From positions 62,001-126,000 of the forward strand of contig JAFYXJ010000006.1 in NCBI GenBank assembly GCA_017546205.1: a stretch of DNA of 64,000 bases, read 5' to 3'. Below the pieces are notes generated by a model. The model was not told the DNA's origin, did no database searches, and was given only the letters and a program-made list of their open reading frames with translations. Shown here in pieces: positions 1-64,000 of the stretch (the first letter of the stretch is position 1; each line of letters begins with the position of its first letter). The position numbers and the translations under genes were made by a program. This stretch comes from Clostridia bacterium. Its GTDB lineage: Bacteria; Bacillota; Clostridia; Monoglobales; Monoglobaceae.

Positions 1-2681
1 AACGGAACATCAGTAAAGTGCTCGGTTCTGCCTGCTTCCCAGACTGCCGGGTCATGGTACTTCATAAAGTCCGGCATATCGTTAACACCTACGATCAAGT
101 CATAGGTAACGTTGTACTGTTCTGCCAGACGGAAGGTTTTACGGAGTTTATCTACCCATTGATAATTGTAGTACCAACCGTACTTTTCAATCATCTCTTT
201 CTCGCTGGGGATGACTTCGCTCTCCTTGGGATAATACTCAAAGTCAGAGTTGTAAATCAGGTTTTTGTCAGTCCCCTTTTCTCTGACATAAATATCATCG
301 ATGTAGAGTTCATCAATCTTATCCTGCAGACAGAACAAGAATTCCAGAGATTCCTCACCGGGTTTGGTGGTATAGGTAAAGTTGTAGTCCGTCCAGTCTT
401 TGGTATTATTAATAGCATACCGCAAACCGCTGTAAATACCATTTAAGTTAAACCATGCAGAGGCAATACCGTTTGCCTGTGCCTGCTCGGTCATACCGGA
501 ACCTTTTGCTTTAAGTCCAAACTCATAGGTGGTATTGGGTTTTGCGTCAAAACGCTGACCCAAGGTTACATAGGTGTTGTGTCTTGCTTTCTGGGGATTT
601 ACAACCTTCAAAGAGTGGGTTCCGCTATATGCATCTTCGGTGGTGGTTCCCCATACAACCTCCGCAAGGCCGTTCTCCTTACGTCCGCCGGTGGACCAAC
701 CGCCGCCGCGAACGGGAGAGATAAAGTCATATATTGCAGTTTTGGTCTGAATTGCTGATGCACCGATGGTGGCAAAATGCTCCATGAAACTGGGGCCGTT
801 CTGCCATGTACAGTAACCAATCAAAAATACCGGCTTTTCTTCTTCAACGCCGTCGGTTACGGTGTTGGCAATGACAGACATACCATCAAGTTTGATTTCG
901 CCGGTCAGAAACTTGCTGGCATGGCGTTCTGTCTTGGTGCCTGCCAGATATCCCTCAAGGTTTGCTTTACATTCATCGTAAATCTGTTTCAGTTCCTTTT
1001 CGTACTGGAACACACGGGCATAGTCGTTGTTGTTCATCTCGTACTGGGTACGCTCAATAAACTTTTCAATGATAGAGTGTCCTGCTCGTTCGTAGGTTAC
1101 CTCAATGCCCTGATCCTGACACCGGTAAATCAAGGCACTCAAATCATCCGCATATCCCTGCAATTTTGCTACAACTTCATCAAAGTTTTCGGGGGTACGG
1201 ATAACCTCAACTGCGACCATGTTTTCCTGATTCATCTTTTCTCCGCCAACCTGAAGGCTTGTATTGATATACAAATCCTCTGTCTTCTTCACAGTAACGG
1301 GAATCTGAATCTGTTGTTTTTCTCCGGCTTTCAGGGTCACCGATTTCTTGTAGGAAAGTTCGGGGATGGTAATATCCACCGTTTTGGACTCCTTGCCAGG
1401 GTTTCTCAGGTTCACCTCATGGATACGGGTGGTACCATAGTCCATGGTCAGGGGTGATACGATACCGTATTCCACACCCTCAAACGGTGTCCAGAGTACA
1501 AGGGGATTGTATTTGAAGGCATTTTTACCTCCGGTAACGATACCGGGGGTAATGGAATACGCACTGTCGTGGAATCCCTGACCTACACCGCCGATGTTAT
1601 TATTATATGCCACATTGAAAAGGAGGGACTTGGGAGCAATACCGCTGAAGTTCACACTCCAGGGATATGCCACCTCATAGATACTCTTGTTGCCCTCACG
1701 CTTCATAGAAATCCGGTAATCGGAACTGGACTGATAGGTGCCGCTTCCGTCATGATACAAAACCGCACCTTTCTCTACTCTGGAACCACCGGGATTTCCA
1801 ACCGTTGCTGTGGCAAACTGGATACCGTCATTATTCCAGAAGGACGGGTCGGGAAGCGCAAAGTAGGTGGTGTCATTGATCTCCAGATAGAAATATAGGT
1901 TTTCATCATCAAATCCAAACTTCACCTCACCGCCGGTAACATCACCGGTGGGTTTACAGTTGCCGAAAATCTCCTGAACCGCAACCGGGAAAGGCTCCAC
2001 ATCTTTCCACTCATCGTCGTTTCCGTCAATAGTGGCAGTCATTCTCTCTGCAAACATGGTAGTCTTCTGCTTTTTCACCCAGTCCTCGGTTTCCTCAATC
2101 TCTATGGTATCCTCATCTGCAAGGCCTACCCAGTTTTTGCCGCCGGCCTTTTCAAAGTCACCATTGGTCACAAGGTTTTTGGACGGGGTATCAATATCAT
2201 AGAACTTCACATTATCAATCCAGAATCCATCGGTGCGGTCTTCCACGATAAAACGAAGGACTGCTGTTCCGTTTTGTATCGGAGTGTAACTGATTTTGTA
2301 GGTCACCCAATCGTAAGACTTGGTGCCCGGGGTCATGGTCTTTCTGGCCTCCCAGTTGAACTGGAAGTTCAGCGCATTGACGTTCTTTGCCTTGGCATCA
2401 AACTCCAGACAATAGGTATGTCCCTTAAGGAGTTTGGGCGTGGTCTGGGTAAACTGACCGCTGACATCCTTTTCCGCATAGCCTTTGAACTGGATGACCG
2501 CAGCACGGTTACCGTCAGAATCATCAATGTAAACATTAGTATCGCCGTAATTGTTGGTATAGATCCAACCGGGGATGGTGCTGTCTGTAATCTTCTGGGT
2601 TGTTTTTGCCACAACCGGAAGCATGGGACAAACCAAAGCCAGAGCCAGAACCAAAGCGATTATTTTTTTCATGTTTTTCAT
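1..2681 (-). CDS. Secreted clan GH-A glycoside hydrolase, 3' part outside window
   Basis: Seen: 893 codons are visible, starting at the ATG at 2679-2681 behind an AGGAGG-type ribosome site; the C-terminus runs off the left edge. A hydrophobic signal peptide (about residues 1-22) is followed by a CBM4/9-like module, a CBM9-like module (the TIDGNDDEW stretch), an Ig-like segment, a helical segment and the start of a TIM barrel. As in its neighbour, a second CBM4/9-like module is inserted after the first barrel strands. It is a close paralogue of the 2697-6830 gene, whose stop lies 15 bases upstream of this start, so the two probably share a transcript. The catalytic glutamates should lie beyond base 1. 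Known: the domain set fits extracellular plant- or host-glycan hydrolases related to GH42-type clan GH-A enzymes. The substrate cannot be read from the sequence. Confidence 0.8.
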   Translation of the reverse strand, partial: MKNMKKIIALVLALALVCPMLPVVAKTTQKITDSTIPGWIYTNNYGDTNVYIDDSDGNRAAVIQFKGYAEKDVSGQFTQTTPKLLKGHTYCLEFDAKAKNVNALNFQFNWEARKTMTPGTKSYDWVTYKISYTPIQNGTAVLRFIVEDRTDGFWIDNVKFYDIDTPSKNLVTNGDFEKAGGKNWVGLADEDTIEIEETEDWVKKQKTTMFAERMTATIDGNDDEWKDVEPFPVAVQEIFGNCKPTGDVTGGEVKFGFDDENLYFYLEINDTTYFALPDPSFWNNDGIQFATATVGNPGGSRVEKGAVLYHDGSGTYQSSSDYRISMKREGNKSIYEVAYPWSVNFSGIAPKSLLFNVAYNNNIGGVGQGFHDSAYSITPGIVTGGKNAFKYNPLVLWTPFEGVEYGIVSPLTMDYGTTRIHEVNLRNPGKESKTVDITIPELSYKKSVTLKAGEKQQIQIPVTVKKTEDLYINTSLQVGGEKMNQENMVAVEVIRTPENFDEVVAKLQGYADDLSALIYRCQDQGIEVTYERAGHSIIEKFIERTQYEMNNNDYARVFQYEKELKQIYDECKANLEGYLAGTKTERHASKFLTGEIKLDGMSVIANTVTDGVEEEKPVFLIGYCTWQNGPSFMEHFATIGASAIQTKTAIYDFISPVRGGGWSTGGRKENGLAEVVWGTTTEDAYSGTHSLKVVNPQKARHNTYVTLGQRFDAKPNTTYEFGLKAKGSGMTEQAQANGIASAWFNLNGIYSGLRYAINNTKDWTDYNFTYTTKPGEESLEFLFCLQDKIDELYIDDIYVREKGTDKNLIYNSDFEYYPKESEVIPSEKEMIEKYGWYYNYQWVDKLRKTFRLAEQYNVTYDLIVGVNDMPDFMKYHDPAVWEAGRTEHFTDVP

Positions 2682-2696
2682 CGTTCTACCTCCTGA

Positions 2697-5600
2697 TTAA
2701 AACTCTACAAAAATCGGCCTCAACGGGAGAAGTGTGTAGGTTCCGTCAATTTCCTCCATACTACGCAGTTCGGTAAACTTGGTTACCTCTTTACCCTGAT
2801 AGAGAATTTTAATGTTTGCTTTCTTCTCATAATCGAAATTGGTGATGTTGACTACGGTTTTTCCCTCATACTCTGCGTAAGACCATTCCACGTTGTTGAG
2901 TTTCCCTCCGGTCTCGGCATCTACAACCTGAACCTCGGAATATCCCAGTTCCTCAATCTTTTCCCGTACGGTAGAGGTGGTATCTGCGTGCTTGTAGATA
3001 AAGTCTACCAACGCTTTATCCTGTTCCTTGTCATACTCATCTTTCAGGAGGCTGTTTTCTCCCAACAGGAGAACCTTACCGCCCTGTTCTATCATCTTTT
3101 TGATGTTCACCAACAGGTCAGCCTTTACATGGGTACCCTCCGGTACGATAAACAAATCGTACTTGAGTACATCCTCCGGTGTGGTATCATGGACAAATCC
3201 TACTCTTTGACCGCTGAAGATACAATCTTCATAGGCATCACTGGTATAGGAATAGAAGTTAGGGTTATAGGAACTGGAAAGTCTGGAATAGAGGATACCA
3301 ATCCTTTCTTCCTTCTTCTGAATTGCCGCAATCTGCTTGGAAAGACGGTTCAGGTCAAAGGTCGCTTTAGAGGTTTCCCACATTCTTAAGGGCTTATGCA
3401 TTGCGTTGGAACTTGCAACGGATGCTGCTGCACCTGCCCAAGGCATGATGTTGGGTCTTACCTCCATCCACCAGATTGCAGAGAAGCCCAATCCATGCAG
3501 AGCACAAGACCAAAGGTCGGTTGCACAGTGATACGGCTCAATATCCGGATAAGTCGGGGGGTTACCATCGGTGGTGTTGTGGTCCTCGGTATTCCATACC
3601 GGCTTGTTATTGATGGAGGTCAGCATATCGTGCCATGCCATCTTGTCGGTGATGGAACTTCCGCCAACCTGCGTCCACGCGTCACAACCGTTGACATCCT
3701 GGAACTGAGGTGTCAGTTCGTAGTTGGTACCCATTGCAAAGTATCTTGCCCAGATGTCACGGAAGTACTGCATGATTTTACTGTGTACAAACAGATCCTG
3801 ATTGACTTCTTTGACATCTGCCGTAAGTGTCTTATGGAATTCCAGAAGCAATCCGTCGTTAAAGTCGCTATAGTCGGTGTAAACCGGCTTGGCAATGATA
3901 CCGGTAGGCATCTTTACTTCCTCAAAACTCTTGTAGGAACTGCCGTAAGTCGCATTCAGGTTGTCAATAGAATTGTTGTACCGTTCTTTCAGGAAGTTTT
4001 GCCAATGGGGGATGTAGTAGTCACCCTGATAGGAATAAACTTTCGGCTCATTGGTCAGACAGACGGAAACAACCGCCTTACTCTTCTTTGCAAAGTCTAC
4101 CAACATCTGGGTATACACTTTTGCCGCCTCTAAGTAGGTTTCATTATCCAAGGGGATGGGGAAGAAGTGCTCAGTTCTGCCTGCTCCATCAATAGCGGGA
4201 TCCAGCGCCGAAACCAAATCCTGATAGCCCATGGAGATAATCATATCGTATGCAACATTGTACTGTTCTGCCAGATGCAAATAGTGCTCCAGTTTTTGTG
4301 TGTACTGATAGTTGACATACCAACCAAACTTCTGCAATTTTTGATCAAAGTCAGAAACGGTTTCGGGGTAATATTCCATATCACCGTTGAAAATCAGATT
4401 TTCTTCCGATCCTTCTTCTCTGACAAAAATGTTATCAATGTAAATCTCCTCAATGGTACCGCCGAAGATAAGGAGCAACTCCAGAGAATCCTCGCCGGCG
4501 CCTGTGGTATAGGTAAAGTCGTAATCTACCCAATCCTCACTGGGGGCAATACCCTCACGGATACCGCTGTAAATACCATTGACGTTACACCATGCATTGT
4601 TGGAGTCATTTGCTTTGGTCTGCGCCTTAAAGCCCTTGCCCTTTGCTTTGAAGCCGTAATGATACGTGGTGTTGGGCTTTGCATCAAACTTCTGTGTCAC
4701 GGTACGGAAGGTATTTCTCAGTCCGTCCTTATCCGGGTTGACAATCTTCATACTGTAGTTACCTTCATACACCTCTTCGGTAGAGGAGGTAACCTGACAT
4801 TTGGTCAGACCGCTTTCCTTCAAGCCGCCCAACGACCAACCGCCACCCCGTATGGTAGTGATAAAGTCAGAAAATCCGGTAGAGAACTGGATTGCCGTTG
4901 CGCCGATGGATGCAAAATGCTCCATGAAACTGGGGCCGTTCTCCCAAGTACAGTATCCAACCAGGAAGACCGGTCTTTCCTCAATTACGCCGTTGGTTTC
5001 GGTCTTTGCAATAACCGAAGTTCCGTCCAGTTTCAAATCACTGGTTAAATATTTACTGATATGTCTGGGTTCTTTCTCTCCGGAAAGATATGCCTCCATA
5101 GCAGTTTTACATTCTTCGTAAATGGTCTTTAACTCTTTTTCATACTGGAACACACGGGCAAAGTCGCCATTGGCTGTCTCGTACTGAAGCCGTTCGATAA
5201 ACTTCACAATAATCGCATGACCGGAACGCTCATATTCAACCTCAATGCCCTTTTCCTGACACTTGTGAATCAGGTTGCTCAGGTCTGTGGCATAACCCTC
5301 AAGTTTTTCCACAACCTGAGAAAGGTTCTCTGCATTACGGATTACGTCTACTGCCACTTTATTTTCCTCGGTCGCAGTTGCGTCGCCGTTTTTCAGAATG
5401 GTTTCCAGATACAAGTCCTCTTCGCTATTCATGGTAAAGGGAATCTGAATCTGTTGCTTTTCTCCTGCCTGCAGGGTAACGGTCTTGTTATAGTTCAGTT
5501 TGGGAACGCTGATTTCTACCTTCTGGGCAGTCTTTCCGGGGTTTCTCAGATTGATCTCATGCAATCTGGTCATACCGGTATCCATAAGCAACGGGTCAAC

Positions 5601-6830
5601 CACGCCGTATTCCACATCACCCAGTGCCGTCCAGAGGACCAGAGGATTGTACAGCATGACATTCTTTCCGGCAACAATACCGGGTGTAATGGAATATGCA
5701 CAGTCGTGGAAAGGCAAACCTTCGCCACCGGTATTGTTGTTGTAAGACACATTGAATAGCATGGTTCTGGGAGTTTTGCCTCCAAGATTCACGGTCCAGG
5801 GATATGCCGCCTCAAAGATGGTCTTATCTCCCTCACGCTTGATGTCAACCTTAAAATCGGTACTGCTCTGATACATACCGCTGCCGTCACTATACAGCAG
5901 GGCACCACGCTCCTGTCTGGTTCCGGCAGGGTTGGTCATGGTCGCCGTTGCAAATTGGATACCGTCATTGTTCCACCAAGACGGGTCAGGAAGTGCATAA
6001 TATGTGGTATCTGTGATTTCCAGATAGAAATACAGATTCTTGTCATCATAACCAAACTTCACCTCACCGCCGGTTACATCGCCGGTGCTTTCCGTGTGCC
6101 CGAAAAATTCTTTCAGTGCAACAGGGAAAGGCTCTACATCCTTCCACTCATCATCGTTTGCATCAATGGTAGCGGTCAGTCTTTCTGCAAACATGGTGGT
6201 CTTCTGTGCTTTTGCCAGGTTGGTGGTCTCAGTAACCGCAACCGCCTCTTCGCCTTCTCCCACAGTTGTCCATGCCTTTCCTGCACCCTGTTCAAAATCG
6301 CCGTTGACCAGCAGATTTTCTCTGTTGGGGTCGTCCATCGCATAGAACTTCATGTTATCCAGCCAGAATCCATCGGTTTTTTCCTGAATGATAAACCGGA
6401 TTACCGTGGTGATATCCTCCGCCGGAATATAGGTAAACTTATAGGTAGTCCATCCGTAGGTTTTGGGGCCCGGTGTCATGGACTGTCTGGCATCCCAGTT
6501 AAACTGGAAGTTTACACCGCTGGCATTCCATGCCTTGGCGTCAAATTCCAAGGTATACCCTTTGCCGGCTTTCAGTACCGGTGTGGTCTGGGTAAACTGC
6601 GCGTTACCGCCCAGTTCCACATCACCTTCTATGTACTGGAGCACAACTGCGCGGTCACCCTCTGACGCATCCACATACATATTGGTATCCGCATAGGTGT
6701 TGGTGAAAGTCCAGCCGTTTACGCTGTTATCTCTTACCACCACATCGGAAATGGCAGCAGATGCAGGAATCATACATCCCAGCATCACCATCGTAAGTAC
6801 CAATGCAATCAATCTTCTCATGTTACTCAT
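2697..6830 (-). CDS. Giant secreted clan GH-A glycoside hydrolase with CBM modules and an intra-barrel CBM
   Basis: A 1377-residue exported protein. Visible order: signal peptide 1-25; CBM4/9-like module about 27-165; CBM9-like module about 215-395; Ig-like segment 405-500; helical segment 505-595; TIM barrel beginning about 620; an inserted CBM4/9-like module about 675-815; barrel resuming to about 1140; a flavodoxin-like domain resembling the GH42 trimerisation domain 1175-1300; small C-terminal beta domain. Candidate acid/base is Glu928 in CLTNEPKV and candidate nucleophile Glu1082 in WNTEDH, both typical of clan GH-A retaining enzymes. The start is set by AGGAGG seven bases upstream. The esterase gene stop is only two bases upstream, so the genes are co-transcribed. 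Assignment to clan GH-A is firm; the exact GH family and the substrate (a beta-galactoside or other plant or mucin glycan) are inference. Confidence 0.85.
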   Translation of the reverse strand: MSNMRRLIALVLTMVMLGCMIPASAAISDVVVRDNSVNGWTFTNTYADTNMYVDASEGDRAVVLQYIEGDVELGGNAQFTQTTPVLKAGKGYTLEFDAKAWNASGVNFQFNWDARQSMTPGPKTYGWTTYKFTYIPAEDITTVIRFIIQEKTDGFWLDNMKFYAMDDPNRENLLVNGDFEQGAGKAWTTVGEGEEAVAVTETTNLAKAQKTTMFAERLTATIDANDDEWKDVEPFPVALKEFFGHTESTGDVTGGEVKFGYDDKNLYFYLEITDTTYYALPDPSWWNNDGIQFATATMTNPAGTRQERGALLYSDGSGMYQSSTDFKVDIKREGDKTIFEAAYPWTVNLGGKTPRTMLFNVSYNNNTGGEGLPFHDCAYSITPGIVAGKNVMLYNPLVLWTALGDVEYGVVDPLLMDTGMTRLHEINLRNPGKTAQKVEISVPKLNYNKTVTLQAGEKQQIQIPFTMNSEEDLYLETILKNGDATATEENKVAVDVIRNAENLSQVVEKLEGYATDLSNLIHKCQEKGIEVEYERSGHAIIVKFIERLQYETANGDFARVFQYEKELKTIYEECKTAMEAYLSGEKEPRHISKYLTSDLKLDGTSVIAKTETNGVIEERPVFLVGYCTWENGPSFMEHFASIGATAIQFSTGFSDFITTIRGGGWSLGGLKESGLTKCQVTSSTEEVYEGNYSMKIVNPDKDGLRNTFRTVTQKFDAKPNTTYHYGFKAKGKGFKAQTKANDSNNAWCNVNGIYSGIREGIAPSEDWVDYDFTYTTGAGEDSLELLLIFGGTIEEIYIDNIFVREEGSEENLIFNGDMEYYPETVSDFDQKLQKFGWYVNYQYTQKLEHYLHLAEQYNVAYDMIISMGYQDLVSALDPAIDGAGRTEHFFPIPLDNETYLEAAKVYTQMLVDFAKKSKAVVSVCLTNEPKVYSYQGDYYIPHWQNFLKERYNNSIDNLNATYGSSYKSFEEVKMPTGIIAKPVYTDYSDFNDGLLLEFHKTLTADVKEVNQDLFVHSKIMQYFRDIWARYFAMGTNYELTPQFQDVNGCDAWTQVGGSSITDKMAWHDMLTSINNKPVWNTEDHNTTDGNPPTYPDIEPYHCATDLWSCALHGLGFSAIWWMEVRPNIMPWAGAAASVASSNAMHKPLRMWETSKATFDLNRLSKQIAAIQKKEERIGILYSRLSSSYNPNFYSYTSDAYEDCIFSGQRVGFVHDTTPEDVLKYDLFIVPEGTHVKADLLVNIKKMIEQGGKVLLLGENSLLKDEYDKEQDKALVDFIYKHADTTSTVREKIEELGYSEVQVVDAETGGKLNNVEWSYAEYEGKTVVNITNFDYEKKANIKILYQGKEVTKFTELRSMEEIDGTYTLLPLRPIFVEF

Positions 6831-6832
6831 TG

Positions 6833-7468
6833 TTACACCTCCTGAATTTTCTCAAAGGCTTTCATCCATTCCCGAGCAATAATCTCATTGCCCATAGGAG
6901 TTGGATGAACACCGTCTCTTAACCAATACTCGGCAGGGGCGTGTTTCTCTGCCTCATTAAATTTGTCTTGCAGGGGAACAAAGACCAAATCGTACTTTTC
7001 ACAAAGCGCTTTGACCGATGCCGCCCGTACCGGAACCTCTTTCTGGAAGTAGTCCCAATGCTCTTCCGTGTTGCTTCCCTTTAATACAAAGGGTTCCAGA
7101 AGCATAATCTGAATATCCGGAAATGCCGTCTTAATTTCCTGAATCAAAAGGTCGTACACCATAGCGTACTTTTCGGCATCCACACCGTTTTGGTTTTCGT
7201 CCACATCATGCCATACATCGTTGATCCCAATCAGGATGCTGAGAATATCGGGTTTTATATTCAAGATATCCCGTTTCACCCTTGCATACAAATCCACAAC
7301 GCGGTTCCCTGCGATCCCTCGATTCACAAACTCGTATTCTCCCGGTTTGTCATGACCCAGTCGTCCGCTTATCATGGTTGCATAACTTTGTCCTACATAC
7401 CATTCTACATCCAGCAGGCATCGTCCTGCATCGGTAATAGAATCGCCCTGAAATAAAATCCGTTTCAT
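6833..7468 (-). CDS. SGNH/GDSL-family esterase (probable carbohydrate deacetylase)
   Basis: A 211-residue protein with all four SGNH blocks: GDS with Ser10 as nucleophile (block I), the GIAGN segment with Gly51/Asn55 (block II), GIND with Asn83 (block III) and DGVHPT with Asp185 and His188 (block V). No signal peptide is seen, so it is probably cytoplasmic, unlike the hydrolases on both sides. It sits between two secreted GH-A genes with a 2-base gap downstream and 22 bases upstream, clearly within their operon. Relatives in this family remove acetyl groups from xylan, rhamnogalacturonan or imported oligosaccharides. A role in deacetylating imported glycan fragments is inference from context; a lysophospholipase-like activity is the alternative. 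Confidence 0.85.
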   Translation of the reverse strand: MKRILFQGDSITDAGRCLLDVEWYVGQSYATMISGRLGHDKPGEYEFVNRGIAGNRVVDLYARVKRDILNIKPDILSILIGINDVWHDVDENQNGVDAEKYAMVYDLLIQEIKTAFPDIQIMLLEPFVLKGSNTEEHWDYFQKEVPVRAASVKALCEKYDLVFVPLQDKFNEAEKHAPAEYWLRDGVHPTPMGNEIIAREWMKAFEKIQEV

Positions 7469-7490
7469 TCTTTCGCCTCCTGCTTCTTTC

Positions 7491-10400
7491 TTACTGATAA
7501 ATACTTCTGTTCTTGGCCATGGGTTTTAAGGTTTCCATATCCCAATATGCCGCCATCAATCGATAATTCTTACTGCTGTCCAGTTCACCGGTTTCCAGAA
7601 CTCCGGTTCCGAAACTTGCTTTGACCATAGCATCTCCCTCATAGAGTGCCAGAATCAAGGTTCCGCCGCTTTGGGGTGTGGTGCACTTGATTCTTCCTGC
7701 CTGCACCTTATCAATGTCCGCCCGCAGAACCTGACCGCTTTCAGAAATCAGGTCAAAGGTGTACGCCTTGATCTCAAGCAGCATGGGTTCCAAGGTCTTT
7801 GCGGTCATCACGCCGGTTGCAGTTGCATCACCGGTTCGCAAATCGGTGAAACTGCTGATCTCACCGCCGTTTAACAACAACTTAAACGGCTTATGGGTTT
7901 CGTAATTGTAATTGAGCACATTCACCACATAGCCGTTACCGTAAGGAGCGTAACTCCACTCCACATCGGTCAGGGGCTGATTGGTGGATGCATCCACCAA
8001 AACAATTTCAGAAAGTCCCATCGCCTGAATCTTACCCTTTACGGTGGAAGTTTTGTCCGCCGCATTCTTGACACGGTTCAGTACGGTGCTGTTCTGGTTC
8101 TGGTTGGCATCAGTCTTGCTGAGGGCGTTGGAACTGCCCAGAATCAGCACTTCACCGCCGCCTTGCTGATATGCGTCAATAGCATTTAAGATATTCGCCG
8201 AAACATGGGTTGCATTGGGAACAATCACCAAATCATACTGTTCCAGATTGTTATAAACACCATCGGTGATGAAGCCTGCTTTCTGTCCGCTGTAAATGGT
8301 GTCTTCATAAGCCTGAAGTACCGCATCCATATGAGGATTCTGGTAATCATGGAATCCGGTTGTACCTTGCTCATGCATATACGCAACGGAAGTTCTGGAG
8401 TACAAAATTCCCACTTTTGCCTGTTCGGTAGAAATCGCCGTAACTTCCTCTGCCAGACGGTTCAAATCCATCGCGGCTTTGGCGGTCAATGCCACCTGTT
8501 CCGGCTTGTGAATCACATTCAGATTGGTATGTATCGAACCATTCCATCCTACCATAGTTCTGATGGAATCGTTCCAGCACCAGAGCGCAGATGCACCTCT
8601 GCCGTGCACCGCACCGTTCCATACATCAGAAGAAACAAACTTGGGTTCCAAATCATTGTAGAGAGTCTTATACTGGATCAAGTTGCCTTGGCTGTCATAA
8701 ACCTCACCGCCGGCGGTAACATGGTCCTCGGTATTCCATACCGGCTTATCTGCCGTGGACGTCATCAAATCATACCACGCCATCTTTGCCGCCAGAGAAC
8801 TTTGATCGGTGTATTCACTCCATGCATCACAACCGTTGACGTCCAGAGTGTCTGCAACCAAATCGTAGTTGGTACCCTGAATAAAGTAGTTCTGGTAATT
8901 TTCTCTCAGGTATTGCATGGTTTTGGTGTGTACCGGAATATCCGATACCTTTTTCACCTCTCCGGCATACCATGTATGGAATTCAGCCAACAGACTGTCA
9001 TTGAAGGCAATATAGTCATTGTATTTGATTTTTGACTGTGCACTGGAGTCAGCATAAGGTGCAATGGACGGCATATATGCTCCACTAAATCCCCATTCTC
9101 CATGTGCCCTAAAGAACGCCATGGTATCGTTGTTGTACTTCTTCTTCAACCAGTTTTCCCATGCGGTCTGGTAATACCCATCACAGAACCAAGCTTTTAC
9201 CTCCGGCTCATTGATCAGACAGAGAGAAACTGCTGCCGGCTCGGATTCTAACTCACTGGCAATGAGTCGTGCAAACAGGCTGATTGCCGTCCGTGCTTTG
9301 ACATTATCCAGCGGGAAGGTTGTAAACCCTGTTCCGGTTTGAGGAATGCTTCCATCATGATGCATAAAGTCAACCGGATTGGGGCCCAGAATCACATCCA
9401 CCGCCACGTTGTTTCTTGCCGCCTTGGCAAGAATCCGGTGCATGTCGTTAACTGCGTGATGGTTGATGTACCAACCCTGGGCCTCTGCCTCGGCATCATA
9501 CACCGTGGGTGAAGAAGTATAATCGTCAAACGTACCATTCTTCAAGAGGTTAACCGTGGTTCCCTTTTCGTACACATACACATCGTCAATATACAAATCG
9601 GTAATCTGATTGGTAAACATCATGGTAAAGTCTAACCACTCCAGATATGCGTCGGTGGTGTACTCAAACTGGTAATCCTGCCATTGGGTATTGCCCACAT
9701 TTTTGTTAAGATACTGCCGTTTTCCGGTAAACCGCTCGTAAATGTTAAAGGATGCCGCATCCTTAACGATACTTGCCGCCTTGGCGCTCAAGCCATATAC
9801 ATAGGTGGTATTGGGTTTTACTTGGAACCGCTGATGAATATACCGATAAGTATCGGTGGTCAAGTGGCTGTAATTCACTTTTAAGGAATACATACCCGAA
9901 TGTGCATCATCATCGGAGGTTTTAATCTCTGTGGTATTTATTTCGGTGGCATTGCTTCCCTTGTAGGTTTGCGTTACCCAGCCTCCGCCACGAATCTGGG
10001 AGATAAACTCCTGCATCGCAAGATCCGACTGAATGAAGTTTCCACCGATAGAAGATAAGTATTCCGTCTCTTCTTCAACGGTATCCCAAAGCAGATACCC
10101 AACCAAAAACGCCGGTCTCTTAACGGTGGTGCCGTCTGTCTCCATATTAGCAAGGACGGTGGTTCCGTCAATCTCAATGGGGCCGGACTTCAGTTTGGAA
10201 ATCATGTATGCCCGTTTGGTGCCGGCAAGATATCCGTTCATGTTCCCCATTGCTTCATTGTATATACGGGTCAGGGAATATAAGAAGTTCCCCATCCGGT
10301 AGGTTTCACCGTAATATACCTCACGTTCTGCATAGATGGTATATTTTTTGATAATCTCCAGATACGCCTTTTCGTAATCAACGGCGATATCCTCTGCCTC

Positions 10401-11132
10401 GCACTCGGCAATTTTGTTTTCCATTGCCTCCGCGTAGGAACGCAACCGATGAACCATGGTCGCAAACTCGTTTTCGTCCACCGCATACCAACTGCCGTCA
10501 ATCACCGGACAGGTAAAGTTGTAACTTTCCTGTGGCAGGTCCCGAGTTTTAATACGCAAAATACACGCACCCGGCTCCGGATTCATATTTATTTTGAAAC
10601 ATTTTTCACTATCACTCTGGGCATCTGCCAAAACCTGAACCATGGACAAATCGTCTTTTGCAGGATTGGCATCAACCACACGGATAGTCACAATCCCATT
10701 GGCAGCGCCGTTGTGAGAACCAATCAACTTCATGCCGTGACTGCTAAACTGAACGCCCAAACTGAAATTGGTCTGTCCGCTGAACAGTCCGTCCAGACCG
10801 GTCATGTTAAACTCCACCCGTACCGACGCACCGGTATCGGTGGTTGCAACCACTTGATAAGGAACAAACCCATTGCCTGCCAAGGTTGCAGTAAACCGTC
10901 CGTCGTTTCCGCAGGTCACGGTTTTGGAACTGCCGTTTTCCCCTGCCGGTGTTACGGTTACAGTCACATTTTGTCTGTCGTGATCAAAAGCACGGCCATC
11001 TACAGTCACCTGTCCATCCTGATAGGTAATGCTGTAAACCTCTGCGCCAATGACCTGGTCTGCAAAGGCGCCTATCGGGGCGGTGCCAAGGATCAGAACC
11101 AAAATTAGCAACAATGACATGAGTTTCTTCAT
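7491..11132 (-). CDS. Giant secreted clan GH-A glycoside hydrolase, divergent paralogue
   Basis: A 1213-residue protein from the ATG at 11130-11132; AAAGGAAG lies 10 bases upstream, whereas the earlier in-frame ATG at 11153 has no ribosome site. Order: signal peptide 1-24; Ig-like domains to about 210; helical segment 215-300; TIM barrel from about 340; inserted CBM4/9-like module about 395-530; barrel to about 870; GH42-trimerisation-like domain about 905-1035; then a beta domain ending with the MAAYWDMETLKPM motif common to many clostridial surface proteins. Candidate acid/base is Glu642 in CLINEPEV and nucleophile Glu802 in WNTEDH. It lacks the N-terminal CBM9-like module of the other two hydrolases. 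It is the most upstream enzyme of the hydrolase operon; the esterase follows after 22 bases. Substrate unknown. Confidence 0.83.
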   Translation of the reverse strand: MKKLMSLLLILVLILGTAPIGAFADQVIGAEVYSITYQDGQVTVDGRAFDHDRQNVTVTVTPAGENGSSKTVTCGNDGRFTATLAGNGFVPYQVVATTDTGASVRVEFNMTGLDGLFSGQTNFSLGVQFSSHGMKLIGSHNGAANGIVTIRVVDANPAKDDLSMVQVLADAQSDSEKCFKINMNPEPGACILRIKTRDLPQESYNFTCPVIDGSWYAVDENEFATMVHRLRSYAEAMENKIAECEAEDIAVDYEKAYLEIIKKYTIYAEREVYYGETYRMGNFLYSLTRIYNEAMGNMNGYLAGTKRAYMISKLKSGPIEIDGTTVLANMETDGTTVKRPAFLVGYLLWDTVEEETEYLSSIGGNFIQSDLAMQEFISQIRGGGWVTQTYKGSNATEINTTEIKTSDDDAHSGMYSLKVNYSHLTTDTYRYIHQRFQVKPNTTYVYGLSAKAASIVKDAASFNIYERFTGKRQYLNKNVGNTQWQDYQFEYTTDAYLEWLDFTMMFTNQITDLYIDDVYVYEKGTTVNLLKNGTFDDYTSSPTVYDAEAEAQGWYINHHAVNDMHRILAKAARNNVAVDVILGPNPVDFMHHDGSIPQTGTGFTTFPLDNVKARTAISLFARLIASELESEPAAVSLCLINEPEVKAWFCDGYYQTAWENWLKKKYNNDTMAFFRAHGEWGFSGAYMPSIAPYADSSAQSKIKYNDYIAFNDSLLAEFHTWYAGEVKKVSDIPVHTKTMQYLRENYQNYFIQGTNYDLVADTLDVNGCDAWSEYTDQSSLAAKMAWYDLMTSTADKPVWNTEDHVTAGGEVYDSQGNLIQYKTLYNDLEPKFVSSDVWNGAVHGRGASALWCWNDSIRTMVGWNGSIHTNLNVIHKPEQVALTAKAAMDLNRLAEEVTAISTEQAKVGILYSRTSVAYMHEQGTTGFHDYQNPHMDAVLQAYEDTIYSGQKAGFITDGVYNNLEQYDLVIVPNATHVSANILNAIDAYQQGGGEVLILGSSNALSKTDANQNQNSTVLNRVKNAADKTSTVKGKIQAMGLSEIVLVDASTNQPLTDVEWSYAPYGNGYVVNVLNYNYETHKPFKLLLNGGEISSFTDLRTGDATATGVMTAKTLEPMLLEIKAYTFDLISESGQVLRADIDKVQAGRIKCTTPQSGGTLILALYEGDAMVKASFGTGVLETGELDSSKNYRLMAAYWDMETLKPMAKNRSIYQ

Positions 11133-11218
11133 AATAATATATCTTCCTTTCATCAGAACATGACAAGGGTATATTCCATTCCTCGTTTTTCAGTCTCCAT
11201 CTACTGAAGAATGAAAAA

Positions 11219-11266
11219 GGAAAAATGGCTCCTCAAGTCTCCCCCAAAAATCGGGGGAGACTTGAG
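11219..11266 (-). terminator. Intrinsic terminator after the 11280-14243 gene
   Basis: A perfect 14-bp stem (CTCAAGTCTCCCCC, seven-base loop, complement) lies 14 bases past the stop codon, with a T-rich tract on its minus-strand exit side. It is almost identical to the hairpin at 14354-14388, including about 20 flanking bases. Confidence 0.85.
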
Positions 11267-11279
11267 TTCATGGTTTTCA

Positions 11280-14243
11280 TTAGATTGTGCCTTTGGTGCA
11301 CAGTGCGTTTCTTGCTGCAAAACTATCCCATACAAGGATTCTGATGGTGTAGTTTTCTGCATCGGCTGCTGTGAAGGTGGGCATCACCAGATCAGCAGAC
11401 ACGGTTACACTTGCGCCGTTCTGGATTCCGGTTACTGCGTCAGCCAGAATGGTCTTTTCCAAAGTGCTACCGTTGTATACAGCAACAATCATCTGGCAAA
11501 GACCCTCTGCGCCGCTTACGTTTTTAGCGGCTACGTTCACTGCCAGTGTTGCACCGCTCAGGTCAGCGGTAACATCTCTTACCTTTGTGCCGTCAGCCTT
11601 GGTAATGCTGGGTTTGATTTCCCAGTTATTACTGATAAATCCGGTTTCAAGATGTGCCATCTTCTTGTAAGCTGCTGCATAAGTGGTATTGGTGCTATTG
11701 GTCAGAATATTATCTCCATAAACACCGTTGGTCTTAATCTGTACGCTGATGTCATCAATATAGATATCCGCATTGGCTACACCGATGTAGAATCCCCATC
11801 TGGTATTTTCCATCTTGTTGCCGGTTCCATTTTCGCGATAGGTGGTACCATTTAACAAATAGATATATTCTTTTTCATAATACTGCCAGCCATCGGCATC
11901 CGGCTCGCCTACCGCCATATCGGACAGGTTCTTGGTTGCCCATGCACCAAAGGAGAATTTCACTGCTTCATCAGTCGTTCCTGTTCTAAGGTCATTGTGA
12001 TTCACCTTTGCCCAGAAACTTACCTTATACTGCACATCTCCCTGAACATACAAATCCGCCGCATGATCGGGATGAACACGAACATTCCAGTCGGTTGAGC
12101 CTGCATTGTTAACTAGATGCATAGAACTGAAACCGGTGTGACTTTCTGTATGATTTACCTTTGCATAGTTGCCCGTTCCGTTAAGACTGTTAATCGTCCA
12201 TCCGGTTTCTGCATTCAACGCCTTTGCACTGTCACCATCGGTGGAAGGTGCAAAAGGTGCCGGTGTTGCTGTCGGTGCCGGAGTTGCAGTAGGTGCCGGT
12301 GTTGCAAAAGGATCTACCACAGACATATCGGTATCGTTGTCAAAGTGTGCCAAAAAGGTTGTGGGCGAGGTAGATGCTTCCAACAAGTTCTCGCTCCACA
12401 CATCACCATTTTGGGTGTAGAATCCAACGTCATCAATATAGACATCTACATTACCGTCACCAACAATCCAGCCCCATCTGTTGTCTGCAGATGCGCTATC
12501 CATGGTAACAATATTTTCGTAATACTGCCATCCGTTGGTCGGTTGACCAACCGCAGTAATTTCTACAGCTTTGTTACCCAAACGAAGTCGCAAAGCATGG
12601 GCATTTACATTATTCTCTCTTACATCATTGGTATTTACTTTTGCCCAGAAACTAAATTTGTGAACTGTCCCTACGGCTCCCGTTTTAACTGCGGAATCAC
12701 TTCCATGAGTTCTTATCACCCAGTCACCCTCATTAGAGCCCTCAGTGTTGTAATGTACCAGATGCAGGGAACTGCTTCCTCGACGGGAAACAGTATTGCT
12801 CTGCATATAACTGTGGACAGCGGTGCTTCCACTAGCAAGAAAGCTAGAGTAAGTCCAATGCCAGTTTGCGTCATTGATTTTGGTAGTCTCACCAGTGGTG
12901 TCCGGCGCGAAGGGTACCGGTGTTGCGGTAGGTGCCGGAGTTGCTGTCGGTGCCGGTGTTGCCGGCGGAGGATTGCTGTCTGTATCAAAATTGCATGTCA
13001 TCTCATCGGCAAAAATATTAACTCCGTCAGAAGTTTTTGCAAGAGAAATGCTATCGATATAAAGATCCGCATGACCCTGTGCTACGAAAATCTGCAGCCT
13101 GTCAGTATTTGCGGTAGACTTTGCAGTAACCTCAAGTTTTTTCCAACCTTCTTTGGCCTTTTCTCCATTTTCCGGTTCGGTCATGTTAGACTCAATCAGG
13201 GCAACATTTCCGCTGTTGCCAAAACTAACAGTTGCAGCATAGTTTGTGCCATTGGTATCCGTGCATGCTAACGTATTGTGCAAAACTTTGACATACATGG
13301 TCAATTTGTACTCAGAAGACCCATCCAGATAATATATATCAGAACGAATACAGAAACGATCATTGCTAGTGGTGACACTGTCTGCTATGTATTGCAGATG
13401 CATAGAACCAGAACCCTGATAAGTAACCGAAGGACTAATCTTGCGGGATTCTGCTTTTGCATTTGTGGTAGAACTCCAGTTTGTCGGATTCCATTTGGTT
13501 GTTACATTGTTAATCACTACTGTTTCATCTGATGTGTCAGAAAGAGGAATATCTTCCAAAAGGCTGGTGTTAGTATCAAAGTGTGACATCTGTTTGAGCG
13601 TGCTGTCTGCCAACAGCACATTGTCCCCGTAAACACCATCGGTCTTTATTTGTATGGTGAAATCATCAATATATACATCCGCGTTTGCTTTTGCTATATA
13701 GAGTCCCCATCTAGGTGCCTCAAATTTATTTCCCGTTCCATTTTCCTTATACTGTCCGGCACCATTGTCCAGATAAATGTATTCTTTTTCATAGTACTGC
13801 CATTCCCCTTCTTTCTTGCCTGGTACTGCAAGATCCGAAAGGTTTTTCATGGTCCAACTACCAAAACAAAGTCTTACTGCCTCATTGGTTGTGCCCTCTT
13901 GAATTTCGTTATTGTTCACCTTTGCCCAAAAACTTACTTTGTACTGCACATCCTTTTGCACGTATAAAGTTTTCTCATAATTAGTGTGAATACGATAGTT
14001 CCAGTCGCTTGTTCCGGCATGATTCACGATGTGCATGGAACCGGTGCCACGATGGGCATATGCGGTGTTAAGTACCGCATAATCGTTTGCACCTTTCGAG
14101 CCTCCTCCGCCCCATGCCCAACTCATCGCTCCTCCGTCTCCTTCTGTGGATGGATTGAAAGTGTTAGTTGCAAAGGTCATGGTCGGCATAATGCCTGCCA
14201 ACATAACCGCTACAACCAAAAGTGCTAAAATACGTCTTTTCAT
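11280..14243 (-). CDS. Secreted multi-CBM protein with Pro/Thr linkers, no catalytic domain
   Basis: 987 residues with a signal peptide (1-25, cleavage near TFA). Four CBM4/9-like beta-sandwich modules, about 190 residues each, are recognised by recurring SSMHLV, YKVSFWAKV, GWQYYE and VYIDD motifs. Modules 2-4 are separated by linkers of repeated ATPAPT units. The C-terminal domain (about 885-987) contains ADGTKVRDVTADLSGATL and ends in LVWDSFAARNALC, a beta domain also present in the neighbouring 14402-17962 protein. No glycosidase, lyase, dockerin, SLH or LPXTG signal is visible. Likely role: extracellular polysaccharide binding that keeps substrate near the cell (inference). Ribosome site AAAGGAGA lies upstream of the ATG at 14241-14243. 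Confidence 0.8.
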   Translation of the reverse strand: MKRRILALLVVAVMLAGIMPTMTFATNTFNPSTEGDGGAMSWAWGGGGSKGANDYAVLNTAYAHRGTGSMHIVNHAGTSDWNYRIHTNYEKTLYVQKDVQYKVSFWAKVNNNEIQEGTTNEAVRLCFGSWTMKNLSDLAVPGKKEGEWQYYEKEYIYLDNGAGQYKENGTGNKFEAPRWGLYIAKANADVYIDDFTIQIKTDGVYGDNVLLADSTLKQMSHFDTNTSLLEDIPLSDTSDETVVINNVTTKWNPTNWSSTTNAKAESRKISPSVTYQGSGSMHLQYIADSVTTSNDRFCIRSDIYYLDGSSEYKLTMYVKVLHNTLACTDTNGTNYAATVSFGNSGNVALIESNMTEPENGEKAKEGWKKLEVTAKSTANTDRLQIFVAQGHADLYIDSISLAKTSDGVNIFADEMTCNFDTDSNPPPATPAPTATPAPTATPVPFAPDTTGETTKINDANWHWTYSSFLASGSTAVHSYMQSNTVSRRGSSSLHLVHYNTEGSNEGDWVIRTHGSDSAVKTGAVGTVHKFSFWAKVNTNDVRENNVNAHALRLRLGNKAVEITAVGQPTNGWQYYENIVTMDSASADNRWGWIVGDGNVDVYIDDVGFYTQNGDVWSENLLEASTSPTTFLAHFDNDTDMSVVDPFATPAPTATPAPTATPAPFAPSTDGDSAKALNAETGWTINSLNGTGNYAKVNHTESHTGFSSMHLVNNAGSTDWNVRVHPDHAADLYVQGDVQYKVSFWAKVNHNDLRTGTTDEAVKFSFGAWATKNLSDMAVGEPDADGWQYYEKEYIYLLNGTTYRENGTGNKMENTRWGFYIGVANADIYIDDISVQIKTNGVYGDNILTNSTNTTYAAAYKKMAHLETGFISNNWEIKPSITKADGTKVRDVTADLSGATLAVNVAAKNVSGAEGLCQMIVAVYNGSTLEKTILADAVTGIQNGASVTVSADLVMPTFTAADAENYTIRILVWDSFAARNALCTKGTI

Positions 14244-14340
14244 ATATTGTCGTCTCCTTTTTTAATAAAATTTTATATATGTAGATTTTAATTATTTTAC
14301 ATTCGTCATTTTTCAGGCTCTGTCGCCGGAGCATGAAAAA

Positions 14341-14388
14341 GGAAAAATGGTTCCTCAAGTCTCCCCCAAAAATCGGGGGAGACTTGAG
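14341..14388 (-). terminator. Intrinsic terminator after the 14402-17962 gene
   Basis: A perfect 14-bp stem at 14354-14388 with the same sequence as the terminator at 11232-11266, T-rich on the minus-strand exit side, 13 bases past the stop codon. The shared block begins about 20 bases before the stem. Confidence 0.85.
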
Positions 14389-14401
14389 AGATACACAAAA
14401 C

Positions 14402-17400
14402 TTAGATAGAAGTGCTCAGGCACAGCGGATTCATGCTTGCGTAACTTTCCCATACAAACAACTGTACGGTGTAGTCGGCTGCATCTGCCGCTGTCATGGT
14501 GGGCATTTCGATATCAGTCAACAATTTTACTGCAGATCCTTCCTTGGTTGCAGTCAAAACGTCGGATACTACAATCTTTTCCAGTTTGGTGCCCTTGTAA
14601 AGCGCAACGATCAACTGACCGGTGAAAGCATCTTGGTCATAGTTTGCCAGTGCTGCACCTGCGGTCAGGGTTGCACCGCTCAGGTCAGCGGTGATATCTT
14701 CTACCTTTGTGCCGTCCTCTGTGTAAAGAGCCGGTGTAAATACCTTCCAACCGGTGTTGCCGGTGGTCTCAAAGGTACCTGCGATATGGTTGATATCATT
14801 GACAACGTTTGCGTAAGTAAACAGGTCGGTACCGCCTGCAGGAACACAACTTACATCATCCAGATAGAGTTCTACTTCACCTGCATTACAGCCAATGCAT
14901 ACACGGGTGTTGGTTGCTGCAGCAGTTTCTTCATATTTATACCAGCCGTTACCCATATCGGTAAACTTCGTACTGCTGATTCTATCCGCTGCACCGCTGG
15001 GACCGCTAACATAGAAACCATCGGCCGTATTCTTCACAAGTTTTACATACAGGGTCAAAGTATAGGTGGTACCTGCTACCAGGTTCAACGGTGTACCCTC
15101 GCCTGTTGCAAACTGATTTGCATTACCCATGGGTCTTACTTTGATGTCTCTCAGGTCAACATTATTGTCGCCGCTATCACCCTGTTTGTAGGTAATATGC
15201 AGAGAGTTCTTACCGCTGTAAGAAACTTCAGATGTAACAACCTCAGAATGGCCGCCCAATGTACCGGCTGCACCAGCCTTATTCCAAGCACTGGTTTCCC
15301 ACTTGAATCTGCCGAATACCGGATTGGAACCTGCAGTCAGGTCAGGAACGTTGGAACCGTAAACCGGAGGAATCACGATAGAGTCGGTATCGAAGTATGT
15401 CATCTTAGGCTGATTTGCATACTCTGTACTTGCAATCATGTTCTCACTCCACTCACCGTCAACCCATACATGCATGGTAACATCGTCAATGTAAAGGTCT
15501 GCATTACCATCCTGGAGCCAGAAACCGGAACGAGCCTGAGAAACAGTTGCACCAACGGTAACTTCTTTCTCATAGTACTGCCATCCGTCAACCGGTTCGC
15601 CAACAGCGTGGGTGCTTAAGTTGGTGATGGTATCCAAAACAACCTGAACAACCTCTTTGGTAGGAGCGTTGTCCTGCATGTCATTGTTGTTAACTTTTGC
15701 CCAGAAGGTCATCTTGTACTTCTTGTTTGCCTGAAGCACCAGACTGGGTTGCTGTCCGTCATGGATACGGATTGCATAACGGTCATTGCTAACAGCAGTA
15801 TCGTTGTACAATGCCAAGTGCATGGAACCGGAACCGGTATGGCTGTATTTGGTGTTCACCTTGCTGATGGGTGCACTGGGACAACCGCTGACAGAACTCC
15901 AGTCAGAATATGTCCAAGCAGTGTCCACATTCAACGCCTTTTCACTGTCACCCTCGGTAGAAGGATTGAAGGGCTGCGGAACTGCAGTCGGTCCAGCTGT
16001 GGGTACCGGAGTTGCAACCGGTCTTGCTACGTTACCGTCTTCGTCCATGTATGCTACTTTAAGGGGCAGAATATTTTCACCCTCTACGCCGTTTACAACT
16101 TCACACAAGGTCACGCTGTCGATGTAGATATCTACGTCAGCATCACCAAAGTAGAATCCGCCACGACCTGCTGCAACCTTGGTCTCGGTCAGTTCGTACT
16201 TCTGCCAGCCGTTAACCGGCTCACCAACTGCCATAGAACTCAGGTTGTGATCATTCTGGAGAACAAACCGTACACCCTCTTTTGCGCTGTTCTGGTGGTT
16301 GGTGCCTACATAATTTACCTTTGCCCAGAAAGTCAGTTTGTAGGTAGTGTTTGCCTTGTACGCACCGCCGGTACCGGGATTGTAACCATTCTTTGCCGGA
16401 TATGCATCAATTCTCATATCGCCATTGTTTGCAGTCTCATCATCATTCAGAACAAAGTGCAAAGACTGGGAACCGGTATGGCTGTACACACTGTTGTAAA
16501 CCAGTCTGTATTGGTCTGCAGTATAACGACTCCATGTAGTGGTTGCCCAACTGCTACCCGGTTCTGCTGCACCGTCACCCTCATTAGAAGGATTGAAGGT
16601 TACTGTCGGTGCTGCGGAGGGCGCTACGGTCGGTGCTGCAGTGGGCGCCGGAGTGGGTGTTGCTACTGCAACATCAAAGGTTCCCATAAGCGCAAGGTCG
16701 CCTGCAATCAGGTTGTCGCCATACGCACTGCCATTCCATGTCTGGAAGGTAATATCATCAATGTATGCATCTACATTACCGTCGGACATGATGAATCCCC
16801 ATCTGCCTGCCGCATTTTCGGTAAACTCATGCTCATAGTACTGCCATCCGTCAACCGGAGTGCCAACTGCCATGTTGCTCAATGCAACAGATGTGTTGTT
16901 CTTACGGAACTGCAGTGCATCATCAGTTGCCTTGTTGGTCATCTTGTCATTGGTCAAAACTTTTGCCCAGAAGGTAACCTTGTGCTTGGTATCTGCAACA
17001 GTTGCCAATGCAGCCGCATTGGTTCCGTGGGGTCTGAGCATCCAGTACTCGGTATATGCCGGGTTAGAGGAACCGGTGCCCGGATTGTCATAACTTACAA
17101 TGTGCAAAGAACCGGAACCGCTATGGCTTACTGCGGTATTGATTCTTCCATAGTAACTGCTGGGGGTATGTGCCTGACCACCGGGAACGCCTGCATCCCA
17201 TTTGGTCTCCTGCTGAACCAATTTTACACTGTCGCCATCGTTGGACGGTGCAAACGGTGCTGCAGTTGCAGTAGGCTCCGGTGTTGCAAAAGGATCTACC
17301 ACAGACATATCGGTATCATTGTCAAAGTGTGCCATAAAGGTTGTGGGAGAGGTAGATGCTTCCAGCAAATTCTCACTCCATACATCGCCGTCTTTGGTGT

Positions 17401-17962
17401 AGAAACCAACGTCATCAATGTATACGTCTACATTACCGTCACCAACGATCCAACCCCATCTGCCGTTCTTGGAGTTTGCATCTGCAGTAAACTCGTTCTC
17501 ATAATACTGCCAGCCGTTGGTAGGATTTCCAACCGCGGTTACGTTTAAGTTTTTGTTGCCCAGACGGAGCTGCAATGCATCCGCCTCTGCAGCATTCTCT
17601 CTTTTATCCAGAGTGTTTACCTTTGCCCAAAAACTAATTTTGTGAACAGAACCCTCATCCCCAATGTTGATACCGGAATCATTGCCATGGGTTCTTACTG
17701 TCCAGTCGCCCTCATTCGAGCCTTCGGTATTGTAGTGTACCAGATGCAGGGAACTGCTTCCGCGACGGGAAACGGTGTTACTCTGCTTATAACTGTGAGT
17801 ACCTGTTCCCCAGTTGGTGTAAGTCCAATGCCAGTTTGCTGTATTGATGTTGGTGGTCTCACCGGTGGTGTCCGGTGCGAAAGCAGCAAAGCCGTTGATT
17901 GCAGGCAACATGCCAACCAGCATTACGGTTACTACCAAAAGTGCTAACATACGTCTTTTCAT
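14402..17962 (-). CDS. Secreted protein with five CBM4/9-like modules and Pro/Thr linkers
   Basis: 1186 residues, signal peptide 1-24. Five CBM4/9-like modules (about 27-215, 235-430, 455-640, 665-860, 880-1065) carry the recurring SLHLV or SLHIV, HKISFWAKV, GWQYYE and VYIDDV motifs. Linkers are rich in ATP, APT and VPTA units. The last roughly 115 residues form the beta domain shared with the 11280-14243 protein (EDITADLSGATL, LFVWESYASMNPLC). No catalytic residues are visible. It is read after the SLH genes (72-base gap upstream with no convincing terminator), with AAAGGAGA before the ATG. Part of module 1 is nearly identical in DNA to module 3 of the neighbour, indicating recent module copying. 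Probable cell-surface polysaccharide-binding protein; no anchor is recognisable, so it may be released or bound through partners. Confidence 0.8.
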   Translation of the reverse strand: MKRRMLALLVVTVMLVGMLPAINGFAAFAPDTTGETTNINTANWHWTYTNWGTGTHSYKQSNTVSRRGSSSLHLVHYNTEGSNEGDWTVRTHGNDSGINIGDEGSVHKISFWAKVNTLDKRENAAEADALQLRLGNKNLNVTAVGNPTNGWQYYENEFTADANSKNGRWGWIVGDGNVDVYIDDVGFYTKDGDVWSENLLEASTSPTTFMAHFDNDTDMSVVDPFATPEPTATAAPFAPSNDGDSVKLVQQETKWDAGVPGGQAHTPSSYYGRINTAVSHSGSGSLHIVSYDNPGTGSSNPAYTEYWMLRPHGTNAAALATVADTKHKVTFWAKVLTNDKMTNKATDDALQFRKNNTSVALSNMAVGTPVDGWQYYEHEFTENAAGRWGFIMSDGNVDAYIDDITFQTWNGSAYGDNLIAGDLALMGTFDVAVATPTPAPTAAPTVAPSAAPTVTFNPSNEGDGAAEPGSSWATTTWSRYTADQYRLVYNSVYSHTGSQSLHFVLNDDETANNGDMRIDAYPAKNGYNPGTGGAYKANTTYKLTFWAKVNYVGTNHQNSAKEGVRFVLQNDHNLSSMAVGEPVNGWQKYELTETKVAAGRGGFYFGDADVDIYIDSVTLCEVVNGVEGENILPLKVAYMDEDGNVARPVATPVPTAGPTAVPQPFNPSTEGDSEKALNVDTAWTYSDWSSVSGCPSAPISKVNTKYSHTGSGSMHLALYNDTAVSNDRYAIRIHDGQQPSLVLQANKKYKMTFWAKVNNNDMQDNAPTKEVVQVVLDTITNLSTHAVGEPVDGWQYYEKEVTVGATVSQARSGFWLQDGNADLYIDDVTMHVWVDGEWSENMIASTEYANQPKMTYFDTDSIVIPPVYGSNVPDLTAGSNPVFGRFKWETSAWNKAGAAGTLGGHSEVVTSEVSYSGKNSLHITYKQGDSGDNNVDLRDIKVRPMGNANQFATGEGTPLNLVAGTTYTLTLYVKLVKNTADGFYVSGPSGAADRISSTKFTDMGNGWYKYEETAAATNTRVCIGCNAGEVELYLDDVSCVPAGGTDLFTYANVVNDINHIAGTFETTGNTGWKVFTPALYTEDGTKVEDITADLSGATLTAGAALANYDQDAFTGQLIVALYKGTKLEKIVVSDVLTATKEGSAVKLLTDIEMPTMTAADAADYTVQLFVWESYASMNPLCLSTSI

Positions 17963-18034
17963 TTCGTTGTCTCCTTTTAATAAATTTTATATAGATTGGT
18001 TTTATTTATCAGGTTACACAATTCCGGCAACGAA

Positions 18035-20749
18035 TTACAGATTTTTATATACCACAATTGTTGCAATCTTGAACTGATTCATACGAACTACTGCGAAATC
18101 GTAAACCTCAATATCATTGATGGTTCCGCGGCGGAGAGTGTCATTCTCCATATCATACACTGCAACCAAGGTATTGGACGCAGTTTTGAAGTTCATCTTC
18201 TGACCTTCACAAATCATCTGCATTCTGTTACCTGCATGGTCTGTTGAAGATATGGCGCCGTGGAATTTCATGTCGGTTACCGCATCTTTGGGGTCTTTTT
18301 CTGCTGTTGCAAGAATTTCGCCGCTTCCGGTATCGGTAATCGCATCAGCTAATGCCTGATAATACTCTTTCTTGGTGCCTTTTACATATCTGAGTTCCAC
18401 CGCATCCACGTAACCCAAAGCGTTACTGTGGAGGGTAACCACATCACCCCTTCTCAGCCCTTGTACACCGGCACTGAGAATCGGCGCCGCATCGGTTGCA
18501 TTGGTGGTTCTGTAATTTCTGCGAAGAACAACATCTTCATCACAGTAGTAGGAAATCAAGTCGTAACTTCCCATCATACCGGAGATGACCGTCTGGTCTT
18601 CACCGTCTTCACCCAACACGGTCTGTACCTCTTCTACCACAAACAAATCGGTATTGGTATTCTTCATAACAGAGAATGCATCCTGACCGCCCTGCTTAAT
18701 CAAAAGATTGGTAAATCCGTACTGATCCAGATTATATGCACGGTAGTTATGGGGTTCGGTATTACTGGTACCCAGTGCAGAAAGGCTCTGCAAAGAGTAG
18801 GATTTATCATCTGCTACATTGGTAGTATCCAAGAACCAGATGGTTGCACCATTGTCAATGTATACTTCCATTGCAAAGGATGCGGTACCGCCAAGATACT
18901 TAACTTCGTCATCGCCCGGATCATATACGTTAAAGGTTTTGTTATCAACGATGGTGTCCAGATCGGTTACCAATGTGGGGATTTCCACCATACGGATTTT
19001 TCCATCAGAACCCAGAGCGTATGCGATCACTTCATAGCCGTTTGTTCCCATTGCCCGGATAATGGCATCCCGCACATCACTTGCACCGGTCACTGCAGCC
19101 TGAACCGCAACACCATTCTTGTTCGGTCCGGTCAACTTTACTTTATCTGCAAGTTGCAATTCTTCCCATTTACCGTCCTGATTGAAGAGCCGTACACGGG
19201 CGTCTGCCTTAAACTTGCTTTCCATAGCGGTTGCATTGACGATACCATATTTCAATGTGCCGTCAACCTCTTTTGCATAAACAATCTCGCCATCGTTATC
19301 CAGATAGAAGGTATAGGAAGAACCAATCTTAATAATTTCTGCCTTGGGGTCACCTGCCAGAAGTGCTGCTTCGTACCGCTCGTTCATTCTGTACTCGGTG
19401 CCGTCAACCGTAACAAAGTTATCTTCCTTTGCAGTATAACCGGTTACCGTTCCGGTCAGATGCGATCTGGAAAGGTAAGCATCCATAACCACTCTACCGC
19501 CAACCTCGGACCGTGCAATCTTCAACACATCGCCTGCCTGCAAATCACCCAGCGCGATTTCCGCATCTCCGTTATAAATACGGATAATGTCGTCCAGTTC
19601 CGCCTCAAAGCTAAAGGAATCTGCTTTGCCTGACGTGCTGTAAACGGAGATTACTTTCTCCTGACTCTTGGAAACGCTTTCCACAATTGCCGTAGTGTAA
19701 TCGGTAATGAAGATGGTGTCATAACCTGCCTCATTCCGGCTGTCTACCAAGCGAACAGAACCGTCTGCCGGCTTAAAGACCGCAGTACCGGTGGGCACCA
19801 ACGGCTGACCGTTGTAAACCACCGATGCAATGGCAGAAATTTTTGCCTTTTTGGGCGTGTCGCTGTTTCCGTAGTATGTGAATTCCGCAAAATCGGAAGA
19901 CATACCTACAATATCTTCAGCCTGAACAAGAAGTTCCTTATTATGTAAGGGGCTAACCAGCAAAACCTTGTCGGCAACATCGCCCTCTTGTACATACGCC
20001 TCTACATTCATACCCAGGTATTCATTGTAGGTGGTATCTGCCAGATACGTATAGGAGCCGATGATAACCTTGCCGGCTTCATTGGGGATATCAGAACCAA
20101 TGCTTGCCGCACCGCTGCTCTGCATAACGCCCTCAACACGATAAATCTTTCTGAACTCATAAAGGAATGTTTTATTGGAAGAACCGCCGTACTGTATGCC
20201 GGTCTCATCAATGCTTACAATCTCCACATAATATGCGTTGATGGTGTTGTAAAGGAGTGTAATTGCATCATATTCCTGCAATGTTCCGCCGGAAACACCG
20301 CGAAGTCCGTCGCTGAGTCCCAGTTTGTTGGCAATGGAGATATATCCGTGAGGATAACCGCCTGCCAATTCTGCATGGGTACCATAGCCCAACAGACGAA
20401 CCAGCATGGTCATCGCTTCATCATAGTTCAAAGGCTTATACAGGTCATCCTGCCCTTTGTGAATGATGCCCATATTCTCCGCATTCTTGATTGCATCCTC
20501 ACTGTATTCCACGGTGTAACCATAATCTGCATACATGTTGCAGACAAAGTTGATAAAACTTGCCTTACTCAAGTCACGGAATACTGCGTATCCGCTCATG
20601 CCGTCTGCATGCACCACACCCAACTCGGTCAATACATGATACTTAAATTCCAGATCATCGGTCCATCCACCCTCTGCACCGTATGCCACAGTCACAACCG
20701 AACATACCAACATCAGGGAAAGAACCAGACTTAAAACTCGTTTCAACAC
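18035..20749 (-). CDS. SLH-type exported envelope protein
   Basis: 904 residues. The start is GTG at 20747-20749, preceded by GGAGGGG six bases away; a signal peptide ends near AYGAE (about residue 25). Residues 30-175 contain two to three degenerate S-layer-homology-like segments (ELGVVHADGM, ENMGIIHKG, LGLSDGLRG). The rest is a long run of small beta domains of the sort seen in clostridial SLH proteins (KIARSEVGGRVV, YTFYLDNDGEIVYAKE). No enzyme signature is seen. The downstream end is close to the multi-CBM gene and the upstream neighbour, another SLH gene, is only 12 bases away. A structural or anchoring role in the S-layer at this glycan-degradation locus is inferred. Confidence 0.75.
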   Translation of the reverse strand: MLKRVLSLVLSLMLVCSVVTVAYGAEGGWTDDLEFKYHVLTELGVVHADGMSGYAVFRDLSKASFINFVCNMYADYGYTVEYSEDAIKNAENMGIIHKGQDDLYKPLNYDEAMTMLVRLLGYGTHAELAGGYPHGYISIANKLGLSDGLRGVSGGTLQEYDAITLLYNTINAYYVEIVSIDETGIQYGGSSNKTFLYEFRKIYRVEGVMQSSGAASIGSDIPNEAGKVIIGSYTYLADTTYNEYLGMNVEAYVQEGDVADKVLLVSPLHNKELLVQAEDIVGMSSDFAEFTYYGNSDTPKKAKISAIASVVYNGQPLVPTGTAVFKPADGSVRLVDSRNEAGYDTIFITDYTTAIVESVSKSQEKVISVYSTSGKADSFSFEAELDDIIRIYNGDAEIALGDLQAGDVLKIARSEVGGRVVMDAYLSRSHLTGTVTGYTAKEDNFVTVDGTEYRMNERYEAALLAGDPKAEIIKIGSSYTFYLDNDGEIVYAKEVDGTLKYGIVNATAMESKFKADARVRLFNQDGKWEELQLADKVKLTGPNKNGVAVQAAVTGASDVRDAIIRAMGTNGYEVIAYALGSDGKIRMVEIPTLVTDLDTIVDNKTFNVYDPGDDEVKYLGGTASFAMEVYIDNGATIWFLDTTNVADDKSYSLQSLSALGTSNTEPHNYRAYNLDQYGFTNLLIKQGGQDAFSVMKNTNTDLFVVEEVQTVLGEDGEDQTVISGMMGSYDLISYYCDEDVVLRRNYRTTNATDAAPILSAGVQGLRRGDVVTLHSNALGYVDAVELRYVKGTKKEYYQALADAITDTGSGEILATAEKDPKDAVTDMKFHGAISSTDHAGNRMQMICEGQKMNFKTASNTLVAVYDMENDTLRRGTINDIEVYDFAVVRMNQFKIATIVVYKNL

Positions 20750-20761
20750 GTTATCCCCTCC

Positions 20762-22477
20762 TTACTGAATCGTCTCGTAGATAATTTTTGCTGCCTCGGC
20801 ACGGGTTGCAATACCCATGGGATCAAAATTGTTCTCACCCTTGCCGTTTAAAATCTTTGCTTCAAACAATGCTTTAACTGCATCTTTTGCATAATCCTTA
20901 ATTGCGTCGCTGTCTGCAAACTCGGTGTAAACACGGAAGGTATCCAGAGACATATTGGTCGCTTCCATGGCTCTCTTCACCATAACCGCCATATCCTGAC
21001 GGGAAATCTGCTGACCTACGCCAAACATATTATCGCCAACACCGTTGACAATGCCTGCTTCAACCGCTGCACCGATGTAAGGCAGATACCATGCATTCTC
21101 TTCCATATCTGCAAAGTCTGCGCTCTTGCCATCGGTGTTGATACCGCATGCAACCACCAGCATCTTCGCAAACTCTTCACGCGTTACCGCTCTGTCCGGT
21201 TCAAAGTTGCCGGCATCGGTTCCGCTGACAACACCTTTGTTCTTCAAATATTTCACACTTGTCGCTGCCCAGTGGGTGCTTGCCAGATCACCGAAAATCT
21301 TGGTGGTGCCTACTTGTTCTTCATAAGTACCGGAGCCGGTTGCAGAACCGACTGAACTGGGCTGATTGTCCTTGGTGTTGCCCACAGAACCAAATCCGCC
21401 GCCACCGCCGGTGGAACCGCCGCCGCCACCTTGTCCGCCGCCAAGGGCTGCACTGTAAGCTGCACCCAGAACAGCGTTCAATTCGGTTTCGGTGGTTGCA
21501 GGACTATTGTTGAGAGCAGGTACGATATACTCTGCCGCCGTCCGCATGGGAATCGGACCAAGTCCCAGAATGTTACCGATTACCGCGGTGCATTTTCCGG
21601 TTGCCCGGCTGAACGCAGAGAGCACATCGCCCATGTTGCTGACTGCTGCATTGTTCACAGTAATCAAACCGTACTGCAAAGCAAAGTCTGCAACAAATTC
21701 TGCTGTGGTAAGGTAAGACGGTTGCATCTTACTCTGCACCTGGGCAAGCTTAGTTGCATCTGCCGCTTGACCGTCATACTTGGGAGAAAGTGCCGCAAGT
21801 CCTGCCGCCTTGTCGCCGGTGTTGTATACCGCAAGGCCAAAAGCACTTAAAAACGCATCGGAGAAGTTGTCCTTGGTAAGACTTGCAACCCCATTGTTAT
21901 AGAGAGTATCAACTGCATTCTGCTGTACTGTAGGGTCTGCACCAACAAAGGCATCATAATCCAGACCGATGGTTACCAGCACCGCCTTATTTGCTGGATT
22001 GGTAAACAAGGTCAGACGATCTCCTGCCGTCGCGCCCTTGACACTCTCTACAAACGCAGTGATGTCAGCCGGAACTGCATACATAAAGGTTTCAGCGTCC
22101 GCGTTCTCGCTTCCGTCCTGCACCTTGATGATGTACGCACCGGATGCGGATTTTCCGTTTTTGCTGTCCGGAATAGCTACCGTAAAGGTGGCAGTTGCTC
22201 CGGCAGCAACTTCTGCATCCCGAATGCCATAGGTGATATCACTCTGGTCATTGGACTGCACATCCGTCTTTTCCAGTACCATAACCAGAATGGACTTTGC
22301 CTCGCCTTTGTTCTCAGCCTTCACCGTGAGCACGCCGTTTTCTGTGTTGTACTCGGTAATAGCAACCTTTTTCACGGCAACTCCGCCGCCTCCGCCGGCA
22401 TTTGCTGCTACCCCCAGTGAACTGAGCGCCAACATGCCTGCAATTGCCATTGCGAAGATTCTTCTTGTTTGTTTCAT
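20762..22477 (-). CDS. S-layer homology (SLH) domain surface protein
   Basis: 571 residues from the ATG at 22475-22477; GGGAGG sits nine bases upstream, while the in-frame ATG at 22492 precedes that site and is unlikely. Signal peptide 1-27, then an N-terminal beta domain (about 30-150), a helical alanine-rich middle (150-340), a Gly-rich linker (about 345-375) and three C-terminal SLH repeats (about 395-571; IFGDLASTHWAATSVKYL, FADMEENAWYLPYI and FADSDAIKDYAKDAV each open one repeat). SLH repeats bind pyruvylated secondary cell-wall polymer, so this protein is non-covalently anchored. It is the first gene of the minus-strand surface locus and probably its promoter-proximal member. Confidence 0.88.
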   Translation of the reverse strand: MKQTRRIFAMAIAGMLALSSLGVAANAGGGGGVAVKKVAITEYNTENGVLTVKAENKGEAKSILVMVLEKTDVQSNDQSDITYGIRDAEVAAGATATFTVAIPDSKNGKSASGAYIIKVQDGSENADAETFMYAVPADITAFVESVKGATAGDRLTLFTNPANKAVLVTIGLDYDAFVGADPTVQQNAVDTLYNNGVASLTKDNFSDAFLSAFGLAVYNTGDKAAGLAALSPKYDGQAADATKLAQVQSKMQPSYLTTAEFVADFALQYGLITVNNAAVSNMGDVLSAFSRATGKCTAVIGNILGLGPIPMRTAAEYIVPALNNSPATTETELNAVLGAAYSAALGGGQGGGGGSTGGGGGFGSVGNTKDNQPSSVGSATGSGTYEEQVGTTKIFGDLASTHWAATSVKYLKNKGVVSGTDAGNFEPDRAVTREEFAKMLVVACGINTDGKSADFADMEENAWYLPYIGAAVEAGIVNGVGDNMFGVGQQISRQDMAVMVKRAMEATNMSLDTFRVYTEFADSDAIKDYAKDAVKALFEAKILNGKGENNFDPMGIATRAEAAKIIYETIQ

Positions 22478-22560
22478 GTGGTTTCCTCCCATCTTTTTTT
22501 ACCTGTGTGAAACAAGATTGTTTTAGGTATTTTACACATAGTTATTGATATGTTTTTGTG

Positions 22561-22618
22561 CATAGTGCAATATATCCATCAGGGCATAACCTGATTTTTT
22601 GGATATTAATCCACTATG
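22561..22618. repeat. Nested imperfect palindrome upstream of the SLH gene
   Basis: Three consecutive complementary pairs share one axis: CATAGTG with CACTATG (22561-22567, 22612-22618), ATATCC with GGATAT (22572-22577, 22601-22606) and ATCAGG with CCTGAT (22578-22583, 22590-22595). On the minus-strand transcript this would fold as a 19-bp interrupted hairpin in the 5' region of the surface operon; on DNA it could be an operator. Confidence 0.5.
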
Positions 22619-22643
22619 TACATGGTATCATGGGAACTTTCAA
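22615..22643 (-). promoter_or_regulatory. Possible promoter for the SLH/CBM locus
   Basis: TTGAAA, a 17-base spacer, then TACATA, reading towards the SLH gene. The -10 match is weak and overlaps the palindrome at 22561-22618. No better candidate was found in the 280 bases upstream. Confidence 0.3.
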
Positions 22644-22765
22644 AAGTATACAACAAAATTGCTTTTCCAACCTGTGTTATCTCCTTAATATATGGAAATT
22701 CCGCCATGTTTTGGGTAAGCAATCATTCCTCTGTTTTGCCTTCCTTACCTCATTGACATTTACTC

Positions 22766-22794
22766 TTGCAAATACAATATAGATGTGTTATACT
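22766..22794 (+). promoter_or_regulatory. Promoter of hairpin RNA copy 1
   Basis: TTGCAA, a 17-base spacer, then TATACT. The same spacing and hexamers occur before the second copy at 31225-31253, although half the spacer bases differ. Confidence 0.7.
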
Positions 22795-22800
22795 GAATCT

Positions 22801-22959
22801 GCGACTCAGTTTAATAATATGCCTAAGCAAAAGCAGGCGATTTTTATCTCATGATAAAAATGCATGCTCTTATTTTGCTATGCTTTTGTGTAGGCAAAAA
22901 CTGAGTCGCATCAGTAGGGCTGCGTTTTTTAGTGCGTGGCTCTTGCTGCGCACTTTTTT
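22801..22959 (+). ncRNA. Structured hairpin RNA, copy 1 of an intergenic pair
   Basis: About 159 nt from just after the promoter to a terminator. A closing stem pairs GCGACTCAGTTT (22801-22812) with its complement (22898-22909). Inner stems include AGCAAAAGCA with TGCTTTTGT and ATTTTTATC with GATAAAAAT. After a linker of about 22 bases there is a 9-bp hairpin (GTGCGTGGC/GCTGCGCAC, 22932-22953) and six T residues. The second copy at 31260-31407 has different arm sequences that remain complementary, which supports a functional RNA rather than a protein gene. No known family was recognised; a 6S-like RNA is one alternative because of its long-hairpin shape. Confidence 0.65.
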
Positions 22960-22980
22960 ATTTGCAAAGGAGATGACTTT

Positions 22981-22998
22981 ATGCTGTATCACCCATAA
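22981..22998 (+). other. Conserved five-codon reading frame after RNA copy 1
   Basis: ATG-CTG-TAT-CAC-CCA-TAA (Met-Leu-Tyr-His-Pro) sits seven bases after AAAGGAG. The second copy at 31429 reads Met-Pro-Tyr-His-Pro with CAT for CAC and TAG for TAA. Start, stop, ribosome site and spacing are kept. It may be a tiny peptide or a remnant; translation is unproven. Confidence 0.3.
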
Positions 22999-23038
22999 CT
23001 CCCCATGCGTTGCTCAAATTCTACCACAGACTCTATTT

Positions 23039-23062
23039 AAAAACCGCCCGAAGGCGGTTTTT
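23039..23062. terminator. Bidirectional terminator-like hairpin
   Basis: AAAAACCGCC, loop CGAA, GGCGGTTTTT: a perfect 10-bp stem with A and T tracts on either side. The matching hairpin at 31487-31510 has the loop TTCG, the reverse complement of this one. Confidence 0.7.
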
Positions 23063-23270
23063 CCTTGTCACAAGTCTTTGGGGCAAGGGAAGAACGGTGA
23101 TTTTTCTAGCCGACTGTCAATGCCCCACCAATTCCGGCAACGAAAAATAGGTGAGATTCCTTCGTCGAAAGGTTTTGGATGGCAGGAGTGTACTCTGTGT
23201 ACATGACTGTCATGCAAAGCCGCATCGGCGAAGGAAGATTGCCTGTTTTTCTAGCCGGCCGTCAATGCAA
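23063..23270. repeat. Dispersed intergenic repeat block
   Basis: Contains the units CTTGTCACAAGTCTTTGGGG, GGGAAGAACGGTGATTTTT followed by CTAGCC, TGTCAATGCCCCACCAAT and a second TTTTTCTAGCCGGCCGTCAA. The same units recur at 31511-31716. No credible reading frame is present. Confidence 0.7.
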
Positions 23271-23271
23271 A

Positions 23272-23305
23272 AAAAAAGAGCCTGACTCTCGTCAGACTCT
23301 TTTTT
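23272..23305 (-). terminator. Intrinsic terminator of the GH38 gene
   Basis: GAG-CCTGAC, loop TCTC, GTCAGACTC flanked by A and T runs, directly after the stop codon of the mannosidase. Confidence 0.85.
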
Positions 23306-23306
23306 G

Positions 23307-26300
23307 TTATGCTTTTTTAATCTTAATGGTTTTAACCTCAAAGGCTCTCAGATTCAGTTGAATCTTATTATCCTGAACCGCTATGGGTGCTTCCACCTCT
23401 TCAATCATGTTGGTCAGGTATGCCTCTTTCACATCAAAGCCAAGGCTGAGTTCGCAGTTGGTGTAACTCTTCTTGGATTCATAGAGACGGATGACGATGT
23501 CACCGCTGCCATCCTCGGCTGTTTTCACGGTATCAATGATAACATTGTCCTTGGAAATCTGCATCAGAGAAGTTTCCTCTGCCAGACCGCAGCCCACGGT
23601 TACAGGGGTATTCATGCCATAAGCCGCGTTGGTAACACCGCTTTCGCCCAGGGTTTTGCTAAAGGGCATCACCGCGTAGGTAAAGGTCTGGATTCCCTTA
23701 TCTGCATGAAGGTCGGGGAATGCACCGGCTTTCAAAAGTGTCAGGCTCATCCGGTTGCCCTTGCCGCCGATACCGTACTTGGAATCGTTGAGAATGGCAA
23801 GACCTCTCTCGCTTTCTGCCATAGCAGACCACTTCTGCTGGCACATCTCGAACCGGTCAGCGTCATGCTCCCGATTGCTGTGGGTAGGACGCTTAATATA
23901 ACCGAACTGTACCTCGGAAATCAGTTCATCGGTACAGATGTTGGTGGAGTAATCCACTTTCAAAAGTTTGTGGGTTTCTTTCCAATCAACCACCGTCTCA
24001 AACTCTACATAGGGGCAATCTTTTCTCAGAATCGCCCGTTGGGTCAGGGTGGATTCGTTCAGTTTTTTGGTAATCAGCAAACTGGAGTAAAGTTCGCCCT
24101 CGTATTCCGGTTCAATGACCGTTTCAGGCAGTTCCATTTCCAGGTTCTCATAGAAACTGTCAATATCCCATGCATCGCAGAAGCAAGGCATATCCTTATA
24201 CATACGGAATACGTTGGAGGGGGCAGACAAGAACTCAAATCCGGATTTCTTGTCAATCATGCTGACCAGTTCGCCCTTTTGGTTGAACTCAGCACGAACC
24301 AGCGCATTTTCCAGAACCAAATCCTTCTTCTTTTTAGAATCCGTTGCGGATTCCTTGCCCAGCATGAAGCTCTTGTAACCGCAGGCAGGAACCGAAACCT
24401 CAGCCACAGCCTTGCCGTCCACCATCTGTACAGAAGATGCGTTGCCGTCTCTATCCTTGATGGAGGTGTAACCGTCGGGCAGGGTAATCTGCACCGTTCT
24501 GTCCCAGGAAACCGAGTTAAACAGGGTAATAGCATCGGTCTTTTCGGTCAGAATCGACTTTCTGGCATCGTCTGCCAGACCCCGAACCGCCGCAATCACG
24601 CCGTCATAACTCTTTTCTGCTCTCTCGTGCACTCTCTGGAGGGAGGAACCGGGCAGAATGTCGTGGAACTGGTTAAAGAGTACCTCTTTCCAGTTGGTAT
24701 CCAAGTCTTTCTTGATATCGGTACCCAAAAGGGTGGACCACATTTCCGCCTCACGGAGACCAACCTCTGCCAGACGGTTGCCTTTTTTGGTCTTTGCCTG
24801 AGAGGTGTAGGTTCCTCTGTGGGCAGAATAGTAAAGTTCGCCAACATAGTTTTTGCTTAAGGTACAGTTATCCTCAATATACTTAAACAATTCATTGGGG
24901 CTCTTGGAAACCAGTTTGGGCATACCCTCCAAATCCTCGGTACGCTTTAAGGTTTCCAGATGCACACGGGTTGCACCGCCGCCGCCGTCACCGTAACCGT
25001 AGGGAAGCAGACGGATATCCACCTCTTCCTTTTCGGGGTTCTGGTGCCATTTTTCAAAAATCTTATCTGCCGTCAGTTCGGTTGCGTACTCTTCCACAAT
25101 GTGGGTCAGCACTTTGGTGCCGTCGATACCCTCCCAGGTGAAGTTGCCGTGGGGGAACCGTTCTCCGTCGTTGTACAGCCATGTAATCTTGGCATTGAAG
25201 AAGTAGTTGATGCCGCAGCCTTTCATAATCTGGGGCAGAGAACCGGTCATACCAAAACTGTCCGGAAGCCAGAATATCTCATTGTTGATGCCAAACTCGT
25301 CCTTGACAAACTTTTTGCCCATCAGGAACTGACGCACCAAACTTTCACCGGAAGGAATGTTGGCATCCGGCTCTACGTAGGCACTGCCCTCTACGATAAT
25401 CTGTCCGTCCTTGACCGCCTGTTTCACACGTTCAAACAGTTCGGGATACTCATTTTTCACCGTTTCCAAAATCCAAGGCTGGCTGGAAATAAACTTGTAG
25501 TCGGGATAATCTTTCATCAATTCCAACTGATTGCCCAACGTTCTTGCAGTCTTTCTGCGGGTCTCTTCCTTGGTCCACAGCCACTCCAAATCCAGATGGG
25601 AATTACCGATGGCATAAATCACCGGAGCAGTAGATCCGTTCTTGCATTCCAGCAAAGGACGCAAAATCTCTCTTGCCTTGACACATTCCGCCTCAAATTC
25701 CGCAGTGGGCGCCTCGATATCCAGCATATCGCAGACTTTCTTGATACCCTTGTCAATGTTGGCTCTGCGGAGAGAGTCCTCCTCCAGATTGTTTCTAAGT
25801 CCGTAGAGAAGGGTAAAGTCCATCCACAGTTGGAATACATCTTCACTGAACAAACCGGCTGTAACCGGCTTGATGGTCTTTCTCAGCACATCCTCCGGAA
25901 GGTCCTGAATGTTCTGTTCCGGCACCAGAACCACAAAGTTCTGGGGTCCGCCCAGCCAACCGTTGTCCGGTGCTTCATCGTGACCGGCATACACCTCCAT
26001 GGCAATGGAGAATTTCTCACCCGCCTTGGCACAATCGGTCAGTTTGATGTGGCTGTGGCGATGGTCAAAGGCGCCAACCACTCTGCCGTTGACAAACACC
26101 ACACACTCGCCCAGCAAGGACGCAAACAAAAGAGGCTGTCCGACACAACTGTCCGGCACGGTCAGTTCTGCAAAGAACCAGCCGTACTGCCATTTGTAAC
26201 CCCAGGGCATCCCTACGGGAAGAGGTGTCCGCTCCCGCAATTCTGCTTCCTGAAGAGAGAGTCTGTCATAAGTAAAAAAGCCGCTGAAACTCAGTTCTGT

Positions 26301-26378
26301 TTTGGGATGATACATCCGCTGGGTCAGGGCTTTGGTAATCTCGTCAATTTTTCTGGTATATTCAATGGATAACGCCAT
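23307..26378 (-). CDS. GH38 alpha-mannosidase
   Basis: 1023 residues, the usual size of bacterial GH38 enzymes. An N-terminal beta domain (1-165) precedes the catalytic (beta/alpha) domain. GNSHLDLEW supplies the zinc ligands His261 and Asp263, and FWLPDSFGMTGSLPQI contains the nucleophile and metal ligand Asp373. The three-helix middle domain (about 510-600) and C-terminal beta domains follow. There is no signal peptide, so it is likely cytoplasmic and would trim imported alpha-mannosides. It has its own strong promoter (26417-26445) and terminator, so it is a single-gene unit separate from the surface hydrolase operon, though transcribed in the same direction. Linkage specificity cannot be read. 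Confidence 0.93.
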   Translation of the reverse strand: MALSIEYTRKIDEITKALTQRMYHPKTELSFSGFFTYDRLSLQEAELRERTPLPVGMPWGYKWQYGWFFAELTVPDSCVGQPLLFASLLGECVVFVNGRVVGAFDHRHSHIKLTDCAKAGEKFSIAMEVYAGHDEAPDNGWLGGPQNFVVLVPEQNIQDLPEDVLRKTIKPVTAGLFSEDVFQLWMDFTLLYGLRNNLEEDSLRRANIDKGIKKVCDMLDIEAPTAEFEAECVKAREILRPLLECKNGSTAPVIYAIGNSHLDLEWLWTKEETRRKTARTLGNQLELMKDYPDYKFISSQPWILETVKNEYPELFERVKQAVKDGQIIVEGSAYVEPDANIPSGESLVRQFLMGKKFVKDEFGINNEIFWLPDSFGMTGSLPQIMKGCGINYFFNAKITWLYNDGERFPHGNFTWEGIDGTKVLTHIVEEYATELTADKIFEKWHQNPEKEEVDIRLLPYGYGDGGGGATRVHLETLKRTEDLEGMPKLVSKSPNELFKYIEDNCTLSKNYVGELYYSAHRGTYTSQAKTKKGNRLAEVGLREAEMWSTLLGTDIKKDLDTNWKEVLFNQFHDILPGSSLQRVHERAEKSYDGVIAAVRGLADDARKSILTEKTDAITLFNSVSWDRTVQITLPDGYTSIKDRDGNASSVQMVDGKAVAEVSVPACGYKSFMLGKESATDSKKKKDLVLENALVRAEFNQKGELVSMIDKKSGFEFLSAPSNVFRMYKDMPCFCDAWDIDSFYENLEMELPETVIEPEYEGELYSSLLITKKLNESTLTQRAILRKDCPYVEFETVVDWKETHKLLKVDYSTNICTDELISEVQFGYIKRPTHSNREHDADRFEMCQQKWSAMAESERGLAILNDSKYGIGGKGNRMSLTLLKAGAFPDLHADKGIQTFTYAVMPFSKTLGESGVTNAAYGMNTPVTVGCGLAEETSLMQISKDNVIIDTVKTAEDGSGDIVIRLYESKKSYTNCELSLGFDVKEAYLTNMIEEVEAPIAVQDNKIQLNLRAFEVKTIKIKKA

Positions 26379-26416
26379 GATACTACCTGCCTTTCTGATG
26401 GTATTTTTACTCTCTC

Positions 26417-26445
26417 ATCATAGCCTATCCCCCATTTTTTGTCAA
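26417..26445 (-). promoter_or_regulatory. Promoter of the GH38 gene
   Basis: TTGACA, 17-base spacer, TATGAT; close to the sigma-A consensus, about 40 bases before the start codon. Confidence 0.8.
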
Positions 26446-26517
26446 GATAAATATTGTGCTATGGCACGCCATGTCACTTTTGCTGTTGTATGATAAAAAC
26501 AGAAAGGAGGAATGCTT

Positions 26518-27102
26518 ATGGCACGGCCGCCAAAGCAGGGGATTGACTACTTTCCCATGGATGTGCAGGACGATATCAACATCCAGCTTTTTCGGGCAGA
26601 TACCGGTATGATCGGGTTTGCAATTCTGGTAAAACTCTGGCAGAAAATTTATGGCGAAAACGGCTATTTCTGCCGGTTTGATGAGGATGTGCTGGTGCTT
26701 TTTGCCAACGAACATCACCTGACGCCTACTCAGGTAAAAAAGGCTATTGACTCTGCCCTCAGCCGGGGAATTTTTGACAAAACCCTCTATGAAAATGAAC
26801 AAATTCTTACCTCGTTGGACGTTCAGGAACGGTTTCTTTCCGCAACCAAAAAACGGGTTTCACCCCAGATTTCGGACGCCTATTCCTTAGTTTCCGGCGT
26901 CCATAATCCACAAAGTAAAGAAAAGAAAAGAGAAAAAGAAAGTAGAGTATATGTTACCCCACGCACGCAAAAAAAGACGAACCCTCCTATCATCAGGTCC
27001 GTCTTTAATAACTATGATGATCCCAACGCCGAAGAAAGTCTTCGGATTGCGGAAGAACTCATCGCCCGTCAGATTGACACTTGCAGTCAGAACTCCAACT
27101 GA
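26518..27102 (+). CDS. Lin1244/Lin1753-type (DUF4373) phage-like protein
   Basis: 194 residues. The ATG at 26518 is chosen because AAAGGAGG lies seven bases upstream; the ATG at 26512 abuts it. The N-terminus (MARPPKQGIDYFPMDVQ, then GMIGFAILVKLWQKIYGENGYFC) matches the Lin1244/Lin1753 N-terminal domain found in phage and prophage replication or organiser proteins, a winged-helix-like fold. The C-terminal half is Lys/Arg-rich and less ordered. It stands alone, on the opposite strand to everything nearby, with no other phage genes, so it is probably a domesticated or relic phage gene. Its 3' end overlaps the metG stop by 16 bases and contains the metG terminator, which suggests a constrained or borrowed C-terminus. 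Function unknown. Confidence 0.75.
   Translation: MARPPKQGIDYFPMDVQDDINIQLFRADTGMIGFAILVKLWQKIYGENGYFCRFDEDVLVLFANEHHLTPTQVKKAIDSALSRGIFDKTLYENEQILTSLDVQERFLSATKKRVSPQISDAYSLVSGVHNPQSKEKKREKESRVYVTPRTQKKTNPPIIRSVFNNYDDPNAEESLRIAEELIARQIDTCSQNSN
26969..27006 (-). terminator. metG terminator inside the opposing gene
   Basis: On the minus strand an 11-bp stem (AAAGACGGACC with GGTTCGTCTTT, one G-U pair) is followed by eight T residues. It lies about 80 bases past the metG stop, within the coding region of the plus-strand 26518-27102 gene. Confidence 0.75.
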
Positions 27103-29120
27103 CTTTCATGCATGGGGAAGAAGTCAAACTTGGGTTCTAAGAATTTAAGGGTATGTTCTTCACCTGTCACAAAGGCGTCCATACCGTCAAAAATCTTCTC
27201 CCAACTCCAGAATGACGCGTCAAATCCCAGATAGGAAAGAAGCAGTTCGGTCCCCTCGGGGGCAACGGGGTGCATCAGCACCATTGCCACACGCACCATG
27301 TGGAACACATCCCGAAGCACCTGAAGACGCAGTTCCTGACTGTCCTCTTTCTCGGCAACGGCAATGTTCTTTGCCCAGTATTTGTTGGCATTGCGGATAT
27401 AGGTATCCATCAGGTTCATCACCGAATGGAACTCAAACCGATACATATACTGTTCATACCGCAAAATGGTTTCCTTTGCCTCTTTCAGCACCTCTTCGCT
27501 GACCTGCCCCAAGGGGAGTTTGCCATCATTGTACTTCTGTGCGGTATAGAAACAAGAGCGTGCCACACGATTGAATACATTGGACAACAACTTGCCCTCT
27601 TTGAGAACCGGGTCGGGGTCTTTTTCGTTGGCAACGGGATTTAAAGGCTTGGGTTGGAAACTTACGCTCTTTAATCCCAGTCCCAAACTTAAAAAGTGTG
27701 CCCGAAGTTGTTCCGGCGTGTAGTAGTTCAACAAATCTGCCGCCATGGGAGGCTTCACCGCACCGCTGGAACTTGCTTTTTTATTGAGGAACAGAATATG
27801 GTTGTTGGCAACCAAAGTTGGCAAGGTCAGTTGACCCTTTTCGGGATGCACGGTCAGGTTTTCCTTGCCCTGCGCCGCCATAAACATCGCCATCTCGGCA
27901 ATGCCGTAGAAATAGATGTTGTCCTGACCGATAAACTGGTACACCTCTGCATCAGGGGAACACCAGTATTCTTTCCATTCGTTTTCATCCTTGCCCTGCT
28001 GTTTGAGATAGGTACGGGTAAAGGAGATGGGTGCCCACAAAGACTCAGGCCAAACCCAGATGGTCAATCCCTCTTCCCCGTCAATGACAGGTGCAGGAAC
28101 GCCCCACTCAATGTTTCCGGTGAGACGGAAAGGCACCAGGGTCTTTCCGGCACGGAACCGGATATCATGGGCGCCCAGAACCTCTCTTGCCTTGTCACGG
28201 TCGCTTAAATTCTTGAATTCCAAAGAGAATGAGGTCTTATTTGCCGCGGTGTTCAGTTGATGGTCCGGCAGTTCTGCCTTGATTTCCTCATACGCCTCGG
28301 TGTACTCATTTTTCACATACACCATGGGGGGTGTCATAAACTCCCGAATGGTGTTGGCAACCAGAGGACGCACCGTTTCCTTCTGGGAAATCACGTCCAC
28401 ATATTCATCCATCAAACTCTGGAATTTGGTCAAATCAATATACCAGTTGGTCACATCCCGCATCTCGGGGGTTTCTCCGGTGAGGGTGCTCTTGGGGTCA
28501 ATCAAGTCTTCCGGCATGTACTGATGTCCCATGGAACATTCATCTGCATAGCCTTTGTCGGAATTACAGTTTTCCACCGGACAACGGCCAACCACCTGTC
28601 TGCCGTTTAAGAACTGGCCTGCTTTTGCATCATAAAACTGACGGGTCACCAGTTTTTCCATCCAGCCGTTTTTGTACCAGAGTTCCATCAATTCCTCGGT
28701 CACTTTTTCATGTTCTGCCTTGGCATCGTCAAGACCGGATGCGGCAAACAAACTCAGGCTGATGTTGTATTTTCCTAAGGTTTCTTTCTGGCTCTGGTGA
28801 TTCTTCCGGACAAAATCCTCAATGGTTCCGGAAAACTCGCCTTTTTCGCAAAGACTGCGGTAACTTTCCACAATGGGAGAGCCGTAGCAGTCGGTACCGG
28901 ACACAAAGACCACATTGTCCTTGCCGATACGGTCACGGAGGAACCGTGCCAATACGTCCGCCTGCACAAACACACCGCCCACATGTCCGAAGTGAAGTTC
29001 CTTGTTGCCATAAGGCATACCGCCGGTAATCACCGCTTTTTTGGGAAATTTCGGTCTTGGCAGGGTAAAGATATCCGCTTTATCCCAGCGGAAGGGTTGT
29101 TCTCTGTGCTCGTTTCCCAT
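27087..29120 (-). CDS. metG: Methionyl-tRNA synthetase
   Basis: 677 residues. The class I HIGH motif appears as HFGH within GGMPYGNKELHFGHVGG. The zinc-knuckle region has CPVENCNSDKGYADEC. The KMSKS loop reads KKASSSG rather than the textbook KMSKS, as in a divergent MetRS subgroup. The anticodon-binding helices follow (about 530-640), and no C-terminal OB-fold tRNA-binding extension is seen. It charges tRNA-Met in the cytoplasm. The start lies one base after the gltX stop, so the two synthetases form a two-gene operon from the gltX promoter. The terminator lies inside the convergent phage-like gene. Confidence 0.93.
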   Translation of the reverse strand: MGNEHREQPFRWDKADIFTLPRPKFPKKAVITGGMPYGNKELHFGHVGGVFVQADVLARFLRDRIGKDNVVFVSGTDCYGSPIVESYRSLCEKGEFSGTIEDFVRKNHQSQKETLGKYNISLSLFAASGLDDAKAEHEKVTEELMELWYKNGWMEKLVTRQFYDAKAGQFLNGRQVVGRCPVENCNSDKGYADECSMGHQYMPEDLIDPKSTLTGETPEMRDVTNWYIDLTKFQSLMDEYVDVISQKETVRPLVANTIREFMTPPMVYVKNEYTEAYEEIKAELPDHQLNTAANKTSFSLEFKNLSDRDKAREVLGAHDIRFRAGKTLVPFRLTGNIEWGVPAPVIDGEEGLTIWVWPESLWAPISFTRTYLKQQGKDENEWKEYWCSPDAEVYQFIGQDNIYFYGIAEMAMFMAAQGKENLTVHPEKGQLTLPTLVANNHILFLNKKASSSGAVKPPMAADLLNYYTPEQLRAHFLSLGLGLKSVSFQPKPLNPVANEKDPDPVLKEGKLLSNVFNRVARSCFYTAQKYNDGKLPLGQVSEEVLKEAKETILRYEQYMYRFEFHSVMNLMDTYIRNANKYWAKNIAVAEKEDSQELRLQVLRDVFHMVRVAMVLMHPVAPEGTELLLSYLGFDASFWSWEKIFDGMDAFVTGEEHTLKFLEPKFDFFPMHESQLEF

Positions 29121-29121
29121 A

Positions 29122-30759
29122 TTAAAGTTCCTTTCCTACCCGATTTCTCATAGCATCTTCGCCGATAATGTGGCAGATTTCCCACAAATCAGGGGAATTG
29201 CATCTGCCCACAACAGCAACACGAATCACATTGCTCACATCGGTAATACTGCCTTTGAAGAGTTCAGGATTTTTCTTGTAGTCTTTGGGTTTTACTGCGT
29301 AATTCAGTTCTGCGGAAATGGTACGGATTTTCTCAAACCATCCGCTGTTATCGTCATTGTGGTCATAGGTGGCAAGATACCGGTTGAGAATCTCTTTCCG
29401 GTCTTCTGCCGACACATTTTCAGGGTACGGGTCGTCTTTCACAAAGGTCTCGTCAAAATAGAAGGAGAGGAATTGTCTCGCCTGTTTCCAGTTGGTCAAG
29501 TCCTTACGGGGACGGGCACCGTCTCTGCCCACACCGATAATCCGCTCGGTAAACGCCCGGTCACGGGTAAAGAGTTCATAAAACTCTGCATCGTATTCCT
29601 TCAGCCATGCCGCCATCTTGTCGTAAATTTCAGAAACCGGCATCCGGAGCAAGGTTTCCTGACTGACGCTGTCAAACTTCATCATATCAAACAAGGCACC
29701 GGAAATGCCCATTTTCTCGGTGGTGAAGAGGAATTCTCCGATTTCTTTATCGGGATTTTCCGCCCGCCATTCTTCATAGTTGGAATTGAGCAGGGTCATC
29801 AGATATTCCCATACCGCCTCGGGCACATACCCCTCCTGACGGTAGTAGTTCAGTCCCAGTTCCGGGTCTTTCCGTTTGGAAAGTTTCCGCTTGGTTTCGC
29901 CGTCCATCTTCATCAGGACGGTGGTGTGGCAGTAGATGGGTCTCTGCCATCCCAGCGTGTCGAACAACTGGGCATGAATGGGGGCGGTGGAAAGCCACTC
30001 TTCCCCGCGCACCACATGGGTTGTCCGCATGAGATGGTCGTCCACCACATGGGCAAAATGATAGGTGGGAATGCCGTCGGATTTCAAAAGGACAAAATCC
30101 TGATAATTTTCCTGTAGTTTCAGCATCCCCCGGATGCCGTCAAACAATTCCACCGTGTTGTCAATATCGCCAAAGGAACGGAACCGGAGCACATACTCCT
30201 CCCCGTTCTTGATTTTTTCTTCGATTTCTTCCAGAGAAAGGTCACGGCAAAGTGCCCATTTTCCGTAATAGCCGAAGTTGTCTTTGCCTGCCATCTGTTC
30301 TTCCCGCATGGCAAAAAGCCGTTCCTCACTGCAGAAGCAGGGGTAGGCAAGTCCGCGTCTTACCAGTTCCTTGGCAAAGCACTGGTAGATTTCTTTTCTC
30401 TGTCTCTGGTAGTAAGGTCCGTAAGCACCGTTGTCCCCGTCTAAGGTTGCACCCTCGTCAAACCGGATGCCAAAATAGTCCATAGCAGACAATAGCAGTT
30501 CTACTGCACCCTCTACCTCACGCTTGGCATCGGTGTCCTCAATACGGAGGTAAAACACACCGCCGCTCTGGTGTGCCAGACGCTCGCCGATGATGGCGTT
30601 ATACAGGTTTCCCAGATGGACAAAGCCGGTGGGACTGGGCCCGATTCTGGTAACTTTGGCGCCCTCCGGAAGATTCCGTTTGGGGTATAAGGTTTCGTAA
30701 TACTCAGGTTCTTTATCAATATGCCCGAACAAAAGTTCCGCAAGTTTGTTGTAATCCAT
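29122..30759 (-). CDS. gltX: Glutamyl-tRNA synthetase
   Basis: 545 residues, about 50 longer than typical bacterial GluRS owing to an N-terminal extension of roughly 35 residues before the catalytic core. The HIGH-equivalent motif is HLGN in RIGPSPTGFVHLGNLYNA and the KMSKS-equivalent is KRKLSKRKDPE. The C-terminal helical anticodon-binding domain is complete. It is the first gene of the gltX-metG operon, with the ATG preceded by GAGGG and a promoter at 30797-30825. No T-box leader fits in the 37 bases between promoter and start. Confidence 0.93.
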   Translation of the reverse strand: MDYNKLAELLFGHIDKEPEYYETLYPKRNLPEGAKVTRIGPSPTGFVHLGNLYNAIIGERLAHQSGGVFYLRIEDTDAKREVEGAVELLLSAMDYFGIRFDEGATLDGDNGAYGPYYQRQRKEIYQCFAKELVRRGLAYPCFCSEERLFAMREEQMAGKDNFGYYGKWALCRDLSLEEIEEKIKNGEEYVLRFRSFGDIDNTVELFDGIRGMLKLQENYQDFVLLKSDGIPTYHFAHVVDDHLMRTTHVVRGEEWLSTAPIHAQLFDTLGWQRPIYCHTTVLMKMDGETKRKLSKRKDPELGLNYYRQEGYVPEAVWEYLMTLLNSNYEEWRAENPDKEIGEFLFTTEKMGISGALFDMMKFDSVSQETLLRMPVSEIYDKMAAWLKEYDAEFYELFTRDRAFTERIIGVGRDGARPRKDLTNWKQARQFLSFYFDETFVKDDPYPENVSAEDRKEILNRYLATYDHNDDNSGWFEKIRTISAELNYAVKPKDYKKNPELFKGSITDVSNVIRVAVVGRCNSPDLWEICHIIGEDAMRNRVGKEL

Positions 30760-30796
30760 GGCTGTTCCCTCTTTTCGTTTCTCTATCTAACCTATT

Positions 30797-30825
30797 ATTT
30801 TACCTTGTTTTCTCTAAAAAGTCAA
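30797..30825 (-). promoter_or_regulatory. Promoter of gltX-metG
   Basis: TTGACT, 17-base spacer, TAAAAT, reading towards gltX. Confidence 0.75.
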
Positions 30826-30889
30826 GAAAAATGATGCTTGCAAACCTTGCTGCACGCACTATGCCATATAACACTTTTGCAATAAGCAG

Positions 30890-30905
30890 ATTACATCTCT
30901 GTAAT
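30890..30905. promoter_or_regulatory. Palindrome upstream of the toxin promoter
   Basis: ATTACA-TCTC-TGTAAT, perfect 6-bp half sites four bases before the -35 box of the small-peptide promoter. A plausible regulator site; the regulator is unknown. Confidence 0.4.
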
Positions 30906-30909
30906 ATGG

Positions 30910-30938
30910 TTGAATTTCCGCATAAAATAGTATATAAT
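30910..30938 (+). promoter_or_regulatory. Promoter of the small membrane peptide
   Basis: TTGAAT, 17-base spacer, TATAAT. The transcript would start near 30945. Confidence 0.8.
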
Positions 30939-30949
30939 GACCATAAGGT

Positions 30950-31149
30950 AAGACCTGTAAAAGCGTAACGCTGGGCGGTTATGCCATCATCTCTTTGATA
31001 AGGAGGTGATTGCTTATGGAATATGTGTACATTATGATATATATTATCACACTACTTGTGCTGATTATAACCATAAAAAAATAACCCCCACTCCTGCTAA
31101 AAGTTAGGGTTATTTAATCCAGATATTTTGGCATAACCGCTTAGGTCTT
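30950..31149. repeat. Inverted repeats flanking the toxin-antitoxin locus
   Basis: AAGACCT (30950-30956) and GCGGTTATGCCA (30975-30986) recur inverted as TGGCATAACCGC (31129-31140) and AGGTCTT (31143-31149). The two convergent RNAs therefore begin with nearly the same leader sequence. Confidence 0.8.
31016..31084 (+). CDS. 22-residue hydrophobic peptide, probable type I toxin
   Basis: ATG at 31016 to TAA at 31084 encodes 22 residues: an acidic first turn, one membrane-spanning stretch rich in Ile, Leu and Tyr, and a Lys-Lys end. AAGGAGGTGAT lies five bases upstream, a near-perfect Shine-Dalgarno. On the mRNA the leader stretch AUCAUCUC (30986-30993) can pair with GAGGUGAU (31003-31010), covering that site. 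A consensus promoter lies upstream, and a convergent RNA from an equally strong promoter covers the 3' end. This is the layout of type I toxins such as the Fst/TxpA/Hol-Tox groups. Assignment to one of those families is not claimed; toxicity is inference. Confidence 0.65.
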   Translation: MEYVYIMIYIITLLVLIITIKK

Positions 31150-31158
31150 GCCTTTTCT
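31078..31158 (-). ncRNA. Convergent antisense RNA, probable antitoxin
   Basis: About 80 nt from the promoter at 31165-31193 to a terminator (GGGTTATT/AATAACCC pair at 31080-31114 followed on the minus strand by seven T residues). It is complementary to the 3' untranslated region of the 22-residue peptide mRNA, and the hairpin can serve both directions. Its 5' end repeats the leader of the sense RNA. Confidence 0.6.
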
Positions 31159-31164
31159 TTTTGC

Positions 31165-31193
31165 ATTATACTATATTTCACTTCAAATGTCAA
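31165..31193 (-). promoter_or_regulatory. Consensus promoter of the antisense RNA
   Basis: TTGACA, 17-base spacer, TATAAT: an exact match to the sigma-A consensus, with no reading frame downstream that would explain it. Confidence 0.85.
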
Positions 31194-31224
31194 GACGCTT
31201 TTGTTACCTCACTGACATTTACCC

Positions 31225-31253
31225 TTGCAAATGAAAAGCAGGTGTGTTATACT
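31225..31253 (+). promoter_or_regulatory. Promoter of hairpin RNA copy 2
   Basis: TTGCAA, 17-base spacer, TATACT, matching the copy 1 promoter at 22766-22794. Confidence 0.7.
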
Positions 31254-31259
31254 GAATCT

Positions 31260-31407
31260 GCGGCACAATTGAATATAATTTCCGTTCACGCATACTGTTG
31301 GTAAAAACGTATGCTTTGTTTTCCATGCGTGTCTCGGAAATAATTGTGTCGCAACAATACGGCAAAGCTGCGTTTTTCGGTGCGTGGCTTTGGCTGCGCA
31401 CTTTTTT
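31260..31407 (+). ncRNA. Structured hairpin RNA, copy 2 of an intergenic pair
   Basis: About 148 nt. The closing stem pairs GCGGCACAATT (31260-31270) with AATTGTGTCGC (31342-31352). Inner pairs are TTTCCG with CGGAAA and ACGCAT with ATGCGT. The 9-bp terminator stem GTGCGTGGC/GCTGCGCAC (31380-31401) and six T residues are the same as in copy 1. Compared with copy 1 the closing stem shows paired changes (for example T-A to A-T and G-C to A-T), while promoter, linker and terminator are nearly identical. Family unknown. Confidence 0.65.
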
Positions 31408-31428
31408 ATTTGCAAAGGAGATGAATTT

Positions 31429-31446
31429 ATGCCGTATCATCCATAG
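31429..31446 (+). other. Conserved five-codon reading frame after RNA copy 2
   Basis: ATG-CCG-TAT-CAT-CCA-TAG (Met-Pro-Tyr-His-Pro) with AAAGGAG seven bases upstream, matching 22981-22998 in place and layout. Confidence 0.3.
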
Positions 31447-31486
31447 TTGCCCATGCGTTGCTCCAAATTCTACCACAGACTCTATT

Positions 31487-31510
31487 AAAAACCGCCTTCG
31501 GGCGGTTTTT
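31487..31510. terminator. Bidirectional terminator-like hairpin
   Basis: AAAAACCGCC, loop TTCG, GGCGGTTTTT; counterpart of 23039-23062. Confidence 0.7.
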
Positions 31511-31716
31511 CCTTGTCACAAGTCTTTGGGGCGAGGGAAGAACGGTGATTTTTCTAGCCACCGTCAATGCCCCACCAATCCCGGCAACGAAAAATTGCCG
31601 GAGTTTCCTTGTCACAAGTCTTTGGGGTGAGGGAGTGTACTCGGTGTACATGACCGAGACACAAAGGCGATGGGGCGAGGGAAGAACGGTGATTTTTCTA
31701 GCCGGCTGTCAATGCA
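31511..31716. repeat. Dispersed intergenic repeat block
   Basis: Two copies of CTTGTCACAAGTCTTTGGGG (31511, 31609) and two of GGGAAGAACGGTGATTTTT followed by CTAGCC (31535, 31679), shared with 23063-23270. Reading frames through it are short and repeat-driven. Confidence 0.7.
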
Positions 31717-31717
31717 A

Positions 31718-31748
31718 AAAAATGCCTGACAAAAGTCAGGCATTCTTT
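31718..31748 (-). terminator. Terminator overlapping the mgsA stop
   Basis: AATGCCTGAC, loop AAAA, GTCAGGCATT with A and T runs on the two sides. The mgsA stop codon lies inside the stem. Confidence 0.85.
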
Positions 31749-32155
31749 TTTGGATTCACAATATCTCTCCATCCCAAATCACCGCGGGCAATACCCATAA
31801 TCAAAACTTCGGCGGTGGCAACGTTGGTTGCAAGGGGAATATTATGCACATCACAGAGACGGAACAGTGCGGACACGTCCGGCTCATGAGGCTGTGCGGT
31901 CAGCGGGTCTCTGAAAAAGAGCACCGCGTCAATTTCATTATATGCGATTCTGGCACCAATCTGCTGGTCTCCTCCCTCGGGGCCGGACAGAAACTTGCTG
32001 ATAGAAAGGCCGGTTGCCTCCTCTACCAAAGCGCCCGTGGTACCGGTAGCACAAAGGTTGTGCTGTTTTAAGATACCGCTGTAGGCAATACAAAAATCAA
32101 TCATCAAATCCTTTTTCTTATCATGGGCAATGAGTGCAATATTCACAATCGGCAT
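31736..32155 (-). CDS. mgsA: Methylglyoxal synthase
   Basis: 139 residues, normal length. Converts dihydroxyacetone phosphate to methylglyoxal and phosphate, a glycolytic bypass that relieves sugar-phosphate stress. Diagnostic blocks: [16 protein letters not shown] at the N-terminus, ATGTTG phosphate loop (residues 36-41), [14 protein letters not shown] with catalytic Asp63, [15 protein letters not shown] and [12 protein letters not shown]. It has its own promoter, which overlaps the end of the PBP2 gene. A cytoplasmic enzyme; the context suggests a stand-alone gene rather than part of the shape operon. Confidence 0.95.
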
Positions 32156-32193
32156 CTCCCTTCATAGTGCGTTAATCATTTCATACCTTCATT

Positions 32194-32222
32194 ATCATAC
32201 CATAAAAATTTCCAAAAGTCAA
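32194..32222 (-). promoter_or_regulatory. Promoter of mgsA
   Basis: TTGACT, 17-base spacer, TATGAT, located between the PBP2 stop and mgsA. Confidence 0.75.
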
Positions 32223-32231
32223 AGGAAATTT
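32205..32231 (-). terminator. Weak terminator at the end of the shape operon
   Basis: AAATTTCC pairs with GGAAATTT, followed on the minus strand by five T residues. The hairpin overlaps both the PBP2 stop codon and the mgsA -35 box. It is A/T-rich, so termination may be partial. Confidence 0.45.
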
Positions 32232-34317
32232 ACAGAACTCCGGAAATATTGCGTTCCTCCTTAAGTTCCATATAGGCATCCATAATCTGCCGTGCCGTCT
32301 TTGCGGCAAAATGGCTGGTTGCACCGTGCTCAATCACGACGGCAACCACAATTTCCGGATTCTCATAGGGGGCAAACCCCACAAACAACACATTATCTCT
32401 GCCATCGGGAACCTCTGCCGTTCCGGTCTTTCCCGCCGCCTGATATTCTGCCGTTTCAAATGCCGCTTTGGCGGTTCCGTTGGTCACCACCTGCCGCATC
32501 CCCTGTTTCACTTTCTGGTAGGTGGATTCCTGAATGGAGGTCTCGGAAAGCACCTGCGGATTATTCCGCATCACCACCTCACCGGTGTCATAGTCCACCA
32601 CATCTCCCACCAGATGGAGTCGATACCGCCGTCCCCGATTCAGGACGGTGGAAATATAACTTGCCAGTTGTGCCGGGGTAAACTGGTTGTCCGACTGCCC
32701 GATTGCCGCCTGAATCACATCGCCGGGGTTCCAGTCAAGTCCCAGTTTTTCCCGATGTTCGGGGCCGGCTACCAATCCTTTGCTTTCGCCCAGTTCAATG
32801 CCGGTGACTTCGCCCAGACCGAACCGTCTTGCGTAATCGTTCAAGGTTTCAATACCGCACAGCCGCCCCACCTCAAAGAAGAAGTAGTTACAGGAGACAC
32901 CCAACGCCTCTGCCACCTCAATATAGCCGTGGGTTTCCCGTTTCTGGGAATACACCAGACAGGTTGGCTGATAATCCTTGAAATAGGTGTACTTTCCCTG
33001 ATCCTGAATGTAGGTATTGGGGCTGATAACCCCTGTTTCCAGTCCGGCAATGGCGGTCAGCGGTTTGAAGGTAGAGCCGGGAGAATACAACCCGTCCAGT
33101 ACCCGATTGATCAAAGGTTTTGCCTTGGAGGCAAGAAGTTCGTCATAATCTTCCACAAAGGTTGCAGGGTCATAATTGGGATAAGACGCCAATGCCAAAA
33201 CCTCTCCCGTACTGGGAATCATGGCAATCGCACCCCCTGCGCCGTTTCTTCCTACCGCTGCAGAGATATTTTCTTTCAAGGCTTTTTCTGCGGCAAGTTG
33301 CAGTTGACAATCCAAGGTCAGACGGGCATAGTTTCCCGCCTTAACTGCCTGACTTTCCAAAATCTCGGTCTGTCCGCCGCCTTTCGCCATGGACACACTC
33401 TTATATCCGTCTTTTCCGCGCAGATACTGTTCCAAAACCTTTTCCAGTCCGTCTTTGCCAATGATATCATTCATGCCATAGCCTTTGCTTTTCAGTTCCT
33501 GATATTCCTCGGCGTAAATTTTGTCACACCGTCCCAGAATATGAGACGCACAGTTTTTATGGGCATATTCCCGAATGGGTTCCATCTCAATGGCAACCCC
33601 CGGGTATTTTTCGCTGTTTTCTTTGATAATCTGCAGAGTTTCCTCCCCGATATCCTTCGCCAGAATATACGGATTGCTAACCCCGAACCCGCTTTCTTCC
33701 ATGGCGTAGCGCGCCGAGACAATCACACTTGCCTCCCAATCGGAATACTTGCCCGACAGCCGATACCGGCTACGGTAATATTCCGCAATTTCACGGGCGG
33801 AGGAATAACCGGTCAGTTTTTTCTTTTCTTTCCAGTCCTCCAGTTTTTTCTGCTGGGCGTTCAGGATTTTCTCCGCCGTCTCGCCGTCGTCATTCTCCCT
33901 TGCTTCCTTTACCTGTTCGAGGGCGTCTTTGCCATCTGTAAACGTAAACGCAAATCCCTCGCCAACCTTATCATAGAAGACAGGGAAGGACGATTCCAGT
34001 TCTCCGCCACGTTCCAGCACCATGGTACACAAATCCAGAATTTCATCATTGAATGCATCATTTTCAATACTGATTTTCTGCAGTTGGATGGAATACCCCA
34101 TCCGATTTCTCACAAACGGCTCACCGTATCGGTCCAGAATCTCGCCTCTGGGCGCCTTGACAGGATACGCCTGCACCAGACGCTTTTCTGCCGTGGAACG
34201 GTATTGACTGCCTTGTACCACCTGCAGGTCAAATAAGCGTATGATGCAGGTAAGCACCAATACGCCTATGATTGCCAGTATCACAAGATATCTTCCGTTT
34301 GGATTCCGTCCGTTCAT
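32230..34317 (-). CDS. mrdA: Penicillin-binding protein 2 (class B transpeptidase)
   Basis: 695 residues: a single N-terminal membrane anchor (about 10-30), the class B PBP dimerisation domain (50-340) and the transpeptidase domain. Active-site motifs are visible: SXXK as STFK in YSPGSTFKPL, SXN as SCN in GVSCNYFF, and KTG as KTGT in AAGKTGTAEV. It cross-links side-wall peptidoglycan with RodA and MreBCD on the outer face of the membrane. It is the last gene of the operon behind mreB-mreC-mreD, the standard elongasome order. Its partner rodA lies in this window but 29 kb away on the other strand. Confidence 0.93.
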   Translation of the reverse strand: MNGRNPNGRYLVILAIIGVLVLTCIIRLFDLQVVQGSQYRSTAEKRLVQAYPVKAPRGEILDRYGEPFVRNRMGYSIQLQKISIENDAFNDEILDLCTMVLERGGELESSFPVFYDKVGEGFAFTFTDGKDALEQVKEARENDDGETAEKILNAQQKKLEDWKEKKKLTGYSSAREIAEYYRSRYRLSGKYSDWEASVIVSARYAMEESGFGVSNPYILAKDIGEETLQIIKENSEKYPGVAIEMEPIREYAHKNCASHILGRCDKIYAEEYQELKSKGYGMNDIIGKDGLEKVLEQYLRGKDGYKSVSMAKGGGQTEILESQAVKAGNYARLTLDCQLQLAAEKALKENISAAVGRNGAGGAIAMIPSTGEVLALASYPNYDPATFVEDYDELLASKAKPLINRVLDGLYSPGSTFKPLTAIAGLETGVISPNTYIQDQGKYTYFKDYQPTCLVYSQKRETHGYIEVAEALGVSCNYFFFEVGRLCGIETLNDYARRFGLGEVTGIELGESKGLVAGPEHREKLGLDWNPGDVIQAAIGQSDNQFTPAQLASYISTVLNRGRRYRLHLVGDVVDYDTGEVVMRNNPQVLSETSIQESTYQKVKQGMRQVVTNGTAKAAFETAEYQAAGKTGTAEVPDGRDNVLFVGFAPYENPEIVVAVVIEHGATSHFAAKTARQIMDAYMELKEERNISGVL

Positions 34318-34329
34318 AACTTGTAACTC

Positions 34330-34830
34330 CTAAGAAATTTGTCTCAATCTCATCCATTTCATGGTTTTTGCTATCACAAAAGAGAGCAAAAACGCCACCG
34401 GCAGTTGATACAACGCCTCAATCAGACCAATGCGAAAGACCGCCGTAACAAAGGAGATATCTCCCCATACCGTCATCCGCACCAGATAATAAACCACTGC
34501 ACACAAAAGGGTTCCCGCACCTGCCGTTGCACAAATTGCCAACCGCTTGCCTCCGCTGAAAAAACGGGTGCCCAGAATCCCTGCCATAACCCCCAGATAC
34601 AGATACAAAAGGGCATCAACCCCCATCAGCCTGCCAATCAAAAGGTCATAGACAAGTCCAAACAACGCACCGGCGATACCGCCCTCCAAAGGGCCCCGAT
34701 AATAGCCTGCAATCACCACAAAGCACAGAAACAGATTGGGGTGAATACCAAACAGGGTCAGTTCACAAATCAAGGTGGGTTGCAATAAGGTCAAAAGCAC
34801 CAGCCACAACCCATACCACAGGATTTTCAT
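34330..34830 (-). CDS. mreD: Rod shape-determining protein MreD
   Basis: 166 residues, an integral membrane protein with about five hydrophobic segments, typical of MreD in length and in the FLCFVVIAGYYRGPLEGGIAG and FGLVYDLLIGRLMGVDALLYLYLG stretches. The start overlaps the mreC stop by four bases, giving translational coupling. It bridges MreC and the PBP2/RodA pair in the elongasome. Confidence 0.9.
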   Translation of the reverse strand: MKILWYGLWLVLLTLLQPTLICELTLFGIHPNLFLCFVVIAGYYRGPLEGGIAGALFGLVYDLLIGRLMGVDALLYLYLGVMAGILGTRFFSGGKRLAICATAGAGTLLCAVVYYLVRMTVWGDISFVTAVFRIGLIEALYQLPVAFLLSFVIAKTMKWMRLRQIS

Positions 34831-35843
34831 TCTCTCAACTCCTGTCCATGAGAAGATTCCTGCTGTTCAGGTTTGGCAGTCGCCTTGGGGGTCGGTTTCG
34901 GTGTCGCCTTGGGGGTCGGTCTGGGGGTGGATACGGGGGTTTCCTCCGCATCCTCGTCCTCATCTTCCATCTCAGGGTCCACATCCGGCATGCTGATAAC
35001 CTCCACCGAATGCAAAAGCACAAACACCTGACGGAGTTTGCTCAGTTCCGCCATAGGCTGAACCACCGCACATTTGGACATATTGGTATTGTCCTCGGAA
35101 ATTTCCAGAACGGTTCCAATCAGCAATCCTCTGGGGTAAACCCCTCCCATACCGGAGGTTTCGATATAGTCGCCCTCTTCCAGTTCCGCATCCCGGGAAA
35201 GATAGCCAAGCCGGCATTTTCCGGCAAACCGCAGAGAGGAATCCCCTTCAACGACGCCTACTTCACGGGTGCGGTTCACAATGGCACCCACACCGCATTC
35301 CGGATTGAGAATGGTCACAACCTCCGCCCAATCATTGCCCACACGGCTGATTTTGCCAATAAGTTCTCTGCCGGCACCCAGGACCGGCTGACCCTCACAG
35401 ATGCCTTGGTCACTGCCTCGATTGATTATCAGAGTGGCAAACCAGTTGGAGGGGTCTTTTCCGGTGACCTCTGCCGCCAGAAGTTCCAGTTCCGGATGGG
35501 TTTTCTTTAAGTCCAGCATGGTACGGAGTTCCTGATTCTCCAGTTCCATTCCTCTGCTGTCCTTGAGCCGCCGATCCAGTTGGATATTTTCCAACCGCAA
35601 CGCCTCGTTCTCCTCCCGCAGTGCCTTAACCGCGCCAAAATAGGTAAACAGGTTGGAAACCCAGTTTCCCCCGTCACGGATGGCGCCCTGCATCGGCGAG
35701 GTCAGTCCCAATGTCGCCTCTTCCGCAAGAGAGGCACCCTCTCCGGCTGCAATGGCGGCAAAAACGCCGATGACAATGGCAAGTATCAGGGTTGCCCCAA
35801 TCAACAGGACAAGCCCCTTGTGTTCCTCAAAAAAATATTTCAT
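34827..35843 (-). CDS. mreC: Rod shape-determining protein MreC
   Basis: 338 residues: N-terminal transmembrane helix (about 10-30), coiled coil (about 70-110, ALREENEALRLENIQLDRRL) and the two-lobed beta domain (to about 280) with the conserved GSDQGICEGQPVL and GVGAIVNRTREVGVVEG blocks. The last 50 or so residues are an unusual acidic then Pro/Thr/Lys tail (EDEDEDAEETP, repeats of TPKATPKP) beyond the normal MreC end; on the outer face this could contact the wall. Lies between mreB (six-base gap) and mreD (overlap). Confidence 0.92.
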   Translation of the reverse strand: MKYFFEEHKGLVLLIGATLILAIVIGVFAAIAAGEGASLAEEATLGLTSPMQGAIRDGGNWVSNLFTYFGAVKALREENEALRLENIQLDRRLKDSRGMELENQELRTMLDLKKTHPELELLAAEVTGKDPSNWFATLIINRGSDQGICEGQPVLGAGRELIGKISRVGNDWAEVVTILNPECGVGAIVNRTREVGVVEGDSSLRFAGKCRLGYLSRDAELEEGDYIETSGMGGVYPRGLLIGTVLEISEDNTNMSKCAVVQPMAELSKLRQVFVLLHSVEVISMPDVDPEMEDEDEDAEETPVSTPRPTPKATPKPTPKATAKPEQQESSHGQELRE

Positions 35844-35849
35844 AGTTCC

Positions 35850-36848
35850 TTACAGGAATCGGCTTTTCCGATTCATCTCCAATAAAAAGTCCAGAGACAT
35901 ACCTGCCCCTTTTGCCGTACATTCCATGGGTTCTTCGGCAATATACACCGGAATCTCGGTCCGGACATTGATTAACCGTCCCAACCCCCGGAGCATCGCA
36001 CCGCCTCCGGCAAGGACAATACCGCTTTCCATGATGTCCGACGCCAATTCCGGCGGCGTGTTCTCCAATGCCATCTTGATGGCATCCACAATGGCTTCTC
36101 CATGTTCCCGCATGGCTTCCCGCACCTCGGCGGTGCTGAAAGATTCCACTCTGGGAAGTGCCGTTGCCATATCCCGTCCGTTGATTTCAGCCGTTTCCCG
36201 CGCCCGATGCATATACACCGAACCGATGTCGCATTTCACCTGCTCGGCGGTACTGTCCCCGATGGACATATTGTATTTTTTCTTTGCCAGTTGCACAATG
36301 TCGTTGTCGAAGGTCTCTCCGGCAACCCGTACCGACTGGGAAACCACCACGCCCCCCAGAGATACCACCGCAACCTCGGTCAGTCCCGCTCCCACATTCA
36401 CAATCATGCTGCCGTGGGGTTGGCTGATGTCAATACCGCATCCGATTGCCGCCGCCAGAGGTTCCTCAATCAGGTATACCTCTCTGGCACCTGCGGTCTG
36501 CGCCGCCTCAATCATGGCACGGCGTTCCACCTCGGTAATACTGCAAGGCACACAAATCACCACACGCACCCGTGTAAAAGAACTTGGCACGGTCTTTTTG
36601 ATGACATATTTCAAAAGTTCCACCGTTCCGCCAAAACTGGTGATAACACCATTGCGGATGGGACGGAGTGCCTGCATGCCGTCCGGCGTTTTGCCCATCA
36701 TGTCGCTGGCATCGTTGCCGATTGCCTGCACCTGACCGGTTTTTCTGCTGCGAATCACCATAGACGGTTCATTGAGCACAATGCCCCGCTTTTTTTCATA
36801 TACCAGAGTATTGGCAGTACCCGGGTCTATTCCCAAATCAATCGGCAT
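35850..36848 (-). CDS. mreB: MreB-type actin homologue with altered phosphate-2 motif
   Basis: 332 residues, standard MreB length. The phosphate-1 loop reads IDPGTANTLVY, the IEEPLAAAIG segment carries the catalytic glutamate, and the C-terminal adenosine loop is VLAGGGAMLRGL. The phosphate-2 motif, normally D-x-G-G-G-T-T-E, reads NVGAGLTE, with Asp to Asn and Thr to Leu changes. The flanking TEVAVVSLGG and IGDSTAEQVK blocks are intact. It directs the peptidoglycan elongation machinery at the inner membrane. Gene order mreB-mreC-mreD-PBP2 supports the role. The altered motif raises the question whether nucleotide hydrolysis is slowed or lost; a second normal MreB elsewhere is possible. Confidence 0.9.
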   Translation of the reverse strand: MPIDLGIDPGTANTLVYEKKRGIVLNEPSMVIRSRKTGQVQAIGNDASDMMGKTPDGMQALRPIRNGVITSFGGTVELLKYVIKKTVPSSFTRVRVVICVPCSITEVERRAMIEAAQTAGAREVYLIEEPLAAAIGCGIDISQPHGSMIVNVGAGLTEVAVVSLGGVVVSQSVRVAGETFDNDIVQLAKKKYNMSIGDSTAEQVKCDIGSVYMHRARETAEINGRDMATALPRVESFSTAEVREAMREHGEAIVDAIKMALENTPPELASDIMESGIVLAGGGAMLRGLGRLINVRTEIPVYIAEEPMECTAKGAGMSLDFLLEMNRKSRFL

Positions 36849-37437
36849 ACTTCTCTCCTCCTAATCGGATATCAAATTCTTCCTCAAGCATTCGTCCCAG
36901 ATGGCAAAGGGGCAGTCCCACCACGTTAAAGTAGTCGCCGTCAATCCCCTCTACAAACAGAGCACCCAACTCCTGAATCCCGTAGGCACCTGCTTTGTCC
37001 ATAGGCTCGCCGGATGCAATGTATCGGCGGATTTCCTCACGGGATATGGCACGGAACCGGACTTTGGTCACCTCAAACTCGGTGACACTTTTTCCGCTTC
37101 CGGTATCCAGTACCGAAATTCCGGTATACACCTGATGGGTACAGCCGGAAAGACGGGACAGCATGGAAAACGCCTCTTTTTCATCTTTGGGTTTTCCCAG
37201 AATCTCCCCGTCCAGAACCACCACCGTATCGGCAGCAAGAATCAGGGCATCTCCTGTCACCCGTTTTGCAATATGCTCGGCTTTTTCCGCCGCCAGACGC
37301 ATCACTGCACGGGCAGGACTTTCCCCCGGAATCTGTTCTTCGGGGCTGTCATCCACCATCACCTTAAAATCATCCACCAACCGGCCCAGAAGTTCCTGAC
37401 GTCTGGGCGACTTGGATGCTAAAATCCATTCTTTCAT
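36838..37437 (-). CDS. maf: Maf-family nucleoside triphosphate pyrophosphatase
   Basis: 199 residues. N-terminal LASKSPRRQELLGRL is the Maf signature, with VDDSPEEQIPGESP, LAADTVVVLDGEILGKPKD and the closing YFNVVGLPLCHL blocks. Maf proteins hydrolyse dTTP/UTP or modified nucleotides and are commonly found with mreB and dut. The 3' end overlaps the mreB start by 11 bases and the start abuts the dut stop. Confidence 0.93.
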   Translation of the reverse strand: MKEWILASKSPRRQELLGRLVDDFKVMVDDSPEEQIPGESPARAVMRLAAEKAEHIAKRVTGDALILAADTVVVLDGEILGKPKDEKEAFSMLSRLSGCTHQVYTGISVLDTGSGKSVTEFEVTKVRFRAISREEIRRYIASGEPMDKAGAYGIQELGALFVEGIDGDYFNVVGLPLCHLGRMLEEEFDIRLGGEKYAD

Positions 37438-37875
37438 TTATCGCTCTCCTGTGGAGCCGAAACCGCCGGTTCCCCGCCGGGTTTCCTCCAGTTCTTCCAC
37501 TTCGCAAAGTTCTGCCATTCCTACCGGAAGAAATACAATCTGTGCAATCCGGTCTCCCGGATTTACAGTATAATCGTGACCGGAAATGTTGTGGAGCACC
37601 ACCTGAATTTCTCCGGTGTAATCGCTGTCAATCACCCCTACACAGTTTGCCATGGAAATCCCTTTTTTATAGGCAAGTCCGCTTCTGGGGAAGATAAATC
37701 CGCCATATCCCTCCGGTATCTGCATGGCAATGCCGGTGGGAATCATCACGCGTCCCCCCACCCGCAACTCCACAGGGTTATCCATTGCCGCACACAAATC
37801 CATACCGGCACTGCCCGCTGTGGCATACTCCGGCTTGATGGCTTTTCCATTCAGGTATTGAATCTTTACTTTCAT
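37438..37875 (-). CDS. dut: dUTP diphosphatase
   Basis: 145 residues, trimeric dUTPase type. The five conserved motifs are visible: AGSAGMDLCA (I), PRSGLAYKKGI (II), NCVGVIDSDYTGEIQV (III), PGDRIAQIVF (IV) and RGTGGFGSTG (V). It removes dUTP and supplies dUMP for thymidylate synthesis. The stop abuts maf and the start is two bases after the U32 gene stop. Confidence 0.95.
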   Translation of the reverse strand: MKVKIQYLNGKAIKPEYATAGSAGMDLCAAMDNPVELRVGGRVMIPTGIAMQIPEGYGGFIFPRSGLAYKKGISMANCVGVIDSDYTGEIQVVLHNISGHDYTVNPGDRIAQIVFLPVGMAELCEVEELEETRRGTGGFGSTGER

Positions 37876-37877
37876 GG

Positions 37878-39926
37878 TTACAAAACTCCTTTATAAAGAT
37901 GCAGACGGGTAAACGCCCCCTCCGGCTTGGTGTCCCTCGTGGCAAAATACTGCTTGGCGATAGTTACGCATTCTTCCGGTGTCTCCACCGTAAACAGCAG
38001 GCGTCCCCGGGATACCCCGGTTCGTTTCACATCATCCAATTTATCCGCCAGATACAGCGGTACGCTGTTGAGCACCACGCTCCGGCAGGCGTTATCGTCC
38101 CGAATCACAGGGAACTTCGCCCCTTTTCTGTCGGTGAGATACCCCACCCCGTCACAGGGGCAGGCGTCCAGATTCTTCAAAATACAGTTTTCGGTAAGCA
38201 TCAGGGGCAAATGTCCGTACACAATCAGTTCAGTCTCGGTGACCTTGGCACAATCCCGTATCTGGGAAAGGTTCATTTCTGCCGAAAAGCAAACCGAAGA
38301 AAGCCCCGCATCCCCGTATACATCAACCGCCATAGAGGATGCACAATTCAGCCGATGCCCCCCCATCAGAATCCAGTCCTGATGGCAAAGCATCCCGATA
38401 TTTTCCGCACGCAAACGGGTGAATCCCAGTTTCCGCATTCTTTGAATCTTCTCTTTGGTTCCGTCTCCGTCTTTTTGAATCACCGGCGGCGAGAGCACCA
38501 ACCGTTCCCTGTACGGGAGATAGAAATCCGGCTCTTCCTCAGCAAGGGAAAGGGGGATTTCCAGATAGGAAAAGGGCAGTTGGCAAAGGGCGAGGAACTG
38601 TTCCTTGGTTCGCACCGACGCCGATAGGCTGAAGGTTGATACCACCTCGGGTTTTTGGCTGATTTCCGGCTCTTTACAGGATTTTTTTTGGTTTTCCATC
38701 ACCGCTTTTGTCAGGGCGGAAATCCCGTCCCGTCTGAGTCCGTTCAGCAAACTGACCGGAGCAAAAGGGGAACCCTCCACCGTAATATGCAAGGGAGAAA
38801 AGGTAAATGCCGTTCCCCCGGTTTTTTCCATTTGTGTCCGGACGGATTCTTTCGTTGCCGGATTCTTTTTTGCCTCTTCCAAAGGTTGTTCCGTGGTGCA
38901 GGTCACCGTCACGCCCAAGGCAGACAAGGTCATGGACGCAGGTTTTCCGGCACAGAGGTTAACAGAGCACTCCGCCTCGGTGGTCCGTACCCTTTCCGGC
39001 AGGGTTTCGGATTCCTGCTTGGCATAAGGGTTGTCCGGCTTGTCAAAAGCAAACATAGCCTTGCCTTTTTGTCCGGTATAATATCCGTCGGTCAAACCGC
39101 CCCGGAAGAACACACGGTTCATCCGTGCCTCTTCTGCCGGTGTGGGTGTCCGGCGTCCGTCCATGCAATCACGGTAGGTTTCCACCACCGTTCTGACATA
39201 ATCGGGGCCTTTCATCCGCCCCTCAATCTTCAAAGATGCAACGCCCATGGCATCCAGACTTTCCAGATGCCGGATGAGGGACATATCTTTCAGGCTCAAA
39301 TAAAAGCCTTCCCCGTTTTTGGGATGGGAATACCCCAAACGGCAAGGCTGGGCACACTTGCCCCGATTTCCGCTTCTGCCCCCCAGAACACTGCTCATCA
39401 GGCATTGTCCGGAATAACTCATACACATTGCCCCGTGAACAAAGACTTCCAGTTCCGCTTTGCAGTTTTGGGCAATGTAGGCAATCTCCTTTTGAGAAAG
39501 CTCACGGCTGAGCACCACCCGGCTGACGCCCATCTTCTCCAGTTGGCGGACGCCGTCCAGATTATGCACCGTCATCTGGGTACTGCCGTGAACCGGCATG
39601 TCGGGACAAATCTCCCGAATGTACCGAAGCACCCCCAAATCCTGCACAATCAGTCCGTCCACGCCGGCGTCTGCGGCAGTACGGATGCAGGTTTTCAGGG
39701 CATCGTACTCTTTGTCAAGAACCATGGTGTTGACCGTGAGATAGGATTTCACGCCCCTGAGGGCACAGTATTGGGCCGCCTCGGCAATCTCCTCGGGAGA
39801 GAAATTGCCGGCATAACTCCGCGCGCCGAACTCCTTGCCGGCAAAGTATACTGCATCGGCGCCGGCGTTGACCGCGGTTTTCAGACATTCCATGGTGCCG
39901 GCAGGCGCCAGCAATTCTGTCTTCAC
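37878..39926 (-). CDS. U32-family peptidase / RNA hydroxylation protein
   Basis: 682 residues. N-terminal LLAPAGTMECLKTAVNAGADAVYFAGKEFGARSYAGNF, the VHGAMCMSYSGQCLMSS cysteine segment and GNRGKCAQPCRLGY are the U32 signature. A long C-terminal part with the collagenase-like domain brings it to the size of the E. coli RlhA (YdcP) type rather than the shorter TrhP (YegQ) type. Family members insert hydroxyl groups at C2501 of 23S rRNA (RlhA) or at wobble uridine (TrhP), using the cysteines for an iron-sulfur centre. Which RNA is modified here is not determinable. Cotranscribed with dut and zapA. Confidence 0.85.
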   Translation of the reverse strand: MKTELLAPAGTMECLKTAVNAGADAVYFAGKEFGARSYAGNFSPEEIAEAAQYCALRGVKSYLTVNTMVLDKEYDALKTCIRTAADAGVDGLIVQDLGVLRYIREICPDMPVHGSTQMTVHNLDGVRQLEKMGVSRVVLSRELSQKEIAYIAQNCKAELEVFVHGAMCMSYSGQCLMSSVLGGRSGNRGKCAQPCRLGYSHPKNGEGFYLSLKDMSLIRHLESLDAMGVASLKIEGRMKGPDYVRTVVETYRDCMDGRRTPTPAEEARMNRVFFRGGLTDGYYTGQKGKAMFAFDKPDNPYAKQESETLPERVRTTEAECSVNLCAGKPASMTLSALGVTVTCTTEQPLEEAKKNPATKESVRTQMEKTGGTAFTFSPLHITVEGSPFAPVSLLNGLRRDGISALTKAVMENQKKSCKEPEISQKPEVVSTFSLSASVRTKEQFLALCQLPFSYLEIPLSLAEEEPDFYLPYRERLVLSPPVIQKDGDGTKEKIQRMRKLGFTRLRAENIGMLCHQDWILMGGHRLNCASSMAVDVYGDAGLSSVCFSAEMNLSQIRDCAKVTETELIVYGHLPLMLTENCILKNLDACPCDGVGYLTDRKGAKFPVIRDDNACRSVVLNSVPLYLADKLDDVKRTGVSRGRLLFTVETPEECVTIAKQYFATRDTKPEGAFTRLHLYKGVL

Positions 39927-39929
39927 GAC

Positions 39930-40334
39930 TTATCTGGGTCTGCGCAGGGCGGAAAGTTCCGTCTCACGCTTGGCAAGTTCTATCTGTAATTTGTGCATAT
40001 CTTCTTTCAGTTTTTCCACTTCCAGTTTCTTGACGGCAAGTTCCTCCTCCGCAGAACGGGATTCCTCGGTATACCGTCCCAATTGCTGACGGAGTCCGTC
40101 CATATCCGCCTCTGCTTTGAGCAGGTCGTCCGCAATGTTGATGGCAGCCAGAACTGCGGTCATTGCCGTACTCAGATGCTTGTTTCCCTCTTGCAGTTGC
40201 GCCATGCGTTTGTTGACCAGAAGTGCAACTCTCTGCACATATTCCTCCGGTTCGTTGGTAACCAGAACATATTCTGCATTGTTGATTTTGACTTCTACCC
40301 TCTTATTCTCCATGACTTTCTTCCTTTCAACCAA
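39930..40334 (-). CDS. zapA: Cell division protein ZapA
   Basis: 134 residues: the ZapA head (KVEVKINNAEYVLVTNEPEEYVQRVALLVNKRM) followed by a long coiled coil to the end (about 75-130). It binds FtsZ and promotes bundling. The ATG most likely used is that of MENKRVEVKI, a few codons after the first ATG. The 5' end overlaps the nudF stop by eight bases, and the U32 start follows after three bases. Confidence 0.85.
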   Translation of the reverse strand: MVERKKVMENKRVEVKINNAEYVLVTNEPEEYVQRVALLVNKRMAQLQEGNKHLSTAMTAVLAAINIADDLLKAEADMDGLRQQLGRYTEESRSAEEELAVKKLEVEKLKEDMHKLQIELAKRETELSALRRPR

Positions 40335-40860
40335 GCATATTCTTTGCTTTTAAGATTCCTGCTACGGTTTTTGCATCATTGATTTTATTTTCCATAACCA
40401 TAGTGACCGCATCTTCAAAGGGCATCCGCACCACATCCAGATACTCATCCTCGTCGGGGTGGCATTCCCCTTGGGAAAGTCCGGTTGCAAGATAGATATG
40501 GGTCACCTCATCGGTAAAGCCGGGGGAGGGATAAATGTATCCCAGATACACAAACTCCTCTGCCCGATATCCGGTCTCCTCGGCAAGTTCCCGAATCCCG
40601 CACAACCGATGGTCTTCCCCTTTGTCCAGTTTCCCTGCGGGAATCTCATAAATGGCATCTTCCAGCGGTTTTCTGAACTGGCGGACCAGAATCACCGAGC
40701 CGTCTTCGTCCACAGCCACGACCCCTACACCGCCGGGATGCAGAACCAGTTCCCGCTCCGCCTGTTTGCCATCGGGCAGGGTAACCTTGTCCACTTTTAA
40801 TGTGACAATCTTCCCCTGATAAATTTCCTGAGAAGAAACGGTTTTTTCTTCATAAATCAT
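40327..40860 (-). CDS. nudF: ADP-ribose pyrophosphatase (Nudix)
   Basis: 177 residues from the ATG at 40858-40860, behind GGAAAGGAG; the upstream in-frame ATG at 40917 lacks a ribosome site. The Nudix box is GIRELAEETGYRAEEF, preceded by EIPAGKLDKGED. It hydrolyses ADP-ribose to AMP and ribose-5-phosphate. It is the first gene of the nine-gene operon to PBP2. The gdhA terminator ends only about 70 bases upstream; a weak promoter (TTTAAA-N17-TATCAT) overlaps that hairpin. Confidence 0.9.
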   Translation of the reverse strand: MIYEEKTVSSQEIYQGKIVTLKVDKVTLPDGKQAERELVLHPGGVGVVAVDEDGSVILVRQFRKPLEDAIYEIPAGKLDKGEDHRLCGIRELAEETGYRAEEFVYLGYIYPSPGFTDEVTHIYLATGLSQGECHPDEDEYLDVVRMPFEDAVTMVMENKINDAKTVAGILKAKNMLG

Positions 40861-40930
40861 GGTGTGAACTCCTTTCCTGTCAGTCTGTGAAGAGGTCTTT
40901 AAAAAAGCCATCTTCACAGAATGATAGAAA

Positions 40931-40961
40931 AGGGGCGATGGGGTTTAAAGCACCGCCCCTT
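40931..40961 (-). terminator. Second intrinsic terminator after gdhA
   Basis: GGGGCGGTG pairs with CATCGCCCC (one G-U), preceded by A and followed by TTTTCT on the minus strand. Lies between gdhA and nudF. Confidence 0.75.
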
Positions 40962-40972
40962 TGACTTGCTTA

Positions 40973-41239
40973 TCCCGCTTTTTGCGGTCTGCGCATTTTT
41001 TACATCCCACGGGATAGGAAAAAAGGATGCAGAATCCATAAACTGAGCCCGCAGGGGCTACCCGACGCTGTGCGAATGCACTGCGAGTGGCGAAGTTTGT
41101 GGATAGCAAAAAGAGTATACTTGAAAAACGCATCCGGCGTTTTTCTACTTACCCAAAGCACCCGTCCCGTCAATCGGTACAGGCTATCTTTTAGGATATC
41201 GTCCCGCTCTTTTTGCGGTCTGCGCATTTTTTACATCCC
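40973..41239. repeat. Direct repeat pair in the gdhA-nudF gap
   Basis: A block of about 36 bases (TCCCGCTTTTTGCGGTCTGC and on to TTTTTTACATCCC) occurs at 40973-41008 and again, with two extra bases, at 41202-41239. The 190 bases between include GAGTGGCGAAGTTTGTGG and a hairpin. No credible gene is present in the 380-base gap. Confidence 0.75.
41124..41144 (-). terminator. First intrinsic terminator after gdhA
   Basis: AAAAACGC, loop ATCCG, GCGTTTTT, with A/T tracts on both sides; functional in either direction. Confidence 0.65.
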
Positions 41240-41244
41240 GCAGC

Positions 41245-42609
41245 TTATACGATTCCTTGTGCCATCATTGCATTTGCAACTTTCTTGAATCCTGCAATGT
41301 TTGCACCTGCTACCAAGTCATAGCCAAGTCCGCATTCTTCAGCCGCTTCCACAGAAACTTTGTGGATATTCTTCATGATACCCTTGAGTTTCTCGTCAAC
41401 TTCTTCAGCAGCCCAAGCGTATCTCATGGAGTTCTGTGCCATTTCCAGAGCGGAAACTGCAACACCGCCGGCGTTAACTGCCTTGGACGGTCCAACAATC
41501 AGACCCTTGCTTCTCAAGAGAACCATAGCCTCGTTGGTGGTGGGCATGTTTGCAACTTCGATATAATACTTGGTGCCGTTTGCCAGAATCTGCTCAGCCT
41601 CTTTGATGCCGATTTCGTTCTGGGTTGCGCAAGGCATACAGATGTCAACTTTTACGCCCCAAGGTTTCTGACCTGCGAAGAACTCACAGCCAAACTTATC
41701 AGCGTAATCCTGTGCGCGGTCACGGCCGGATGCACGCATTTCCAGCAGATAATTGAACTTCTCCTGAGTGGTAACGCCATCCGGATCATAAACATAACCG
41801 TCAGGACCGGAAATGGTAACAACCTTTGCACCCAGTTCAGCCATCTTCATACATACACCCCATGCAACGTTACCAAAGCCGGAGATTGCAACGGTCTTAC
41901 CCTTTAAGGTATCGCCCACATGCTCCATAACCTCGTTTGCATAGTAGGTTGCACCGAAACCGGTAGCCTCCGGACGGATCAAAGAACCGCCGTATTCCAG
42001 ACCTTTACCGGTGAGAACGCCGTTCTCCCAGCAACCTTTGATTCTCTTGTACTGACCGTACAGATAGCCAATCTCTCTTCCGCCAACGCCGATATCCCCT
42101 GCAGGAACGTCAACATCGGGGCCGATGTGTCTGTAAAGTTCGGTCATGAACGCCTGACAGAATCTCATGATTTCGCCGTCGCTCTTACCTCTGGGGTCAA
42201 AGTCAGAACCACCTTTACCGCCGCCGATAGGAAGACCGGTCAGACTGTTTTTGAAGGTCTGCTCAAAGCCCAAAAACTTAATGATACCTGCGTATACAGA
42301 GGGATGGAAACGCAGACCGCCCTTGTAGGGGCCCAATGCGCTGTTAAACTGTACACGGAAACCTCTGTTTACCTGTACAGCACCCTTGTCGTCAACCCAA
42401 GAAATACGGAAGGTAATCATTCTCTCAGGTTCTACGATTCTCTCAATCAGACCTGCTTTTTCATATTCCGGATGCTGTGCAACAACCGGCTCGATGGATT
42501 CAAATACTTCTTCCACCGTCTGCAAAAATTCAGGTTCGTTCTTATCTCTTGCCACTACCTGATCGTAGACACGCTTGAGATACTCGTTTGTAAATGCCAT
42601 GTAAAACAC
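41245..42609 (-). CDS. gdhA: NADP-type glutamate dehydrogenase
   Basis: 454 residues, the hexameric class I size. Catalytic and substrate blocks: GPYKGGLRFHPSV, PIGGGKGGSDFDPRGKSDGEIMRF, VPAGDIGVGGREIGYLYGQYK and the nucleotide fold AISGFGNVAWGVCMKMAELGAKVVTISG. It interconverts 2-oxoglutarate plus ammonia and glutamate. It is the third gene of nfnA-nfnB-gdhA, 23 bases after nfnB, so the NADPH made by Nfn may feed ammonia assimilation directly (inference). Confidence 0.95.
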   Translation of the reverse strand: MFYMAFTNEYLKRVYDQVVARDKNEPEFLQTVEEVFESIEPVVAQHPEYEKAGLIERIVEPERMITFRISWVDDKGAVQVNRGFRVQFNSALGPYKGGLRFHPSVYAGIIKFLGFEQTFKNSLTGLPIGGGKGGSDFDPRGKSDGEIMRFCQAFMTELYRHIGPDVDVPAGDIGVGGREIGYLYGQYKRIKGCWENGVLTGKGLEYGGSLIRPEATGFGATYYANEVMEHVGDTLKGKTVAISGFGNVAWGVCMKMAELGAKVVTISGPDGYVYDPDGVTTQEKFNYLLEMRASGRDRAQDYADKFGCEFFAGQKPWGVKVDICMPCATQNEIGIKEAEQILANGTKYYIEVANMPTTNEAMVLLRSKGLIVGPSKAVNAGGVAVSALEMAQNSMRYAWAAEEVDEKLKGIMKNIHKVSVEAAEECGLGYDLVAGANIAGFKKVANAMMAQGIV

Positions 42610-42632
42610 TCCTTACATAATATATGTTATTT

Positions 42633-44024
42633 TTATTTTTTTAACAAATCATCAATGGCGACTGCAGCAGATTTTCCTGCGCCCATGGCAAGTATCACCG
42701 TCGCTGCCCCTGTCACGGCATCACCGCCGGCAAACACCCTCTCTTTGGAGGTCTGTCCGCTTTCATCTTTGACCAGAATACAACCCCGTTCATTGGTTGC
42801 AAGGTCAGGGGTGGTATCTTTGATTAAAGGATTGGGGCTTTGCCCGATGGCAATAATCACCACCTGTGCGTCCATGATAAACGCACTGTCGGCAACGGGG
42901 ACGGGTTTCCGTCTGCCGGAACTGTCCGGCTCCCCAAGTTCCATCTTTTCACATTCCATACCCACGGTCCAGCCGTTTTCGTCTCCCAGAATCTTTAAGG
43001 GATTGGAAAGAACGCAAAGTTCAATCCCCTCTTCTTTGGCGTGATGGACTTCTTCCCGACGGGCGGGCATCTCCTCCTCACTCCGCCGGTAAACAATCCG
43101 CACATGCTCCGCCCCCAGCCGTTTTGCCGACCGTGCAGCGTCCATGGCAACATTGCCGCCGCCAACCACAATCACATCTTTCCCCATATAAATCGGGGTA
43201 TCGTATTCGGGGAACCGATAGGCTTTCATCAAATTGATACGGGTCAGAAACTCATTGGCAGAGTAGACACCGTTGAGGTTTTCCCCCTCAATCCCCAAAA
43301 ATCCGGGGAGTCCGGCGCCGGTGCCGATAAACACCGCCTCAAACCCGTGTTCGGTTAACAATTCATCCACCGAAAGCACCTTGCCGATTACCATGTTGCA
43401 AGCAACGGTCACCCCAAGTTCTTTCAGTTTCTCAATCTCTTGTTTCACAATCTCTTTGGGCAGACGGAATTCCGGAATCCCGTAAACCAGCACCCCGCCG
43501 GGGGTGTGGAACGCCTCAAAAACGGTTACATCGTATCCCAATTTTGCCAGATCTCCGGCGCAGGTCAATCCTGACGGTCCTGCCCCCACCACAGCAACTT
43601 TTTTGCCGTTAGGCTCCGGCTTTTTCGGTTTGTCTTTCCCGTTTGCCATGTACCAGTCTGCCACGAACCGTTCCAACCTGCCGATGGCAACCGGCTCACC
43701 TTTTTTTCCCCTGACACAGTATTTTTCACACTGATTCTCCTGAGGGCAAACCCGTCCGCAAACCGCAGGCAGGGAGGAGGTCTCCTGAATCTTGTGGTAA
43801 GCATCCTCAAACCGCCCCTGGGCAACCAGTGCAATAAATTCAGGGATTTTTACCTGTACGGGACAGCCGTTCACACAAAGGGGATTCTTACAGTTGAGAC
43901 ACCGATTTGCCTCGGCTACCGCCATTTCTTCGGTGTAACCCAACGCAACTTCCTGAAAATTCCTGTTCCGGATTTCCGGTTTCTGTTCCGGCATGGGGAC
44001 TTTGTTTGGTGACATATCAGCCAT
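42633..44024 (-). CDS. nfnB: NfnB, large subunit of NADH-dependent ferredoxin:NADP oxidoreductase
   Basis: 463 residues from the ATG at 44022-44024, with GGAGGGG eight bases upstream and an 8-base overlap with the nfnA end; a longer open frame upstream runs inside nfnA. The N-terminal cysteine region (NRCLNCKNPLCVNGCP, GRVCPQENQCEKYC) binds 4Fe-4S clusters. FAD fold VGAGPSGLTCAGDLAKLGYDV and NADPH fold VGGGNVAMDAARSAKRLGAEHV follow, closed by VFAGGDAVTGAATVILAMGAGK. It resembles the glutamate synthase small subunit, but the partner NfnA fixes the assignment. Electron-bifurcating: links NADH and reduced ferredoxin to NADPH. Confidence 0.92.
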   Translation of the reverse strand: MADMSPNKVPMPEQKPEIRNRNFQEVALGYTEEMAVAEANRCLNCKNPLCVNGCPVQVKIPEFIALVAQGRFEDAYHKIQETSSLPAVCGRVCPQENQCEKYCVRGKKGEPVAIGRLERFVADWYMANGKDKPKKPEPNGKKVAVVGAGPSGLTCAGDLAKLGYDVTVFEAFHTPGGVLVYGIPEFRLPKEIVKQEIEKLKELGVTVACNMVIGKVLSVDELLTEHGFEAVFIGTGAGLPGFLGIEGENLNGVYSANEFLTRINLMKAYRFPEYDTPIYMGKDVIVVGGGNVAMDAARSAKRLGAEHVRIVYRRSEEEMPARREEVHHAKEEGIELCVLSNPLKILGDENGWTVGMECEKMELGEPDSSGRRKPVPVADSAFIMDAQVVIIAIGQSPNPLIKDTTPDLATNERGCILVKDESGQTSKERVFAGGDAVTGAATVILAMGAGKSAAVAIDDLLKK

Positions 44025-44859
44025 TTGCCATCCCCTCCATTCTGCAACGGTGCTCTTCTTTCCGGAACATACCGGACCGCCGGATTGCCTGATCAAAATC
44101 CACCAGATGCCCGTCAAAATCGGGGCCGTCCACACAAGCAAACTTGGTCTCTCCGCCAACGGTCACACGGCATCCGCCGCACATTCCGGTTCCGTCAATC
44201 ATAATAGGATTCATACTCACGATGGTTTTGATGCCGTAAGGACGGGTCAGTTCCGACACCGCTTTCATCATGATAAGCGGGCCGATGGCAACCACCAAAT
44301 CAAAGGTTTCTCCGGCATCCAGCAACTTCTTCAGGCAATCGGTAACAAATCCTTTCTCACCGCCGGTACCGTCATCGGTCATCAAAAACAGTCGGTCAGA
44401 TACCGCCTCACACTCTTTTTGCAAAATCACCGCATCCTGATTCCGGAATCCCTGAATCATGGTAACTGCAGCGCCCATACTATGGAGTTTTTTGGCTTGG
44501 GGATAAGCAATGGCAGTGCCCAATCCGCCGCCGATAACCGCAACCTTTTTCACATCTTCAAAATGGGATGCTTTGCCCAACGGCCCTACAAAATCAAGAA
44601 GAAAATCCCCCTGATTCAACTGATTCAGCCGCTCTGTGGTATGCCCCACAATCTGGAAAATCACGGTCACGGTACCCTTGTCACGGTCAAAGTCCGCAAT
44701 GGTAAAGGGCACACGCTCCCCCGCTTCATCAATCCGCAGAATGATAAATTGTCCGGGTTCTGCCTTTTTCGCTATGTACGGTGCCGCCACTTCTATCAAA
44801 GAAACAGAAGGATTCAGCACTTCTTTTCTAACAATTTGAAACACTGTCAACATCTCCAA
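44017..44859 (-). CDS. nfnA: NfnA, small subunit of NADH-dependent ferredoxin:NADP oxidoreductase
   Basis: 280 residues. FAD/NAD-binding reductase fold like dihydroorotate dehydrogenase electron-transfer subunit (PGQFIILRIDEAGERVPFTI; VAVIGGGLGTAIAYPQAKKL), with a 2Fe-2S site near the C-terminus in DGTGMCGGCRVTVGGETKFACVDG. The ATG is preceded by GGAG; the promoter is 40-70 bases upstream. Partner of NfnB. Confidence 0.92.
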   Translation of the reverse strand: MEMLTVFQIVRKEVLNPSVSLIEVAAPYIAKKAEPGQFIILRIDEAGERVPFTIADFDRDKGTVTVIFQIVGHTTERLNQLNQGDFLLDFVGPLGKASHFEDVKKVAVIGGGLGTAIAYPQAKKLHSMGAAVTMIQGFRNQDAVILQKECEAVSDRLFLMTDDGTGGEKGFVTDCLKKLLDAGETFDLVVAIGPLIMMKAVSELTRPYGIKTIVSMNPIMIDGTGMCGGCRVTVGGETKFACVDGPDFDGHLVDFDQAIRRSGMFRKEEHRCRMEGMANG

Positions 44860-44900
44860 CAGATAATTGGGAACAATCCCCCAATATGAATATTCATATT

Positions 44901-44929
44901 ATTATAGCACAAACCTGACACCGTTTCAA
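44901..44929 (-). promoter_or_regulatory. Promoter of nfnA-nfnB-gdhA
   Basis: TTGAAA, 17-base spacer, TATAAT. Confidence 0.82.
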
Positions 44930-44966
44930 TATTTTTTTGGGAAAATTTTTGCCTAAATACAGAAAA

Positions 44967-44996
44967 ATCGTCTGTGCAGTCTCCCACACAGACGAT
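44967..44996 (-). terminator. Terminator after larA
   Basis: ATCGTCTGTG pairs perfectly with CACAGACGAT over a 10-base loop, followed on the minus strand by five T residues. Confidence 0.88.
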
Positions 44997-45006
44997 AAAA
45001 AATTTT

Positions 45007-46287
45007 CTAACCCCGTACAACCACCGAAACACCGTCGGGAATTGCGGTGATGGTGGGTGTCTCTTTTCCTGAAAGTTTCTTGGCCTTTTGGATGGCTTCC
45101 TCCAGAGAATGTGCAGGAATCATATGCATTTTTTCAATGATTGTATCCTCCATCTCCGAAACATAGACCACCTTGGCACGCATCAGAATCCGAATCAAAA
45201 TCTGGCTCATCCATTGATCCGGTGTTGTTTCGCCCCGTCCCCGTTTCAAAAACATATCCATCGTCTTGCGGATATCCGGCTCATCTGCCATCTGATGATA
45301 AAAATGGTCACCGCCGATGCCATCCGCCGAAGACGCCATCATGATAATCACGCCGCCCTCCTTAACCGTGGCCTCTGCAGCGGTCATGCCTTTGACCGCC
45401 TGATATACGTTCTGATCCAGCGGGTATCCGCCATTGGTGGAAATCACAATATCCGACAGCACCGCCTTTGCACCGCACTGGGCAGATAAAAATTCGGTTC
45501 CCTTTTGGTGGGCTTGTTCCACATCTCCCGCAACGGCATAAATCACCTCTTTTTCAGAGTTCAGCACCACATTAACAATGAATTGCAGATTCGCCGTCTT
45601 TGCCGCCCACAACATATCTTCATGGATGGGATTGTTTTCCAAAATACCGGTGCGGGCATTGCTGTGATGGATAAACTCCGCACAATGGTTGGCAAGCACC
45701 GTACTTCTGCCTGCAACCCCCGGCAGAACGCTCTTTCTTCCGCCGGAATATCCCGCAAAGAAATGGGGTTCAATAAACCCTTCCGCCACCAACAAGTCCG
45801 CCTCTACCGCAATGGTATTGATGTTGCACTCTCCCCCTGACGGCAAAGTGCCGATGTTTACCAGTTTTTCGGTCTCGTCGCAGTCGTGAATGTAAATATT
45901 CTCTTTTGCAACAATCTCTTCCCCGAATTTTGCCACCAGTTCCTCCTTGGTGGTACCTCTGTGGCATCCGGTTGCAATCAGAATGGTGATATCCGCATCG
46001 GGATTTCCTTTCCGGATTTCCTCCAACATCAGGGGCATCATAATTTTACTGGGAACCGGACGGGTATGGTCGCTTGCAATAATCACAACATTCTGTTTCC
46101 CTCTGGCAAGTTCCGACAATTTTGCCGAGCCGATGGGGTTCTCCAATGCAGTTTTCACCAAGGCAACTTCATCCGCCTCCGGCTGATATGCCTCAATCGA
46201 AGACAGCAACACTCCGGCAAGTTCCTTTTCATCAAACGCATAAGTCACTTTTTCTTTTCCGTAAGGAAATGTAAGTTCTCGTTTCAT
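45007..46287 (-). CDS. larA: LarA-family nickel-pincer racemase/epimerase
   Basis: 426 residues. Family blocks: IIASDHTRPVPSKIMMP, ILIATGCHRGTTKEELVAKFG and EPHFFAGYSGGRKSVLPGVAG, which holds the lysine that binds the nickel-pincer cofactor (Lys in GGRKS) together with catalytic histidines (HRGT). Characterised members racemise lactate or epimerise other 2-hydroxy acids in the cytoplasm. No larB/C/E cofactor genes are in the window, so the cofactor must come from elsewhere. An EamA exporter or importer gene ends 30 bases upstream, possibly handling the same hydroxy acid (inference). Confidence 0.87.
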   Translation of the reverse strand: MKRELTFPYGKEKVTYAFDEKELAGVLLSSIEAYQPEADEVALVKTALENPIGSAKLSELARGKQNVVIIASDHTRPVPSKIMMPLMLEEIRKGNPDADITILIATGCHRGTTKEELVAKFGEEIVAKENIYIHDCDETEKLVNIGTLPSGGECNINTIAVEADLLVAEGFIEPHFFAGYSGGRKSVLPGVAGRSTVLANHCAEFIHHSNARTGILENNPIHEDMLWAAKTANLQFIVNVVLNSEKEVIYAVAGDVEQAHQKGTEFLSAQCGAKAVLSDIVISTNGGYPLDQNVYQAVKGMTAAEATVKEGGVIIMMASSADGIGGDHFYHQMADEPDIRKTMDMFLKRGRGETTPDQWMSQILIRILMRAKVVYVSEMEDTIIEKMHMIPAHSLEEAIQKAKKLSGKETPTITAIPDGVSVVVRG

Positions 46288-46316
46288 GGATTAACCATCC
46301 TTTCCATTTTGGGCGT

Positions 46317-47234
46317 TTACCCTTGATTTTTCCAACCATTTATGCTGATAATGCCAATACATATCAACACAAGTGCAAAGACAACATTTGTCAAAGAAAC
46401 TGCACTTGCCTCCGTTAGAATCAGTTTGGAGAGTATGACCCCAAAAACCGGCGTCATAAAACTATAAACAGACACTTTGGATACCGGATTGTATTTCAGG
46501 AGCGTACCCCACAATGCGTAGGCAACCGCCGAAAGAAAGGAGAGGTATATCAAAACAACAACACCTTTCAGGCTGTCAAAGTACACCTGTCCTCCCAAGC
46601 CAAATCCCAGCGCCATCATCACAAGTCCGCCAAAGATAAACTGGTATCCGCTCAAAACCACCGGCGTTTCATACTTTGCATAAGTTTTCATAAGCACCGA
46701 AGAAAACGCCAGACAAATTGCCGAAAGAATGACAAACCCGTCTCCAAGCAGGTTAAAGTTGAGTTTCAATCCGTTCAGGTTCACCACGACCACGCCTGCA
46801 AACCCTACCACACAAGCAAACATCTTTTTCAGGTTCAGATTTTCCTGACGGAAGATCAGACTGGCAACCAGAATGGAAAAGAATGCACTGGAACCGGATA
46901 AAATGGTTCCTTTGACACCGCTGGTATTGGCAAGCCCCACATAGAAAAATATGTACTGCAAAATCGTCTGGAACAGACCGATTCTGCCGATGTATCGCAG
47001 ATTCTTTGTTTGCGGATAAAGGAACTTCCGGTCAAGTATACTGCAAATCAGGACGGTTAAAACCCCCGCAAAGAAAAACCTGATTCCGGCAAAAAGTATA
47101 ATGGACGGAGTGCCCTCCACCTTCAGGCATAGATATCCGGTTTTGATAAACGGCGTAGCACTGCCCCACAACGCTGTGCACAAAAGTGCAACCGCCATCA
47201 CCATCCACGGATTGGCAAAAATAGATTTTTTCAT
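46317..47234 (-). CDS. DMT/EamA family transporter
   Basis: 305 residues, ten hydrophobic segments in two EamA repeats (LLCTALWGSATPFIKTGY opens the first; FVILSAICLAFSSVLMKTYAKYE the second). Inner-membrane drug/metabolite transporter; substrate unknown. Start supported by AGGTGG upstream. It reads into larA with a 29-base gap. It is the last normal-composition gene before the AT-rich island. Confidence 0.88.
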   Translation of the reverse strand: MKKSIFANPWMVMAVALLCTALWGSATPFIKTGYLCLKVEGTPSIILFAGIRFFFAGVLTVLICSILDRKFLYPQTKNLRYIGRIGLFQTILQYIFFYVGLANTSGVKGTILSGSSAFFSILVASLIFRQENLNLKKMFACVVGFAGVVVVNLNGLKLNFNLLGDGFVILSAICLAFSSVLMKTYAKYETPVVLSGYQFIFGGLVMMALGFGLGGQVYFDSLKGVVVLIYLSFLSAVAYALWGTLLKYNPVSKVSVYSFMTPVFGVILSKLILTEASAVSLTNVVFALVLICIGIISINGWKNQG

Positions 47235-47363
47235 TTGGAATTTCCACCTTTGTTCTTTGTAACAAGTTTGTATTCATCCGCAAACCTCGCAGGAATATCA
47301 GATTTCCCTGCCCGATATGTAAATATAATAAATCGGCAAACTAATATTTTAAATTTTATAGAC

Positions 47364-47372
47364 TTGACACGA
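47364..47372 (+). repeat. TTGACACGA motif, copy facing the island
   Basis: TTGACACGA inside GACTTGACACGAGT, at the left border of the AT-rich island. The same 9-mer occurs on the other strand at 48991-48999 and 49467-49475. Confidence 0.6.
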
Positions 47373-47404
47373 GTAAACTTTCTTATATCTCGTATTATTG
47401 AAGT

Positions 47405-48256
47405 CTATTTTTCATCTTCTGTAATACCCGCAATTAAATCTGTAACTATTTGATTTAATTCAGCAGCGTTTTTTGATGTGATTATCGGCTTTCCTGTATC
47501 TGTCTCAATTTCTTTTCGTGCATTACCGGCATACTTTCCACCTCTTTTTGCAATTTCACGATTTTCTTCAAAAGTTTGAGGATTATGTGCTTTTGATAAT
47601 TCTGTGGTTGTTGCTTCGGCAAGTATATTCAGTACAAGTTCAAGAGTACTCATATTGTCTCTTAAATTTTCTTTGGTCAGACCTTTAAAATTTTTTTATT
47701 TTCTGGTTGTCATTCCCGACCATGCTTTTGTGATTTCATCTGTGAGTATTGCATACTCAACACCTTTTTGAACACCTCTTGCATCCCATTCGTCTGTTAA
47801 TTCTTTTCTTACCTGAATCGCTTGCAATCTTTGGTTTATCCACTCTCTTGTGTAACCTTTTTTGAGATATGTTTCAAGTGCTCTTTCTATTGTAAGCTCA
47901 GGATCAATGGTTTCTTCAATTCTTTCTCTGCCAACTTGTGCCAACCACAATTTAAACGGCTCAGCTTTCGGTGATGGTATAGATTGAATAATTCGCAAAA
48001 GTTGTTCTGTATCTGCTACATCGGTTAAACGCATTTTACCATCAGTAGCTCTCATTTTCAACTGGTGACAATTTGTCACCGTTTCATTTCCTTCTTTTTT
48101 CAATCTCTGTTTTAACTTGTTCCAATATTTTCTTCCATCCACACTATCAGCAAGAACAGACACAACATCAACAACAGAAAAATACCATTCTTCTGTTTCT
48201 TCGTTCCACGCAGTTCTTATTTTTTTATCTTCAAATATTTGTAATTTATCATCCAT
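47405..48256 (-). pseudogene. DinD/Bro-N family gene interrupted by one in-frame stop
   Basis: Two reading frames (48256-47696 and 47653-47405) are in the same phase and separated by a single TAA (47696-47698) after the MTTRK sequence; reading through gives KNFKGLTKENLRDN and then the second frame. The joined protein would be about 283 residues. The N-terminus (LQIFEDKKIRTAWNEE, EWYFSVVDVVSVLADS, YWNKLKQRLKKEG) is a Bro-N domain as in phage antirepressors; the C-terminal part resembles DinD (LAEATTTELSK, FEENREIAKRGG). Start at 48254-48256 behind GGAGG. Likely inactive, or truncated to the 186-residue N-terminal domain. Confidence 0.75.
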
Positions 48257-48313
48257 ATGTATAACCTCCGTCAAGAGTTTTTGTATTTCATATTATTAAA
48301 TCCAAAACAAAAA

Positions 48314-48937
48314 TTATTTTAGTCTATTTATCTCTTTTTGAAGTTTTTCCAAAAAGTCGCCTGCATGAGCACCATCCATTTGGGTATGATGAAACTGAAA
48401 TGAAATAGGAAGATAAACTTTAAATAACTTTTTACGATATTTCCCCCATATTATAAACGGATTGTTAAAAATACCGCTATTCATTCCAACTGCACCATCA
48501 ATTTCTGTATCAACAATAGCAGATGTTCCGATTACCATACTGTTATCTGATAAATCTCTGTCCTTGCAGTTTTCAGCTACCCAAGTTGTGTATTTAATAT
48601 AATCAGCATTGAATTTTCCCAAATCATCAGTATAAAGAATATCACAAGAACTTACTTCGCCATCTTTATTTTTTACAATCGTATTAACCGCAATTGTATC
48701 ATACTGCATAAGCTTGTCACCAACAGGAAGAATATAAAACTCTTTTACTGTTGCTGCTGCCTTACCAATGCAGAAATCTATAAGCATATTAAACTTTAGT
48801 TTTTTCTTCTTTGATAATTTGACAAGATTTGTAACATCTAATGTTTTGAAAAAAGTAACCATCGGATTTGGCGCTTTCATCCATAACTCAAATGCCATTT
48901 CTCTTGTCGTATCTTTTGGATTTATTTCTATAGCCAT
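48314..48937 (-). CDS. CatA-like chloramphenicol O-acetyltransferase
   Basis: 207 residues from the ATG at 48935-48937, with GGAGG eight bases upstream. The trimeric CAT fold signature is visible, including the active-site FQFHHTQMDGAHAGDFLE (second His followed by DG, in place of the common HHAVCDGFH) and the PNPMVTFFKTLDV N-terminus. CAT enzymes acetylate chloramphenicol with acetyl-CoA; divergent members act on other small molecules, and resistance here is not certain. AT-rich like its neighbours in the 47.3-49.5 kb island, suggesting transfer. It is followed by the DinD-like gene after a 57-base gap. Confidence 0.82.
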   Translation of the reverse strand: MAIEINPKDTTREMAFELWMKAPNPMVTFFKTLDVTNLVKLSKKKKLKFNMLIDFCIGKAAATVKEFYILPVGDKLMQYDTIAVNTIVKNKDGEVSSCDILYTDDLGKFNADYIKYTTWVAENCKDRDLSDNSMVIGTSAIVDTEIDGAVGMNSGIFNNPFIIWGKYRKKLFKVYLPISFQFHHTQMDGAHAGDFLEKLQKEINRLK

Positions 48938-48970
48938 TACAAATTCCTCCATTAAATGTACATTTTCTGC

Positions 48971-48999
48971 ATTGTTCGACATAATTCGACTCGTGTCAA
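48971..48999 (-). promoter_or_regulatory. Promoter of the CatA-like gene
   Basis: TTGACA, 17-base spacer, AACAAT, within the repeated motif TTGACACGA. Confidence 0.6.
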
Positions 49000-49014
49000 G
49001 ACCGGACTAAAAAA

Positions 49015-49425
49015 TTATTTAATCCGTCTATTTTTTATTAAATATATCGTAGATGAAACAACAAAGCCTATTGTATGTAATAACCCATCTACCATTGCAT
49101 TTACGCCAAGTTCATAATAAGTATCATCATAAATTACATTTAACTTCATTAAATTGAATAGCCATTTAAAATAATTTGTTGAGTTACCTAAATAAACAAA
49201 CATAAAATAAATAGCTATAAAAGAAACAGTGGTAATCCAAAACTCTTTTTTGTCTAAACTCTTGAATATGCAATACACTACAATAGTAAATATAATTGGC
49301 AATGCAAGCGCAACAAAGTCAGAAATGCCTGGATTCGAATCATAAGTTTTAATTTGTAATAATATATCAATCTGCATATAAAAGTGAATTAACAAAGAAA
49401 ATAAAATTGATTTTAATATTTTCAC
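49015..49425 (-). CDS. Small AT-rich membrane protein
   Basis: 136 residues. Start GTG at 49423-49425 is chosen because AAAGGAG is seven bases upstream; an earlier ATG has no site. Four hydrophobic segments (about 5-25, 40-58, 68-88 and 110-130) with a positively charged end (KNRRIK). No family recognised. It has its own promoter with the repeated TTGACACGA motif. Strongly AT-rich, consistent with foreign origin with the CatA-like gene. Confidence 0.6.
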   Translation of the reverse strand: MKILKSILFSLLIHFYMQIDILLQIKTYDSNPGISDFVALALPIIFTIVVYCIFKSLDKKEFWITTVSFIAIYFMFVYLGNSTNYFKWLFNLMKLNVIYDDTYYELGVNAMVDGLLHTIGFVVSSTIYLIKNRRIK

Positions 49426-49446
49426 TACAATTCTCCTTTCGTCAAA

Positions 49447-49475
49447 ATTCGACATCTCCATATAGTTCGTGTCAA
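49447..49475 (-). promoter_or_regulatory. Promoter of the small membrane protein
   Basis: TTGACA, 17-base spacer, TCGAAT; the -35 lies in the second inverted copy of TTGACACGA. Confidence 0.55.
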
Positions 49476-49502
49476 GTCAGGATAAGAACAGTTCCGTCAT
49501 GG

Positions 49503-49916
49503 TTACAGAACCATCACCAAGGTCCCAAGACCGATTAAGATACAGCCTATTAGCGACTTTGCTGTAAATTGTTCATGCAGAAACACAAACGCCAAAATCA
49601 AGGTAATAACAACGCTTAATTTGTCAATGGGAACTACTTTCGATACATTCCCCATTTGCAACGCCTTGTAATAACAAAGCCAGGAGGCACCGGTTGCCAA
49701 GCCCGATAATATTAAAAACGTCCAACTTTTTCTGCTGATATCAGAAAGTCCGCCCATAGTATTTGTGAGAAAAACCATTCCCCACGACATAAGCAAAACT
49801 ATTGTTGTGCGTATCGCGGTTGCAAGATTTGAATTGACACCATCGATACCAACTTTCGCTAAGATAGAAGTAAGCGCCGCAAAGACGGCGGACAACAACG
49901 CAAATACAAACCACAT
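49503..49916 (-). CDS. Half-size EamA transporter
   Basis: 137 residues, one EamA repeat with about five hydrophobic segments (FVFALLSAVFAALTSILAKVG at the start, LIGCILIGLGTLVMVL at the end). The start at 49914-49916 has GAGGCG upstream. A single-repeat EamA protein can act as a dimer, so it need not be broken, but the gene ends right beside the AT-rich island and no terminator follows. Own promoter at 50019-50047. Substrate unknown. Confidence 0.75.
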   Translation of the reverse strand: MWFVFALLSAVFAALTSILAKVGIDGVNSNLATAIRTTIVLLMSWGMVFLTNTMGGLSDISRKSWTFLILSGLATGASWLCYYKALQMGNVSKVVPIDKLSVVITLILAFVFLHEQFTAKSLIGCILIGLGTLVMVL

Positions 49917-50018
49917 AAAAATCGCCTCACATTCTTTTTTCTTTGGTACCCCACTAACATCCCTCCTATCCAATCGGGAGTCTGATTGATTGTTCCAATC
50001 CGTCAGGGAATTAATTCC

Positions 50019-50047
50019 ATCATACCACACGTATTGACATAATTCAA
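50019..50047 (-). promoter_or_regulatory. Promoter and 95-nt leader of the half-size EamA gene
   Basis: TTGAAT, 17-base spacer, TATGAT. The leader (about 50012 down to 49917) contains short complementary segments (CAATC/GATTG), but no riboswitch class was recognised. Confidence 0.65.
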
Positions 50048-50079
50048 GCAAAAGTGCGTTTGCAAAAGGACATACACAA

Positions 50080-50113
50080 AAGAAACCTGCCGCAGAACAA
50101 CGGCAGGTTTCTT
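50080..50113 (-). terminator. Terminator of the hydrogenase operon
   Basis: A 13-bp perfect stem, AAGAAACCTGCCG with CGGCAGGTTTCTT, loop of eight bases, followed by TTTTG on the minus strand. Confidence 0.88.
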
Positions 50114-50149
50114 CATAAAACATTTTTAACGGGTTACATCCCCGGTAGG

Positions 50150-51889
50150 TTAGAACTTGCTTCTTTCCTGATAGTGGGTATGCAGCAACTCATGTGCCTT
50201 ATGGCTTCCCGGTTCGCCAAGGAACTCTTCATAGAGTTTCTTGATGTCGGGGTTCTCATGGCTCTTGCGGATTGCAGCATTGGAATCCTCCGTGTAGAGT
50301 GCCTTTGCTCTTTCCTTCTTCAGATCAATGCCCATCTGTACCTTTGCAGGAACAATCGGCTGTCCGCCGCCGGTTACACAACCGCCGGGACATGCCATAA
50401 TCTCGATGAAGTGATAATCAGCCTCACCGTTTCTGATAGACTCCAAGAGTTTGCGAGCATTGCCCAGACCGTGAGCGATTGCAACCTTAACATTCAGGTC
50501 TCCAACAGGAATCTCAGCGGTCTTGATGCCCTCGGTACCACGAACCTGAGTGAACTCAATGTTCGCAAGTTCCTTACCGGTTACCTGTTCTGCAACAGTT
50601 CTGAGCGCTGCTTCCATAACACCGCCGGTAGCACCAAAGATAACACCTGCACCACTTGCTTCCTCAAAGGGATTGTCAAACTTCTCATCGGGAAGTTCAG
50701 CAAACTTGATACCTGCTTCTTTGATCATCCGTGCCAATTCACGGGTAGAAATAACGATATCAACATCTCTGTTGCCGTTTACTTCCATCTCGTCTCTGCC
50801 ACTCTCAAATTTCTTAGCAACACAAGGCATAACGGAAACAACCACGATATTTTTGGGGTCAACGCCGTTCTTTTCAGCCCAGTAAGATTTGAGGATTGCA
50901 CCAAACATCTGGTGGGGAGACTTACAGCTGGACAGATTGTCCAAGAAATCGGGGAAGTTGTGCTCACAGAACTTAATCCAGCCGGGGCTGCAAGAAGTAA
51001 TGAGAGGCAGTTTCCCGCCGTTCTTGATTCTGGACAGCAATTCGTTGCCCTCTTCAATAATGGTAAGGTCTGCACCGGTATCGGTGTCAAAAGTCTTATC
51101 AAAGCCAAGTCTCTTCAGAGCCGCAGCCATCTTTCCGGTTACCGGAGTGCCGATGGGCATACCGAACTCTTCACCCAGAGCCGCACGAACAGCCGGAGCG
51201 GTCTGTACGATAACGGTCTTTTCGGGGTTGCCGATTGCTTCCCAAACCTCGTCAGTTGCGTCTTTTTCTCTCAAAGCACCAACCGGACAAGCAACGATAC
51301 ACTGACCGCAGTTCACACAGGGAACCTCGCCCAGAGATTTGTTAAAGGGAGATGCAATGGTGGTCTTGAAACCACGCTCGGTTGCATCGATAACAGCAAC
51401 GGTCTGAATCGTTTTACATGCGCTGACACAACGACGGCAAAGCACGCACTTGTTGTTGTCACGAACGATAGAGGGAGACAATGCATCCAATTCATGCTCC
51501 AGTCTCTCGCCCTCGTAATGAATCTCATCAATACCCAACTCTTCTGCCAGAGTCTGCAGTTCACAGTTGCGGTTTCTCGCACATGTGAGACATTTGCGGT
51601 CATGGTTGGAGAGCAACAGTTCCAGAGTAACTTTACGGCTGCGACGAACTTTGGGGGTGTTGGTGAACACCTCAATACCCTCAGCAACAGGGTATACGCA
51701 GGCAGCCTGCAGGTTTCTTGCGCCTTTTACTTCAACCACACACATACGGCAGGAGCCGGTTTTGCTTACGTCTTTCAGGTAGCACAGAGTAGGAATATCG
51801 ATGCCTGCCTCACGGGCTGCCTCAAGGACGGTATAATCTTTAGGAACAGTAAGTTCCTGTCCGTTGATTTTCAGAGTAACTTTTTCCAT
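50150..51889 (-). CDS. hndD: [FeFe]-hydrogenase catalytic subunit
   Basis: 579 residues. N-terminal 2Fe-2S ferredoxin domain (CYLKDVSKTGSCRMC), a His-Cys3 cluster (HDRKCLTCARNRNC), two 4Fe-4S sites (CVLCRRCVSACK, CVNCGQCIVACP) and the H-cluster domain with all three signatures: TSCSPGW, MPCVAKKFE and EIMACPGGCVTGGGQP. It catalyses reversible H2 formation. With HndA, HndB and HndC it forms a soluble NADH- and ferredoxin-linked, probably electron-bifurcating complex. Last gene before the terminator. Confidence 0.95.
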   Translation of the reverse strand: MEKVTLKINGQELTVPKDYTVLEAAREAGIDIPTLCYLKDVSKTGSCRMCVVEVKGARNLQAACVYPVAEGIEVFTNTPKVRRSRKVTLELLLSNHDRKCLTCARNRNCELQTLAEELGIDEIHYEGERLEHELDALSPSIVRDNNKCVLCRRCVSACKTIQTVAVIDATERGFKTTIASPFNKSLGEVPCVNCGQCIVACPVGALREKDATDEVWEAIGNPEKTVIVQTAPAVRAALGEEFGMPIGTPVTGKMAAALKRLGFDKTFDTDTGADLTIIEEGNELLSRIKNGGKLPLITSCSPGWIKFCEHNFPDFLDNLSSCKSPHQMFGAILKSYWAEKNGVDPKNIVVVSVMPCVAKKFESGRDEMEVNGNRDVDIVISTRELARMIKEAGIKFAELPDEKFDNPFEEASGAGVIFGATGGVMEAALRTVAEQVTGKELANIEFTQVRGTEGIKTAEIPVGDLNVKVAIAHGLGNARKLLESIRNGEADYHFIEIMACPGGCVTGGGQPIVPAKVQMGIDLKKERAKALYTEDSNAAIRKSHENPDIKKLYEEFLGEPGSHKAHELLHTHYQERSKF

Positions 51890-51907
51890 CTTAATCTGCC
51901 CCCTTCC

Positions 51908-53719
51908 TTAACCTTTTACGATTGCGCCAAACTTACAAGTTTCAACACAAGCGCCACACTTGATACACTTGTCGGTATCAATAACAAACGGGTTCTTGAT
52001 TTCACCGGTAATTGCGCCAACGGGACATTTTCTCGCACAAGCGCTACATCCCTTACATTTGTCTGCAATAATGCTGTAACTGAGCAGGTCTTTACATACG
52101 CCTGCCGGACATTTCTTGTCAACAACATGGGCAACATACTCATCACGGAAGTAGTGGAGTGTGGACAGAACCGGGTTGGGTGCTGTCTGACCCAGACCGC
52201 AGAGAGAACCTTCCTTAATCATGTGGCTCAATTCTTCCAGACGATCCAAATCTTCTAAAGTTCCCTGACCCTTGGTAATCTTGTCCAGAATCTCATAGAG
52301 ACGCTTGGTACCGATACGGCAGGGAGTACACTTACCACAAGACTCATCTACAGTGAATTCCAGGAAGAACTTGGCAATATCCACCATACAGTTGTCTTCG
52401 TCCATAACGATCAAACCACCGGAACCCATCATGGAACCGATTGCCATCAAGGAATCGTAATCAATGGGAGTATCAATCAAGTGTGCAGGGATACAACCGC
52501 CGGAAGGTCCGCCTGTTTGGGCTGCCTTGAACTTCTTGCCGTTGGGGATACCGCCGCCCACTTCTTCAATAATTTCACGGAGGGTTGTTCCCATGGGAAC
52601 CTCAACCAGACCGGTGTTGTTAATCTTACCGCCCAGAGCGAATACCTTGGTACCCTTGCTCTTTTCGGTACCGATACCCTTGAACCAGTCAGCACCGTTC
52701 AGGATAATCTGGCAGATGTTTGCGTAGGTCTCAACGTTGTTGAGCAGAGTGGGTTTCTCCCACAGACCCTTAACAGCCGGGAACGGCGGACGGGGACGGG
52801 GCTCACCACGCATACCTTCGATGGAGTTCATCAATGCAGTTTCCTCACCGCAGACAAACGCACCTGCACCCAGACGCAACTCCAGATTGAAGTTGAAGCC
52901 GCTGTCAAAAATATTTTCACCCAACAGACCGTATTCCTTTGCCTGATCGATTGCAATCTGCAAACGCTGTACAGCAATAGGATACTCTGCACGGATGTAG
53001 ATATAACCCTGATCAGCACCAACGGCATAAGCAGCGATTGCCATAGCCTCGATAACGCTGTGGGGGTCACCTTCCAGAATACTTCTGTCCATGAACGCAC
53101 CCGGGTCACCCTCGTCGGCGTTACATGCAACATACTTACCGTTTTCGCCGGAGGAAGCAGCAGTGAACTGCCATTTCATACCGGTGGGGAAGCCGCCGCC
53201 GCCACGGCCGCGGAGTCCGGATTCTTTGATCACATCAATAACTTCTTCCGGTTTCATTTCGGTAAGAACTTTACCCAATGCTTTGTAACCGTCGAATGCA
53301 ATGTATTCATCAATTTTTTCCGGGTCGATAACACCACAGTTTCTCAATGCAACACGCATCTGTTTCTGATAGAACTGAACCTCATTCAGGCTCTTGATTT
53401 CATCAGAACCTTCCTGAACGGTCTCATTGTAAAGCAGGTGCTTTACGATACGACCTTTGAGCAGGTGTTCTTCCACGATTTCTTTTACGTCTTCAACCTT
53501 AACACGGCTGTAGAATGCGCCCTCAGGGTACACAATCATAATGGGACCCAAAGCACAAAGACCAAAACAACCGGTCTTTACAACCTTAATTTCTTTTTCC
53601 AGCCCGTTTGCTTTGAGCTGTGCTTCCATCTCTTTGATAATCTGTTCACAACCTGAAGAAGTACAACCTGTACCGCCGCAGACCAGAACATGACCTCTGG
53701 CAAACTCCATGTTTTTCAA
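51908..53719 (-). CDS. hndC: NuoF-like NADH-binding subunit of the hydrogenase
   Basis: 603 residues: N-terminal thioredoxin-like 2Fe-2S domain (VLVCGGTGCTSSGCEQI, CFGLCALGPIM), the FMN/NADH domain with GRGGGGFPTGMKW, an SLBB segment, the 4Fe-4S site SCGKCTPCRIGTKRL, and two C-terminal 4Fe-4S sites (CKGCSACARKCP, CIKCGACVETCK). Oxidises NADH and passes electrons to the catalytic subunit 18 bases downstream. Confidence 0.94.
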   Translation of the reverse strand: MKNMEFARGHVLVCGGTGCTSSGCEQIIKEMEAQLKANGLEKEIKVVKTGCFGLCALGPIMIVYPEGAFYSRVKVEDVKEIVEEHLLKGRIVKHLLYNETVQEGSDEIKSLNEVQFYQKQMRVALRNCGVIDPEKIDEYIAFDGYKALGKVLTEMKPEEVIDVIKESGLRGRGGGGFPTGMKWQFTAASSGENGKYVACNADEGDPGAFMDRSILEGDPHSVIEAMAIAAYAVGADQGYIYIRAEYPIAVQRLQIAIDQAKEYGLLGENIFDSGFNFNLELRLGAGAFVCGEETALMNSIEGMRGEPRPRPPFPAVKGLWEKPTLLNNVETYANICQIILNGADWFKGIGTEKSKGTKVFALGGKINNTGLVEVPMGTTLREIIEEVGGGIPNGKKFKAAQTGGPSGGCIPAHLIDTPIDYDSLMAIGSMMGSGGLIVMDEDNCMVDIAKFFLEFTVDESCGKCTPCRIGTKRLYEILDKITKGQGTLEDLDRLEELSHMIKEGSLCGLGQTAPNPVLSTLHYFRDEYVAHVVDKKCPAGVCKDLLSYSIIADKCKGCSACARKCPVGAITGEIKNPFVIDTDKCIKCGACVETCKFGAIVKG

Positions 53720-53745
53720 TCCTTTCTTTTCAGTATCAAGCGGTC

Positions 53746-54111
53746 TTACTCAGCCGCGCCAACGGTATATTCTGCAACCACGTTGCCGTTTACGATATGT
53801 TCAGCCACAACCCGTGCAGCCTTTTCCGGAGACATTTTTACATAAGTAACTTTCTCCTTGCCGGGAACCATAATCTCAACGATGGGTTCCAGACGGCACA
53901 TACCAATACAACCGGTCTGGGTAATGGTTACATTCTCAAGGCCGCGCTTTGCAACCTCTTCCATAAATGCGTTCATAACAGGACGTGCGCCTGCAGCAAT
54001 ACCGCAGGTAGCCATACCTACAACGATGCGGACACTGTCCTCATCTTTACGCAGGGTAACCTGATCCAGAGTCTTCTTTCTGATTGCTTCCAAATCTGCC
54101 AATGATTTCAT
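53746..54111 (-). CDS. hndB: Thioredoxin-like 2Fe-2S ferredoxin subunit
   Basis: 121 residues with a CGIAAGARPV and GCIGMCRLEP pattern giving four cysteine-type ligands of a 2Fe-2S thioredoxin-like fold. Homologues are the HndB subunit of NADP/NAD-reducing hydrogenases. Located between the HATPase gene and hndC, consistent with being part of the complex. Confidence 0.88.
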   Translation of the reverse strand: MKSLADLEAIRKKTLDQVTLRKDEDSVRIVVGMATCGIAAGARPVMNAFMEEVAKRGLENVTITQTGCIGMCRLEPIVEIMVPGKEKVTYVKMSPEKAARVVAEHIVNGNVVAEYTVGAAE

Positions 54112-54134
54112 CTTAATCTAACTCCTTTCAACCG

Positions 54135-54680
54135 CTATTTTTGATATAGCGCAGTTTCATTTTCATTCAAATATTCCGAGAGCCAGAGCATGACCTCCGG
54201 TTGGGAAAAACTCACATCTCCCAAAATGTCCCGCATCTCCTGAGTATTCAGCGTATACTCCTGCTCATCCACCCGATGGGTATAGATAAACACAATATCC
54301 TCATAAGAGGTAAGAATCCCCAGCATGGTCCCTGCCATATCGCCCAACGGCTGTCGGTCAATATGACTAAGCCCGAACCGTGCCTCAATGACGGTACCCT
54401 CACCCTCTCTGGAAGAAAGACTGATGCCACCGCCGGTGAGTTCCGCCGCCGCTTTGAGAAGAGGGATGCCCAGTCCCACCCGACGGGTGGTGCGTCCGGT
54501 AACAAAAGGATTCATTACCGACTGGACCATTTCCTTCGGCATTCCCTTTCCGTTATCCTCAATCCGGAAAGAAAGAAGATCAGCATGGGAATCTTCCACC
54601 AAAGTCAGCGAAATCCGGTCTGCACCTGCTACAATGGAATTCTGCATAATATCCAGAATATGCAACGACAGTTCCTTCAT
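54135..54680 (-). CDS. Stand-alone HATPase-type ATP-binding protein
   Basis: 181 residues. Only a histidine-kinase-like ATPase fold is present: N box HILDIMQNSIVAGA, G1 DNGKGM, G2 VGLGIPLLKAA. There is no phosphoacceptor histidine domain and no membrane segment. This form is recurrent next to HndA in clostridial hydrogenase operons; it could be an anti-sigma-like kinase or an ATP sensor. The cysteine-free C-terminus (about 115-181) is of unknown fold. Confidence 0.75.
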   Translation of the reverse strand: MKELSLHILDIMQNSIVAGADRISLTLVEDSHADLLSFRIEDNGKGMPKEMVQSVMNPFVTGRTTRRVGLGIPLLKAAAELTGGGISLSSREGEGTVIEARFGLSHIDRQPLGDMAGTMLGILTSYEDIVFIYTHRVDEQEYTLNTQEMRDILGDVSFSQPEVMLWLSEYLNENETALYQK

Positions 54681-54706
54681 GGTTTCACTCCGCTCTCCAA
54701 CGGTTT

Positions 54707-55201
54707 TTATAAAGCCTGATACTTCTCAATGATGCCGGGGATGTCGTCTACTACCAGACGGCCGTAAACGTCCTCGTTTACAGTCAATACGGGAGCCAGA
54801 CCACAAGCACCGATACAACGGGTTGCATCCAGAGAGAACTTGCCGTCGGGGGTACATTCACCCACCTCAATACCAAGAATCTCCTTAATCTTGTTCAAAA
54901 GATCGCCGCTGCCTTTTACATAACATGCGGTACCCATACACACACCAATCTGGTATTTACCCTTGGGATTGAGAGAGAACTGTGCATAGAATGTAACAAT
55001 ACCGTAGATTTCTGCCAAAGGAACATTCAGTCCCTCAGAAATCATTTCCTGCACCTCAATCGGCAGATACCCATAAATGCCCTGTGCCTCATGCAGAACA
55101 GGAATAACAGCACCTTTTTGACCTTTGTGCTCTGCAATTACTTGCTTGAGTTGTGCCTCCTGCTCCGGCGTTCCCTGAAAGGGAAGCGTGTTCTGTTTCA
55201 T
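54707..55201 (-). CDS. hndA: NuoE-like 2Fe-2S subunit of the hydrogenase
   Basis: 164 residues. 24-kDa subunit fold with cysteines in CMGTACYVKGSGDLL and CIGACGLAPV, and FYAQFSLNPKGKYQIGVC. Electron transfer subunit partnering HndC. A strong AGGAGG precedes the start, and an extended -10 promoter lies about 90 bases upstream. Confidence 0.93.
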   Translation of the reverse strand: MKQNTLPFQGTPEQEAQLKQVIAEHKGQKGAVIPVLHEAQGIYGYLPIEVQEMISEGLNVPLAEIYGIVTFYAQFSLNPKGKYQIGVCMGTACYVKGSGDLLNKIKEILGIEVGECTPDGKFSLDATRCIGACGLAPVLTVNEDVYGRLVVDDIPGIIEKYQAL

Positions 55202-55290
55202 CTGTTACTACCTCCTAAAGCATATATTGGGGCGCATTGCGCCTAATTCTTTTCCAAATTATAACGGGGCGGTTTTCCCCAATCTTTTTG

Positions 55291-55299
55291 ATTATATCA
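55291..55299 (-). promoter_or_regulatory. Internal extended -10 promoter before hndA
   Basis: TGATATAAT on the minus strand. The leader down to 55202 has two short hairpins, one GGGG/CCCC and a GGCGCAATGCGCC palindrome. It would give the catalytic subunits a promoter separate from the regulatory genes upstream. Confidence 0.5.
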
Positions 55300-55325
55300 C
55301 ATATATTCAAAAAAAACCATAGAAT

Positions 55326-56030
55326 TCAACAAAATTTTTTCGTCAGATTGTCCAAAAATTCACAAACTTTTTTGTCGTTTATCTCCACATAGTGAAAAGG
55401 CTCCGCAATATCCCCCAGATAGTGCGCGTCCGAGTCGGAAATAATGGTATAGTCTTTCCAGTCCTTTTCCCATGTTTCCAGATTCCGTCCGGTAATCTCC
55501 ACCGCCGTCACTGGCAGATGCGGTGGCAGAAACCCCAGATTGGAAATCACGCTGTAGCTGGAACGGTCAATATGGGCAGGAACCGCCACGCCGCCCAAGG
55601 TTTGTGCCGTCTTGAACACTTCCTCAATGGTCAATCCGGTGGCAGTGGTCAGCAGGTATTCTTCTTCCCCCACAATCTCGTCCTCTGCATCCATATACCA
55701 TTGATGCCCGAAGATTTCCGGCTTGTTTTTGACAGGGAGCCGATGCTCTTTCAAAATCTGCCACATCCCCTCACATGCCGCCAGGGTGGGAAAATAGCAA
55801 AGCACATGGACTTCCTCCGCCGTTTCCACCTCCATACCCGGCACCACCAACAGACGGTCTCCCGCAACCTCCATCACCGCGCGGAGATTGCCGCAGGAGT
55901 TATGGTCGGTGACCGCAATCACATCCAGCCCTTTCAAAAGCGCCATATTCACAATGTTATTGGGTGTCATATCCTCGTCACCGCAAGGGGATAAACAAGA
56001 ATGGATATGCAGGTCATAGTAAAGTTTCAT
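55326..56030 (-). CDS. PHP-domain phosphoesterase
   Basis: 234 residues. Metal-binding PHP motifs: DLHIHSCLSP, VIAVTDHNSCGN, PGMEVETAEEVHVL, PAHIDRSSYSV and SDSDAHYLGD. Hydrolyses an unknown phosphoester or phosphate monoester. It lies between the DRTGG and HndA genes; PHP genes occur in the same place in other clostridial hydrogenase clusters, where their role is unknown. Confidence 0.85.
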   Translation of the reverse strand: MKLYYDLHIHSCLSPCGDEDMTPNNIVNMALLKGLDVIAVTDHNSCGNLRAVMEVAGDRLLVVPGMEVETAEEVHVLCYFPTLAACEGMWQILKEHRLPVKNKPEIFGHQWYMDAEDEIVGEEEYLLTTATGLTIEEVFKTAQTLGGVAVPAHIDRSSYSVISNLGFLPPHLPVTAVEITGRNLETWEKDWKDYTIISDSDAHYLGDIAEPFHYVEINDKKVCEFLDNLTKKFC

Positions 56031-56039
56031 GACCGTTCC

Positions 56040-56372
56040 TCACAATCCCAGTTCCGCCAGACGTTTTGCCAGTTGGTAGGCAGACAACGGAGAGGAGAAA
56101 ACGGGGATTTCTTCTTCATCGGCTTTTTCCGCTGCATTGGCATCCGGAGTCATAGCATCAGCAAGAATCACGCCGCCTGCCTCTTTCAGGGCAGACACCG
56201 CAATCACATTCAAATTGGTCTGGATGGTAATCCAAAGATTCCCCTCCTCCAGATTGGACATAGCAAGACTCATCAGGTCGCCGATATAGCAGCCGTTGAC
56301 CTCTCTGTTCATGCCGTCTGCTCCGGCAATGGGTTTCAACTCCAAAGCGGAGGCAATTTCACTTAGTTTCAT
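56040..56372 (-). CDS. DRTGG-domain protein
   Basis: 110 residues from the ATG at 56370-56372 (GAGAGGG upstream). The DRTGG fold is seen in ELKPIAGADGMNREVNGCYIGDLMS and ends in PLSAYQLAKRL. This domain occurs with CBS domains and kinases as a ligand-sensing unit. Two DRTGG proteins are encoded in this operon (see 58121-58486). Confidence 0.8.
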   Translation of the reverse strand: MKLSEIASALELKPIAGADGMNREVNGCYIGDLMSLAMSNLEEGNLWITIQTNLNVIAVSALKEAGGVILADAMTPDANAAEKADEEEIPVFSSPLSAYQLAKRLAELGL

Positions 56373-56391
56373 GGGAGACACCCTCTCTTTC

Positions 56392-57696
56392 TTATTCTTC
56401 CAAATCATCCGGTAAATCCAGATGCTTTTCTCTTGCAAGTTTCAGCAATGCCTGCAACCGCTCACGGGTTACAAAAATACAATCCGTTTCTTTGGCATAG
56501 CCCCTGACAATATCTTCCGCCAAAGCACGGCAACTGGGAGACCCGCAAGAGCCACAGTCCAGACCGGGCAGGCGCTCTGCAATTTCTTCCAGATCCAACG
56601 CCATCTGCATAGCAACGCCCAAATCCTCGCTGAGTTTCATGACCGGACGGTAAACCGGTGCACCGTCCCAACTTCTGGGCACCTCCGGCGGAATGGTTCC
56701 ACCCAACTCCGGCATGGTTTCGCAAATTCGTGTAATCCGTGACCGTGCCACAAAGTTATTCTCCGCAGTCAAAGGTCCGCCCACACAGCCGCCGGGGCAG
56801 GCAAGCGCCTCCACATAGGCGATATCGGTCAATTTGTCGTCTTCCATATCTTCCAGTACCCGAATCACATTATCAATACCGTCTACCGAAATCCAGCGTT
56901 TGGCACCGGTTGCCGCTGCCTCGCCGCCGCTGGTTGCCCAAAGGGTTCCTACCCGTCCTGCGTCGGAAAGATGCTTCACCTCTTCAATACTGCCAATACG
57001 CTGTGCCAGACGCAGATACACGTCTTTCATGGCGATCACACCGCTGACATGGGATTTCTCTACCGTAACCCCATCTTTCACCGCCGTTGCCTTTGCCGCA
57101 CAGGGGCTGATAAAGAATACTCCGATTTCCTCCGGTTTCAATCCGGTTTTCTCTACTGCTTCTTTTCTCGCCGCCTCTGCCGACAACTCCATGGGAGAGC
57201 GAAGGGGAACGATATGATGAATCAGGTTGGGAAACCGAACCGCAATCAGCCGGCTGACCGCAGGGCATGCGGAAGAAATGGCAGGTTGCATCAGTTCACC
57301 GCTGCCTAAAAGTTCTCTTGTTGCGGCGCTGATTTCCTGCGCTCCCTTTGCCACCTCGTATACATGGTCAAATCCCAGATAGAGCAAGGATGTGAGAATC
57401 AAATCACAATCCTCGCTTTTGGAAAACTGTCCCAGAAATGCCGGTGCCACCAACGCAATGGTATAGCGGAACTCGCTCAGGCGGTCAAACTTGTCGGTTA
57501 CCGCCTTTTTGGCATGATAGGGACAAACACGAATGCACTCGCCGCAGTCAATACAGCGTTCTTTTAAGATTTTTGCTTTGCCATTCTGCACCCGGATTGC
57601 CTGCGTAGGACATTGTTTCAGGCAGGTGGTACACCCTTTGCAGGATTCTCTCTGCAGGGTGACCGAATGCCAGTATTTCTCCGGTTTCATGGTCAC
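56392..57696 (-). CDS. Hydrogenase-like iron-sulfur protein with degenerate H-cluster motifs
   Basis: 434 residues. Two N-terminal 4Fe-4S sites (CKGCTTCLKQCP, CIDCGECIRVCP), an [FeFe]-hydrogenase large-domain core in which the three signatures read SSACPAVS (for TSCSPGW), SPCAAKAT (for MPCxxKKxE) and ALACPGGCVGGPLT, and a C-terminal RnfB-type 4Fe-4S segment (LDCGSCGSPSCRALAEDIV). The first motif lost the TSC and PxW residues, so it may be a sensor (group C type) rather than an efficient hydrogenase. No PAS domain is present; the HATPase protein is encoded by the preceding gene, six bases away. Confidence 0.85.
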   Translation of the reverse strand: MTMKPEKYWHSVTLQRESCKGCTTCLKQCPTQAIRVQNGKAKILKERCIDCGECIRVCPYHAKKAVTDKFDRLSEFRYTIALVAPAFLGQFSKSEDCDLILTSLLYLGFDHVYEVAKGAQEISAATRELLGSGELMQPAISSACPAVSRLIAVRFPNLIHHIVPLRSPMELSAEAARKEAVEKTGLKPEEIGVFFISPCAAKATAVKDGVTVEKSHVSGVIAMKDVYLRLAQRIGSIEEVKHLSDAGRVGTLWATSGGEAAATGAKRWISVDGIDNVIRVLEDMEDDKLTDIAYVEALACPGGCVGGPLTAENNFVARSRITRICETMPELGGTIPPEVPRSWDGAPVYRPVMKLSEDLGVAMQMALDLEEIAERLPGLDCGSCGSPSCRALAEDIVRGYAKETDCIFVTRERLQALLKLAREKHLDLPDDLEE

Positions 57697-57702
57697 CGCC
57701 TC

Positions 57703-58116
57703 CTAACAAACTTCCATCCAAAGTTCAATGGTGGTACCCTCGCCCACCTTGGTATCAATGGTCATTTTGTCCGAATTTTTCTTAATATTGGGAAGTCCCA
57801 TTCCGGCACCGAATCCCAATTCCCGCACTTCATGAGACGCCGTGGAAAAACCCTCCTCCATGGCCTTGTCAATGTCAGGAATACCCGGTCCCCGATCCGC
57901 AAAAATAATATGTATCGTCTCAGGGCTCACCTCAACGGTGATGGTACCGCCGTTTGCATGAATCACCATATTGATTTCCGCTTCATACATAGCGATAGCA
58001 ACCTTGCGGATGGTCTCGGGCGGGAGTCCCAACTGTTTCAGCCGTTTTTTCACCTTGCTGGAGATCTCCCCCGCCAAGGTAAAATCGTCGCCGTCCACAT
58101 CATAGCGGAACACCAT
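57703..58116 (-). CDS. RsbW-like ATP-binding protein
   Basis: 137 residues from the ATG at 58114-58116. HATPase fold of the anti-sigma kind: IAMYEAEINMVIHANGG (N box), DRGPGIPD (G1), GFGAGMGLPNIKK (G2). It lacks a phosphoacceptor domain. The gene lies four bases from the DRTGG gene stop and six bases before the hydrogenase-like gene, suggesting a partner of the sensor. Confidence 0.82.
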   Translation of the reverse strand: MVFRYDVDGDDFTLAGEISSKVKKRLKQLGLPPETIRKVAIAMYEAEINMVIHANGGTITVEVSPETIHIIFADRGPGIPDIDKAMEEGFSTASHEVRELGFGAGMGLPNIKKNSDKMTIDTKVGEGTTIELWMEVC

Positions 58117-58120
58117 GGAG

Positions 58121-58486
58121 TTACTCACCGTCTTCAACCGCCTTTCCGCCGTGCAAACCATTCTCATAAAGGAGTCCGCAGGCGGTAAACATGGGAAGTT
58201 CGGTGGTCATCAGCACCATCTCCATCCGTTCTGCCGCTGCAATCATCTCCTCATTGGGAACTTTGCCCCGCACAAAGACAATCGCCTCCATGTCCATCAT
58301 TTCTGCTGTACGAACCACCTGCAGATTCTGCAGTCCGGTCAGCAACAGCCCCTGCTCTTTTACAAAAGCAAGGACATCGCTCATCAAATCGCTGCCGCAC
58401 GCCTCCATGACCTGCATTTCTTCCAATCGGTCTCCTCCGGTATAAACCGTCGCATCCAGAATTTCTTGTACCTTTTTCAGTTCCAT
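58121..58486 (-). CDS. DRTGG-domain protein, first gene of the hydrogenase operon
   Basis: 121 residues, opening MELKKVQEILDATVYTGGDRLEE, with the characteristic CGSDLMSDVLAFVKE segment. Ligand unknown; in clostridial operons this type precedes an anti-sigma-like HATPase and a hydrogenase-like protein. It has AAGGAGAG as ribosome site and a promoter at 58516-58544. Confidence 0.8.
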   Translation of the reverse strand: MELKKVQEILDATVYTGGDRLEEMQVMEACGSDLMSDVLAFVKEQGLLLTGLQNLQVVRTAEMMDMEAIVFVRGKVPNEEMIAAAERMEMVLMTTELPMFTACGLLYENGLHGGKAVEDGE

Positions 58487-58515
58487 ACTGTTCTCTCCTT
58501 GTATTTATTGCCTTT

Positions 58516-58544
58516 ATTATATCACAAATTCTCTCCCTTGACAA
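58516..58544 (-). promoter_or_regulatory. Promoter of the hydrogenase operon
   Basis: TTGTCA, 17-base spacer, TATAAT, about 30 bases before the DRTGG start. Confidence 0.78.
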
Positions 58545-58616
58545 TCGGAAATATCACTTGTTTCCCGTTCCTATTTTTGGTATTTTTGACAAGTCTCGAG
58601 GTTTTCTATTTTCCCC

Positions 58617-58645
58617 TTGTAAATATTTCCGCCTTATGCTACAAT
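58617..58645 (+). promoter_or_regulatory. Promoter of the tagA operon
   Basis: TTGTAA, 17-base spacer, TACAAT, divergent from the hydrogenase promoter in the 190-base gap. Confidence 0.72.
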
Positions 58646-58677
58646 AATATAAAGAAGTATTTTGTGAGGTGGCAATC

Positions 58678-59400
58678 ATGCGAACAACTGTGAATATATT
58701 AGGTGTCCGGGTGGATAAAATTACAGCAGAAGATGCCGTAACAAGAGCAGAAGAACTGCTTCGCACCGACGGAGTTTCTGCCATTTACACCCCCAATCCG
58801 GAAATCGTTATGGCAGCATACAACAATCCGGAGTTTCTGGAAATACTGAATAAGGCAGACCTGTGTACCGCAGACGGCATCGGGGTTGTTTATGCATCCC
58901 GCATGTTGAAAGATCCGGTTCCGGAGCGGGTGGCAGGTTTTGACCTGACCTGTTCCCTCCTCTCCCGCATTGCCAAAACCGGAGAGGGTGTCTTTTTGTT
59001 CGGCGCCAAGCCGGGCGTGGCAGAGCGTGCCAAAGAAAACCTGGAAAAAACCTACCCCGGTCTGGTAGTGTCCGGCTTTCGCAACGGCTATTTCACACCG
59101 GAGGACGACGATTCTATTGTAGAACAAATCAATCAGTCCGGTGCCAAACTGTTGCTGGTCTGTCTGGGTGCTCCCAAGCAGGAACAATGGATTGATGCCC
59201 ACCGCGACCGGCTGCATGTCAACCTTTGTATGGGCGTGGGCGGTTCTTTGGATGTTTTTGCCGGCGAGGCAAAACGTGCTCCTAAAATTTTTATTCAATG
59301 CAATCTGGAATGGCTGTACCGTCTTCTCAAGCAGCCCAAACGCATCGGACGGTATGCGGCACTTCCCAAATTTATTCTTACTGTAAAAAAGGAGGGATAA
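58678..59400 (+). CDS. tagA: WecG/TagA/CpsF family glycosyltransferase
   Basis: 240 residues from the ATG at 58678 (GAGGTGG upstream); the GTG at 58669 overlaps that site. Family blocks: YTPNPEIVMAAYNNPEF, LCTADGIGVVYASRML, LFGAKPGVAERAKENL, LLVCLGAPKQEQWI and the closing LEWLYRLLKQPKRIGRY. TagA adds N-acetylmannosamine to the lipid-linked acceptor in wall-polymer synthesis, at the inner face of the membrane. Here it could act on the secondary wall polymer that SLH proteins bind (inference). Confidence 0.9.
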   Translation: MRTTVNILGVRVDKITAEDAVTRAEELLRTDGVSAIYTPNPEIVMAAYNNPEFLEILNKADLCTADGIGVVYASRMLKDPVPERVAGFDLTCSLLSRIAKTGEGVFLFGAKPGVAERAKENLEKTYPGLVVSGFRNGYFTPEDDDSIVEQINQSGAKLLLVCLGAPKQEQWIDAHRDRLHVNLCMGVGGSLDVFAGEAKRAPKIFIQCNLEWLYRLLKQPKRIGRYAALPKFILTVKKEG

Positions 59401-59403
59401 CCC

Positions 59404-59961
59404 ATGTATTATCTCTTTTTGGCAGATGGCTTTGAAGAAACCGAAGCAATTGCACCTCTGGATATTCTCCGCCGTGCTGAAATCCCCGTCAAAACCGTTG
59501 CTGTAGGCGAAAATCCCGTCTGCGGTGCTCACGGCATTTCCATTTGCGCCGACCTGACGCTGGATCAACTGGATCCGGCATCTTGTGAGGGTATGATTCT
59601 ACCCGGCGGAATGCCCGGCACTCTGAATCTGCAAAAATGTCCGCAGGTTATCGCCCTGATGGAAATTCTCAACCAGAAAAATGGTCTGATTGCCGCCATC
59701 TGTGCCGCGCCCATGATTCCCGGTTCTATGGGACTTCTGGACGGAAAAAATGCGGTCTGCTTCCCCGGTTTTGAAGACCAGATGGAGCATGCCAATATTC
59801 TGGATGCCAATGTGGCGGCAGACGGCAACTTTATCACCGCCCGGGGCGCCGGAGCGGCAATGGAATTCGGTGCTGCAATCGTGGACTATTACTTTAACAA
59901 ACCGGGCAAGGGAGACCGTCTCCTTTCCCAGATGCAATTTCATTATGAACGAAAAAACTGA
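59404..59961 (+). CDS. DJ-1/PfpI family protein
   Basis: 185 residues. Nucleophile-elbow cysteine in AAICAAPMIPGSMGLL and the acidic residue in LADGFEETEAIAPLDILRRA match the DJ-1/YajL/ThiJ type. It may act in glyoxal or oxidative protection. The overlap with fthC (17 bases) shows co-transcription. mgsA, which makes methylglyoxal, is in the same window but 28 kb away. Confidence 0.88.
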   Translation: MYYLFLADGFEETEAIAPLDILRRAEIPVKTVAVGENPVCGAHGISICADLTLDQLDPASCEGMILPGGMPGTLNLQKCPQVIALMEILNQKNGLIAAICAAPMIPGSMGLLDGKNAVCFPGFEDQMEHANILDANVAADGNFITARGAGAAMEFGAAIVDYYFNKPGKGDRLLSQMQFHYERKN

Positions 59962-60484
59962 ACTCCGCCGTCATTTCCGCAACATCCGGGATGCCATATC
60001 CCCCGATAAAAGAAAAGCGGCAAGTGCTGTCATTTGTGAAAAGGCACTTGCTTTAACCAAGACACTTTCTGCCCGCTCGGTCTTTGTCTATTATTCCATG
60101 GGCAGTGAGGTGGAAACCCACGCCCTGACCGACGTCCTTTGCCGGCAGGGCATCTGCGTGTCGGTGCCTCGATGCAATACGGTGCTTCACACCATGGACG
60201 CTGTCCGGCTGACGGGAGAATGGGAAACCGATGCCTACGGCATCCTGACCCCCAGAGGCGGCGAAGTGATTTCGCCCTCTGCCCTTGACCTGATTCTGGT
60301 TCCCGCCCTCGCCTTTGACCAAGACGGGTATCGGCTGGGTTACGGCGGCGGATATTATGACCGGTATTTAAAACCTTTGACCACACCCACGGCAGGGCTT
60401 TGTTTTTCAGCATGCCTGACGGATGTTCTGCCCCGTGGAGTCTTTGACTGTTCGGTGGGCATTGTGCTGACCGAGGAAAGGTAA
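59945..60484 (+). CDS. fthC: 5-formyltetrahydrofolate cyclo-ligase
   Basis: 179 residues from the ATG at 59945, inside the DJ-1 gene end. The substrate loop LGYGGGYYDRYL, LVPALAFDQDGYR and the N-terminal KTELRRHFRNIRDAI are diagnostic. ATP-dependent conversion of 5-formyl-THF to 5,10-methenyl-THF in the cytoplasm. Confidence 0.92.
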   Translation: MNEKTELRRHFRNIRDAISPDKRKAASAVICEKALALTKTLSARSVFVYYSMGSEVETHALTDVLCRQGICVSVPRCNTVLHTMDAVRLTGEWETDAYGILTPRGGEVISPSALDLILVPALAFDQDGYRLGYGGGYYDRYLKPLTTPTAGLCFSACLTDVLPRGVFDCSVGIVLTEER

Positions 60485-60487
60485 CCT

Positions 60488-61390
60488 ATGAATCCACAAG
60501 ATTTCCGTACAAGCCCTGCCTATCGGGAGGGCAAACATAAACTTGCCAGCATCCGCTGGATGCTGTTTTTTGTGGTTGCCGTCCAGACGGTGGTAACCCT
60601 GGCGGTCACGGTGGTTTCCAGTTTTATGGAGACGCCGCCCCCCGTTTATCTGCAGATGTTGCTGATTGAACTTCTGGCATACTTACTGCCCTTATCCCTG
60701 TACGCCAAGGAAAACCGACTTTTGACCGTCCGTGAAGCACGAGAGCAGTTTGGGTTGAAAGGCTTCCGCAAATCCCTGATTCCCTGGGTGATTCTGGCAG
60801 GATGCGGATGTCAGTTCGTGATGGTGCTTTTGAACCTACCCCTGAATCTTCTGCTGGCAGAAAGCGACGGCTACATCCCCACCACCTTGTGGGAACTCTG
60901 CCTTGCCATTCCGGTTCTGGCATTGGTGCCCGCTGTCTTTGAGGAATTTTTGCTTCGGGGCATTGTCCACGGGATTATGGCAAATTACAACACCCGTGCG
61001 GCGTTGATTTTTACCACGGTGATGTTTGCCCTGCTCCACGGCAATCCGGCAGGAATCCCCGGCTATCTGTTTCTGGGTATGATTCTGGTTCTTCTTCTTC
61101 GGCGGACAGGCTCTCTGTATGCCTGCATGCTTTTTCATCTCAGTTGCAACATCACCGCTTTGCTGGTCTCCTATTTCAGCAGTTCCCTGATGACCTTTCC
61201 AATCCTGACCATTCAGTTGTTTATATTCGGCACTCTGGGAGCAATCGCAGGTTGGACGGTGATTACCTCCATGACCAAGCGTCCCCATCCCAGACTGTTT
61301 CTTGACACCTCGGAGTTTTTGGGACAGAGTTTTATCAATCTCCCCATCCTCCTTTGTCTTTTCAGCATTCTTTTGACTCTGATTTTCTAG
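60488..61390 (+). CDS. CPBP family intramembrane metalloprotease
   Basis: 300 residues, about eight transmembrane segments. Active-site motifs: EEFLLRG (glutamate pair and arginine), FALLHG and FHLSCN (metal-binding histidines). Members act as prenyl-protein or bacteriocin-immunity proteases; the substrate here is unknown. Start three bases after fthC. Confidence 0.85.
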   Translation: MNPQDFRTSPAYREGKHKLASIRWMLFFVVAVQTVVTLAVTVVSSFMETPPPVYLQMLLIELLAYLLPLSLYAKENRLLTVREAREQFGLKGFRKSLIPWVILAGCGCQFVMVLLNLPLNLLLAESDGYIPTTLWELCLAIPVLALVPAVFEEFLLRGIVHGIMANYNTRAALIFTTVMFALLHGNPAGIPGYLFLGMILVLLLRRTGSLYACMLFHLSCNITALLVSYFSSSLMTFPILTIQLFIFGTLGAIAGWTVITSMTKRPHPRLFLDTSEFLGQSFINLPILLCLFSILLTLIF

Positions 61391-61406
61391 AGAGGTTGTG
61401 TGTATC

Positions 61407-62411
61407 ATGCAGCGTAAAAAACTTCTTATTCTTGCAGGTGCTGTCCTTGTGTTGGCTCTGCTTGTATCGGTGCTTGCCGATATGGCAGGTTGGGGAGCCA
61501 ACCGCCCTCATGTGGTGGAAATTCCCAACGGCAGCGGCACCGCCTCCATTGCCAAGGTGTTAAAGCAGGATGGCATCATCCGCCATCCGCTTTTCTTCCG
61601 TCTTTACGCCAAGGGGATTGATTCCCCCGTCTGGCAGAAAGGAAAGCACACCGTTACCAACGCCATGAGTTACGGCGAACTCTGCGAAAAACTTCAGTCC
61701 CGTCCCGATGCGGACGAGGACACCTCCCGTCGGGTGGTGATTCCCGAGGGATATGAACTTCGGCAGATTCTGGATTTGTTGGTAGCAGAAGGTCTGGGCG
61801 ACCGTGCCGTTTTTGAACATGAAGTGGCAAACGGGGTGTTTGACTATCCCTTTCTTGCGGATATCCCCAATCGGGAAGCCCGTCTGGAAGGATACCTTTA
61901 CCCTGACACCTATCTGTTCACCCCCGAAGAGAGTGAACACCAGATTCTGAACAAAATGCTGGACGCATTTTCCAAAAAAGCCTATCCTTTGTATCTGGAG
62001 GCAAACAGCGACCGTTCTCTGGACGAAATTCTGATTCTTGCCTCGGTGATTGAACGGGAGGCGGCAAACGATGAAGAACGCCCCACCGTTGCCTCAGTAT
62101 TCTGCAATCGGATTGCCATCGGGCAGAAACTGGAATCCTGTGCCACAGTACAGTATATCCTGAAAGAGCGGAAAGATGTGCTGTCTCTTGCTGATACCGC
62201 CATCGATTCCCCTTACAATACCTACAAATATCCCGGTCTGCCCATCGGCCCCATTGCCTCACCGGGAGAGGCATCCATTCGTGCGGCACTCTACCCTGCC
62301 GACACCGATTACCTGTATTTTGTGGCGGTTGCCGACGGAAGCCGGAATCTGTTCTCACGCACCTTTGAAGAACACAACCGCAAAACTGCTGAAATTCAAA
62401 ACGGAGATTGA
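61407..62411 (+). CDS. mltG: Endolytic murein transglycosylase MltG
   Basis: 334 residues, one N-terminal membrane helix (about 5-25) followed by the LysM-like and YceG domains. ASVIEREAANDEERPTVASVF contains the catalytic glutamate, followed by NTYKYPGLPIGPIASPGEASI. Cleaves nascent peptidoglycan near the PBP2/RodA machinery on the outer face. The ATG at 61407 is used with AGAGG ten bases upstream. Confidence 0.93.
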   Translation: MQRKKLLILAGAVLVLALLVSVLADMAGWGANRPHVVEIPNGSGTASIAKVLKQDGIIRHPLFFRLYAKGIDSPVWQKGKHTVTNAMSYGELCEKLQSRPDADEDTSRRVVIPEGYELRQILDLLVAEGLGDRAVFEHEVANGVFDYPFLADIPNREARLEGYLYPDTYLFTPEESEHQILNKMLDAFSKKAYPLYLEANSDRSLDEILILASVIEREAANDEERPTVASVFCNRIAIGQKLESCATVQYILKERKDVLSLADTAIDSPYNTYKYPGLPIGPIASPGEASIRAALYPADTDYLYFVAVADGSRNLFSRTFEEHNRKTAEIQNGD

Positions 62412-62413
62412 GT

Positions 62414-63061
62414 ATGATTGACGATTCTATTAACTATGACTATATTATCCGCTATCTGCGGGATTTACTCCCCAAACGGGAGGGTTTGCCTTATGAACTG
62501 GAGCAGTTTGCCAAGGAATACGGCGTCCCCATTTCCCAGCCGGAGACCATGAAATTTCTGGAAGTCCTGATTTGTCTGGGACGGGTGAAAACCGTGTTGG
62601 AGGTTGGCTGTGCCATTGGCTATTCTGCCATCAACTTCTGTCTGGCAGGTGCCGAAAAAGTGGACACGGTGGAACTTTCCCCTGATGCTGCAAGAGTGGC
62701 ACGGAAAAACTTTGAAACTGCCGGTCTTTCTCACCGGATTACCCTGTTTGAGGGGGATGCCAAGGAGATTCTTCCCACTTTAACGGGAGCATACGATATG
62801 ATTTTTATGGATGCGGCAAAGGCACAGTATCAGGAGTTCTTTCCCCATTGTATGCGGCTTTTGAAAAAAGGCGGACTTCTGGTTTCTGACAATGTGCTCT
62901 ATAAGGGCATGACCGCCACCGACGAACTGGTAGAGCGGCGGAAGATTACCATTGTCAAACGGCTGCGCGGGTATTTAACCATGCTCTCGGAGCATGAGGA
63001 ACTGGAAACCTCGGTTCTTCCCTTAGGAGACGGGGTTGCCCTTAGTTACAAAAAAATTTAG
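62414..63061 (+). CDS. trmR: O-methyltransferase, probable tRNA 5-hydroxyuridine methyltransferase
   Basis: 215 residues. SAM-binding motif LEVGCAIGYSAINFCL, then DTVELSPDA, and DMIFMDAAKAQY. The catechol-O-methyltransferase-like family includes B. subtilis TrmR (YrrM), which turns wobble ho5U into mo5U. mltG immediately upstream mirrors the yrrL-yrrM order of B. subtilis, which supports TrmR over a catechol methyltransferase. Confidence 0.85.
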   Translation: MIDDSINYDYIIRYLRDLLPKREGLPYELEQFAKEYGVPISQPETMKFLEVLICLGRVKTVLEVGCAIGYSAINFCLAGAEKVDTVELSPDAARVARKNFETAGLSHRITLFEGDAKEILPTLTGAYDMIFMDAAKAQYQEFFPHCMRLLKKGGLLVSDNVLYKGMTATDELVERRKITIVKRLRGYLTMLSEHEELETSVLPLGDGVALSYKKI

Positions 63062-63072
63062 GAGTTGAAACT

Positions 63073-64000
63073 ATGTTCTATCGTTCGGGACGGTTGCGCG
63101 GACTTGGCCGTAACCTTGACCTGCCCCTGACCATTGCCACGGTACTGGCGGCATTGTTCGGGCTTTTGATGATTGCAAGTGCCGGAGGAACCCGGTATGT
63201 GGTGATTCAGTCTGCGGCATTTCTGGTAGGCGTGGGCGGTGTCGTCGCCCTGATGATTCTGGATTATCAGTATCTGTCCCAGATTGCACTGCATCTGTAC
63301 CTTGTGGCAATCGGACTTTTGGTTCTGGTGCTGATTCCGGGACTGGGCGATGTGCAGAACGGTGCCCGCAGTTGGTTCGATTTGGGATTTTTTAACCTGC
63401 AACCGGCAGAACTTGCAAAGATTGTGTTTATCATCACCTTTTCCAAACATCTGGCAGAGACCGAACACCAACTCCATCGGTTTTCGGTGGTTTTGAAACT
63501 GCTTCTCCATCTGGGAAGTTTCTGTGTCCTGATTCTGTTGCAGCCGGACTTTGGAACCGCCATGGTCTTTGTTGCCATTGCGTTGGTGCTTCTGTTCTGT
63601 GCCGGCATTGGCTGGAAGTATATTCTGGGCGGTCTGGGATTGGGTGCTATTACCTTTCCTCTGGCATGGTTCTTCTTTTTGCAGGACTACCAAAAAAACC
63701 GTATCCTCACCCTGTTCCAACCGGAACTGGACCCCACCGGTGCCGGTTATCACGTGATGCAGTCCAAAATTGCAGTAGGCTCCGGCAGAATTTTCGGAAC
63801 CGGACTGTTCAAAGGCTCCAGTCAGGTCAACAACCTGCTTCCGGAACGGCATACCGACTTTATTTTCTCCGCCGTCTGCGAGGAACTGGGTATGCTGGGG
63901 GGCGTACTGGTGATTTTGCTGTTGAGTTTTTTGATTATCCGTTGTATTTACATCGGCATCAATGCCAGAAACCGTCTGGGAACCTATATGTGCGTCGGCG
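63073..64000 (+). CDS. rodA: RodA-type SEDS glycosyltransferase, 5' part
   Basis: 309 residues visible; the end runs off the window. Multi-pass membrane protein of the FtsW/RodA/SpoVE (SEDS) family: NGARSWFDLGFFNLQPAEL, LLQPDFGTAMVF and GSSQVNNLLPERHTDFIFSAVCEELG contain conserved loop residues including the catalytic aspartate of HTDF. It polymerises lipid II glycan strands with PBP2. GGAG lies eight bases before the ATG. RodA rather than FtsW is inferred from mltG and the shape operon in the same window. Confidence 0.9.
   Translation, partial: MFYRSGRLRGLGRNLDLPLTIATVLAALFGLLMIASAGGTRYVVIQSAAFLVGVGGVVALMILDYQYLSQIALHLYLVAIGLLVLVLIPGLGDVQNGARSWFDLGFFNLQPAELAKIVFIITFSKHLAETEHQLHRFSVVLKLLLHLGSFCVLILLQPDFGTAMVFVAIALVLLFCAGIGWKYILGGLGLGAITFPLAWFFFLQDYQKNRILTLFQPELDPTGAGYHVMQSKIAVGSGRIFGTGLFKGSSQVNNLLPERHTDFIFSAVCEELGMLGGVLVILLLSFLIIRCIYIGINARNRLGTYMCVG

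Follow-up and report, generated by a model that had tools for sequence, protein, structure and literature searches.

The operon-encoded MreB of Monoglobaceae has lost catalytic residues and is probably slow to hydrolyse ATP

We analysed a 64,000-nucleotide stretch of DNA, hereafter the window, from contig JAFYXJ010000006.1 of a Clostridia bacterium (GCA_017546205.1), the source genome (G000) being a 1.48-Mb draft in 30 contigs that is 74% complete. An mreB gene lies on the minus strand at positions 35850–36848, and its 332-residue frame is open throughout. The protein scores 428.4 bits against the curated model NF010539 (cut-off 293), 397.3 bits against TIGR00904 (cut-off 365.75) and 411 bits against PF06723. 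Downstream on the same strand follow mreC (34827–35843; TIGR00219, 124.8 bits, cut-off 92.75; PF04085), mreD (34330–34830; TIGR03426, 38.6 bits, cut-off 34.85) and mrdA, encoding PBP2 (32230–34317; TIGR03423, 483 bits, cut-off 455), and these profile matches confirm the mreBCD–PBP2 operon context proposed in the initial annotation. Upstream, an open reading frame from the ORF list (36838–37437, minus strand) overlaps the start of mreB; judged by reading, we take it to be Maf-like. The rodA gene is encoded on the strand opposite to mreB, starts some 26 kb away from it and is cut by the end of the window (63073–64000, plus strand); its TIGR02210 match, at G000:C27:125118-126161, is over the cut-off.

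The nearest solved structures are MreBs, 7zpt, 1jce and 4cze among them, at no more than 338 bits. The window protein falls below the MreBH cut-off (NF010540, 364 bits against 515); its gene adjoins mreC and it groups with the clade of operon copies described below, not with that of second copies, which argues against a designation as Mbl or MreBH. An AlphaFold2 model computed on a two-row alignment had a mean pLDDT of 31.6 and was set aside.

Residues are numbered here as in Caulobacter crescentus MreB, by alignment to 4cze anchored on E140, T167 and E169 (PMC4051119, PMC9597168). The phosphate-2 motif, usually DIGGGT[TS]E, reads NVGAGLTE in the window protein (residues 151–158; 36375–36398, minus strand), corresponding to D162N, I163V, G165A and T167L. 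The departure from DIGGGTTE had been read correctly in the initial annotation, and a sequencing error is excluded as its cause: the motif is NVGAGVTE in Ructibacterium gallinarum (L040) and NVGAGITE in a third genome of the genus (L003). E140 and T167 are reported to hold the water that attacks the γ-phosphate (PMC4051119), and D162 to lie within the Mg coordination sphere (D156 in Spiroplasma citri; PMC9195046). Because T167L strikes a residue that holds the attacking water, the change from Thr to Leu, and not the Asn, appears to be the more telling one in the motif. The catalytic Glu is present (E129, equivalent to E140; codon 36462–36464, minus strand), as is E158 at position 169, and the catalytic set E140...T167-X-[D/E]169 is incomplete through L156 at position 167. 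A published figure covering 4832 sequences reports this set as kept in 95.8% of non-Spiroplasma MreBs (PMC9597168), and the window protein stands outside that majority because its Thr is replaced.

The other actin-fold motifs had been described as intact, which they are not. The phosphate-1 loop reads DPGT (P9; codon 36822–36824), D81 is replaced by S71 (36636–36638) and D303 by G290 (35979–35981, all minus strand), and V324, D189 and D76 are replaced by T311, E178 and N66. The last two changes are less telling, since Glu at 189 and Asn at 76 each occur in 2 of 102 operon MreBs from other families. Two genus relatives have DLGT in the phosphate-1 loop, against DPGT in the window, where the Pro may reflect an erroneous base call or strain variation. 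D8, G10 and T11 of this loop are present, as are the phosphate-2 glycines G153 and G155 (G164 and G166).

The motif change is not private to the source genome. We examined 38 genomes of its GTDB family (f1, Monoglobaceae by its named member), each with at least one MreB; G022 among them is, we assume, Monoglobus pectinilyticus, of a presumably coccoid genus. Of the 72 family loci, 36 lie beside mreC and are termed operon copies (an mreC match above 30 bits in the retrieved stretch, scored with an HMM built from 133 of the loci studied here), and 36 do not. L040 (the same locus as L004), L041 (a 26% match) and L126 and L127 (the L097 and L098 loci) were excluded as rows. All but two of the 38 genomes yielded an operon copy; G001 and G023, in which none was found, are drafts with a completeness of 72 and 81%. 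The RodA match exceeds its cut-off in 36 of the 38, and the remaining two show only lower SEDS-type matches.

Of the 36 operon copies, 31 are without E140 (Ser in 12, Ala in 8, Lys in 8, Thr in 2, Gln in 1), 11 without T167 (Ile in 7, Val in 3, Leu in 1, with one Ser scored as kept) and 8 without D162, which is always replaced by Asn. E140, T167 or both are gone in 35 of 36, in 8 of 9 genera, and this loss is the mark of the family; the exception, L012 of genus g5, has D162N alone with the E140/T167 pair intact, so that at least one of the three residues is gone in every copy. D81 is likewise lost in all 36 (Asn in 25, Ser in 6, Gly in 4, Ala in 1), and D303 is Gly in all 36. At the same time no variation is seen at D16, G18, G164, G166, E169, D192 or K216, or at the interface residues D284 and V118, and position 63 is Arg or Lys throughout. 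With the canonical MreB of mreBCD operons (Bacillus subtilis, Escherichia coli, C. crescentus) these proteins share family scores, operon, nucleotide loops, tested interface residues and the company of RodA and PBP2; unlike it, they are without the catalytic Glu and/or Thr in 35 of 36 cases and without D81 and D303 in all. These are variant forms of a known protein that extend across the family; no new system is involved.

Outside the family we sampled the class in part: 174 genomes matched, and the best-match loci of 24 new genomes, of another 60 and of 30 divergent ones, with their second copies left out, were added to earlier ones. Seven further matches were omitted, mostly contig-end fragments or second copies (G037, G038, G051, G053, G059). 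E140 and T167 are both kept in 98 of the resulting 102 operon MreBs, which represent 43 families, and the four exceptions come from two of these (L138, L141 and L148 from f21; L157 from f70). D162 alone is changed in five further proteins, to Asn in four and Gly in one; the Asn cases, L195, L206 and L207 (f24) and L151 (f53), have an otherwise full catalytic set. Asn alone is thus a weak sign, because it occurs in operon MreBs that keep E140 and T167. The initial annotation had deduced slow or absent hydrolysis from the Asn and called for a survey of related alleles. That survey leaves slow or absent hydrolysis a likely consequence and changes the reason for it: with Asn in four otherwise canonical MreBs among the 102 operon copies elsewhere, T167L together with the loss of E140 and/or T167 across the family (35 of 36) is likely the better ground.

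A search for a second mreB or mbl, also suggested at the outset, found a copy with a canonical site in the source genome at G000:C23:4232-5194 (LIQEP and DIGGGTTD). Across the family the second copies are mostly Mbl-like, and E140, D162, T167 and an acidic residue at 169 are all kept in 34 of the 36 non-operon loci, the exceptions being L080 (Glu to Ser) and L082, a third copy in G018 (Asn at 169). L080 (G060:C52:6881-7846; ESP) is the sole family second copy without the catalytic Glu, and the operon copy of G060 is also without it. L082 (G018:C23:99-1058) is a third MreB-like protein, 35% identical, whose Asn stands at the E169 position; it is counted among the 36 loci and was left out of the residue, ω/identity and A22-position analyses (35 rows). 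With L082 excluded, every one of the 35 second copies has D81. G007, G028 and G032, drafts 79, 89 and 68% complete, yielded no second copy.

We inferred a tree of 134 proteins with the active-site columns removed, drawing on 36 operon copies and 18 of the 36 other loci from the family and on 49 of the 102 operon copies and 31 of the 39 other loci from outside it. In this quick search, run without bootstrap and containing several long branches, the 36 family operon copies group together (SH-aLRT 98), as do the 18 second copies in a clade of their own (96). Within the operon clade parsimony requires three or more changes at E140, four or more at T167 and three or more at D162; if regain is disallowed, the counts are 6, 4 and 4 losses, with three separate breaks of the E140/T167 pair. 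Because D81 and D303 are both lost in all 36 operon copies, their change would be ancestral, and the pattern suggests that repeated and differing losses of catalytic residues followed.

The operon copy is under purifying selection, weaker than that on the second copy. In 16 overlapping genome pairs with operon dS below 0.5, from genera g2, g3, g6 and g7, our own NG86 script gave ω of 0.022–0.077 for the operon copy against 0–0.020 for the second copy of the same pairs. In the window's own genus, which offered no pair this close, G000–G003 gave 0.097 at a dS of 1.38, near saturation. Median identity is 48% between operon copies and 67% between second copies (528 pairs from 33 two-copy genomes), with the operon copy lower in every pair.

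We propose, with a probability of roughly 0.6, that the operon MreB of Monoglobaceae has been retained alongside a canonical paralogue as a protein that probably hydrolyses ATP slowly, if at all, while still able to bind nucleotide and polymerise. Such a protein would bind nucleotide, polymerise and work with MreC, MreD and PBP2–RodA as usual; it would hydrolyse ATP slowly or not at all, so that its subunits would act as a more static scaffold. Canonical hydrolysis would be supplied by the second, Mbl-like MreB, possibly co-assembling with the operon MreB.

Slow turnover with retained polymerisation is suggested by analogy with Spiroplasma MreB3 and with pocket mutants of Caulobacter. MreB3, from a wall-less helical swimmer, is reported to lack the E..T-X-[DE] set (Glu to Asp, Thr to Lys, Glu to Ser or Thr) and to have low ATPase activity, yet to form double filaments (PMC9597168). 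As in Spiroplasma, the catalytic set is broken in a protein found beside MreBs that retain it. Unlike in MreB3, the first Glu in the family is kept or is Ser, Ala, Lys, Thr or Gln, the Thr is kept or is Ile, Val or Leu (once Ser), and E169 is present in 36 of 36; the MreB3 residue set occurs in none of the 36, the window protein having Glu, Leu and Glu. The family copy also differs in sitting beside mreC, mreD and PBP2, with a RodA gene present too. In Caulobacter, A22-resistant strains with E140G, D162G, G165A or T167A are viable, and normal doubling was reported for the collection (PMC3137890); single losses therefore need not abolish function. The positions are identical to those altered in the family. 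The Caulobacter changes are single laboratory substitutions, whereas those described here are natural and multiple and have become fixed throughout a family in which a second MreB is usual.

Several observations count against the proposal, the viability of these single Caulobacter mutants among them. Hydrolysable nucleotide is reported to be needed for efficient membrane filaments of Geobacillus MreB (PMC10718530), and a non-hydrolysing MreB may on that account depend on a paralogue for access to the membrane. The window genome itself retains E140 and E169. A division of labour between the copies, moreover, does not predict the double loss in G060 or the missing second copies, unless the latter are draft gaps. 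That a two-actin Rod system holds across the whole family, in which the operon MreB serves a structural role and hydrolyses no ATP, turnover being left wholly to the Mbl-like paralogue, is a tentative idea with the odds somewhat against it.

The main rival reading, less likely but live, is that constraint has been relaxed: in a lineage containing cocci the rod-type work of MreB would be unneeded and the operon MreB would be drifting toward loss, kept meanwhile as a docking platform for MreC and MreD. For R. gallinarum, of the GTDB family Monoglobaceae, the published description gives small cocci measuring about 0.6 µm, although it explains the genus name as rod-shaped (PMC8269260). Drift would also fit the lower conservation of the operon copy in 528 of 528 genome pairs and the scatter of losses through the protein, where 39 of 87 near-invariant columns are constant across all 36 operon copies and 48 vary somewhere in the family. 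It accords poorly with the presence of the operon copy in all but two of the 38 genomes, both of these incomplete drafts, with strong purifying selection in close pairs (ω 0.02–0.08), with the invariance of D284, V118 and the nucleotide-binding residues listed above, and with the uniform replacement of D303 by Gly in all 36. General relaxation does explain part of the pattern, since the operon copy evolves faster everywhere and the positions of A22 resistance are not preferentially lost. It would surprise us more if the site were altered but active, E169 and, where present, E140 sustaining near-normal hydrolysis so that the change is near neutral, even though the shape of Caulobacter G165A was reported as near wild type (PMC3137890). 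E169 is indeed kept in 36 of 36, E140 is present in the window genome, and Asn replaces Asp in otherwise canonical MreBs. D165 of E. coli MreB is presumably the phosphate-2 Asp. Against an active site, strains carrying D165A, D165E or D165V are reported as inviable (PMC3599482); S. citri MreB5 with E134A, T161A or D156A has lower ATPase activity (PMC9195046), and replacement of the Thr by Ala or Lys in S. eriocheiris MreB5 slowed Pi release at least 5.6-fold (PMC9597168). Known MreB ATPase rates are themselves about 0.1–0.17 per min (quoted in PMC9195046).

We give very little credence to the idea that an A22-like compound in the nucleotide pocket selected these changes as natural resistance. 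The named resistance positions E140, D162, G165, T167, D189 and V324 are altered in many family members (PMC3137890); yet over the 15 testable positions of 17 named, from a reported collection of 25 (PMC3137890), loss was not greater than at the remaining conserved positions (p = 0.20). A canonical pocket is also retained by the second copy, presumably a target too. The same test on the second copies gave p = 0.04 with a small effect (mean loss 0.058 against 0.032), and the pocket as a whole may account for a minor share of the pattern in both copies.

D83 of E. coli MreB, the Asp of the DGVIAD motif, is by our assumption the counterpart of D81. MreB-D83Y and D83E are reported to suppress a rodZ deletion, and for D83Y an interaction with MreC was not detected by two-hybrid (PMC3599482). 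The equivalent Asp is lost in 36 of 36 family operon MreBs; in contrast to the E. coli suppressors, the family keeps an adjoining mreC and absence of RodZ is not specific to it. Loss of RodZ was considered as the cause of the D81 loss and rejected, as matches to PF13413 (the RodZ HTH) fail to separate the family: they are weak in its 29 matching genomes of 38 (best 29 bits), and of 32 other genomes 22 match, among which two reach 85 bits and none of the others exceeds 34 bits. The ten same-order genomes from other families among these 32 gave three weak matches and seven with none. PF13413 also matches archaeal controls.

The role of ATP hydrolysis by MreB is unsettled, reports conflicting on filaments and membrane binding (PMC10718530, PMC9195046). 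If the tentative family-wide two-actin reading is true, hydrolysis by the MreCD-linked MreB would be dispensable for Rod-complex function, possibly in connection with coccoid growth. What makes the case of interest is that most genomes combine a stripped operon MreB with a canonical second one, and that a coccus belongs to the family. The family, whose MreCD-linked copy is stripped while a canonical one usually sits elsewhere in the genome, and of which one member at least is in culture, would serve as a natural experiment on MreB hydrolysis. A literature search that covered few subscription papers found none on the MreB of Monoglobaceae, and none with MreB as a pseudoenzyme as its topic by title.

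Family f21 was considered as a replicate of the Monoglobaceae pattern and kept apart from the main claim, its losses being mixed across genera; its additional loci (L218–L231) are not part of the 102. The operon MreBs of genera g62 and g35 are without the Glu, while the other sampled f21 genera keep it, and the second copies of g62 and g153 are degenerate. Those of G095 and G141 (L230 and L231) and of G246 (L229) are heavily so, with KKP and DIGSDSTN, and KKP and TIGAGICE. In G095 and G141 the catalytic Glu is lost from both copies, the operon copy having Lys in its place. The initial annotation had suggested that filament turnover may rely on another MreB; judging from the residues, this cannot hold everywhere in the sampled families, because G060, G095 and G141 are without the catalytic Glu in both copies. 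Two mreB-like matches from family f10, L137 and L149, each contain an in-frame TGA, possibly a recoded stop.
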